The notes beneath the pieces were generated by a model. That model searched no databases. It worked only from the letters and a program-made list of their open reading frames with translations, and had not been told where the DNA came from. Below are positions 1 to 40,054 of a stretch of DNA of 40,054 nt, piece after piece; the first letter of the stretch is position 1, and the number at the start of each line of letters is the position of its first letter. A program made the position numbers and the translations under genes. Source of the stretch: Planctomycetaceae bacterium (GTDB lineage: Bacteria; Planctomycetota; Planctomycetia; Pirellulales; Pirellulaceae); contig WFWZ01000108.1 of NCBI GenBank assembly GCA_015490875.1, positions 1 to 40,054 on the forward strand, written 5' to 3'.

Positions 1-1542
1 GACGCGACCGACATGGGTGACGCGTGGTGGCAGGTCGGAAGCCCAGTCTGGAAAGCACTGGCACAACGTTTGCCTCCGGGAACACGTCTGGCTGATGTCG
101 GGGAAACGTTCCATTGGTCGGGTGAGAACAGCGAGCGGGAACGGATCCGAGCCGGCAAGGCTTTGCTTGACTACCTTCTGTCGCTCGAGGACGCCGGTCG
201 CCCTTACCACCTCGTTGGCCACAGCCATGGGGGCTCGGTCATCTGGCATGCCCTCCGCCTGGCGCGGAAGCGACGCCGGCGCCTCCGGAACCTTCAAAGC
301 TGGACGACGGTCGGTACGCCGTTCTTGCACTACCGCATACGCAGCGCCTGGAGTATTGCCAATCTGTTCAACGCGGTCTTGGCCGTACTCCTCCTGCAGC
401 CGGCTCTCGTCACGTTTCATCAACTCTTTCGACTCATCGCCGTATCACTGTTCGGCGCCCCCATCTCGCTGCATCTCCAGCACCACCGCCCCGGTCCGAT
501 CACCCAAATCTTGCAAGCTCCGTTCAAGAAGCTTTTGGAACTTTTGGGCGTTCCCTTGGTCGAAACCTCAGCCGGACTGCAGATTGGAAGCTACCAACCC
601 GGTTCCGACCAGTCCCTGTCCGAATTCTTGCTCCACACGCGCGAAGGCTGGCTCGTCATCGCTGTGGCGCTCCTGTCTGCCTTTGTCTTTCTCAACTTGG
701 CAAGGTTGCTTCTGGCGCCCGTTCTCGAGTCTCTTTATCACCGAGCCGATCGGCGCGTGGAACGGAAGCTGATCGAACAGTTCGGCGATCGGTGGCTGGC
801 GCTGTGGTCTCGTCATGACGAAGCCATCAACGGGCTGCGCGCGACACTCGATCTTACATTGACCATGCTGCCTCGTATGACGGTCCGTGAGCCGATCCTC
901 TTTTCGGATCACCTTTCCGTGTTGGCTCGCCCCTACGAAGCTCTTTGGGCGCCGGTGTACAACTGGTTCCTTCGCCCGATGTTCAACCGGTGGATCAGTT
1001 CCTCGGTCGTCCGTGCTGCTCAAGGGGCCAATCGCCCGGCGGCCCAGGTGATTGCCGTTTCACCGACTCCCGTCTTTCAGTCAAGCGACAGCGCCTCCCC
1101 GCCTCTCCCGCAGTGGCTCGACGAACGGCTCGTGCAATTCGCCGACGATCACGCACGTCAAATGGCCCCTCAACTCCGCCGCCTCCTGGCGGAAACCTCG
1201 ATCGTCACCGGAATCGATGCCTTTGCCGAGACACTCACGGGTAAGGAGCTCGTGCACACCTCGTATTTCGAGCACGAGGAGATCCTCGACCTGCTGGCGC
1301 TGAACGTTGCGTGGGGCGTTTCGACTCGAACCGTCGCCGATCGCCGGCTCGGCGTCGATCCGCGGTTGTGGGAGTGGTTTCTTCACAACAAGGCGATGCG
1401 AGGCCCGATTCCGCGAGAGCTCGCCGAGATGCCCCGCGACGAGCCGCCCCGGATACGACCTCGACGGCGTCACCGGACGGCGTCAGTTTCCACCGTGGCG
1501 CAAGCCGTGCCGTCTACGCTGCCGCAGCGCCGAGCCGCCTAG
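1..1542 (+). CDS. Alpha/beta hydrolase-like membrane protein, 5' partial
   Basis: The reading frame is open to the first base of the window. An ATG lies at 13, but the product would then begin just before a GDAWWQVGS segment and lack the first beta strand and oxyanion-hole HG that precede this point in alpha/beta hydrolases, so I infer that the gene starts upstream. Counting from the ATG at 13, a GHSHGG nucleophile elbow puts the candidate catalytic serine at residue 71, and a VHTSYF segment near residue 415 is a candidate for the catalytic histidine. Two hydrophobic stretches (about residues 110-160 and 213-240) suggest membrane insertion within the lid region. Substrate is unknown; lipase or esterase activity is a family-level guess. 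It is convergent with the FtsQ-like gene, with only 10 bases between the stop codons. Confidence 0.75.
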   Translation, partial: DATDMGDAWWQVGSPVWKALAQRLPPGTRLADVGETFHWSGENSERERIRAGKALLDYLLSLEDAGRPYHLVGHSHGGSVIWHALRLARKRRRRLRNLQSWTTVGTPFLHYRIRSAWSIANLFNAVLAVLLLQPALVTFHQLFRLIAVSLFGAPISLHLQHHRPGPITQILQAPFKKLLELLGVPLVETSAGLQIGSYQPGSDQSLSEFLLHTREGWLVIAVALLSAFVFLNLARLLLAPVLESLYHRADRRVERKLIEQFGDRWLALWSRHDEAINGLRATLDLTLTMLPRMTVREPILFSDHLSVLARPYEALWAPVYNWFLRPMFNRWISSSVVRAAQGANRPAAQVIAVSPTPVFQSSDSASPPLPQWLDERLVQFADDHARQMAPQLRRLLAETSIVTGIDAFAETLTGKELVHTSYFEHEEILDLLALNVAWGVSTRTVADRRLGVDPRLWEWFLHNKAMRGPIPRELAEMPRDEPPRIRPRRRHRTASVSTVAQAVPSTLPQRRAA

Positions 1543-1552
1543 CGGTCGAAGA

Positions 1553-2488
1553 TCAGTTCCCTTGAGCGGATACCGAGTGCGTCGCTGCAGACGATCGACG
1601 GACGGTGCGTGCCGCGGCGTGGCGCACGTCGATGATGGCCGAAGGCCTCAAGTCGAGCGTTCCCTGCGCATCGGCGATCTGCCTCAGACGCGCGAGTTTG
1701 GCCTGAGCCGTGGGAGCGCCCCGAGGTTCCTGGCCAGGTGCAGCGCCCCATCGGATGCGGGTCCCTCCGCGTGTTTCCAGTTCGTAGGTGACGGGGGCAT
1801 CCGAGCTCGTGTCCTTCCGCATCGCGTGAATGGCGACAATGCCCCATGAACGCCAGTAGGGATCGAGCAACGTGGCGATACGGGCTGCACCGACAACGCT
1901 TGCGTGACCGAATGACGTACCGACGTCACCGGCCGGCCAGTGGTCGGGAGTGTAAAGTTGCAGGAAGTTCAGCGGATCGTTTTGCGAGAAGTCAGCGGGA
2001 GGCAGCAAGACACCCATCGTGTCGACCGGCCACCACCCTTCGCCGTTCTCGGTGACCACCATCAAAATCGGCCGCCGATACCGGAGCTCGACCACGATTC
2101 GACCGCCGGCTCGCTTGCTGACATAGTCGACGGAAGCTACCCACGGATGCAACTCGAACGCGTGCCGGATTTTGACCGTTACCTCTGGATCCAGCAGCGA
2201 AAGCCGTTCAAGACTCGACTGACGAAGGGCCTCGGCGCGAATATCCCCGCGGATCCATTTCGGCGGGGGCGGTCGCAGAACCAATTGCTTCGCGGAAACA
2301 GTGAGCGAATCGTCCTGGAGGACTTCTCTTCCCCATTTTCCCCAGGCCCACCAGATGACGAAGAGCACGGTCGCCAAGAGGCCGATGGTGGAGACGATCC
2401 CCCAATAGCGCACCGCAACCTCGGATGCCGCGCGCAAGGGACCTGCTTGCAGCCATCGAGCGGGAGCTCCTTTGTGGACCGTCCCCAT
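1553..2488 (-). CDS. ftsQ: FtsQ-like POTRA-domain membrane protein
   Basis: A 311-residue protein with a short basic cytoplasmic N-terminus, one transmembrane helix (about residues 27-46), then a POTRA/FtsQ-like region that includes HPWVASVDYV, an ELRYRRPI strand and a later VDTMGVLLP segment, matching the pattern of FtsQ/DivIB. FtsQ bridges divisome components in the periplasm. The start was chosen at the ATG at 2488 because GGAGG lies 5 bases upstream; a GTG 78 bases further up (2566) has a weak ribosome site. The gene follows murB by 91 bases on the same strand, as in many murB-ftsQ division/cell-wall clusters, which supports the assignment. Sequence similarity in this family is low, so the name rests on architecture plus synteny. 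The C-terminal tail of about 50 residues is Ala/Arg-rich and probably disordered. Confidence 0.7.
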   Translation of the reverse strand: MGTVHKGAPARWLQAGPLRAASEVAVRYWGIVSTIGLLATVLFVIWWAWGKWGREVLQDDSLTVSAKQLVLRPPPPKWIRGDIRAEALRQSSLERLSLLDPEVTVKIRHAFELHPWVASVDYVSKRAGGRIVVELRYRRPILMVVTENGEGWWPVDTMGVLLPPADFSQNDPLNFLQLYTPDHWPAGDVGTSFGHASVVGAARIATLLDPYWRSWGIVAIHAMRKDTSSDAPVTYELETRGGTRIRWGAAPGQEPRGAPTAQAKLARLRQIADAQGTLDLRPSAIIDVRHAAARTVRRSSAATHSVSAQGN

Positions 2489-2579
2489 GTCATCCTCCGT
2501 GAAGCACCAGTCGCCACCGGAATATGCCGACAACCATCGGCGACCATGGGCGACCTCCGGGAACACACGTTGCCTGGTT

Positions 2580-3458
2580 TTACCAGATTTCGAGCTCAGG
2601 TTCCAGTTCGACTCCGGTCCGCTCCCGCACCTGAGTTCGCGCCAAATCCATCAGCCGTAATACATCGTCGCTGGTACACCCCGGGTGAGCGATCACAAAA
2701 TTGGGGTATAGGTCACTCAACTCGGCCCCACCGACACGCGTTCCCTTCAGCCCGGCTTCGTCCAGCAGTTCCCGCGCCTCCATGCCACCGCGGTCTTTGA
2801 AGAGCCTCGCGCATGACACATCGCCACCCGGCTGCCGAGCCCGCCGGACGATCCATTCCTTTTGCATGCGCCGAGTCACTTCGCGGGGGTCGTCTTCGTT
2901 GAGCGCGAATACGGCTTCCAAGATCACCAGCTCATCGAGCGTACTCTTGCGGTAGGAGAAATGCATTTCCTCTCGAGTCCGCACGAGAATCTCGCCCGCT
3001 CGCGTCATCACGGTCGCCTCAGCCGTCCACTGTCCAAGGTCAACGTTCTGTGTGCCCGCATTCCCGTGCAAGCCGCCTCCAACAGTCCCTGGAATGGCCA
3101 CGAGTGCCTCAAGTCCCGCCAAACCCTCTCGGGCCGCCGTCGAAATGACTTGCCCCAGTTTGGCTCCGCCCCCGACTCGAAGTCGGGTTCCATCGACCCG
3201 AATCTCCGAAAAGACGGCCGCCGTCAGCGCCAACGTGACGCCGGGCAAACCGGCATCGGGGATGAGCACGTTGGAGCCTCCTCCCAAGAGGCGAACCGGA
3301 ATATCCTCCGCACGGCAGCGCTGCACTAGCCGCTGCAGCTCGTCCGCCGTGGTGGGCTCGGCGAAATACTGAGCCGGGCCACCCAATCTCAGCCAATTCC
3401 AAGGCGCCAGCGGCTCGTCCTGCCGCAAAATGTGCTCCAATCCCTCTGTCCAAGCCAT
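2580..3458 (-). CDS. murB: UDP-N-acetylenolpyruvoylglucosamine reductase MurB
   Basis: MurB reduces UDP-GlcNAc-enolpyruvate to UDP-MurNAc with NADPH and FAD in cytoplasmic peptidoglycan precursor synthesis. Visible family motifs, numbering from the ATG at 3458: the FAD-binding GGGSNVL (59-65), the GTVGGGLHGNAG segment, the FSYRKS segment with the YRxS pattern, and a C-terminal LEPELEIW containing the conserved Glu. The 292-residue length suits the short MurB class. The frame stays open to 3626, but that would overlap the upstream nuclease gene and add a non-homologous arginine-rich leader; the ATG at 3458, with GGAGG about 13 bases upstream, fits the family N-terminus. The expected G-S-x-F-K catalytic-serine motif reads SCARLFKD, with Arg218 where Ser (or Cys) is usual. 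Followed by the FtsQ-like gene. Confidence 0.93.
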   Translation of the reverse strand: MAWTEGLEHILRQDEPLAPWNWLRLGGPAQYFAEPTTADELQRLVQRCRAEDIPVRLLGGGSNVLIPDAGLPGVTLALTAAVFSEIRVDGTRLRVGGGAKLGQVISTAAREGLAGLEALVAIPGTVGGGLHGNAGTQNVDLGQWTAEATVMTRAGEILVRTREEMHFSYRKSTLDELVILEAVFALNEDDPREVTRRMQKEWIVRRARQPGGDVSCARLFKDRGGMEARELLDEAGLKGTRVGGAELSDLYPNFVIAHPGCTSDDVLRLMDLARTQVRERTGVELEPELEIW

Positions 3459-3615
3459 CGTCGCTGGTTGGCCTCCAAGAAAAATGCTTACACGGATCCC
3501 GCGAGCCCATTCCGCGGCCGATCTTACCACAGCAGCCCTAGTGCGGGGAAGGAAGCCTTCTCGCCATGGCTTATAGGACGAACGCGAGTCCCCGAAGGGC
3601 GTCGGGACGGGGGCG

Positions 3616-4506
3616 CTACAGCCCACGCGAGCGGAGACGCTCCTGCAAGTCGTCGACCATCGATGACAGCTCGTCGCGAGGCAGTCCCCGTAGCGCTTCC
3701 TTCGACATTTCCTCCTCGCCCAGTAGCTGACGAAGCAGCACGATCTTGCCGATCAGCTCCCCCTCCTCTCTTCCCTCCTCTCTTCCCTCCCGTCGGGCAC
3801 CCTCTATCAGCCACTTGTAATCCCGTAGTGCCTTCTCGCGCTGATCGTACATGGTCCGATCCTCCGTCTTCCGCTGAATGGCTTTCGCCGCGTCAATGGC
3901 TCGTTCAAACGCCTCCCCAGGTAGCAACTCCCGCAGCCGACCCGTCTCGTACCGATGTGCATGGAGCAGAAAAAACGCCCACTGCTCGATCGCTGACGCC
4001 CGCGCAATCGTCGCCTCGTCCAGATTATACTTCGTCAACTCGACCGTGTGGACCTCCAGCGCCTCCGTCAGTACCCGACCCTCGTCAAGGTCCGCCAACC
4101 GAAACCGATGATGAGCCGTAGGGACACCTCCGAAAAGTACGTTCCCCAGAAAGCAAATCGAGATGGCCGGACGCAGCCGCCAGTACTTCTCGCCCTGTTT
4201 GAGTTGCTCGGTGTAGAGCGAACAGGCGTAATAGGCGAGCCGCTCTTTGAGGCCGACGGCGACGTCGACCTGCATTTCGATGTTGAGCCATCGTCCGGCC
4301 TCGTCGCGAGCTCGTATGTCGAGCACGATCAACTTCTGCTCAGCGAAGTCCTTGTAACTGAACGGATTGAGAATCTCGACCTCGACGATCTGCTCGTCGG
4401 GGGCTAGGACCGCGTTCGTAAGGCCCACCAGTGCGAGAGTGTTCTCCCTCGTACCGAAGATCTTTTTGAATGCGAAGTCGACTGTCGGCTTGATTCCCAG
4501 TACCAC
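3616..4506 (-). CDS. Rpn-family PD-(D/E)XK nuclease / putative transposase
   Basis: A 296-residue member of the recombination-promoting nuclease family (PDDEXK_2; often annotated as a putative transposase). The N-terminus PTVDFAFKKIFG is the family signature, and a catalytic-like set D63 ... E77-x-Q79 follows in the strands LIVLDIRARD and LNIEMQ. The central part carries the usual aromatic LAYYACSLYTEQLKQGE block. The C-terminus holds a GREEGREEGE stretch encoded by a short direct repeat (about 3762-3795), common in this family and prone to slippage. The start is GTG at 4506 with GAGGAG about 6 bases upstream. No inverted repeats or target duplications typical of an insertion sequence are evident, so this is probably a stand-alone nuclease gene rather than a mobile element. 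Biological role in this organism is unknown. Confidence 0.88.
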   Translation of the reverse strand: MVLGIKPTVDFAFKKIFGTRENTLALVGLTNAVLAPDEQIVEVEILNPFSYKDFAEQKLIVLDIRARDEAGRWLNIEMQVDVAVGLKERLAYYACSLYTEQLKQGEKYWRLRPAISICFLGNVLFGGVPTAHHRFRLADLDEGRVLTEALEVHTVELTKYNLDEATIARASAIEQWAFFLLHAHRYETGRLRELLPGEAFERAIDAAKAIQRKTEDRTMYDQREKALRDYKWLIEGARREGREEGREEGELIGKIVLLRQLLGEEEMSKEALRGLPRDELSSMVDDLQERLRSRGL

Positions 4507-4740
4507 AGTGACTCCTCTATGCCAAAGGATTGCCCACTTGCCGATGTCCTACCGGCCTGGAAACTCGACTCGGAGACTCGAGTTCTCTTCCCCCGCTAGC
4601 AACCACCCAACCGGCCTCTACGCTATAAGTGACCAAAATGCGGTCCCGATGCGCAGAATACCGACCGTTTTCCTTTGTCTGGGGCGGGTCTCCTGCCCCT
4701 ATCGGGCATCTCGATCCTTGCGGAATGTGCGAAGCAACTC

Positions 4741-5925
4741 ATGCGAGCTGAAATCTTGGCTATCGGCGACGAGCTGGTCGCCGGACACCGCGTTGATACA
4801 AACTCCGCATGGCTCTCGCGCCAGCTCCGCCATCTGGGCATCATTCCCGCTCGGCACACGACGGTCGGCGACCGGCTTGAGGAACTGGTCGCGACGATCA
4901 CGGACCTGGCGACTCGAGCCGACATCGTTGTCTCCACGGGCGGGCTCGGGCCGACACAGGACGACCTGACCCGGCAGGCACTGGCTCAAGCTACCGGACG
5001 CCCTCTGGAGACCGATGAAGGGATGCTGGAACACATCCGAGGTCTCTTTGCTCGCCGCGGACGCTCCATGCCCGACTCGAACCGCTTGCAAGCCCAGCGG
5101 CCAGCCGGCTCGGCGTGGATCCCCAATCCCCATGGTACGGCTCCCGGCATCGATTGCCGGCTTGAAATCGACGACCACTCCTGCCGCTGGCTGGCTCTCC
5201 CCGGCGTCCCTGCAGAAATGCAAGAGATGTGGCACGACTCGGTGGCCGAGCGTATTCGAGGCACGATCACCGTCCCCCGTTCGATTGCCATTCGCGAATT
5301 ACGTTGTTTCGGCCTTGGAGAAAGTACGCTCGAGTCCCGTCTGCCTCGAAGTCTTCTGCGGGGACAAAACCCGGAGATCGGGATCACCGTCAGCCGAGGT
5401 ACGATTACGCTGCGTGTCACGGCGCACGGGGCGACGCCCGACGAAGCCGAAGCTCTTCTTGATCCTGTCGTCCGTGAGCTCGAACAGAGCCTCGGACACC
5501 TCATCTTTGGGTACGGAGACCAAACTCTTGAAGGCGTCGTCCTGGCGGAACTACGCCGCCGTGGCCACACCCTTGTCACTCTCGAGGGACCCTCGCTGGG
5601 GCAGCTCGCGAGCCGACTTGCCTCAAGCGACCCCGAGGGTTTTACTTACCTCGGCGGAAACATCGATCCGCGACTGACGGACGATGAAGAAGATGCAGAA
5701 TCCCCGTCGTCGGCGCTAGGGGAACGTTTACGGCAGCACGTGAAAGCGGCACGTGCTACCACGGGACTTGGCATGGCCACTGCCCGTCCCGGCACCGCCC
5801 GACTGGTCGTCCTCATGCATGACGATCTCTTCCAGAAAACGATTCCGCTGCGCGCTCACCCCGAAATCCTCGCTGACCTAGCCGCCAAGCATGCGCTCAA
5901 CTTCCTGCGTCTCCACTTCCGATGA
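4741..5925 (+). CDS. cinA: CinA-family protein with degenerate C-terminal domain
   Basis: A 394-residue CinA-type protein. The N-terminal molybdopterin-binding-like (MoCF) domain is intact: MRAEILAIGDELVAGHRVDTN opens it and STGGLGPTQDD is the hallmark loop near residue 65. In bacteria this domain is linked to ADP-ribose pyrophosphatase activity. A middle alpha/beta domain follows. The C-terminal region (from about residue 280) corresponds to the nicotinamide-nucleotide amidohydrolase domain, but the catalytic ESCTGG-type motif reads EGPSLG and the downstream Tyr/Lys segment is not recognisable, so amidase activity is probably lost. The start at 4741 matches the family N-terminus; 22 extra codons upstream to 4675 are not supported. 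Divergent from the Rpn nuclease gene across 234 bases in which I see no convincing promoter. Confidence 0.88.
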   Translation: MRAEILAIGDELVAGHRVDTNSAWLSRQLRHLGIIPARHTTVGDRLEELVATITDLATRADIVVSTGGLGPTQDDLTRQALAQATGRPLETDEGMLEHIRGLFARRGRSMPDSNRLQAQRPAGSAWIPNPHGTAPGIDCRLEIDDHSCRWLALPGVPAEMQEMWHDSVAERIRGTITVPRSIAIRELRCFGLGESTLESRLPRSLLRGQNPEIGITVSRGTITLRVTAHGATPDEAEALLDPVVRELEQSLGHLIFGYGDQTLEGVVLAELRRRGHTLVTLEGPSLGQLASRLASSDPEGFTYLGGNIDPRLTDDEEDAESPSSALGERLRQHVKAARATTGLGMATARPGTARLVVLMHDDLFQKTIPLRAHPEILADLAAKHALNFLRLHFR

Positions 5926-5943
5926 CAGGCCCCATCCATCGCA

Positions 5944-6810
5944 CTACTTGGCGGAGCCCGCGTCTGACTCGCGCGGCGATGGCGCCTCGGGGCGGCTTGC
6001 GTAAGGCCACAAACGCACGTTGCCGCGTCGATCTCGCTGCGAGGGCGTCTCGTTGGTCGCCACCAGATCATCCAACCAGACACTCTGCCGTTTGGGAGCT
6101 CCTCCCGGCCACTCGCTCAGCAACCATGCATAACGCACTCGCGAAAACGGACCTCCCAACGTCGGCCGTTTCGTGTCCTGAAAGACGAGCCGCTCATCCT
6201 GCCAAAGCCGCACGACTCCGCGTCCGCGTTGGCTCGCCAACGTCACTTGCAATTCGATTGCTTGCCACTGCCCCAACGGAACCGGCTCGCCGCAACGTCG
6301 TGCCCTCGGCGCCATCGGAAAGCGCACGCCAGCCAGAGAATTGTGGATGTTCAGCCGTCGTGTTTGAGGATCGAGAGAAACATCAATAGATCCCTCCTCT
6401 TTGCCGCCAGCGGTTAAGGTCACCAGCCGCACTAGGCGCAAACCTCTTCCCTGAGCTTTCGCATCAAACCCTTCCGGAAGGTAAATGTGAAAGAGAAGCC
6501 AGATCGTTTCACTCTCATCCAGCACCTCGGGGAATGTCCATACGCCGCCCCACTTGCCCAAGCCGCGTGACGCCCGCTCGATCGTCGTACAAGCGGCTAG
6601 CTTGCCCGAGTAAACAAATCGGTCGGAGAACACAGTCCTCGGAAAGGCACCCCGCTCCCCCAGGCCCGTCTTGCCGGCTGCTTGAGTTCCCACGCGGCCC
6701 TCTTCGAAAGAGCGATGGTCGGTCCACGCGTTGCTCAAGTCGACCCATGAGGATACCGCCACAGCGACGGCAAGCCACCATGTCCAACCGAGATTACTTC
6801 TTCGAATCAA
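5944..6810 (-). CDS. Secreted concanavalin-fold protein, heparin-lyase-like
   Basis: A predicted secreted protein of 288 residues and last gene of the four-gene minus-strand operon. The start is inferred to be the TTG at 6810: it gives an N-terminus with basic residues followed by a hydrophobic stretch (LGWTWWLAVAVAVSSWV), i.e. a signal peptide, and GGGAGA lies about 5 bases upstream. No ATG or GTG lies between it and the upstream gene's interior. This start overlaps the end of the WD40 gene by 17 bases, implying translational coupling. The mature region has the alternation of beta strands, GKWGGVWTFPEVLDES, PLGQWQAIELQV and VRLWQDERLVF segments, resembling polysaccharide-lyase or LamG-type jelly rolls that bind or cleave glycans. 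Catalytic residues cannot be assigned by eye. Confidence 0.7.
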   Translation of the reverse strand: MIRRSNLGWTWWLAVAVAVSSWVDLSNAWTDHRSFEEGRVGTQAAGKTGLGERGAFPRTVFSDRFVYSGKLAACTTIERASRGLGKWGGVWTFPEVLDESETIWLLFHIYLPEGFDAKAQGRGLRLVRLVTLTAGGKEEGSIDVSLDPQTRRLNIHNSLAGVRFPMAPRARRCGEPVPLGQWQAIELQVTLASQRGRGVVRLWQDERLVFQDTKRPTLGGPFSRVRYAWLLSEWPGGAPKRQSVWLDDLVATNETPSQRDRRGNVRLWPYASRPEAPSPRESDAGSAK

Positions 6811-9800
6811 GCGTCTCTCCCGCGTATGGAAAGCTGGCCCATGCCTTCCCGTCGTCGCTCCAGACCCAAACGACGCTCTGGTGACCGGCAGCCGCGATCC
6901 GTTTGCCCCGTCGGTCCGACGACACGACATACACGTAATCCGACACACCGGGAAATGTCCGCAGCACACCGCCATTGTCACTGCGACGCAACTGCACGGC
7001 CGGATCTCCGGCCGCCAACAACACGTTCGTCGTCAGTCCCTGAAAACCGATATCGGTCACTTCCTTCTTGAACCCGCCGATCGTGCGCTTTTGTTCGCCT
7101 GTCCGAGCATCCCACATCTTGGCCGACTGATCGGCACTTGCACTAGCCAGCAGCCGGTCATCCGCGCTGAAGGCCACGCCCAATACATGAGATGTATGCC
7201 CCTCGTATGAACGCACATGCTTGCCAGAATGAACGTCAAAGACCTTCACAAAGCGGTCGGCACCGCTGCTTGCTATGAATTGTCCGTCGTGCGAGAAAGC
7301 CACGTCCAAAACCATGTCGCTGTGAGGCTCGGGAATCTCCTTTTCCAGTTTCCCCGACTCCCACTCCCAAATCCGCAGTTGTCCCGATCGAGATGGATCA
7401 CCGCTGCCACTGGCCAACAGCCGCCCGTCGGGACTGAATGCCAACGCCGTCACCCGGTCGGCAAGACTCCCCGCATCCGTCACGTCTCCGATCGTTTGCA
7501 CGAGCTTCCACTGGGGAACCAACGGCCACCTCTTGAGCTCACCGTCGGATGTGCCAACCAGTATCGCTTGACTGCCGAAACACGTAAGCGACGCAACCTT
7601 GGCACTCCCGGTTTCCGCACGCTCCAGGCCAGCACCTGTTACTGCGTCCCACAAGTAGAGACGGCCGTCGCCCGACACGGTGAGAGCAAAACGCCCGCCG
7701 CGAGAAAAAGAGGCCGCGACAAAAGTCATGGTCGGGGACGCCGTCTTTTCCTTGGCTTGACGCGCTTCGTCCGCCTGGCGCCGAGCCGCCTCGAGTTGCT
7801 CGGACACCTTCTTCGCCTCTGCCAACTCCTGCTTCGCCCGCTGCACCAACTCAGCCGCTCGCTGAGCTGTGCGCTCGGCGGACTGCAAGTTTGTCTGTGC
7901 CGTCTTGACGGCGGCTTCCGCTTTGTCCAACTCCTGCCGGACAGGCTTCACCGCTGCCGTTGCCTTTTGGTGCTCGCTTTTCAACTGTCCAATCTTCGCC
8001 CGCACAGCTTGCTCCTGCTTCGCCAGGTCACTGCGCCGCTTCTGGACCTCGGCTGTATCGGCTTTCTCCTTCTTCAGTCGCTCGATTTCCTCGGTTACCT
8101 TCTTGAGTTCCGCCAAGACGCTTTCGAGTTTCTTCTCCTCTTGCTGCAGAGCCTCCTGAGCCGCTTGCTGTTTTTGCTTGGCCTGCTCAAACGCCTTCCG
8201 AGCCTTTTCCAGTGCCTCCTTCTGTTTGGCAAGCGCTTCGGAGGCCTGCTTTTGTTCCTCGGATGCTTTCTTTGCGTTGGTTTCCTCACCCTTCAGCCGG
8301 TTCTCCGCAGCCTTGACATCCTGGTTGGCGCCGTTGACACGGAGTTTGGCCAGTTCGGCCTTCCAGCGAACGCGATCCAGTTCCAGTTCCCAATCCGGGT
8401 CAACTTTCCAATCGGCGATGCGCTTTCCCGTAGGCAGATCCCAAAGTCCGGCCAAACCGTCGCCATGTACCACAACCATTCGCTTGCCATCGCCGCTGAC
8501 GGCAAGTGCGCGGATGGGTTTACCCGTGGAGACGCGCCGCATGACTTTCTTGGCTCGCACGTCCCATACCCGAACCATGCCGTCCTCGCCTCCAGCAACG
8601 ACCGACGTCGGCTGGCCGGCCATAGGCTCCAAAGCCGACACCGGCCCCTTTCCCTCGCGCAACTCGCCCACTACCGGCCATGGGGGCACGCTCTGCGAAC
8701 TCTGCTTCTTGCCCTCCTTGTCGGCTGAGGTCGATTGTTGATTTCCTTCTTTGTTGTGGTCAGGTTGGTTGGCCAAAACGACAACGCGGTCTCCCAGACC
8801 AACCACCAATGTTTTCGAATCAACCAGTGCGATGGCATGAACAGGTTCGGAAAATGCACGGCTTCCTTGAATCTTTCCGTCTGTTCCCCGCACCTCGACG
8901 CGGTTCTCCTTCGTTGCGACGGCGATTTGCGTTCCGTCCGGCGAGACGGATAAGAGAGCAAGCAGCGCCTGGTCCGCCTTCCACATAGCGAACGATTTGG
9001 TGCTCCCACTGCGATACCAAGACACCGTCCCGTCACCGCGAAGAACGACGGCCACGTCGGTGTCCCTTGCTGCGTCTGCCTGAAGGACCGGAGCACCGCC
9101 GGCCGGCGCCACGATTTGCCCGCTCGGCTCGACTCGCTGCCAAATCTTGATCGTACGATAACCACCCGACGCGACGATCGGCCGTGTCGGATGGAAGGCC
9201 ACCGACTGGACGTAGTCGAGGTGAGCGGGTGGTCGCTTTTCGTAAAGCCCCGACCGCACCAGTGCAGGGTCGCTCAGGTCGGTCCACCGTTGCCGAGCCC
9301 CCAAGTGATAAAGCGTCAGGCGGTTGCCGCGCGAGGCAACGAGATAACGTCCGTTGGGAGCCACTGCGAGCGCAAAGATCGGATGGGGCCCCTCAGGAAT
9401 GGCTCGCCAATCCATTTTGGCCTCGGCAGTACTCTTGCCCTCCTCCGCTCCCAATTCGATCCAGCGACGTAGCCGAGCCAATTCATCGGGCGTGAGGTTG
9501 CTCGCACCCACGTCGTTGTCTTCAGGCGGCATGATCGGCTCATCGGCATGCCGAGCCAAAACGAAGAGCAGACTCGCGTCCGGCTTGCCTGCCACGATGG
9601 CCGGTCCCGAGTCGCCACCCTTGCGAATGGTCGCGACCGACTCGAGCACCAATTCGCCTTCCTTGTCACTCTGGTTATGACATGCCAGACACTTCTTGCG
9701 GAAGATGGGCAGAATATCTCGCGTAAAGGAGACCGACTCGAGTTTCGATCCGTCGGCGACCGGGAGTGGGTCCTGTGCCACGAGGGTTTGCGGAAAGACA

Positions 9801-9862
9801 AAAGGAATCACCAGGAGGATCCCAGCGAGACGCGAGAAGAAACTTTGTCGGCGCGTAGGCAT
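6794..9862 (-). CDS. PSCyt1 c-type cytochrome / coiled-coil / WD40 protein
   Basis: A 1022-residue exported protein with the order: signal peptide (1-29, ending at LVAQ), a planctomycete cytochrome C (PSCyt1) domain with heme motif C58-LA-C61-H62 and a candidate axial Met in EPIMPPEDN (about 110-118), a first set of WD40-like repeats (about 150-490), a long charged coiled coil (about 494-700, rich in KQA/AEE heptads), and a second WD40 set (about 700-1015) with clear FSPDGRLLASGSGD and FSHDGQFIASSGAD repeats. Such proteins are common in Planctomycetota and are usually encoded next to DUF1549/DUF1553 genes; their biochemical role is not settled. The ATG at 9862 is 9 bases after the preceding gene's stop, and the 3' end overlaps the next gene, so the four genes behave as one transcription unit. 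Confidence 0.9.
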   Translation of the reverse strand: MPTRRQSFFSRLAGILLVIPFVFPQTLVAQDPLPVADGSKLESVSFTRDILPIFRKKCLACHNQSDKEGELVLESVATIRKGGDSGPAIVAGKPDASLLFVLARHADEPIMPPEDNDVGASNLTPDELARLRRWIELGAEEGKSTAEAKMDWRAIPEGPHPIFALAVAPNGRYLVASRGNRLTLYHLGARQRWTDLSDPALVRSGLYEKRPPAHLDYVQSVAFHPTRPIVASGGYRTIKIWQRVEPSGQIVAPAGGAPVLQADAARDTDVAVVLRGDGTVSWYRSGSTKSFAMWKADQALLALLSVSPDGTQIAVATKENRVEVRGTDGKIQGSRAFSEPVHAIALVDSKTLVVGLGDRVVVLANQPDHNKEGNQQSTSADKEGKKQSSQSVPPWPVVGELREGKGPVSALEPMAGQPTSVVAGGEDGMVRVWDVRAKKVMRRVSTGKPIRALAVSGDGKRMVVVHGDGLAGLWDLPTGKRIADWKVDPDWELELDRVRWKAELAKLRVNGANQDVKAAENRLKGEETNAKKASEEQKQASEALAKQKEALEKARKAFEQAKQKQQAAQEALQQEEKKLESVLAELKKVTEEIERLKKEKADTAEVQKRRSDLAKQEQAVRAKIGQLKSEHQKATAAVKPVRQELDKAEAAVKTAQTNLQSAERTAQRAAELVQRAKQELAEAKKVSEQLEAARRQADEARQAKEKTASPTMTFVAASFSRGGRFALTVSGDGRLYLWDAVTGAGLERAETGSAKVASLTCFGSQAILVGTSDGELKRWPLVPQWKLVQTIGDVTDAGSLADRVTALAFSPDGRLLASGSGDPSRSGQLRIWEWESGKLEKEIPEPHSDMVLDVAFSHDGQFIASSGADRFVKVFDVHSGKHVRSYEGHTSHVLGVAFSADDRLLASASADQSAKMWDARTGEQKRTIGGFKKEVTDIGFQGLTTNVLLAAGDPAVQLRRSDNGGVLRTFPGVSDYVYVVSSDRRGKRIAAAGHQSVVWVWSDDGKAWASFPYAGETLDSKK

Positions 9863-9871
9863 GTTAGCAGC

Positions 9872-12364
9872 TCACTTCTTGGATGGATTGGATGGACGAG
9901 GGTCCACGCGGAGTTTCAGCGGCATCGTGACGACAGCGAAATTGGTGTCCCTCGGCGCTGCCTCCTTTTTCGCTGACGCCACTTGAGCATCCGCCTGCTT
10001 CTTCAACGCCACGGCTTTCTTGTGACGCTCCTCCAGCGCGGCGACGCGCTTCGCTAGCTCGGATCGGTTAGCCTCCTCTTTCGCTTCCTTGAGTGCCTTG
10101 CGAGCCTCTTCCAACTCCTTGGACAACTGTTGCACCGCCGCCGCCAATCGTTTTTGCCTCGCCTCGGCCAATGCGAGAGCCTGCGGGTCGAATGGACGTT
10201 TCACTTTCGTCAGATCGCCACGCACCCAGAAAGTGTACGTGCCGGGACGGAGGTTGCCGTTCTTGAGAGACAGCGTGAGTTCCACGTCGCTCTTATTTTT
10301 GGCGATCGTCGCTCGGGCAACCGGAATCTCGCGAGGCAGCCCCATCACGGAAACGGCGACGGGATCTGCGAATCCCTCGGTGCGTTCGGCCTTGACTCGC
10401 AGTTTCACGTCGCTTCCCACTTGCCCGTGGACATCCGAGGGATCACCTCGCAAGACAACGGGCACGGCCACACCGTCGTCACGCACCTGCAAGAACCAGG
10501 AAGACGTCGGACGGACGCGAGCCGGATCGAACGGCTGGTTTCGCGTGCCCGTGGCGATCTCACCCAGCGTGACGGGATGCTCGACTCCATCGTTGCCGAC
10601 TCGACTCGTCGCCTTCAGCTGCACCGAGCTCAACGATGCAGGTGCATCATGTGTCGCCTGGAGTACGAGCCAGGCTTGAGTGCCACTCGACGTTTTCCAT
10701 GTCACCGGCTCAGCCTTGACGCCTTGGGGAAGTCCGAGTGCCTCGACTGTCACCTCGCGATCAAAACCTCCTCGTATTTCAGTCAATAGGCGAACGGCCA
10801 GCGATTCGCCTCGCCGAAGAACCAGTGGCCGTACGGGTACCGTGTTGTTGTTGGCAGTGCGCAGTTCTTGCGGCACCGCCACGATGCGACACTCCGGATG
10901 GGGCTCCCGGATGACCAGCCGATAGACAGCTCGAGGATCATTGCGTACTGAACCAAACTGATCGCGAAGCCACAGCCGATACGTTCCGTCGGCAGGAGCC
11001 GTCCAGAGCAATGCCGGATCGTCACTGCTCAGATGAAAGGGAGAACGGATGGTCGCGTTGCGGTCGGGAGGATCATCGACGAACGCGATATCGACGAGCC
11101 GCACATTACCCTTCGGATCCTTTTCCAATCGCTGCAGCAAGAAAGCCGGATCGGTATCCGCCCCCAAACGGTGACTGAGGACCTCGATCCAATACTGCTT
11201 CCCTTTCTGAGCTTCGAACTCATACTGGTCCTCGTCCCCTTCGGGATAAAATGATCCCGACACATCGCACGGCAAGTCCAATCGCTGAATTTGTACCTCA
11301 GACGATTCTGTTTCCACGACGACCGTTCCTTGTGCCACTCCGAGCGCCACGGTGCGCCCCGCAGGACTTGTGACAGCGAGTCCGGGAGCGCCGGAAACGA
11401 GGAGCGACGGGAACTGGGGAATCCAGGGACGCAGCAAGGCTACAGGCTCGCTCGCCGCCGAGGCCGACGAAGACGCGGCAACCAGCGTTCGACCCTGCCA
11501 GCGAAAGGGACTCGGTTTTCCCTGCGGCAAGTTCCATCCAAGCCACGTAAATGTCCGTTCCTCGTGGGGCGTTGCTGCTAAAGGCTTCACGGTGGCGACA
11601 AAGGGCTCCTCGTCGACCACCAATCGATAAAAATATTCTTCGCCGCCACCGTAGGTTTCATCGTGAAGGCGAATGAGGTAGTCGCCTTTCTTCGGGGCTT
11701 CGAAAAGCAACACTGGGTCACGTTCGACCGTGAACGCTTGAGCCAGTCGGCGCCCCGAGGTATCAAAGAGAGTGAGGACGGCGCTCAGACGCGAGTCGAT
11801 CTGTTGCGCAGCCAAGCGCACGGTGACGCGCTGGCCTTGCTCGAGATGCGTCTTGAAAAAGTGATGACTCCGTGCCGGAATTCGCCCATTGGCGACCGCT
11901 CCGATCGGCAGTTCGTACGCGTTTTCCGGTGTCACCGGGGTCCCCTTTACCACGAGTTCAGGGCGGTCCGATACCACAAAGGCTCGCGGATTGGAAATGC
12001 CCCACGCACCGATCGCTCGGACGTCGTAAGTACCGGGCGGCACATCCTTGGCAACGGTGACACGAAAATGGCCGTAACTCGGTTCGGGCGTGTCGGCGAA
12101 TTCGTCCGGAACTCTTCGGACGACTTCCGCGGTGATGCCGGAGTGAGAGAAGACCAGTTTCTCAAGCCGCCGGGCTGCCGGACCGCTCACCGTGACCTCC
12201 ACCGTCGAGCCTGCTTGTGCGCCGGGAGGAAAGACGGCATTAATCGTCGTGACGGGCAACTGGGCACTCAGAGGCAGAGGAACCCACAAGACGCACGCTG
12301 CCGCCAGCACCGACAGGATCGTTAGTGGTTGAACAAGAACTCTTTGGTGTTGATCACGGCCCAC
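9872..12364 (-). CDS. Secreted PPC-domain protein with C-terminal coiled coil
   Basis: An 830-residue predicted periplasmic or surface protein. A hydrophobic export segment (about 11-34) is followed by an IPT/TIG-like strand set (FPPGAQAGSTVEVTVSG), then bacterial pre-peptidase C-terminal (PPC) beta-sandwiches, recognisable by the HHFFKTHLEQGQRVTVRL and later DEDQYEFEAQKGKQYWIEV segments, further beta domains, and a C-terminal Lys/Glu/Ala coiled coil (about 725-805). No protease catalytic domain is visible. The start is GTG at 12364 with GAGG about 8 bases upstream; this overlaps the end of the DUF1549/DUF1553 gene by 43 bases. A shorter start inside the signal segment cannot be excluded. Its partner genes on both sides suggest it works with the exported cytochrome-like proteins. 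Confidence 0.82.
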   Translation of the reverse strand: MGRDQHQRVLVQPLTILSVLAAACVLWVPLPLSAQLPVTTINAVFPPGAQAGSTVEVTVSGPAARRLEKLVFSHSGITAEVVRRVPDEFADTPEPSYGHFRVTVAKDVPPGTYDVRAIGAWGISNPRAFVVSDRPELVVKGTPVTPENAYELPIGAVANGRIPARSHHFFKTHLEQGQRVTVRLAAQQIDSRLSAVLTLFDTSGRRLAQAFTVERDPVLLFEAPKKGDYLIRLHDETYGGGEEYFYRLVVDEEPFVATVKPLAATPHEERTFTWLGWNLPQGKPSPFRWQGRTLVAASSSASAASEPVALLRPWIPQFPSLLVSGAPGLAVTSPAGRTVALGVAQGTVVVETESSEVQIQRLDLPCDVSGSFYPEGDEDQYEFEAQKGKQYWIEVLSHRLGADTDPAFLLQRLEKDPKGNVRLVDIAFVDDPPDRNATIRSPFHLSSDDPALLWTAPADGTYRLWLRDQFGSVRNDPRAVYRLVIREPHPECRIVAVPQELRTANNNTVPVRPLVLRRGESLAVRLLTEIRGGFDREVTVEALGLPQGVKAEPVTWKTSSGTQAWLVLQATHDAPASLSSVQLKATSRVGNDGVEHPVTLGEIATGTRNQPFDPARVRPTSSWFLQVRDDGVAVPVVLRGDPSDVHGQVGSDVKLRVKAERTEGFADPVAVSVMGLPREIPVARATIAKNKSDVELTLSLKNGNLRPGTYTFWVRGDLTKVKRPFDPQALALAEARQKRLAAAVQQLSKELEEARKALKEAKEEANRSELAKRVAALEERHKKAVALKKQADAQVASAKKEAAPRDTNFAVVTMPLKLRVDPRPSNPSKK

Positions 12365-14832
12365 AGGATGTCCTCATACGCCTCTTGCTGGTTCTTTTTC
12401 GACTGGAGGTACTCAATGGCGGTTTTCATTTCTCGCTCCGTCGGATGCCGTGCGAACGCCGCCAGGTAGATCGTGCGAATGTTCTCCTCCGGGGTTGCCT
12501 TGGCTGCAGCAAGCTGGGCTGCACGCCCCTTCTTGAGTTTCGACTGGATCTCCGACGAATTGATCAAGTGCAATGTCTGCCCCAAATTGGCTTCCGACGA
12601 CCGTTCGCACTCACAGGCACTGGCTGCTTGAGGGCGTCCGAAAACCGTCAAGAAATACGATGGGAAGCCACTATCGGGCAATTGAACCGCTCGCGTTCCG
12701 ACTGGGACCGTCCCGAAGTTGGTCTGGTCTCCAGTGACCGCGTCGATCGCGTCCAACAACACTTCCGCGTGCAAGCGGCGAGGGTAGAACCTCGAGTAGT
12801 TCTGACGATCGTCGACGTTCCATTGATTGGGTTCGGCCGAAAGTTGGTAGGCTCGCGAATTGGCAATTGTGCGGATCAACCCCTTCAAGTCATAGCCGCT
12901 TTCGACAAATTGCCGCGCCAGCTTTTCCAATAGCTCCGGATGTGTCGCTGGATTCGTCACCCGCATGTCATCCTCCGGCTCAACGAGTCCTCGACCGAAG
13001 AAGTGTTTCCAATAGCGGTTGACCAGAGCCTTGGCAAAGAACGGATTGTCCGAAGCCGTCATCCAGTCGACCAGGGCGACGCGTGGATCCTGGTGAGGCT
13101 CGAGCTTGACGGGGGAAGCTCCCAAACCGGTCGGCAAGACGTCTTGTCCAGTCTTCGGATTGCGAGCCGAGGCTGTTCCCCGCTGGTGAAAGATGCGCTC
13201 TTCGTTGGCACGGCTTCCCGGCTTGCGTCCTACACGCGAGAAGAACGCCACGAGGCCGTAATAATCCTGCTGACTCCACGCTTCGAACGGATGGTGGTGG
13301 CACCGAGCACACTGGATGCGGAGCCCCAGGAACAATTGAGCGGTGTCTTCCACCTGAGAGGGCGCGTCACGCACCTGGCGATACCAGGCGACGGCAGGAT
13401 TTGTGCGCACTGTACCCGTTGCTGTCAGGATCGCGCGGACGAACTGATCGTACGGCATGTTGTCGGCCATGGCCGTCCGAATCCACTCGTGGAAGGCAAA
13501 GGTCTGGTAGCGGTCTTCGTCCCGGTTGCGTCGGTTGCGAAGAATGGCGGCCCACTTGGTTGCGAAGTAGTCGGCGTAGTCATCCGAGGCCAGGAGGGTT
13601 TCGATCCATTGCGAACGTTTCTCCGGATCGGTGCTAGCCAGGAAGGCTCGAGTCTCCTCGATCGTGGGCAATCGCCCGGCGATGTCGATTGTGACGCGGC
13701 GCAAGAAGGTGGCGTCGTCACAGAGTGGCGATGGAGGCAGTCCCAAAGCGCGGAGTTTGCCAAAGACTTCACGATCGATGACATTGTCGGTCGACGGGAG
13801 AACGACGTCGGCTGCGCCGAGCGGGATCGTGGCGCGAAAGACGCCTACGTGGCTCTGGTAACGAGCCATCACGGCGACACTGCCTGCCAATGTTCCGGTC
13901 GTGACCAATCCCGTCTCTGAAGTCGATGCCATTTCTGTGTCATTCGCTTCGAACTGAGCCATGCGAGTGACATCTTCGGTCGACCCGTCGCTGAAGTGAG
14001 CCACGACCGCGAGTTGCTGCGTAGCCTCCTTGGACAAAGTTCGCTCGGATGGGATGACCTCGATGCGCACGACGGTCGGAGCGTTGGGATCGCCGGTCGG
14101 CATCCCCTGTCCAATCCAGCGGCGCAGGAGTCGATAGGCAGGCGAATCGGGCTCGAGTCGCTGGCCGCCTCCGTGAGGCACCAAAGCGGCCGCCTTTAGC
14201 AAAAGGAGACTCCGGTCTGGGGCAGCCGGGAAGAGACGCCGGCCGCGGCCCTCTTTCACCAGCCATTCATAGTCATCGGCGGGCTCAAATCCCAGAAGCG
14301 ATAACCGAAAACCATTTTGGCCACCCGACTTGCCATGGCAACCTCCACCGTTACAGCCGTACTTGGTGAAGATCGGCACGACCTGGTTGGCGAAGTGGAC
14401 CGGGACTTCGGCGGTGCAATGTTCGACACGAACCTTCAGTTCGGCCTTGGGGCCGCCTTGAACTTCCGCCGTGATCGTCGCTTCACCATCGGCCAGCGGC
14501 TGAACGTAGCCGGTGGCGTCGACCGTGAGAATCCCGGCGGGCTCGGCGCGGTACGTCACCTTTCGGGTCCAGTCCCGGAGCGCCCCCGAGCGGTGACGGC
14601 CGGTGACGATTAGTTGTTGCCGGGCATCCCGGCCCACTAGCACCACCTCTGAGCGTCCCGTTTCGATTTCGAGAGCTATCAAGGGATCGGGATCAGGAGT
14701 CTCCTTGCGTGCCCGATCCGGTTCGGCGGCCGTGCCGCTGGCCGAGAGGAGGAGCACGAAGCCAAGAAGACCGCAACAACGGCCGAACCACGGAGACATC
14801 AGGGGAAACGTGGAGCGATAGTGGCGTGGCAT
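12322..14832 (-). CDS. DUF1549/DUF1553 (PSCyt2-PSD1) protein with BIG2 domain
   Basis: An 836-residue exported protein and first gene of the operon. After a signal peptide (hydrophobic FGRCCGLLGFVLLLSASG) come a bacterial Ig-like (BIG2) domain (about 30-135), a cytochrome-like segment with an unusual C160-NGGG-C165-H166 spacing, another Ig-like strand set, the DUF1549/PSCyt2 domain containing FLRRVTIDIAGRLPT and the C508-AR-C511-H512 heme-type motif, and the DUF1553/PSD1 domain with NPFFAKALVNRYWKHFFGRG. These proteins are a hallmark of Planctomycetota and related phyla and are mostly of unknown function. The ATG at 14832 was chosen because AAGGA lies 7-8 bases upstream; a GTG at 14889 has no such site. 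A sigma70-like promoter lies about 80 bases upstream. Confidence 0.92.
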   Translation of the reverse strand: MPRHYRSTFPLMSPWFGRCCGLLGFVLLLSASGTAAEPDRARKETPDPDPLIALEIETGRSEVVLVGRDARQQLIVTGRHRSGALRDWTRKVTYRAEPAGILTVDATGYVQPLADGEATITAEVQGGPKAELKVRVEHCTAEVPVHFANQVVPIFTKYGCNGGGCHGKSGGQNGFRLSLLGFEPADDYEWLVKEGRGRRLFPAAPDRSLLLLKAAALVPHGGGQRLEPDSPAYRLLRRWIGQGMPTGDPNAPTVVRIEVIPSERTLSKEATQQLAVVAHFSDGSTEDVTRMAQFEANDTEMASTSETGLVTTGTLAGSVAVMARYQSHVGVFRATIPLGAADVVLPSTDNVIDREVFGKLRALGLPPSPLCDDATFLRRVTIDIAGRLPTIEETRAFLASTDPEKRSQWIETLLASDDYADYFATKWAAILRNRRNRDEDRYQTFAFHEWIRTAMADNMPYDQFVRAILTATGTVRTNPAVAWYRQVRDAPSQVEDTAQLFLGLRIQCARCHHHPFEAWSQQDYYGLVAFFSRVGRKPGSRANEERIFHQRGTASARNPKTGQDVLPTGLGASPVKLEPHQDPRVALVDWMTASDNPFFAKALVNRYWKHFFGRGLVEPEDDMRVTNPATHPELLEKLARQFVESGYDLKGLIRTIANSRAYQLSAEPNQWNVDDRQNYSRFYPRRLHAEVLLDAIDAVTGDQTNFGTVPVGTRAVQLPDSGFPSYFLTVFGRPQAASACECERSSEANLGQTLHLINSSEIQSKLKKGRAAQLAAAKATPEENIRTIYLAAFARHPTEREMKTAIEYLQSKKNQQEAYEDILWAVINTKEFLFNH

Positions 14833-14909
14833 GGCGGATTCCTTTTCCAAGGCGGGACCCTCCGAGGGCGCAAAGGGGGCTGCCGGCACGGCGGCCGAAA
14901 CTTGAGCGA

Positions 14910-14938
14910 ATTATCGCATCAATGGGCATGGATTGCAA
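14910..14938 (-). promoter_or_regulatory. Sigma70-like promoter of the cytochrome/WD40 operon
   Basis: Read on the minus strand, TTGCAA (14938-14933) is followed after exactly 17 bases by GATAAT (14915-14910), a good match to -35/-10 boxes. Transcription would begin near 14903, leaving about a 70-base leader before the ATG at 14832. It is the only strong promoter match I see in the 278 bases between this operon and the divergent SAM-hydrolase gene. Prediction from sequence only. Confidence 0.55.
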
Positions 14939-15110
14939 GTTTCTCGAGGAGTTGACCCACTTGCCATACGCCGCGAAGGGGCTCAAGAAAGGCTTTTCCG
15001 AGGTGCATCGAAGCGGTGTAGCCGGGGAGCGTCGCTCGCGGTAGTCTGTTACCTGTCTTCCTTCCTGCGTCCACTTGCTTTGATCATCGTTCCATTTTCC
15101 ACGGCCCGTC

Positions 15111-15950
15111 ATGACCGGCACGATCACGTTTCTGACGGACTTCGGCACCGATGCTCCGTATGTGGCCCAAATGAAGGGGGTAGTGCTGAGTATTGCACCG
15201 CACGTGAGGCTCGTCGATCTCAGCCACGCCGTGCCGCCTCAGTCGGTGCGTCTGGGAGCCATCGTGTTGGCCGACTGCGTCCGCTGGTTTCCTCCGGGAA
15301 CCGTTCACGTGGCCGTCGTCGATCCGGGAGTGGGCACCGACCGGCCCATCTTGGCTGCGGAGATCGGAACGTGGCGTTTCGTCGCCCCGGACAATGGTCT
15401 TTGGTCGTTGCTGACCAGGCGTTTCCCGATTCACCGCGTCGTACGGCTTGCCGAATCGAGCTACTGGAACAGTCCGGTCAGCCCGACATTCCACGGTCGC
15501 GACATCATGGCTCCGGTGGCCGCTTACTGGGCCAGTGGAACTCCGATCGAGGCCTTTGGTCCGCCGGCTCAAATTGAGTGCCCGTTGGCTTGGCCGTCGC
15601 CGGAGATTCACGACGATCGGATCGTGGGCCAGGTCATCGCTGCGGACTCGTTCGGCAACCTCGTCACCAACATCACGCAAAGCGAGTTGGCGAAACTTGG
15701 GGAGTCGCCCGGCAAGCGACACGTCGTTGTGGGAGACGACTCGGTCCTTCGGTTCGTAACAACCTATGGGGAAGCAGCACCGGACGACCTGGTGGCGCTT
15801 GTCGGCTCGTCCGGCCGACTCGAGTTGGCCGTGGTCGGCGGAAGTGCGGCCAGGCGGCTGGGCGTGGATGTTCCCGACCGGTGCGCGGCGTCGCTAGTCG
15901 ATGCAATGGACCGGCCACTGAAAGTCATGGTCGAGGCGGTTCGGCGGTGA
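15111..15950 (+). CDS. SAM hydroxide adenosyltransferase (DUF62 family)
   Basis: A 279-residue member of the fluorinase/chlorinase-related family (PF01887 and its C-terminal barrel). In most bacteria these enzymes hydrolyse S-adenosylmethionine to adenosine and methionine rather than halogenating it. Visible motifs: ITFLTDFGTDAPYVAQMKG at the N-terminus with the substrate Asp, VDLSHAVPPQ, VHVAVVDPGVGTDR, FVAPDNGLWS, and the FHGRDIMAPVAA segment; together they cover the N-terminal domain, followed by the small beta-barrel domain with ADSFGNLVTNI. Length is normal. No clear Shine-Dalgarno site precedes the ATG. The stop codon overlaps the start of the next gene (GTGA), implying coupled translation with the RmlD-like reductase, a pairing whose functional meaning I cannot state. 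Confidence 0.92.
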   Translation: MTGTITFLTDFGTDAPYVAQMKGVVLSIAPHVRLVDLSHAVPPQSVRLGAIVLADCVRWFPPGTVHVAVVDPGVGTDRPILAAEIGTWRFVAPDNGLWSLLTRRFPIHRVVRLAESSYWNSPVSPTFHGRDIMAPVAAYWASGTPIEAFGPPAQIECPLAWPSPEIHDDRIVGQVIAADSFGNLVTNITQSELAKLGESPGKRHVVVGDDSVLRFVTTYGEAAPDDLVALVGSSGRLELAVVGGSAARRLGVDVPDRCAASLVDAMDRPLKVMVEAVRR

Positions 15951-17008
15951 TTAGAAGAAGCGAACTGGAGATACCGACGAAACTGACGGCGTGGCCACCA
16001 CCTCCGCTACCGCTTTTGATAACGGGCGTGGCGGGCGTGGCCGGCTACCAGGCGCTCGCCTATTTCCAACAACTCTATCCCGGCCAGGTGATCGGGACGC
16101 GACGTAGCGACAATTGGCCGCTCGACCGCCCCGGAATCGTGCCGTGCGACGCCGGGGATGAACGGCGATTAGCCGAGCTTTTCGAAGACTACCAGTTTCA
16201 ATCGGTGCTCAATGCGGAAGGCCACTGCCGGCTGAAGGCATGCGAGTGCGATCCCGAGTTGGCTTATCGCGCGAACGTGGCGAGCGCTCGAGCCCTCTCA
16301 CGTGCTATCGGCGGAGCACGCGTCCGGATCGTCCACCTGTCGATCGATCTGGTTTTTTCGGGGCTTCACGGAGCACCGTATTGCGAGGAGGACGAGCCGG
16401 ATCCGGTGACCGTCTATGGGCAGGCGATGTGGGAAACCGAGCAGTGGCTGGGGCGGCAGCCCAACTGCTGCATCCTTCGAATCAGCTTGCCCATGGGGCG
16501 GTCTTTCAATGGCCATGCGGGAGCCGTCGACTGGATCGAGTCCCGCTTCCGCAAGGGGCGCCCTGCCACGCTCTACTTCGACGAGATCCGCACGCCGCAC
16601 TACGCTGATTGCCTCAACCGACTCTGCCACGACTTGCTGACTCGAGACATCTGTGGCACCTTCCACGCAGGTGGGCCGATCGAGATGAGTCTCTACCAGA
16701 TTGCGCAGGTGATCAACCGAGCGGGCGGATATGCGCCGGAATTGCTCAAAGGGTGCTGGCGCACCGAAGCGGGGCCGGTGCCACCTCGAGCTGGCGACGT
16801 GCGACTTGATTCGTCCAAACTTGCCAAGCTGCTTGGGTACCCTCCGATGGCTCCGTGGCCATATGACTCGAGTTGGTTCCCGACCGACCGTGATTGGCAC
16901 TGGCGAGACCGCACGGGCGCGGAGTCCCCCGAGTTGGTTGAGCGTCTTCTGTGCCGGAATCCCTCTCGCTCAAACGGCTGCTCCCCCTGTGCGGAGGGGC
17001 TAATCTGA
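15947..17008 (+). CDS. RmlD-like NAD(P)-dependent sugar-nucleotide reductase
   Basis: A 353-residue short-chain dehydrogenase/reductase of the RmlD/sugar-nucleotide-binding type. The dinucleotide loop TGVAGVAGY occurs near residue 25, a SVLNAEGHCRLKACECDPELAYRAN block matches the conserved NxxAxxxVxxxExxPxxAxxxN region of RmlD, and VHLSIDLVFSG matches the S-T/I-D-x-V-F strand. The active-site Y-x-x-x-K, however, reads Y157-GQA-M161: the lysine is replaced by methionine. The start is the GTG at 15947, sharing GTGA with the stop of the upstream gene and preceded by GAGG at about 9 bases; the open frame further upstream lies inside the SAM-hydrolase gene. dTDP-rhamnose synthesis partners (RmlA/B/C) are not in the window, so substrate is open. 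Confidence 0.82.
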   Translation: MIRRSELEIPTKLTAWPPPPLPLLITGVAGVAGYQALAYFQQLYPGQVIGTRRSDNWPLDRPGIVPCDAGDERRLAELFEDYQFQSVLNAEGHCRLKACECDPELAYRANVASARALSRAIGGARVRIVHLSIDLVFSGLHGAPYCEEDEPDPVTVYGQAMWETEQWLGRQPNCCILRISLPMGRSFNGHAGAVDWIESRFRKGRPATLYFDEIRTPHYADCLNRLCHDLLTRDICGTFHAGGPIEMSLYQIAQVINRAGGYAPELLKGCWRTEAGPVPPRAGDVRLDSSKLAKLLGYPPMAPWPYDSSWFPTDRDWHWRDRTGAESPELVERLLCRNPSRSNGCSPCAEGLI

Positions 17009-17253
17009 CGGTTCGGCAGAATCTGCGGGGGTCAGGCGGAAAAACGGAGGAGTTGAGAGACGCCAAACTCGTGCAGGATTTTCCAACCACGATTATTCTG
17101 AAAGTTAATTCCCGCGTCGGTCCAGCCGAGCGGGCGAGTGGGCCTGGGCACTTCAAGGCCCTTTCAGGGGCGGCTTTTCACAGGGAACAGCAGGGCAGGT
17201 ATTCACCTACCTAATTTTTCTATCGACATCAGAGAAAGAGGCACGCGCACGCC

Positions 17254-20200
17254 ATGAAGAAGTGGACACGAGCGAAGAGGCGGGACCGCAACCATCGCAA
17301 TCGGAGGCGGGGGGGACGAGCGGCCATGCGTCCGGAGCTTCTGGAAACGAGGAATCTCTTGTCGGCAGACTTGCTCCTGACGGTCGCGGACGGATGGGAC
17401 GGGGTGGTCAGTTCTGAGGACCCGACCCTCGTGACCGATCCGGTGGCCTCTCCGGCCGAAGGCGAGCACACGGCGGGGGATCATGATCTGGTTGCATTCG
17501 CCAAGGCGCTCGCGGATTCGGGCACGAAAATGTACGGGGCAGCCTGGTGTCCTGCCTGTACCGCGCAAAAGAAACTCTTTGAGGACGGGGCAGATTTTCT
17601 GCCGTTCATCGAGGTCACCAATCCCGACCGGACGCTCAATCAAATCGGTATCGACAACAACATTACCTCGTTCCCGACATGGGAGTTCCCGGACGGAACA
17701 CGTCTCACGGGCGTTCAGACGCTCGAGACGCTGTCTCAGCGCAGCGGCGTCGACATCCCGACGGGTGTCACGCCATCGATCGCTCCGATCGGTGACAAGA
17801 CCGTCTTCGGCGGATCGCCTCTGCATGTTGCCCTGGACGGATATGATCCCAACGGCGGCCCACTAACGTACACGGTGACCAGCTCGAATCCCTCCCTGGT
17901 TCAACCGACACTCATCACGGGCAACCGCAGCGCACGCATTTCGACGCTCAGCTACGGCGACATGGTGTTTCAGCTCTTCGAGCAGCGAGCGCCTCGGCCA
18001 GCGTCGCGGTTCATCCAGTTGGCCAACGACGGCTTCTACAACGGCATCGAGTTCCACCGAGTGATTGACAATTTTGTGGCACAGGCGGGGGACCCCACGG
18101 GCACGGGCGCGGGTGGCTCGACACTCGGTGATTTCGACGACCAATTCCATGTTGAATTGCAGCACAATCAGGCGGGCGTCTTATCATTCGCCAAAGCAAC
18201 CGACGATACGAATGACTCGCAGTTCTTCATTACGGATGTGCCGACTCGGTTCCTTGACGCCAACCACTCGGTCTTCGGCCAGCTCATCGAAGGCGAAAAG
18301 AACCGCGATGCCCTGACGGCGACCGCAACGGACTCGTCGGATCGACCACTCTTTAATATTCTGATTGACTCGGTGTCCATCTTCGAGGACACCGAAAACG
18401 GCCTCGTCATGTTGTCCGCGCCGGAAGGAGCGTCCGGTGAGGCGGACATTACGGTCACGGTCACCGACCAGGACGGCAACTCATCGCAGCAGGTCTTTCA
18501 TGTCACCGTCGCCCCCGATCCGTTCAACACGGGTCCATTCCTGGCGGACATCGGAGACATTCAGACGACCGTCAATACGCCGGCTCAGTTTCAACTCCAG
18601 GCGATCGACGTCGAAGGGGATCCGGTCCGATTCAGTGGCATCAGGCAGGGTACCGTCGACTACACGTTCACGGTTGATCCCGACACGGGAGAGGTGACGG
18701 TCACGCCGCCGGATGGATACGTCGGCCCGATGGAACTGCTCGTGCGTGTGGCTCCAGCGACGACAAGCAACACGGCCGATCCCTTCGATTCGCAACTCGT
18801 CACGATCAACGTCGTGCCTGCCGTCAACGGCGTCGTCGACCTGACCGATGCTTCGGACACGGGGATTTCGTCGACGGACAACATCACGAATGCCGATCCG
18901 CTTGAATTCCTCGTTTCCGGCGTCGAGGCCGGATCCACAGTGACCCTCTATAACGGCAGCACCGTATTGGGGACCGGGACGGCCAATAACGCCGGCGAGG
19001 TCGTCATTTCTACATCCGGCCTTGGTGCACAAGGTGACGGAACCTATGAGGTCTTCGCAACACAGACGGTCGATGACGTCGAGAGTGCCCCGTTTGGACA
19101 CCTCAACGTGACGATCGATACAACGCCGCCGGGGCCGTTCAATTCGACGCCGCCGTCGGTCGGGCAGGTCGCCACGCCGCTTCAATACGACGCCGACCAT
19201 CCGGATGAAGGCCTTGCCGGGTTCAGTTACGCGCTGCAAGGGGCACCGTCCGGCGTTGTCTTTGACCCGGTTAGTGGACTCCTCACGTGGACCCCCACGT
19301 CCTCGCAGGTAGGCACGCACACCTTCAATCTGATTGCGCGTGATGCGGCCGGGAATGAAAGAACGCAAGAAATATCGATCACCGTTTCCCCGCAGCAGGC
19401 GGATCAGCGCGTGAGCCTGCGACTGGGGGTGACGGACGCCGACGGCGTTCCACTGACCCAGTTGACAGCGGGGCAGGACTTCTTCCTGCGTGGTTTTGTC
19501 GAGGACAAGAACGATGAAGGCGTCTTCGCGGCCTACTTCGACATCAACTATCCGGCGAACCTCGCTGAGGTCACAGGGCCGATCACTTTCTCATCCGATT
19601 ATCCCCATGTCACCTCGGGCGACACGACGACCCCAGGGTTGATCGACGAAGTAGGAGCGACTTCGGGCTCGCTATCGCCGGTCGGTGGCGGCGAGTTCCT
19701 CATGTTCACCGTGCCTATGCGAGCAACCGGTACGGGAACACTGACGTTCACGTCGGACGCTCCCGATGACCTTCCCTTCCATGAAATCCTCGTCTTCGGG
19801 ACGACCGATCCGGTCGACCTGCAGTCGGATGTCTTCTACGGCTCGACTTCCGTATCGGTCGGCGGTGCCTTTACCACGGGGCCGGACTTGTTCAACGTCG
19901 ACGAGGACAGTCAGAACAACCAGTTCGACGTGCTGGTCAACGACACGTTCCTTCCGGGATTCACCGGCGTCCTCTCGATCGTCGATGTTTCCACGCCGTC
20001 GCAAGGTGGCACGGCTACCGTCATCAACGGTGGGGGCTCGATCAGCTACACGCCGGCTCCCGACTTCTTCGGCGAGGAAACCTTCCAATACACGGCGACC
20101 GATGGGACGGCTCAGGTTACCGGTGTCGTCACCGTCCAAGTGCAGCCGACCAACGACGACCCGACGGCCAATGACGATTCGTTTGCCGTGGTTGAGGACT

Positions 20201-21960
20201 CAAGCGAAAACCTGCTCGACGTTCTCCAAAACGATTCGATCGCCCCGGACACTGGCGAAACCCTAAAGATCCAAAGTGTGTCCAGCGGCGACCAAGGGGG
20301 CACGATCGAGATCGGGCCAACCGACGATCACATTCTCTATACCCCAGCAGCTAACTTCATCGGGACGGAGACCTTCACCTACACGATCAGTGACGGCAAC
20401 GGTGGTACGAGTTCGGCCACGGCGACGGTGACGGTTACACCGTTCAATGATCCTCCCGTGGCTCGCAACGATGTGTTTACCGTCGATGAAGACACAAGCG
20501 ACCACCTTTTCGATGTGTTGGCCAACGACGACACGGGACCAGACACCGACGAGACCATCAGCCTGACCGATGTCTTCACTCCCAGTCAGGGTGGCACGGC
20601 GGTGATCGAGAACGGCCAGATCCGCTACTCTCCGGCTCCCGACTTCTTCGGCAAGGAAGAGTTCGAATACGAGATTACCGACAGCAACGGAGCAACCGCA
20701 CGGGGCACCGTTGTTGTGACTGTCAACAACACGAACGATCCTCCGATTGCCAATCCTGATACATTGACCGTCGTGCGAGACGCGGCCGACCAGGTCCTGA
20801 ACGTTCTGGCCAACGACTCGCCCGGGGCCGATCCCCCGGAAACGCTCACGATCCTCTCCGCCTCGTCGCAACTGAACGGTGCTACTGTTTCCATCAGTGA
20901 CGATGGCCAGCGGATCCTCTATACACCGCCGGCCGGTTATACAGGCAACGATACGGTGACCTACCGGATCGCCGACCCCGCGGGTGAAGAAGCCGAAGGC
21001 ACAGCTACGGTCGAAGTCCTCGACTTTACACCAGGTTCGGTCCGCGGCGCCGTCTATTTCGACGTGAATAACGACGGCCAGTTCAACGAGTGGGAAAGCG
21101 CGATCGGCGGCGTCACCGTGACACTTGTGGGGACCGATTTCCGAGGCGAGACGGTCGAACGGACGAGTGTCACCGATGCGTCGGGAGCCTTCGCCTTTAC
21201 CGATCTGGCTCCGGGCAACTATGAACTCATCGAAGAGAGTCTCCCCGGTTTGCTCGATGGGCGTGAGACCGCGGGAACGTTGGGAGGCGACACGTCGCAG
21301 AACGACCGGATCAGCTTCGAGCTGACAGACGGAGCCCAGGCAACAGGTTACTGGTTCGGCGAGTGGGGTCGGCTTCCGCAATTCATCCAGTTGACCGACT
21401 TCCTCGCGTCCACACCACGGACGAGCATCCTCACCAGCTCCTCGCCGACGCCGACCAACGGCGAAGATGGATCGACGCCCCCGAACAGTCCGCTCCAGTG
21501 GTACTCGCTTCGGGGCGACTGGAACGATACCCAGTCGGCAGACTTGGCGTTTTCGTCGAGTCCGGATGGAGTCGACTTGAGCATCGCCGACGGCAACGAC
21601 AACGTGGAACAGACCACACTGGCGATGAACGATGCGCAACGCGTCCATCGACTCGGGGAAGAGCCAGGCAACCTCATGCTGCGGTTCACCGGGCCGCGCG
21701 ACTTCCTCAACTTTGCACCTCGGGCTATCGACGACGGTGCCGTTGACGATGGTGCCGGTGCCGCCGAAGGCGAATCGGTGATCGGCAGCTATACGCCCGC
21801 CGATCTTCCCGATGCCGTCGACGGCTGGATGGCCAGGATCGGCGAAGGGGAAGATGAGGGCCTCTTGGAACTCGACGATCCATCCGTGAGTTTCCACGAC
21901 GACAGTGGTGAGGCGTATGCACAAGCCGTCGACACGTTGCTCATGGATGGCGAACTGTAG
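17254..21960 (+). CDS. Giant secreted protein: thioredoxin-like, cyclophilin, cadherin-like repeats
   Basis: A 1568-residue secreted protein. The arginine-rich N-terminus leads to the planctomycete extracellular motif LLETRNLLSAD (about 28-38). Then come a thioredoxin-like domain with C99-PA-C102 in GAAWCPACTAQKKLF, a complete cyclophilin-type peptidyl-prolyl isomerase domain (about 228-375; FHRVIDNF with Arg267, AQAGDPTGTG, SQFFITD, HSVFGQ), Ig/cadherin-like domains (about 380-710), a cohesin-like domain (about 715-870), four tandem VCBS/cadherin-like repeats (about 880-1258; recurring DVLxND, GGTA and YTPAxxFxGxExFxYxxxD), and a SdrD-B-like domain (about 1259-1370; GAVYFDVNNDGQFNEWE, a Ca-binding-like loop). 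The acidic C-terminal 200 residues are unassigned. Likely surface adhesin or matrix protein with folding and redox functions. The weak ribosome site AGAAAGAGG lies about 12 bases before the ATG. Confidence 0.9.
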   Translation: MKKWTRAKRRDRNHRNRRRGGRAAMRPELLETRNLLSADLLLTVADGWDGVVSSEDPTLVTDPVASPAEGEHTAGDHDLVAFAKALADSGTKMYGAAWCPACTAQKKLFEDGADFLPFIEVTNPDRTLNQIGIDNNITSFPTWEFPDGTRLTGVQTLETLSQRSGVDIPTGVTPSIAPIGDKTVFGGSPLHVALDGYDPNGGPLTYTVTSSNPSLVQPTLITGNRSARISTLSYGDMVFQLFEQRAPRPASRFIQLANDGFYNGIEFHRVIDNFVAQAGDPTGTGAGGSTLGDFDDQFHVELQHNQAGVLSFAKATDDTNDSQFFITDVPTRFLDANHSVFGQLIEGEKNRDALTATATDSSDRPLFNILIDSVSIFEDTENGLVMLSAPEGASGEADITVTVTDQDGNSSQQVFHVTVAPDPFNTGPFLADIGDIQTTVNTPAQFQLQAIDVEGDPVRFSGIRQGTVDYTFTVDPDTGEVTVTPPDGYVGPMELLVRVAPATTSNTADPFDSQLVTINVVPAVNGVVDLTDASDTGISSTDNITNADPLEFLVSGVEAGSTVTLYNGSTVLGTGTANNAGEVVISTSGLGAQGDGTYEVFATQTVDDVESAPFGHLNVTIDTTPPGPFNSTPPSVGQVATPLQYDADHPDEGLAGFSYALQGAPSGVVFDPVSGLLTWTPTSSQVGTHTFNLIARDAAGNERTQEISITVSPQQADQRVSLRLGVTDADGVPLTQLTAGQDFFLRGFVEDKNDEGVFAAYFDINYPANLAEVTGPITFSSDYPHVTSGDTTTPGLIDEVGATSGSLSPVGGGEFLMFTVPMRATGTGTLTFTSDAPDDLPFHEILVFGTTDPVDLQSDVFYGSTSVSVGGAFTTGPDLFNVDEDSQNNQFDVLVNDTFLPGFTGVLSIVDVSTPSQGGTATVINGGGSISYTPAPDFFGEETFQYTATDGTAQVTGVVTVQVQPTNDDPTANDDSFAVVEDSSENLLDVLQNDSIAPDTGETLKIQSVSSGDQGGTIEIGPTDDHILYTPAANFIGTETFTYTISDGNGGTSSATATVTVTPFNDPPVARNDVFTVDEDTSDHLFDVLANDDTGPDTDETISLTDVFTPSQGGTAVIENGQIRYSPAPDFFGKEEFEYEITDSNGATARGTVVVTVNNTNDPPIANPDTLTVVRDAADQVLNVLANDSPGADPPETLTILSASSQLNGATVSISDDGQRILYTPPAGYTGNDTVTYRIADPAGEEAEGTATVEVLDFTPGSVRGAVYFDVNNDGQFNEWESAIGGVTVTLVGTDFRGETVERTSVTDASGAFAFTDLAPGNYELIEESLPGLLDGRETAGTLGGDTSQNDRISFELTDGAQATGYWFGEWGRLPQFIQLTDFLASTPRTSILTSSSPTPTNGEDGSTPPNSPLQWYSLRGDWNDTQSADLAFSSSPDGVDLSIADGNDNVEQTTLAMNDAQRVHRLGEEPGNLMLRFTGPRDFLNFAPRAIDDGAVDDGAGAAEGESVIGSYTPADLPDAVDGWMARIGEGEDEGLLELDDPSVSFHDDSGEAYAQAVDTLLMDGEL

Positions 21961-21988
21961 GGACGCGATGCTCTCGCCGCCCAGCCGC

Positions 21989-23344
21989 TTAGAACTCCGC
22001 GTGCAATCCTACCGTCAACCCGTGCAAGAACAGACTTCCGGACTGGAACGAGAACGCGGGACGGGATTCACCCACGATCGGTCCAGGCACCTGCGTCAAG
22101 TTGAGAACCCGGTCGATCTGTTCGCCGGGGCGGACCACTTTCGAGTAGTAGATAAAGTTGTAGCCGGCTGAGATGGCAAGGTGGTCGCTAAGGTACCAGC
22201 GAGCACGGATGGCGAGTTCGGGAACGGCGGCGAACTCATTTTGGACGTACGTCCCAATGTTGGAAGGCTGCGTGAGGAAGCCTGAGTCGACCGTCGTGGC
22301 GGCGCCTGCCGGTGGCGTGGTCGTCGTCTGGCCGCGAATCGTCACTTCCTCACGCATGTTCCCCAGTCCGACGGAAGCCCGTACCGACAACGCCCCGGTA
22401 CCTCGGTCGTACTCCCAGATCGCTCCGACGACACCCGCGTGGTACTGATTTCGCGTCCCGAAGTAGTCCTCGACCGCCACTCGCGTCCCCACCGGGACGT
22501 TGCCTCCCGGGTCGGTCGACGTCAGTTCGTCGCGGATTCGCAGCGACTCGTCGATCCTCGCCGTCTGGTAGCCGCCGATCAGGTCAAGCCTCCAGCAGTT
22601 CCCTTGGGTCAGCATCATGCGGAGAACCACATCGCCCGCAGCGAAGTCGGATCGAGCGTCCACATCGACCCATCCGGTCGAAATGCCCGGATAGCCGACC
22701 AGACGTGCGTCTTCTGCTGAAGTCGAGATGTTGAAGAAGGGCCGGCCGAGGATCGCATAGTCGTCGGTCGAATAACGGTAACTTGCGTGGTCGTCCTTGA
22801 GCGAGAAAAAGCGGACGACGGCACCGTTGACCTGATAAGGATCGAACCATGTGCCCACCGATACACGGCCACCCGTCCGATTTGCGTCCGTGATCTTGTG
22901 GTTCCCCAAGAGTACCGTCGTCGTCGGCAGCCCGAGCACGCCTGCGTTGGCTTGAGGTGTTCCGGCGTCACTGGTTGTTACGAGCGCCGGAATGTCCTGT
23001 CCTCGCCGCCACCAGAAAAGAGCCTCAAAGTCCGCATACCACCCACCACAGGCCAAACCCCATCCTGGACCGTAGATCGGCCCTGGGGGATAAGGCTCCT
23101 CCCAAATCTCTGGCGAATCCCAGTGGGAGGGAGGGTGTTCTGACAGTATCCCGGAACCCCTTGGCGCAGGGGGCACCGGTTGCGAAGGAGGAGCCGGGGA
23201 CGGGGAAGTGCTCTGGGGCTGATCGCCCTCGGATGAGTTTGCCTTCTTCCACTCGCCTCCGTACGCTGCGGTGGCCAGCCACCCTGTGAGAGCCAACACT
23301 ATGGAACCAACTCCGACCCGCCACCTGTGAATTGCCATCGTCAT
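21989..23344 (-). CDS. BBP7-family outer-membrane beta-barrel protein
   Basis: A 451-residue protein with a signal peptide (IHRWRVGVGSIVLALTGWLA), a proline/serine-rich linker (about 45-75), and then a beta-barrel-like region starting with the BBP7 signature ADFEALFWWRRGQDIPALVTTS. Alternating amphipathic strands, RVSVGTWFD, VDVDARSDFAAGDVVLR, WRLDLIGGYQTARID, end in LFLHGLTVGLHAEF, with the C-terminal aromatic residue typical of outer-membrane barrels. BBP7 proteins are numerous in planctomycetes; function is unknown but porin-like placement is inferred. The ATG at 23344 has AAGGA 5 bases upstream; the frame continues open to 23743 but that part overlaps the VanZ gene in another frame. It is convergent with the giant secreted protein, 28 bases apart. 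Confidence 0.88.
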   Translation of the reverse strand: MTMAIHRWRVGVGSIVLALTGWLATAAYGGEWKKANSSEGDQPQSTSPSPAPPSQPVPPAPRGSGILSEHPPSHWDSPEIWEEPYPPGPIYGPGWGLACGGWYADFEALFWWRRGQDIPALVTTSDAGTPQANAGVLGLPTTTVLLGNHKITDANRTGGRVSVGTWFDPYQVNGAVVRFFSLKDDHASYRYSTDDYAILGRPFFNISTSAEDARLVGYPGISTGWVDVDARSDFAAGDVVLRMMLTQGNCWRLDLIGGYQTARIDESLRIRDELTSTDPGGNVPVGTRVAVEDYFGTRNQYHAGVVGAIWEYDRGTGALSVRASVGLGNMREEVTIRGQTTTTPPAGAATTVDSGFLTQPSNIGTYVQNEFAAVPELAIRARWYLSDHLAISAGYNFIYYSKVVRPGEQIDRVLNLTQVPGPIVGESRPAFSFQSGSLFLHGLTVGLHAEF

Positions 23345-23454
23345 TGCGTCCTTGCTGCGCGGTTCTCCCAGTGGCGGCACACCGGTCTTACCAGCCGCCC
23401 TGTCACAGCTTTTTTCGGACGGAGCGGGGATAACGGTTGAGGAAACTTTAGCGA

Positions 23455-23931
23455 TTAGGACGGGGTTTCCGGTGCTGGTGGCTGAGCCGCCGGTCGTCCG
23501 GCTGTTCGACGGAGCACCCAAAGAATCGTGACCATGGCCATGACCGTTCCAGATCCGGCTCCCACGACGTCCGCGACCCAGTCCCAAACGTCGGGAACGC
23601 GAGTCGGAACCAATCCCTGAAGCCACTCGTCCAGCGCACCGTAGGTCGCTGCGACCCCCATCACAGCCCACGGGCGGAGCCGCCCCGCGCAGACCCACCA
23701 ACTCCAAACGAGTAGAAAAGCTAGGCCCGCAAACGCGACGCAATGATCGAGCTTGTCATGGGTGGCAGACGGAGAAGGCTCAGCGGAGACACTCGGAACG
23801 TGAGTGGCCACCGCCAGCACGCCCCAGTAGACGACGAGCGCCGCCAAAACCACACCGCGGAACCACGTAGGAAAACTGGGAGCGGTATCGGTTGACTGAC
23901 CAGGGCGGTCACACCGAGAAAGGAACGGCAT
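23455..23931 (-). CDS. VanZ-like membrane protein
   Basis: A 158-residue integral membrane protein with about four transmembrane helices and the VanZ signature YGALDEWLQGLVPTR followed by DVWDWVADVVGAGSG, where the conserved acidic residues sit in the last helix pair. VanZ-like proteins are widespread; the founding member affects teicoplanin resistance, but most relatives have no known role, so resistance should not be inferred. The ATG at 23931 is preceded by GGAGAAAG at about 11 bases; a longer frame to 24411 would add a non-homologous leader. It ends 110 bases before the BBP7 gene on the same strand and is divergent from the giant cytochrome gene across about 260 bases. Confidence 0.85.
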   Translation of the reverse strand: MPFLSRCDRPGQSTDTAPSFPTWFRGVVLAALVVYWGVLAVATHVPSVSAEPSPSATHDKLDHCVAFAGLAFLLVWSWWVCAGRLRPWAVMGVAATYGALDEWLQGLVPTRVPDVWDWVADVVGAGSGTVMAMVTILWVLRRTAGRPAAQPPAPETPS

Positions 23932-24190
23932 GGCGTGGGACTTTCTCCGAGGCGATGCAAACAGATAAGTCTTCCTCCACGGTAACACCGCAAGCCTTCC
24001 GTTTCCAGCCACATAGGGGCTTTGTTCCTTGGCCGCTCTGAGCAAATCGACGGCTCCATGGTAAACTGGGGGTTTCCAGTGAACTCGACTGGGAGGCAAG
24101 GTACTCGCGGGTGCAAGATCGCAGCCTGCCGTGGCGACTTCCGGCGTTCCCTTCCCCCTTTCCCCTTCCGTGCTTGCAGGAGACGGCCGC

Positions 24191-27100
24191 GTGGCACCAT
24201 CCTCGATACTTGCTCGATTCCTCGTCCCTTCTCTTGTGACGGGACTCTTCTTGATACCACCACTTTCCCCTGCATTCGGCCAGGAGTCTGATAAGCGACC
24301 AGCCCAAGGGGCCCCCTGGAAGAGCCTTTTCGATGGCAAGACGCTCAACGGTTGGCAGAAAGTCAACTTCGGAGGCCAAGGGGATGTCGAGGTGCGTAAC
24401 GGACAACTCATCCTCCACGAAGGACAGTCGATGACGGGGGTACGCTACCGGGGAGGCTTTCCCAAACTCGACTATGAGATTCGGCTGGAAGCCCAGCGAT
24501 TGGCGGGGAACGACTTCTTCTGCGGACTGACCTTTCCCGTCGGCGATTCGCATTGCTCGTTTATCCTCGGAGGTTGGGGCGGCTCGCTCGTCGGACTCTC
24601 GAGCCTCGATGATCGCGACGCTTCCGAAAATGAAACCGCTCAAGTGATCGATCTCGAGGATCACCGCTGGTACCGAGTCCGGGTGCGGGTGACAGATCGG
24701 GCGATTCAGGTATGGCTCGACGGGAAATCCATCATCGAGGCCGATATTCGAGGGCGAAAAGTCTCGACGCGCCCCGAAGTTGACCTGTGCAAGCCGCTGG
24801 GGATCGCCACCTGGGAGACACGAGCCGCGATCCGCAACATTGCGTATCGGCCGCTGGAACCCGATGTGCCGCCTCCCCATCCTCCCGTCATTGCCCCTGC
24901 CTCCAATGAGCCGCAACTGGCACTTGGCAAGATGCGTTTAAGACAAGGACTTCGCGCCTCGCTCTTCGCCGCCGAACCGATGGTCGCCAATATCGTGGCA
25001 TTCGATGTCGATGACCGGGGACGCGTTTGGGTGTGCGAAACGTATCGGCAAATGCGGGGTGTGGAGGACAACCGAGCTCACATGGATTGGCTGCTGGACG
25101 ATCTGGCCGCCCAGCGAGTCGAGGACCGCCTCGCTTACCTGAGGAAACGATTGGGAGACCATCTGATCGACTACACGCGAGCGGATGACCGAATCCGGCT
25201 CGTCGTCGACACAGACGGCGACGGCAGGGCTGATCGGTCGACCGTCTTTGCCAACCGATTCAATGGACCGCTCGACGGCACCGGCGCCGGTATCCTCGTA
25301 TGGGGAAATGACGTCTTTTATACATGCATCCCGCATCTGTGGCGCCTGCGGGATGAAGGTGGAGACGGGCGCGCGGAACGGCGTGAGCGACTTTACAGTG
25401 GCTTTGGCGTGCGGTTTGCCTTCCGAGGCCATGATCTGCACGGTCTGACCGCCGGGCCCGACGGCCGGCTCTACTTTTCCATCGGCGATCGTGGCTACCA
25501 CGTCCTGACGCCTCAAGGGACGTTGGCCAATCCTGAGAGCGGTGCCGTATTCCGCTGCGAACGCGATGGCTCGCATCTGGAGGTCGTCGCCACCGGTCTT
25601 CGCAATCCTCAGGAACTCGCCTTCGACGACTTCGGCAATCTCATCACCGGTGACAATAACTCCGACAGCGGTGATCGAGCACGCATCGTCTACATCCTTC
25701 CCGGAATGGATGCCGGATGGCGGATGGCCTTCCAGTACTTGCCCGATCGAGGCCCCTTCAACCGGGAGAAGATTTGGCATCCCTTTCACGCCGGGCAACC
25801 TGCGTTCATCGTACCTCCGGTGGCCAACTTCGCCGACGGCCCATCGGGCCTCACCTACTATCCGGGCACGGGTTGGCGGGACGAGTACCGAGGGACTTTT
25901 TTCTTGTGCGACTTTCGAGGCCAGGCCGATTCGAGCGGCATTCGCTCGTTTCGCCTCCAACCTGAAGGAGCCTTCTTCCGGCTGGCCGACGCGCATCAGC
26001 CGATCTGGAAGGTGCTCGCTACCGATGTGACGTTCGGTCCCGACGGCGCCATGTACGTCTCCGATTGGGTCCATGGTTGGCTTGGTGAGAACAAGGGCCG
26101 AATCTATCGCATCGTCGACACAGAGGCAGCGGCCGACCCTCGCGTCGCCGAAGTCGCACGGCTTCTGGCCGAAGGCATGTCGAAACGCTCCCCGAAACAA
26201 CTAGCCAAGCTGCTGGGACATGACGACCGCCGTGTCCGGCTTCGGGCTCAATGGGAACTAGCTGATCGCCAGGACGACACATGCTTGTCACTGCTGATCG
26301 AAACGGCTGAGAGTAGTGCGAACCTCTTGACGCGATTGCACGGCCTGTGGGGGTGGGGACAGATTGTCCGAAGGACTCATGATCCGGAAACCTTGTCTCG
26401 CGCTCTTGCGCTACTCAAGGATGCTGATCCCGAAGTCCGAGCTCACACTTGCGAGCTTTTGGGGGAGTGGGGAGTGACTCAAGTGTGGCAGGACCTTGTG
26501 AGGATGTTGAAAGACCCTTCACCTAGAGTGCGCCTTTATGCGGCTTTGGCCCTCGCCCGATATCCGCGTCCCCAAGTCGCTCCGGCCGTTTTCCGCATGC
26601 TGGCTGAGGCGAACAACCACGACCCGGCGTTGCGACACGCAGGTGTCATGGCACTCGCGGCGACGGCAAAGCCGCTCCTGCTGTGGGAATCATTCCAACG
26701 ACAACCGGAAGCGATCAAGCATTCCAGGGCCGTCCGCCTCGCATTGGCCGTAGCCCTGCGGCGGATGAACTCCCCCATCGTCGCTAGGTTGCTGGACGAC
26801 CCCGATCCGGATGTCGTCGCCGAAGCGGCTCGAGCCATCCACGACGTGCCGATTCCCCGAGCCCTCCCGGCGCTCGCAGAACGACTGAACCGTTCCATCA
26901 TCCGCAGCCGCGACGCGGCTTTGCGTCGAGCGATCAATGCGAATTTCCGCTTGGGCGGGAAGGAGCGTGCTCGGCGGCTCGCGACGCTTGCCGCGGACGC
27001 ACAAGCTCCGATCGAACTTAGACGGGGAGCACTCGAATTGCTCGAGGCGTGGGCCGATCCGGACCCTCGCGATTGGGTTCTGGGGATGTGGCGTCCGCTC

Positions 27101-28132
27101 GAGCGTCGCTCGGCCGAACCGGCACGCCAGGCGATGGCTTCGGTGTTCGACCAGCTTCTGGCTCCATCATCGCCGGTCGCCCCAGTCGCGTTGCGCTGCG
27201 CCGCCCGGTTGGGTGTGCCTGCAGCGGCGCCTCACCTGGAGCAGATGGTGCGAGATGGAAACCTTAAGGGACCTCAGCGTGCCGAAGCGTTGCAACTGTT
27301 GGTGAATTTGGCGCCTGACCGAGCCGACCACGTTCTCGAGGCAGCCCTCCGAGACTCTCACCTCGAACTCCAAGCCGTCGCGCTTTCTCATCTGGCGAAG
27401 CGAGACCCTGAACGAGCGGCTCAGCTATTGCAGCCCTTACTCAACGCCAAGCAACCCCGGCGGCTGCGCAAGGCGTTCGAGATCCTGCGCGCGTTGCCGT
27501 CAGAAGTCGCCGCCCCCTTGATCGTGGACGCTCTCGAAAAACTCATCTCGGGCAAGGTGCCTCAGGGCTCGCAACTCGAGTTGCTCGAGGCGGCGGAAGC
27601 ATGTGACGATCCACGTGTCCGGCGCACGTTGGAACGTTACTGCAAGTCGCTGCCGGCAGACGACCCATTGGCTCCATACCGAGTCGCGTTGGCCGGTGGA
27701 GATCCCAACCGCGGACGCGAGCTTTTTCGGAATCGTGTCGATCTTTCCTGTCAGCGATGCCACACGATCGAAGGAGTTGGCGGCTCCGTGGGTCCCGACC
27801 TCTCTGGGATCGGGCGTGAGAAAACTCCCGAGTACATCCTCGAGTCCATTGTCGCACCCAACCGTCAGATCGCCAAAGGATACGACTCGGTCGTGGTACT
27901 CGATGCGGACGGCAAGGTTTATACAGGTGTCCTGAAAAAGGAGACCGACACTACGTTGCAACTGATGACGGCCGAAGGCGAGTTGGTCACGATTCCGAAG
28001 AAGGACATCGAGGCGCGTAAGGCGGGAAAGTCGGCCATGCCGGACGATCTGATCAAGCTCTTGTCGCTGCGAGATCTGCGCGACTTGGTGGCGTTCTTGA
28101 GCCACCAACGAAAAGGCGATGCATTGAAATAA
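24191..28132 (+). CDS. DUF1080 / PVC-type heme propeller / HEAT / cytochrome c protein
   Basis: A 1313-residue exported multidomain protein. The start is set at GTG 24191 because AGGAGA lies 7-8 bases upstream and the product opens directly with a signal peptide (SSILARFLVPSLVTGLFLIPP, cleaved near AFGQ); an in-frame GTG at 24131 is less well supported. Domains: DUF1080 / 3-keto-disaccharide-hydrolase-type jelly roll (about 44-223; WKSLFDGKTLNGWQ), PVC-type membrane-bound dehydrogenase beta propeller (about 239-647; FDVDDRGRVWVCETY, RLVVDTDGDGRAD, VATGLRNPQELAFD), HEAT-like repeats (about 657-1153) and a C-terminal cytochrome c with C1187-QR-C1190-H1191 and a VGPDLSGIG loop. Similar fusions are frequent in Planctomycetota and Verrucomicrobiota and are linked by inference to periplasmic sugar oxidation. 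Confidence 0.92.
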   Translation: MAPSSILARFLVPSLVTGLFLIPPLSPAFGQESDKRPAQGAPWKSLFDGKTLNGWQKVNFGGQGDVEVRNGQLILHEGQSMTGVRYRGGFPKLDYEIRLEAQRLAGNDFFCGLTFPVGDSHCSFILGGWGGSLVGLSSLDDRDASENETAQVIDLEDHRWYRVRVRVTDRAIQVWLDGKSIIEADIRGRKVSTRPEVDLCKPLGIATWETRAAIRNIAYRPLEPDVPPPHPPVIAPASNEPQLALGKMRLRQGLRASLFAAEPMVANIVAFDVDDRGRVWVCETYRQMRGVEDNRAHMDWLLDDLAAQRVEDRLAYLRKRLGDHLIDYTRADDRIRLVVDTDGDGRADRSTVFANRFNGPLDGTGAGILVWGNDVFYTCIPHLWRLRDEGGDGRAERRERLYSGFGVRFAFRGHDLHGLTAGPDGRLYFSIGDRGYHVLTPQGTLANPESGAVFRCERDGSHLEVVATGLRNPQELAFDDFGNLITGDNNSDSGDRARIVYILPGMDAGWRMAFQYLPDRGPFNREKIWHPFHAGQPAFIVPPVANFADGPSGLTYYPGTGWRDEYRGTFFLCDFRGQADSSGIRSFRLQPEGAFFRLADAHQPIWKVLATDVTFGPDGAMYVSDWVHGWLGENKGRIYRIVDTEAAADPRVAEVARLLAEGMSKRSPKQLAKLLGHDDRRVRLRAQWELADRQDDTCLSLLIETAESSANLLTRLHGLWGWGQIVRRTHDPETLSRALALLKDADPEVRAHTCELLGEWGVTQVWQDLVRMLKDPSPRVRLYAALALARYPRPQVAPAVFRMLAEANNHDPALRHAGVMALAATAKPLLLWESFQRQPEAIKHSRAVRLALAVALRRMNSPIVARLLDDPDPDVVAEAARAIHDVPIPRALPALAERLNRSIIRSRDAALRRAINANFRLGGKERARRLATLAADAQAPIELRRGALELLEAWADPDPRDWVLGMWRPLERRSAEPARQAMASVFDQLLAPSSPVAPVALRCAARLGVPAAAPHLEQMVRDGNLKGPQRAEALQLLVNLAPDRADHVLEAALRDSHLELQAVALSHLAKRDPERAAQLLQPLLNAKQPRRLRKAFEILRALPSEVAAPLIVDALEKLISGKVPQGSQLELLEAAEACDDPRVRRTLERYCKSLPADDPLAPYRVALAGGDPNRGRELFRNRVDLSCQRCHTIEGVGGSVGPDLSGIGREKTPEYILESIVAPNRQIAKGYDSVVVLDADGKVYTGVLKKETDTTLQLMTAEGELVTIPKKDIEARKAGKSAMPDDLIKLLSLRDLRDLVAFLSHQRKGDALK

Positions 28133-28140
28133 CCACACCC

Positions 28141-28330
28141 CTCCCTCCGCGTTCTCCGCGCCTTTGCGAGAGCCATCCCTCTTCGCGTGCTCCGCGTCTC
28201 TGCGAGAGTCATCCCCTTCGCGTCCTTGGCGTCTTTGCGAGAGATCTTTCCCCTCCGAGAGTCCTTTCCTCTCTGCGAGCGCCGAGTCCCACCGTCGGAC
28301 GCCTCGCACTTTGCGAGAGAGTGTCTCGCG
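28141..28330. repeat. Degenerate tandem repeat, about 35-38 bp period, five copies
   Basis: Between the convergent cytochrome and tadA genes a C/T-rich unit recurs. The core TGCGAGAG (or TGCGAGCG) begins at 28165, 28201, 28236, 28274 and 28312, giving spacings of 36, 35, 38 and 38 bases. Each core is preceded by a variant of CGCGTCTCTGCGAGAG with a CTCCGCGT-type block before it. The first three units are well conserved and the last two decayed. No coding frame or spacer structure is visible. Confidence 0.75.
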
Positions 28331-28355
28331 GAGGCACAAAACGGCCAAGAGTTGG

Positions 28356-28817
28356 CTACTTCTTCCCGAGTCGCCTCTTGGCGGCAAAGAACTGACTCAG
28401 AAGTTCGCCGCACGGTTCGGCCAGAACACCCCCGATCACCTGGCAGCGATGGTTGAGCCTGGCGTCTTCGAGAAGTCGATAAAGAGAGACCACACCTCCC
28501 GCCTTGGGGTCGGTCGCACCAAAGACCACCGTCGGAATCCGAGCCTGCACGATGGCACCGGCGCACATGGGACAGGGTTCGAGCGTCACGTAGAGGATCG
28601 TGTCCTCCAACCGCCAACTGCCAAGCGATTCCGCCGCCTGCGTGATCGCGATCATCTCGGCGTGCGCTGTCGGGTCTTTCAACATTTCGCGTTGATTGTA
28701 CGCTTCGGCGATGATCTGGTCGTCACGTACGATGACCGCTCCGACGGGGACTTCGTCAGCCTCTGCGGCGGCTCGAGCCAACTCCAAGGCTCGTTGCATG
28801 AAATGGGTATGCAACAT
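28356..28817 (-). CDS. tadA: tRNA-specific adenosine deaminase TadA
   Basis: A 153-residue zinc deaminase that converts adenosine 34 of tRNA-Arg(ACG) to inosine. The zinc/catalytic set is complete: H52-A-E54 in AHAEM and P-C82-PM-C85 in [11 protein letters not shown]. The N-terminal [20 protein letters not shown] segment and the [13 protein letters not shown] region fit TadA rather than cytidine or guanine deaminases. The ATG at 28817 has no obvious Shine-Dalgarno site; the in-frame ATG at 28799 would also leave the domain complete. The C-terminus ([13 protein letters not shown]) is normal. It lies 100 bases after the start of the UDP-glucuronate decarboxylase-like gene on the same strand. 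Confidence 0.93.
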
Positions 28818-28917
28818 GTTTATACGGAGCTGTAAAGTTGGGGACAGGAGGCTTCCAGTCGCGCTGGTCGCCCCGAAGAAAGCATCCGTCATTTCTTCGA
28901 CGGCGCTCGCTCGGCGA

Positions 28918-29892
28918 TCAATAGTTGGGCGTGGGCGGCCGAAACTGTTCGATGTCGACGGATCGGAACCAATCGATCGTCTGCCGCAGGCCCTCAGCCA
29001 GTGGTACCTTCGGCTCCCACCCGAGTTTTTCTCGAGCCAACGTGATGTCGGGGCAACGCCGTGTCGGATCATCGGCAGGAAGGGGGCGGTGTTCGATCGT
29101 CGACGAACTTCCCGTCAGCTTCAAGACCTGCTCGGCCAACTCGGCGATCGTGAACTCGTTCGGGTTCCCCAAATTGACCGGCCCAATGAAATCGAGCTCG
29201 TTGTCCATCATCCGAATCAGACCATCGACCAGGTCATCGAGGTAGCAGAATGAGCGTGTCTGTTGGCCGTCGCCGTATAGCGTGAGAGGTTCGCCGGCGA
29301 GAGCTTGTCGGATAAAGTTGGAGACGACGCGCCCGTCAAAAGGATGCATGCGCGGGCCGTACGTATTGAAGATGCGCACAATCCGGATGTCGACGCCGTT
29401 CATCCGGTAGTAGTCCATAAAGAGCGTTTCGGCCGCACGTTTGCCCTCGTCGTAGCAGGCTCGCGGTCCAATCGGATTGACGTTGCCTCGGTAGGTCTCG
29501 ACTTGCGGATGGACTTCTGGATCGCCGTAGACTTCGCTTGTGGATGCCTGCAGAATCCGAGCCCGGCAGCGCTTGGCCATGCCCAACATGTTGATGGCGC
29601 CCTGCACCGACGTTTTCATAGTCTTGATCGGGTTATATTGATAATGTCCGGGAGCCGCCGGGCAGGCCAGATTGTAGATCTGATCGACCTCGAGGAAGAC
29701 CGGCACCGTCACGTCGTGTCGGATCAACTCGAAGTTGGGAGAGGTCAGCAGGTGAGCAACATTGGTTTTCTGGCTGGTGAAGAAATTATCGAGGCAGATG
29801 ACGTCGTGTCCCGCCTCGACGAGACGTTCGCACAGACGCGAACCAAGAAAACCGGCTCCCCCCGTTACCAGTATCCGCTGAATCCGACCCAC
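28918..29892 (-). CDS. UDP-glucuronate decarboxylase-like SDR
   Basis: A 324-residue extended short-chain dehydrogenase closest by motif to UDP-glucuronic acid decarboxylase (UXS), which makes UDP-xylose using bound NAD. The loop [18 protein letters not shown] opens the protein, followed by [29 protein letters not shown] (a UXS-type block), [14 protein letters not shown], the active-site Y-x-x-x-K in [11 protein letters not shown], and [10 protein letters not shown]. The start is GTG at 29892, with AAAGGA about 7-8 bases upstream; a longer frame begins with TTG at 29931 and is less likely. UDP-galactose 4-epimerase or dTDP-glucose dehydratase are the alternatives, but the PAAPGHYQ block favours UXS. 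It probably feeds exopolysaccharide or glycan synthesis. Confidence 0.9.
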
Positions 29893-30037
29893 CGTTTTTT
29901 CCTTTCTCGAGCCAATCGAGGGAAGCCACAAGGAGGAGAGGCGATCCCTGGGGACTCCCTTTTCCGTGAGACTCTACGCGAGATCGGCTCAGCCGTCGAG
30001 CCGTGGGAGAGCGCTTCGTTGAGTGGGAATCCCCGTG

Positions 30038-30832
30038 TCAGGGCTTCGAGGCTTGGCGGAGCCGAAAGTAATCGACGTAGGGCACCCGGTCATAGGAGGC
30101 CATCGCCGTACCGGCTCGGTCGATCCTCCGCCGGTCCGACTGCGACAGGACCCAACTGGCGCGATGGCGAGTGCGCACCACGTATTCCCGCCGTCGAAGG
30201 CCCCGGCGATAGTAGATCGTCCGTACGACTTCGGTCGGCAGCCAGTTCCGGTCGGCCAATTCAGCGTTGATGCGGAGCCGCGCGAAGGGAGGAGAATTGC
30301 CTGGCCGGAGTGCGTTCACTCGAGCGCACCAATCGGCGAACTCGACGTACTGGCGAAACGACTCTTGCGTCTTGGGCCGCATCCCTTTGACTTCGTACTT
30401 GATGCGGTCGTTCTTGAGCACCAACTGGCGGGTCTCGCCATCGTAATGCAATTCGAACTTCGGATCGGCGAACTCCGCCCGCCCCGACTCGTGCAACCTC
30501 GCCTTCATCTGCGCTACGAAGTCCATGACGAAGTCGGGAGTGAGCGTCGTTTGGACGCGGCGTTGGGGGTCGAGCAACACGATGCGATTGTGCTGAAGGT
30601 CGAAAATGGTGAACTCTTCGCGGTGGACGCCCTCGTGGTCGTACTGGAGAAAGTCGTAAACCAACCCGCCAGCAAAGAGGGTGATCGTCTCGACTGCCGG
30701 TTCGTTGGCCTCTCCGACGTACACTTCCGTGGCGATCCGAAACTCGTCCGCCCCCGCACTACCGGCTGCCAGGCACGCCACCAGTATCCACCACCCGATC
30801 GATCCGTCTGGGCGTCGTCGCCTCATAGCCAT
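30038..30832 (-). CDS. Secreted hypothetical protein
   Basis: A 264-residue protein I do not recognise at family level. An Arg-rich start followed by GWWILVACLAAGSAGA is a good signal peptide with cleavage near GADE, so export is likely. The mature part is mixed alpha/beta with strands such as EVYVGEANEPAVETITLF, VYDFLQYD and IVLLDPQRRVQTTL, followed by a helical segment, and it resembles small planctomycete secreted conserved proteins of unknown function. Two in-frame ATGs lie at 30832 and 30826; GTAGGGAATGGCTATG leaves a usable spacing only for the second, so the true start may be 30826. It lies on the minus strand about 145 bases upstream of the decarboxylase-like gene. No catalytic motif is visible. 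Confidence 0.75.
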   Translation of the reverse strand: MAMRRRRPDGSIGWWILVACLAAGSAGADEFRIATEVYVGEANEPAVETITLFAGGLVYDFLQYDHEGVHREEFTIFDLQHNRIVLLDPQRRVQTTLTPDFVMDFVAQMKARLHESGRAEFADPKFELHYDGETRQLVLKNDRIKYEVKGMRPKTQESFRQYVEFADWCARVNALRPGNSPPFARLRINAELADRNWLPTEVVRTIYYRRGLRRREYVVRTRHRASWVLSQSDRRRIDRAGTAMASYDRVPYVDYFRLRQASKP

Positions 30833-30922
30833 TCCCTACCCTGTGATTCGCTGGAACCCTGCGAGCGGCGAGCTTCCTTCGCTTCGCGCATACCTGCTCC
30901 AGGCTCGCCCGAAAGAGTACGC

Positions 30923-30950
30923 AATCGCTGCGGCACTGTAAACAGCGATT
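30923..30950. promoter_or_regulatory. Inverted repeat, 8 bp arms, 12 nt loop
   Basis: AATCGCTG at 30923-30930 pairs perfectly with CAGCGATT at 30943-30950, then TTTTC follows. It lies in the divergent region between the secreted hypothetical and rimI. It could be an operator or a weak hairpin; no function is shown. Confidence 0.35.
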
Positions 30951-31058
30951 TTCTGCCCGCCGGCACCGATTCGCCTTGGCGGACGGGGAGGCATTTGCTA
31001 ATCTTCGGCCCGTCGGTCACGGCGCATGCGAACAGGAAGACGCCCGGCCGTGCCGCCT

Positions 31059-31086
31059 CATCCCGATAGTTTGGCAAGTCGGGATG
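31059..31086. promoter_or_regulatory. Inverted repeat, 8 bp arms, 12 nt loop, before rimI
   Basis: CATCCCGA at 31059-31066 pairs with TCGGGATG at 31079-31086, with a 12-base loop. It ends 31 bases before the rimI ATG, so it could form a hairpin in the leader or bind a regulator. It has the same 8-12-8 geometry as the repeat at 30923-30950 but different arm sequence. Confidence 0.4.
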
Positions 31087-31117
31087 CTTGGACCACTTTC
31101 GGAAAGGGAGCCTGAAG

Positions 31118-31610
<493 letters not shown>

Positions 31611-31639
<29 letters not shown>

Positions 31640-32837
31640 GATACTCAGCAGCTTCGCTGATGGTCGCTTCAACGTCTTCCCTTGACGACCCACGACACAA
31701 GAGTGTCATCATCGGGGCTCCGGGCTGAAACGAGACTTCGCCGTGAGGCAGATCAGCGGCGGAGACACCGAACGTCGAAGCCGTTTGTTCGAGGGCAGCC
31801 AGAACCGCTTGGCCCGTCAGGCTGGTAGGAGCATAGACGATTCGCTTGGCTGCTGCACCACTGGTGGCAGCGGTCGTGTTCGGTCCGGGATCTCGGTCCT
31901 CGAGAAACGCAGCGACGTGGTCCGCCCACCACGTCTTCCCGGAAGCCAGCTCGAGCACCTCCAGCGAGGCAGGATAGCGCGGGTTGATTTCCACGACGTA
32001 CCACTCGCCTGGCTCTCCCACCAGATCGATCCCGAACCAACCCCGAAGTCCGCCTGCGGCCGCCACTGCCGAAGCTCTCGCCTCTAGTCCTCTCTGGTGG
32101 CAATCGTCGAGCATCACTGGTCCGCTCGACCCCGCGTACTGGTACGGGTGGGTGCCACGTAATTCCCCGCCAAGCCACTGCCGCGTAACTCCCACGAGCC
32201 GCACCTTGCACGGACCGGCCAGGAATACGGCACCCCAGCTTGGACCCGGTTTGTGTTTCTGAAAAAAACAACGTCGGCTAGCACGTTCTCCGGATGCCCA
32301 GCGGATCGAGCGGCCGCCTCCCGAGGCGATCGGTTTCTCGAGCCACTCGCGGGGGTTGGCACCTGACGGAAGTTGCCGACAAACCGGCAGTACCGGAAAA
32401 CCATGCGCCTCGAGTAGCTCAGTCCAGACTTGAGGCGACCGTACGACCGCCAATGCCGACTCATCGTTTCCTAACAATGTGTGTCGATCGGCCAAGACGC
32501 GCACAAGACGTGGTCGGTTTTCGAGTGCCCCGGTATAGGCCACTGGCATCGGCGGCAGACGTTCGGCTAGCCTAGCCACGTGCTGCGGCGACTTCCATGG
32601 CCAGTAACGAGTTGCTGACTCACGCAGGTCGACGTCCCCGAACTGATCGGTGGCCCAGACTTCCCAGCCGGATCGAACGGCGGCTGAAGCGAGCGCTCGG
32701 ACCGATGCGCCCACAAGCCACACACGGCGAGGACCGCTGGCTGATCCGAAAGCACTCCACCGCTTCGGCTCCGCACGAGCTTGCTCCGTATCGTTGGATT
32801 CCCCAGCAAAATGGGATCGAGGGTGCTTGCCAAGCAT
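31611..32837 (-). CDS. ATP-grasp protein of the tetrahydromethanopterin region
   Basis: A 408-residue ATP-grasp family protein. An N-terminal Rossmann-like domain begins around VWLVGASVRALASAAVRSG and is followed by the ATP-grasp fold: LEKPIASGGGRSIRW is the phosphate-binding loop strand with its conserved Lys, and VVEINPRYPASLEVLEL holds the metal-binding E-x-N-P-R. These enzymes form amide or ester bonds between a carboxylate and an amine. It is divergent from fae by 135 bases, and ATP-grasp genes of this type accompany the bacterial tetrahydromethanopterin C1 genes, so a role in cofactor biosynthesis is inferred. The ATG at 32837 is used, though the first 35 residues are poorly structured and the real start could be a GTG nearer the VWLVG strand. 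Its 3' end overlaps rimI. Confidence 0.78.
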
Positions 32838-32972
32838 GTCCTGGATTGGTACCTTCGGCAGGCGGTGGGCGAGTCGCCCGAGGTGCGTGTGCGATTCGAG
32901 CCCCTCAGCCCACGAGAAGGGGCGTCGCCACTAGAAACGAACGACGAATACGGTGGAAAAGGAGAGTATCGC

Positions 32973-33470
32973 ATGTCCATGTTCATCGGGGAAGCGCTGT
33001 CGGGTGAAGGCAACGAAGTCGCTCATATCGACCTGCTCATTGGAAACAAGGAAGGACCGGTTGGCGAAGCGTTCGCCAATGCGCTGGCTCGCCAAAGCGA
33101 GGGCCACACGAATTTGCTCGCCGTGCTGACGCCGAATCTTGCCGTCAAACCCGCGACGGTGATGGTCACCAAAGTCACGATCAAAGGTATGAAACAAGCG
33201 ACGCAAATGTTCGGACCGGCTCAAGCCGCCGTCGCCAAAGCGGTCGCCGATAGCGTCGCCGAAGGCATCATTCCCAAAGACCAGTGCGAAGACCTTGTGA
33301 TCGTCTGCGGCGTCTTCATCCATCCCGCCGCCGAAGACAATCAGAAGATCTACCAGTACAACTACGAAGCGACCAAGCAGGCAATCGCCAATGCCATCGC
33401 CGGAACGCCGACGGCCGATGCGATGATCGCGAAAAGAGACGAAGTCGAACATCCCTTCAAGGGTTTTTGA
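32973..33470 (+). CDS. fae: Formaldehyde-activating enzyme Fae
   Basis: A 165-residue enzyme that condenses formaldehyde with tetrahydromethanopterin to give methylene-H4MPT. The N-terminal block IGEALSGEGNEVAHIDLLIG carries the catalytic histidine (H18), and TNLLAVLTPNLAVKPATVMVTKVT is the long conserved central strand region; the whole protein aligns end to end with the expected length. The ATG at 32973 has AAGGAGAG about 8 bases upstream. The open frame extends upstream to 32781 but that part lacks homology. It is followed after 181 bases by mtdB on the same strand, the gene for the next step of the pathway, and is divergent from the ATP-grasp gene. Highly confident by motif and length. 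Confidence 0.96.
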   Translation: MSMFIGEALSGEGNEVAHIDLLIGNKEGPVGEAFANALARQSEGHTNLLAVLTPNLAVKPATVMVTKVTIKGMKQATQMFGPAQAAVAKAVADSVAEGIIPKDQCEDLVIVCGVFIHPAAEDNQKIYQYNYEATKQAIANAIAGTPTADAMIAKRDEVEHPFKGF

Positions 33471-33651
33471 TTCCACCAAAAGAACACGCCGGTATGGTTT
33501 CCATCACCCGACGCGCTGCTTGCGGTTGGAGGGATGGTTTGAGCCTCTTCGCTCGAGAGTGGGACGTGTCAGGTACGTCACCGATCTTGAGAGTGTGGTC
33601 CGTTCGCCGAATCGACCAGGTTGATGTCGTAAACGAGCGAAAGTTTGGGTT

Positions 33652-34521
33652 GTGAGTGAAAAACGCCGCATCCTCTTGCAGCTCGATACGGACGCTCACC
33701 CCAGCGTCTTCGACGCCGTTGTGGCGACCGACGCCGGCGCCGAGGTTTTGCTGAGGCATGGAAACGTCGAACCGGCCGATGTGCGCGACCTGGTCTACGG
33801 ACTCATGTTCACCCGCGGCGGCGAAGACCTGGCTCGTTCGGCCGTTTTCGTCGGCGGTGGCGACGTCGCTGCCGCGGATATCGTCTTCGACCAGGTGCGG
33901 GATGCCTTCTTCGGGCCCGTCCGGGTGTCGGTCATGGCCGACCCGAGCGGAGCCAACACGACGGCGGCCGCCGCCGTGCACCTCGCGCAGCAACACATCG
34001 ACCTCGCGACAAGCTCGGTTGCCGTCTTGGCAGCGACCGGGCCTGTCGGACGCCGGGTGGCTCGGCTCCTCCTCCGCTGCGGAGCCCGCACCTTCGTCAC
34101 ATCCCGTTCGCTCGAGCGGGCAACTGCTCTCGTCGATCAGCTCCCCACCGAGTCAGCCAGTGGCAAGGCCGAACCGGTCGAGACGGCGTCGCCCGATCAG
34201 TTGCGAAACCTGATTGCCGGTGTCGACGCCGTCGTGGCCGCGGGGACCACTGGCGTCTGCCTACTCCCGAAATCGGTCTGGCAAACCGCGTCACTGAAAC
34301 TCATGGTCGACCTCAACGCCGTGCCGCCGCTCGGCATCGAAGGTATTCAGGCCGACGACCGAGCCGCTCGGTACGGCGATACCATCGCCTACGGCGCTCT
34401 GGGAGTGGGTCGCCTGAAGATGAAGATCCACAAGGCGGCGATCCGGCGGCTCTTTGAGCGCAACGATCAAGTCTTCGATGTCGATGCCCTGTTCGAGCTA
34501 GCAGCGACGCTGGACGAGTAG
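33652..34521 (+). CDS. mtdB: NAD(P)-dependent methylene-tetrahydromethanopterin dehydrogenase
   Basis: A 289-residue dehydrogenase oxidising methylene-H4MPT to methenyl-H4MPT. The N-terminus LLQLDTDAHPSVFDAVVATDAGAE is characteristic of MtdB/MtdA, followed by DLVYGLMFTRGGEDLA and VSVMADPSGANTTAAAAV, a Rossmann core with AVLAATGPVGRRVARLL as the dinucleotide loop, and a C-terminal region LMVDLNAVPPLGIEGI. The start is GTG at 33652; no good ribosome site is visible upstream. NAD versus NADP preference cannot be settled by eye. It follows fae by 181 bases in which I see no clear promoter or terminator. MtdA would be the alternative, but pairing with fae and the MtdB-like C-terminus favour MtdB. 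Confidence 0.92.
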   Translation: MSEKRRILLQLDTDAHPSVFDAVVATDAGAEVLLRHGNVEPADVRDLVYGLMFTRGGEDLARSAVFVGGGDVAAADIVFDQVRDAFFGPVRVSVMADPSGANTTAAAAVHLAQQHIDLATSSVAVLAATGPVGRRVARLLLRCGARTFVTSRSLERATALVDQLPTESASGKAEPVETASPDQLRNLIAGVDAVVAAGTTGVCLLPKSVWQTASLKLMVDLNAVPPLGIEGIQADDRAARYGDTIAYGALGVGRLKMKIHKAAIRRLFERNDQVFDVDALFELAATLDE

Positions 34522-34558
34522 CCTGGCTCGCCCCGCCTCATTTGGCTGCCCAGCGGAG

Positions 34559-37500
34559 TCAGTCTTTTCGTCCCACGGCCAGAGTCTGACCGTTTTCGAG
34601 CGTCATTATGGCGGTTCCGTCCGACGTGACCGCCAACCCCCATGGGACGGGCGCCGCCGGCAGCTTCACTTGCCACATCCGGCTGCCGTCAGCTAGACGC
34701 AGCGCCGTCAGTTTCACTCGATCAGCCACCAGTACCGCATTGGAGGTCACCGCGACAGCGACACTCTCGGGGCAATCGAAACGCCACTTCGGTTTTTGCG
34801 ACACACGAAACTTGCCCCACGCCTGCGTGATGTGCCGAGGCACTTTGCGATTCGCGACGCACGCGTTGAGTTCTTTCGTAGGAATCGAGTCGAATCCGGC
34901 GAGGACTCGGTTGTCGAGCCAAACCACATCGCGATCGCCGCTTCGAGCGTGGAGGATCTTCTTCTCCACCGTATGATCATAGACTGGGAGCTCCGGCCGA
35001 GAATAAAACGGCTTGCCGCATGCCACCACTTTGTCACCCACGAGGAACAACTCCCATCCTCGCGGCGCCGTCGACTCGCACCTTCGAAGCGGCTCTGGAT
35101 CATTGAGGCACTTTCCGGAATCGACGTCGTACACTGCCGGAGAGACCGCGTTCCCACCGGCCAGGTAAAGCCGGTTCTTATGGAGCAGCAAGTGGCCCAT
35201 GACACTGACGCCCGTACGCGCCTCCGGATCGAGGAACCCGGAATCGTCGTTGCACCAGATCGGTCGGCCCGTCGCTGCGTCCAACGCATAAACATACGTG
35301 CCATCGTAATTGACGCGACCGGCGGCCACATACGCGATGTCCTCGTGCACCAAGACACCGCTGCCGGCCGGCCATGTCGATAGCAGTTTGCCGTAGACCG
35401 GAATCGAGCGCTGGGCGGGAGCCGCCTGGTACCTCCAGACGACCGAGTTCAGATCCTGGCTAAGGGCGTAAACCCAGCCGTCGCCGCTTCCCACAAAGAC
35501 GCGTCCCTTCCAGTAGCTCGGAGCGATCTTGATCTCACCCCCTGTTGGGTATGCTCCTTCGAGTGCGCCGGTGGCGGCATCGAGTCGGTGGACGATGCCG
35601 TCGGTGCCGGCGACGTAGATGGCCCGGCCGATGGCGATCGGCGGAGTCAATCGTTCGGTCGGACTCGCCGTCTTTGTCGTCCAAAGGACGGCGGCACGTT
35701 CGGGAATGCGCGCCTTGGAAACGGCCGTGCGCTCGGCATTGGCCCGGAATGTCGGCCAGTCCAGTTCAGTAGCCTCCGGTCCGATTTGCCGAGCCGTCTT
35801 CGAGGTCACGAGGCGGCCGGGGGCATCGGGGGCTGGTGAGAAATCGAAATCGCCGGCCGAGGTCAGCGCGGTGACTCCGTTGAGGGACAATTGGCAGTCG
35901 CAGACGTAAGGCCACCAGTAGAGCAACCCATTGGCAATGGTGACACCGTCGTGGCATGCGGGCCGCATGGGAGAAATCCAGCGAGGCTGCCCGGCGGCGA
36001 GATCCAACCGAACCGATCCTCCCATCGCTCGAAAGAGAATGCTGTCGCTGGTCGCCGTGGGACGCGTGCAGGCGCGGCGGCCGATCGGAAGCTCGGCTAG
36101 CACCTTACCCGTGAGCGGATCGAACTTCTTACTCTTCTCCACTCCCCATGGCCCGCTGATCGCGTAAAGCGCATCCGGACGAATAATGAGTTGGTAGTTG
36201 TCATAGGGATCCTCCCAGAGGACCCTTCCGTCGGACGTTGACAGCACGACGAGCTTGCTGAGTTGGGGACCGGCGAAATAGAGAGCGTCGTTGGAACACT
36301 TGAGGTAGACGACGGTGCGCCAATTCGTGCGCCAGCTTTGGCGGGGAAGATACTCGCCCAGAGTCTCAAACAAAGCGGCATCTGTCTCCTTGTCCTTGCG
36401 CCAAAGGACCTTTCCCGATGCGGCATCGAGACATGTCAGAAAGCTGCCGAACCGAAAGGCAAACAGCCGGTCGTCGTTCATGCAGACGGCTCGAGCGTCA
36501 ATCGGCTCGGATTCCCGATGGTGCCAGAGGACTTTTTTCGTCTTGAGGTCGAAAGCCAGCAGCGTGCGGCCGAATCCCCACGGTTGTTCGGGACGGTTGA
36601 ATCCGGGGGAGATTTGATTCCAGGGCCAGCCATGTTGTTTGCGTTTCCACTTGACCGGTCGCGCCGGAAACTCTTTTTCGCCGACGAGAGCGTAAAGGAT
36701 GCCGTTGCGGAGGGCCATCCACTTCCAGAAAGGTCCGTCGACGAGATCTGCGGGGGCTCGGATCTCGTCGATCACCTTGCCCGTCGTCGCGTCGATCCGC
36801 TTGCATGACTCGTGATCCCCCACGTAAAGAACCTCGGGCGTGGCAACGAACACATTGCGATGCACCATCATGCCTTTGGGAAGCGGATAGCGCCACAGTT
36901 GAGTGCCGTTGAACCCATCGTAGGCGACGATGACATTCAGATACGGTTCTTCGCGTTCGTGCCACGCCACGTGTCCGAAAATCTTGAAGACGCGGCCGCC
37001 CGCTGCCACGGTGAACTGGGGCGCCGGTGCGTAGCGGGGATCGGCGAGGAACTGCGTCAAATAGGGAGCTCGAATCGCTCGGTCGTGCGACGCCGGATTG
37101 TTGTCCGGGGCGTAGTACGGATGCGTCCAGTCGTCGATGTCGTCAGGGACAGGCATGACTTCGGCGTGCTCCCCCACCACGATGCGCCCTCGCGGCTGCA
37201 CGATGCGACGCATCTCCTCGGTGACTTGCATGTCGTCATCGGTGGCGATCACGAGATTCACGAGTCGATCGGCCAGAGGAAGACGGGAAGGGGAACCGAG
37301 GACCCATGTGAGTTTCGCCAGAGGGATCCCGTCGTTGGCTGCATCGCGTCGAGCCTTCTCCACATCACTCCACTTTGCGAGGACGCCAACGACCTGCAAC
37401 GGTGTTTCGTCGGCGAGGGCTCTTGCCCACTGGCTGGCCCGGCTTCCCACGACGACGGCAATCCCGCGTCGCGCTTTCAGCTCCTTCTGCAATTCGGGGA

Positions 37501-37585
37501 GTCGATCGGCGCCAGCCGATTCTGCTCCCAGTGCCGCCATCGCGAGAAAGGTACCGCAAGCTGTGAGCGACACAAACCGTTTCAT
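34559..37585 (-). CDS. Secreted PQQ-like beta-propeller protein with methyltransferase-like head
   Basis: A 1008-residue exported protein. It opens with a signal peptide (MKRFVSLTACGTFLAMAALG) and a short Rossmann-like N-terminal segment (about 30-150) with SRLPLADRLVNLVIATDD and IVQPRGRIVVGEH, resembling a SAM methyltransferase whose glycine-rich motif I has been replaced by AVVVGSRASQWA. The DDWTHPYYAPDNNPASHD block leads into PQQ/pyrrolo-quinoline-quinone-like beta-propeller repeats (about 180-1000), shown by recurring WxY/D...D-x-x-TGKV and RVLWEDPYDNYQL elements. Such proteins are common in planctomycetes; ligand and function are unknown, and no PQQ-dependent dehydrogenase catalytic residues are assured. 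The ATG at 37585 has AGGAGA about 6 bases upstream. It is convergent with mtdB, 37 bases apart. Confidence 0.85.
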   Translation of the reverse strand: MKRFVSLTACGTFLAMAALGAESAGADRLPELQKELKARRGIAVVVGSRASQWARALADETPLQVVGVLAKWSDVEKARRDAANDGIPLAKLTWVLGSPSRLPLADRLVNLVIATDDDMQVTEEMRRIVQPRGRIVVGEHAEVMPVPDDIDDWTHPYYAPDNNPASHDRAIRAPYLTQFLADPRYAPAPQFTVAAGGRVFKIFGHVAWHEREEPYLNVIVAYDGFNGTQLWRYPLPKGMMVHRNVFVATPEVLYVGDHESCKRIDATTGKVIDEIRAPADLVDGPFWKWMALRNGILYALVGEKEFPARPVKWKRKQHGWPWNQISPGFNRPEQPWGFGRTLLAFDLKTKKVLWHHRESEPIDARAVCMNDDRLFAFRFGSFLTCLDAASGKVLWRKDKETDAALFETLGEYLPRQSWRTNWRTVVYLKCSNDALYFAGPQLSKLVVLSTSDGRVLWEDPYDNYQLIIRPDALYAISGPWGVEKSKKFDPLTGKVLAELPIGRRACTRPTATSDSILFRAMGGSVRLDLAAGQPRWISPMRPACHDGVTIANGLLYWWPYVCDCQLSLNGVTALTSAGDFDFSPAPDAPGRLVTSKTARQIGPEATELDWPTFRANAERTAVSKARIPERAAVLWTTKTASPTERLTPPIAIGRAIYVAGTDGIVHRLDAATGALEGAYPTGGEIKIAPSYWKGRVFVGSGDGWVYALSQDLNSVVWRYQAAPAQRSIPVYGKLLSTWPAGSGVLVHEDIAYVAAGRVNYDGTYVYALDAATGRPIWCNDDSGFLDPEARTGVSVMGHLLLHKNRLYLAGGNAVSPAVYDVDSGKCLNDPEPLRRCESTAPRGWELFLVGDKVVACGKPFYSRPELPVYDHTVEKKILHARSGDRDVVWLDNRVLAGFDSIPTKELNACVANRKVPRHITQAWGKFRVSQKPKWRFDCPESVAVAVTSNAVLVADRVKLTALRLADGSRMWQVKLPAAPVPWGLAVTSDGTAIMTLENGQTLAVGRKD

Positions 37586-37634
37586 CTCGAGTCTCCTGGG
37601 AAGGCGTGGCCGGTCGAGAGAACGAAAGACTCGC

Positions 37635-37653
37635 GCTAAGTATAACGCTTAGC
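37635..37653. promoter_or_regulatory. Inverted repeat in divergent intergenic region
   Basis: GCTAAG (37635-37640) and CTTAGC (37648-37653) form an inverted repeat with a 7-base spacer that contains TATAACG. On the minus strand this also holds a TATACT -10-like box ahead of the PQQ-propeller gene, but no matching -35 is seen. It may be an operator for one or both of the divergent genes. Confidence 0.4.
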
Positions 37654-37759
37654 ATAGGGGATAGGGGGCGGGGGAGGCCGACTCCCGGGGAACTCGTGCC
37701 CCTGGTACGATGAGCCCAATTGGCAGGTTGGTTTTTGGTCACCCGATGGCGTCTCTCCA

Positions 37760-38794
37760 ATGCCTAGTCGTCAGCTCCCTCCCGGACAGCAACTGGCAGC
37801 ACGTGGCAAGTGGCCCGTGGTGGGGGAACGCCGCGCGCTTCCCGTCGAGGGCCCTTGGACGGTGGAGATATGCGGCGCTGTCGAGGCCGCTCGAACATGG
37901 ACGCTGGACGAACTACAGAATCTGCCGACGGTGGAACGCGTCGTCGACATCCACTGTGTGACACGCTGGAGCCTCCTGGATGTTCCGCTCCAGGGGATCT
38001 TGCTACAAACTCTTTTGGATTGTGTGCGCCCCCAGGCTCGAGCCCGCTTCATCTCTTTCGTCGCGCACACCGAGCGGCAACATAGCACATCGTTGCCGTT
38101 GGACGAGGCGCTGGCACTCGACTCGCTCGTCGTCTGGTCGGCTTATGGAAAGCCTCTCAGCGAAGAACATGGCGGTCCGTTGCGCTGTGTCGTTCCAGGC
38201 AAGTATTTTTACAAGAGCGTCAAATGGCTGCGCCGCATCGAGCTCCTCGAGGAAGATCGGCTTGGATATTGGGAGCGAGAAGCCGGCTATCACAACGGGG
38301 CGGATCCGTGGAAGGAGGAACGGTTTGCCGCGTCGGGTGTCACGCGGCAACAGATGAGGCGGCTGGTCGAGTCGCGAGATTGGTCCGGACAGACACTGTT
38401 GGCTGTTCAAGCGGCCGGTTGGGAGCTGGCGGGGCTGGTGGCTCGCAACGCGGCACTCCGCGCTGCCGACTTCCGCACCGCCTGCCTCAGAGATGCCGAC
38501 TTCGGCGGTGCCAATCTCTCCAACGGCCGTTTCGAAGACGCCGACTTGCGAGGAGCTTCGTTTCGAGACGCGGACATCGAAGGTTGCGATTTTTCGGGAG
38601 CCGACTTGCGAGGCGCCGATTTGCGGGCGCTTTCGATGCTGGGTGTCACGTTTGTGGCTGGCGCGAAGCAAGCCTCTTTCGATGAACGAACGCGTTTCCC
38701 TTTGGAACTGATCACCCAACTGGCCGACAACCAGGCCGGTTTTGTGAGACACCAATTGGGTAACAAGGAGGGCACAGCGGGAGGCGAGGGGTAA
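37760..38794 (+). CDS. Molybdopterin oxidoreductase fused to pentapeptide repeats
   Basis: A 344-residue protein with two unrelated parts. Residues about 1-190 form a sulfite-oxidase-fold (YedY/DMSO-like) molybdopterin-binding domain: LPPGQQLAARGKWPVVGE, TWTLDELQNLP, DIHCVTRWS with the molybdenum-ligand Cys66, VPLQGILLQTLLD, LAYGKPL-like SAYGKPLSEEHGGPLRCVVPG, and KSVKWLRRIELLEEDRLGYWE. Residues about 229-299 are pentapeptide repeats with the A(D/N)LxxA/ADF pattern (ADFRTACLRDADFGGANL, ADLRGASFRDADI), predicted to form a right-handed quadrilateral helix. No signal peptide or Tat motif is visible, so a cytoplasmic site is likely. The ATG at 37760 gives the family N-terminus but has a weak ribosome site. 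It is divergent from the PQQ-propeller gene. Substrate is unknown. Confidence 0.85.
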   Translation: MPSRQLPPGQQLAARGKWPVVGERRALPVEGPWTVEICGAVEAARTWTLDELQNLPTVERVVDIHCVTRWSLLDVPLQGILLQTLLDCVRPQARARFISFVAHTERQHSTSLPLDEALALDSLVVWSAYGKPLSEEHGGPLRCVVPGKYFYKSVKWLRRIELLEEDRLGYWEREAGYHNGADPWKEERFAASGVTRQQMRRLVESRDWSGQTLLAVQAAGWELAGLVARNAALRAADFRTACLRDADFGGANLSNGRFEDADLRGASFRDADIEGCDFSGADLRGADLRALSMLGVTFVAGAKQASFDERTRFPLELITQLADNQAGFVRHQLGNKEGTAGGEG

Positions 38795-38831
38795 GGCACT
38801 TTTCTTCAGTGGGCCGCGACTGGTCTCAAAG

Positions 38832-39065
38832 TCGGGAGGATTCGGATGTTACAGTAGGACGCAGAACGTGCAGCGGTTTCGCTGGGGACACGAGCGTGTC
38901 AATCGAGAACTGGGCGAGGTCATGCGCAAGGCGTATCGGGTTGTGGCCGAGATTGCCAGCGAGCGCGGTGTGGATCTGCGTACGGCGGCCTACGTACTGG
39001 CCATCCGGCGAGTCGGACGCGCGGCACTCGCCCGAACTCACGCGACCCTCAACATTCCGCTGTAG
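38832..39065 (+). pseudogene. C-terminal remnant of a Glu/Leu/Phe/Val dehydrogenase
   Basis: The frame reads SGGFGCYSRTQNVQRFRW and then continues through RVNRELGEVMRKAYRVVAE, RGVDLRTAAYVLAIRRVGRAALAR, before a stop at 39063-39065. This matches the last helices of NAD(P)-glutamate dehydrogenase: the S-Y-F-E-W-x-Q-N-x-Q segment (here shortened and altered), then V-N-x-x-L, M-x-x-A-Y and the D-L-R-x-A-A-Y-x-x-A-I-x-R-V block. The N-terminal substrate-binding and Rossmann domains are absent; the sequence upstream of 38832 does not match. The open frame could start at GTG 38868 and give 65 residues, but a lone GDH tail has no known function, so a decayed gene fragment is the best reading. It lies directly before the toxin-antitoxin module. 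Confidence 0.75.
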
Positions 39066-39124
39066 TGGAATCTGGGCTGAGCGGTCAATGAGGCAATCAG
39101 CCTATTTCCCGAGTCCGTATCGAC

Positions 39125-39640
39125 TCACGAGTGGTCTTGTTGCAACAACCGCTCAATAGTTTTCATGGGCAAGAACATCTTGTTGGGAAAGTTTGTTAAA
39201 GATACAAAGCCAAAATGCGAGTAAAACCCTCTCGCACGATCATCCTTCGCATCGACCAATACTGCTGCGGCGGCAATGGCTTCAGAATGTTGCCACGATC
39301 GGGATAACGCATCGATCAAGAGTAGTTTCCCAGTTTCGGGAAAGTCCGAATCACGCGCTAACCGTCCGATCCGTATGGCGGGGACCTGGGGGTAGCGAGG
39401 CAACTTCCTCGTCATGTCGTCCGGAAGATCGGCCAGCAAAATTGAGGCAGCCGAAAGCGTATAGTAGCCAGCAATGCGATCAGGCTGATCTCGCGGCGTC
39501 ATCACGAACACCGCGGTGACTCGGCGCCGTACGTCTTGACTTGCGCGCTGCCGCAGGTAGTCGTCCAACGCCGGCACTCCGCAACGGAAACGCCTGCGAT
39601 CGTGGTGAGGCGCGAGTGGCTCGCAGACGAAAGCATTCAT
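39125..39640 (-). CDS. GNAT-family toxin of a type II toxin-antitoxin pair
   Basis: A 171-residue GNAT acetyltransferase of the TacT/AtaT-like group, which poison translation by acetylating aminoacyl-tRNA. Family features: CGVPALDDYLRQRASQDVRRRVTAVFV (the F/C-G-x-x-x-L-D-x-Y/W-L start of the group), RIAGYYTLSAASI, and the C-terminal ARGFYSHFGFVSL with the acetyl-transfer Tyr. The acetyl-CoA loop, normally R/Q-x-x-G-x-G, reads FPETGKLL and looks two residues short, so activity is uncertain. Its ATG overlaps the stop of the DUF1778 antitoxin gene by 4 bases (ATGA), the normal antitoxin-first operon order. Placed immediately downstream of the antitoxin promoter at 39993-40021. Confidence 0.85.
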   Translation of the reverse strand: MNAFVCEPLAPHHDRRRFRCGVPALDDYLRQRASQDVRRRVTAVFVMTPRDQPDRIAGYYTLSAASILLADLPDDMTRKLPRYPQVPAIRIGRLARDSDFPETGKLLLIDALSRSWQHSEAIAAAAVLVDAKDDRARGFYSHFGFVSLTNFPNKMFLPMKTIERLLQQDHS

Positions 39641-39927
39641 TGCGATACCACGTTGCGGTCGTGCGCCTCCTTGGCGGCTCGAAGTGCCGCGTTCGGTTCA
39701 GGGGAAGAGAGGAGCAACTCGACTAGCGACCGCGATTGCGTTTCGGTCAAACGAATGATCTCGTGCCTCTCGATGATCTCCCGCGCGGCTGCCTGAGCAG
39801 CTCCAATCACGAACTCGCTGATCGATCGGCCTTCATAGGCGGCCGCGTGCTCGATCAGTGCTCGTTGCTCAGCGGTCAGTCTCGCCTCCAGGCGTTCCGT
39901 CTTCGGACTCGGCTTCCGCAACGCCAT
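39637..39927 (-). CDS. DUF1778 ribbon-helix-helix antitoxin
   Basis: A 96-residue TacA-like antitoxin. The N-terminal half ERLEARLTAEQRALIEHAA is the ribbon-helix-helix DNA-binding region, with SISEFVIGAAQAAAREII as the second helix pair, and a C-terminal tail LVELLLSSPEPNAALRAAKEAH that in this family neutralises the GNAT toxin. The gene starts at ATG 39927 with only a weak AGAGA site about 10 bases upstream, and overlaps the toxin gene by 4 bases. As in other TA operons it is expected to repress its own promoter; a perfect inverted repeat between the -35 and -10 boxes upstream (39995-40015) is the likely operator. Confidence 0.9.
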   Translation of the reverse strand: MALRKPSPKTERLEARLTAEQRALIEHAAAYEGRSISEFVIGAAQAAAREIIERHEIIRLTETQSRSLVELLLSSPEPNAALRAAKEAHDRNVVSQ

Positions 39928-39992
39928 CAGTCGGTCTCTCTGGTAGAACTCGGTACCCCGTGTAATGCCGCTTATAGCGCTTCAATACTGGC

Positions 39993-40021
39993 ATTGTACG
40001 GGATTCAGCCGTACATGTCAA
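39993..40021 (-). promoter_or_regulatory. Toxin-antitoxin promoter with embedded operator
   Basis: On the minus strand TTGACA (40021-40016), a consensus -35, is followed after exactly 17 bases by TACAAT (39998-39993), a near-consensus -10. A perfect inverted repeat, TGTACGG and CCGTACA with a 7-base centre (39995-40015), fills the spacer and overlaps the -10 box. Transcription would start near 39986, about 59 bases before the antitoxin ATG. A repressor bound here would block RNA polymerase, fitting autoregulation by the ribbon-helix-helix antitoxin. Confidence 0.75.
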
Positions 40022-40054
40022 AAATGCGTACAGACGAAAGGTTCGGGGCGGGAG

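Follow-up and report, generated by a model that had tools for sequence, protein, structure and literature searches.

A single open frame of a Planctomycetaceae bacterium (assembly GCA_015490875.1) encodes a protein in which a thioredoxin-like domain and a cyclophilin share the N-terminal part of a long, repeat-bearing chain. The best explanation, in which we place about even confidence, is a surface-displayed two-enzyme foldase that combines a thiol oxidoreductase with a prolyl isomerase and acts in trans. Here, the window is the whole stretch of DNA that was analyzed, that is, positions 1 to 40,054 of contig WFWZ01000108.1 on the forward strand (40,054 nt), and the window protein is the product of the open reading frame (ORF) 17254-21960. 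The domains themselves are known; their combination was not found described, and the open-access literature yielded nothing relevant on a thioredoxin-cyclophilin fusion in planctomycetes. The gene and its parts are the following.

17254..21960, + strand: whole gene, Trx-Ig(Cyp)-repeat surface protein (open frame, 1568 aa; homologous frames in dozens of genomes)
17254..17370, + strand: N-terminal export-type region, residues 1-39, a basic stretch and then ELLETRNLLSA (sequence)
17485..17757, + strand: thioredoxin-like (Trx) domain of the VKOR-Trx type, residues 78-168 (PDB sequence, profile, and predicted structure)
17548..17559, + strand: CPAC active-site motif, C99-C102 (sequence)
17674..17676, + strand: predicted cis-proline P141 (SFPTW) of the thioredoxin fold (P in 113 of 113 rows)
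17761..17931, + strand: first half of an Ig-like domain, residues 170-226 (joined halves match He_PIG)
17932..18384, + strand: cyclophilin (Cyp), residues 227-377, between the Ig-like halves (PF00160, fold match, and catalytic residues)
18388..18516, + strand: second half of the Ig-like domain, residues 379-421 (joined halves match He_PIG; model)
18832..19389, + strand: Big_13 and He_PIG Ig-like domains, residues 527-712 (Pfam)
19399..19863, + strand: putative cohesin-like region, residues 716-870 (conserved in homologues)
19876..21021, + strand: tandem Big_9/Cadherin_5 repeats, residues 875-1256 (Pfam)
21049..21255, + strand: SdrD_B-like domain, residues 1266-1334 (PF17210, E value of 3.8e-11)

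The sequence-only reading had proposed a CPAC thioredoxin-like domain near residue 99, and the motif does occupy residues 99-102 of a domain whose fold is borne out by PDB sequence searches and predicted structure. As a single sequence, this domain matched the thioredoxin-like domain of Synechococcus VKOR (3kp8/3kp9) with an E value of 5e-11, and a profile of 16 homologues reached 6e-17 to 3kp8, the next non-VKOR chain being at 9e-7. The domain was predicted and searched separately, as the fold search of the whole model gave a list full of cyclophilins. AlphaFold2 predicted a thioredoxin fold around C99/C102, with a pLDDT of 96.2 for the domain alone; the six best Foldseek matches of this model were all VKOR entries, and VIA-align gave a Z score of 15.3 to 3kp8, while the best-scoring chain outside VKOR reached 8.1. 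The full-length Pfam scan did not call the domain and returned for the N-terminal segment only a sub-threshold Thioredoxin_2. The profile, AlphaFold2, Foldseek, and VIA-align results therefore contradict the view that there is no thioredoxin fold here, and by sequence and model the domain is a thioredoxin fold of, specifically, the VKOR-fused subfamily.

The likeness to the VKOR thioredoxin domain (3kp8/3kp9) extends across the full domain (39% identity, rmsd of 1.4) and includes the YGAxWCPxCxxQKxLF and ITSYPTW motifs, with their CxxC and cis-Pro, both of which the window protein has (CPAC and SFPTW). In contrast, Pfam found no VKOR membrane domain on the window protein chain, and the thioredoxin domain is fused instead to the Ig-like, cyclophilin, and repeat domains; hence, the domain is of the VKOR-Trx type, yet the protein is not a VKOR. 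The extra cysteines of 3kp8 and of the Patescibacteria homologues are likewise absent. Indeed, C99 and C102 are the sole cysteines of the 1568 residues, so self-oxidation is impossible and any redox activity could fall only on partners. The earlier proposal of a protein that folds or oxidizes itself or its partners consequently loses the part in which it oxidizes itself.

A complete cyclophilin with FHR, AQAGD, and QFFIT motifs had also been claimed, and PF00160 indeed matches residues 229-374 with an E value of 2.4e-37, with the FHR, F..Q.GD, and SQFFIT motifs intact. The highest VIA Z score for this part was 25.8, to 2fu0. Compared with cyclophilin prolyl isomerases (PPIases; PF00160), it shares the fold and R55, F60, Q63, A101, Q111, F113, L122, and H126 (CypA numbering), the catalytic R55, F60, Q63, Q111, F113, and H126 among them, and differs in having K for CypA N102, in its insertion in an Ig-like domain, and in its N-terminal thioredoxin partner. 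When joined, the flanks of the cyclophilin cover He_PIG from position 2 to position 96, its last (E value of 1.4e-5, over the curated cut-off), whereas the first half alone gives no match and the second half alone a partial one; the cyclophilin thus most likely sits inserted within an Ig-like domain. Other planctomycete surface proteins that contain an Ig-embedded cyclophilin (e.g., L068-L073) are 45 to 61% identical to it over the Ig and cyclophilin part but have no thioredoxin domain upstream. Since these relatives keep the embedded cyclophilin, their sequences suggest that the thioredoxin domain was added to, or lost from, a pre-existing Ig-cyclophilin unit. A different stretch lies upstream in L068-L073, in several of them HVIRMFVNG..NTEFENYV-like.

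Modeled together, the thioredoxin, Ig-like, and cyclophilin domains gave a pLDDT of 93.4 and a pTM of 0.90. Such a high pTM suggests packed domains that may be able to couple, and the chain has exactly one vicinal cysteine pair and no others, as would suit a redox switch or sensor in which external oxidants close an internal CxxC disulfide and the three domains change shape or bind ligands differently as a result, with no processing of substrates. We consider such a switch improbable, given that VKOR-Trx, the subfamily matched, is a catalytic one and that there is no sign of a sensor output domain.

The source assembly is a draft of 429 contigs, and an assembly or frame artefact could in principle have fused two genes. 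This explanation can be practically discarded, because the order and spacing of the thioredoxin domain and cyclophilin recur in complete genomes and isolates. The open frame of 1568 residues at 17254-21960 holds, and the architecture recurs at 46 to 69% identity in dozens of genomes, well beyond what chance would give; the domain order is kept in relatives, contrary to what an artefact would give. Among 117 related genomes, the thioredoxin-cyclophilin stretch was found at this identity in ~40, nearly all of the source organism's family. A collection-wide scan covered 84,980 species genomes and gave 309 matching stretches; of the best 80, which were analyzed, 69 were Trx-Ig-Cyp fusions with near-constant spacing between the thioredoxin domain and the cyclophilin. 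The same order is thereby found in other planctomycetes: 68 of the fusions are labeled planctomycete (Rhodopirellula baltica, R. europaea, and Stieleria among them), and the remaining fusion, L087, is labeled only "bacterium." The nonfusions among the best 80 of 309 were one planctomycete contig end (L137) and ten short thioredoxin proteins, mostly from Patescibacteria. Several short proteins of 126 to 280 aa (L139, L143, L145, L147, L148, L150, L152, and L153), mostly Patescibacteria, have a VKOR-type thioredoxin domain with extra conserved cysteines. Across 392 genomes of the phylum, the protein turned up in only one additional group, a genus that belongs to the same class but to a different family.

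Active-site conservation was followed in a deduplicated alignment of 113 rows, 102 of them fused to the cyclophilin and 11 unfused. The thioredoxin cis-Pro is kept in every row, including those without CxxC. Of the 102 fused rows, 82 retain CxxC, 19 have other residues at both cysteine positions, and a single row has lost one of the two, the replacements being mostly D..T; nearly all homologues have no mature cysteine beyond this pair. The row with a single active-site cysteine (WSPAC) is a paralogue in Rhodopirellula sp. JC639 (L126, ~6001). CxxC is absent in all nine genomes found of the other-family genus. A tree built without the CxxC columns needs seven label changes, six of them forced by strongly supported branches, and parsimony rooted on CxxC counts eight losses; the alignment therefore indicates about eight independent losses, nearly always of both cysteines together. 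On the cyclophilin side, R55, F60, Q63, A101, and Q111 are kept in 82 of 82 CxxC rows; the W121 position is variable in the family, and N102 is K. R55 or Q63 has been lost in 7 of the 19 rows without CxxC, namely, L135 and six rows of the extra genus, so that PPIase decay among the fused rows is restricted to lineages without CxxC. Fisher's test on the rows, which are not independent, gave a P value of 3e-6; if the decay is instead treated as two events that both fall on the CxxC-less part of the tree, ~20% of its length, the chance probability is ~0.04. With these two independent events, the order of loss, redox first and isomerase later, is suggestive of a coupled function.

In several lineages the fold has outlasted the CxxC pair, which indicates that the protein does not need redox chemistry everywhere. 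The 19 homologues without CxxC, including those of all nine genomes of the other genus, retain the thioredoxin fold and the cis-Pro, and the remainder of the chain consists of adhesin-like repeats, all of which fits a binding module in which both folds were recruited to an adhesin for peptide or protein recognition rather than turnover, much like the thioredoxin-like domain of ERp29, which is redox inactive. Because the lineages without CxxC persist, we keep substantial weight on this alternative, which nonetheless appears rather unlikely: CxxC is present in 82 of the 102 fused rows, usually as the sole mature cysteines, and is lost pairwise, and the invariance of the PPIase catalytic residues in the CxxC rows is hard to explain without catalysis. 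Under the foldase reading, the lineages without CxxC are perhaps redox-dead, binding-only forms.

The window protein had been described as secreted, and apparently it is exported or extracellular. Its LExRxLL N-terminal motif, present in most homologues, agrees with this, as do the PF07595 (Planc_extracel) matches of the R. europaea homologue (L131; 30.1 bits, over the cut-off) and of L120 and L125; the N terminus of the window protein itself fell below the PF07595 threshold in the Pfam scan. Downstream of the cyclophilin, Pfam places Big_13 at residues 527-623 and He_PIG at 640-712. The label "cohesin-like" for residues ~716-870 is plausible from sequence comparisons: the region of 1 of 11 homologues matched Cohesin (PF00963; E value of 4.4e-8), and that of the window protein had no direct Pfam match and no credible match to PDB sequences. 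The cadherin/VCBS-like repeats and the SdrD-B-like domain that had been read beyond it correspond to Pfam Big_9/Cadherin_5 over residues ~875-1256 and to SdrD_B at 1266-1334. Planctomycetes bacterium TBK1r has a second thioredoxin-cyclophilin protein of 823 aa (L125, 5758-8226) ending in a type I dockerin (E value of 1.1e-11); this short paralogue is dockerin tipped, in contrast to the long homologues with the cohesin-like region. That the two might dock through a cohesin-dockerin pair is a testable idea, nothing more.

No conserved gene neighbor supplying a redox partner was found across the homologous loci; the neighbors vary, the commonest being an HU-like gene and a frame of unassigned identity on the opposite strand, and a conserved operon partner was rejected. 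In the window, a BBP7 beta-barrel porin gene (21989-23743, - strand) is convergent with the thioredoxin-cyclophilin gene; of the 89 distinct homologous loci, 6 have BBP7 nearby. Farther away, the 3' end of a PD-(D/E)XK nuclease family transposase frame (3616-4506, - strand) overlaps a MurB-like frame (2580-3626, - strand) at its start, and a PSCyt2/PSD1 planctomycete protein (12322-14889, - strand) is followed by frame 9872-12364, with a weak PPC-domain match. VKOR as an obligatory partner was not supported either, as the source genome has one sub-cut-off match, which is not credible, and 9 of the 19 CxxC-bearing genomes tested have no match over the cut-off.

The source genome does contain two DsbD_TM genes, which might feed electrons to an external disulfide reductase, for example by a DsbD-type route, opening disulfides in foreign proteins or in the cell's own wall. 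We judge a reductase unlikely, since a surface protein would be distant from an inner-membrane donor and since VKOR-type thioredoxin domains have been reported as DsbA-like and described as oxidases (PMC3842002). As for clients of the foldase, the YTV cysteine-rich proteins described in planctomycete walls (PMC8567305) are possible candidates. All but one of the 117 relatives (116) have them, as does the genus without CxxC; being nearly universal, they are uninformative as a co-occurring substrate and give no co-occurrence support.

In the foldase reading, a VKOR-fused, DsbA-like thioredoxin domain and a cyclophilin would be held in fixed geometry by the Ig-like domain, forming an N-terminal head on a stalk of cohesin-like and cadherin-like repeats. 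The CxxC pair would exchange disulfides, and the cyclophilin would isomerize prolyl bonds, in other exported or cell wall proteins and not in their own chain. The VKOR-Trx identity and the near-constant Trx-to-Cyp spacing in the 69 loci among the best 80 of 309 support this reading; the lack of a conserved redox-partner neighbor, the patchy VKOR, the ~8 lineages without CxxC, K at N102, and the variable W121 position count against it. A more specific version, which we put forward only tentatively, is a rigid single-head foldase whose two sites would share clients such as the cysteine-rich planctomycete wall proteins and whose redox half was repeatedly lost before the isomerase decayed. A comparable pairing of a thiol-disulfide catalyst with a cyclophilin on one folding scaffold is that of ERp57 and cyclophilin B, both recruited by the calnexin P-domain (PMC7687155); unlike here, these are separate eukaryotic endoplasmic reticulum proteins, and the assembly is not homologous. 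A VKOR-type thioredoxin domain also works with an immunophilin PPIase in LTO1, where it oxidizes FKBP13 (PMC3842002); in that system the PPIase itself receives the disulfide, whereas the cyclophilin described here is cysteine free.

Extracellular, ATP-free protein folding is poorly understood in bacteria, and the planctomycete wall is protein rich and contains cysteine-rich proteins. The conservation of the thioredoxin-cyclophilin pair in dozens of related genomes points to a putative extracellular folding-catalyst module. A conserved pairing of thiol-disulfide and prolyl-isomerase domains on one chain would provide a small, expressible unit for asking whether folding catalysts act at the cell surface, and the natural redox-dead homologues would be ready-made controls for such tests.
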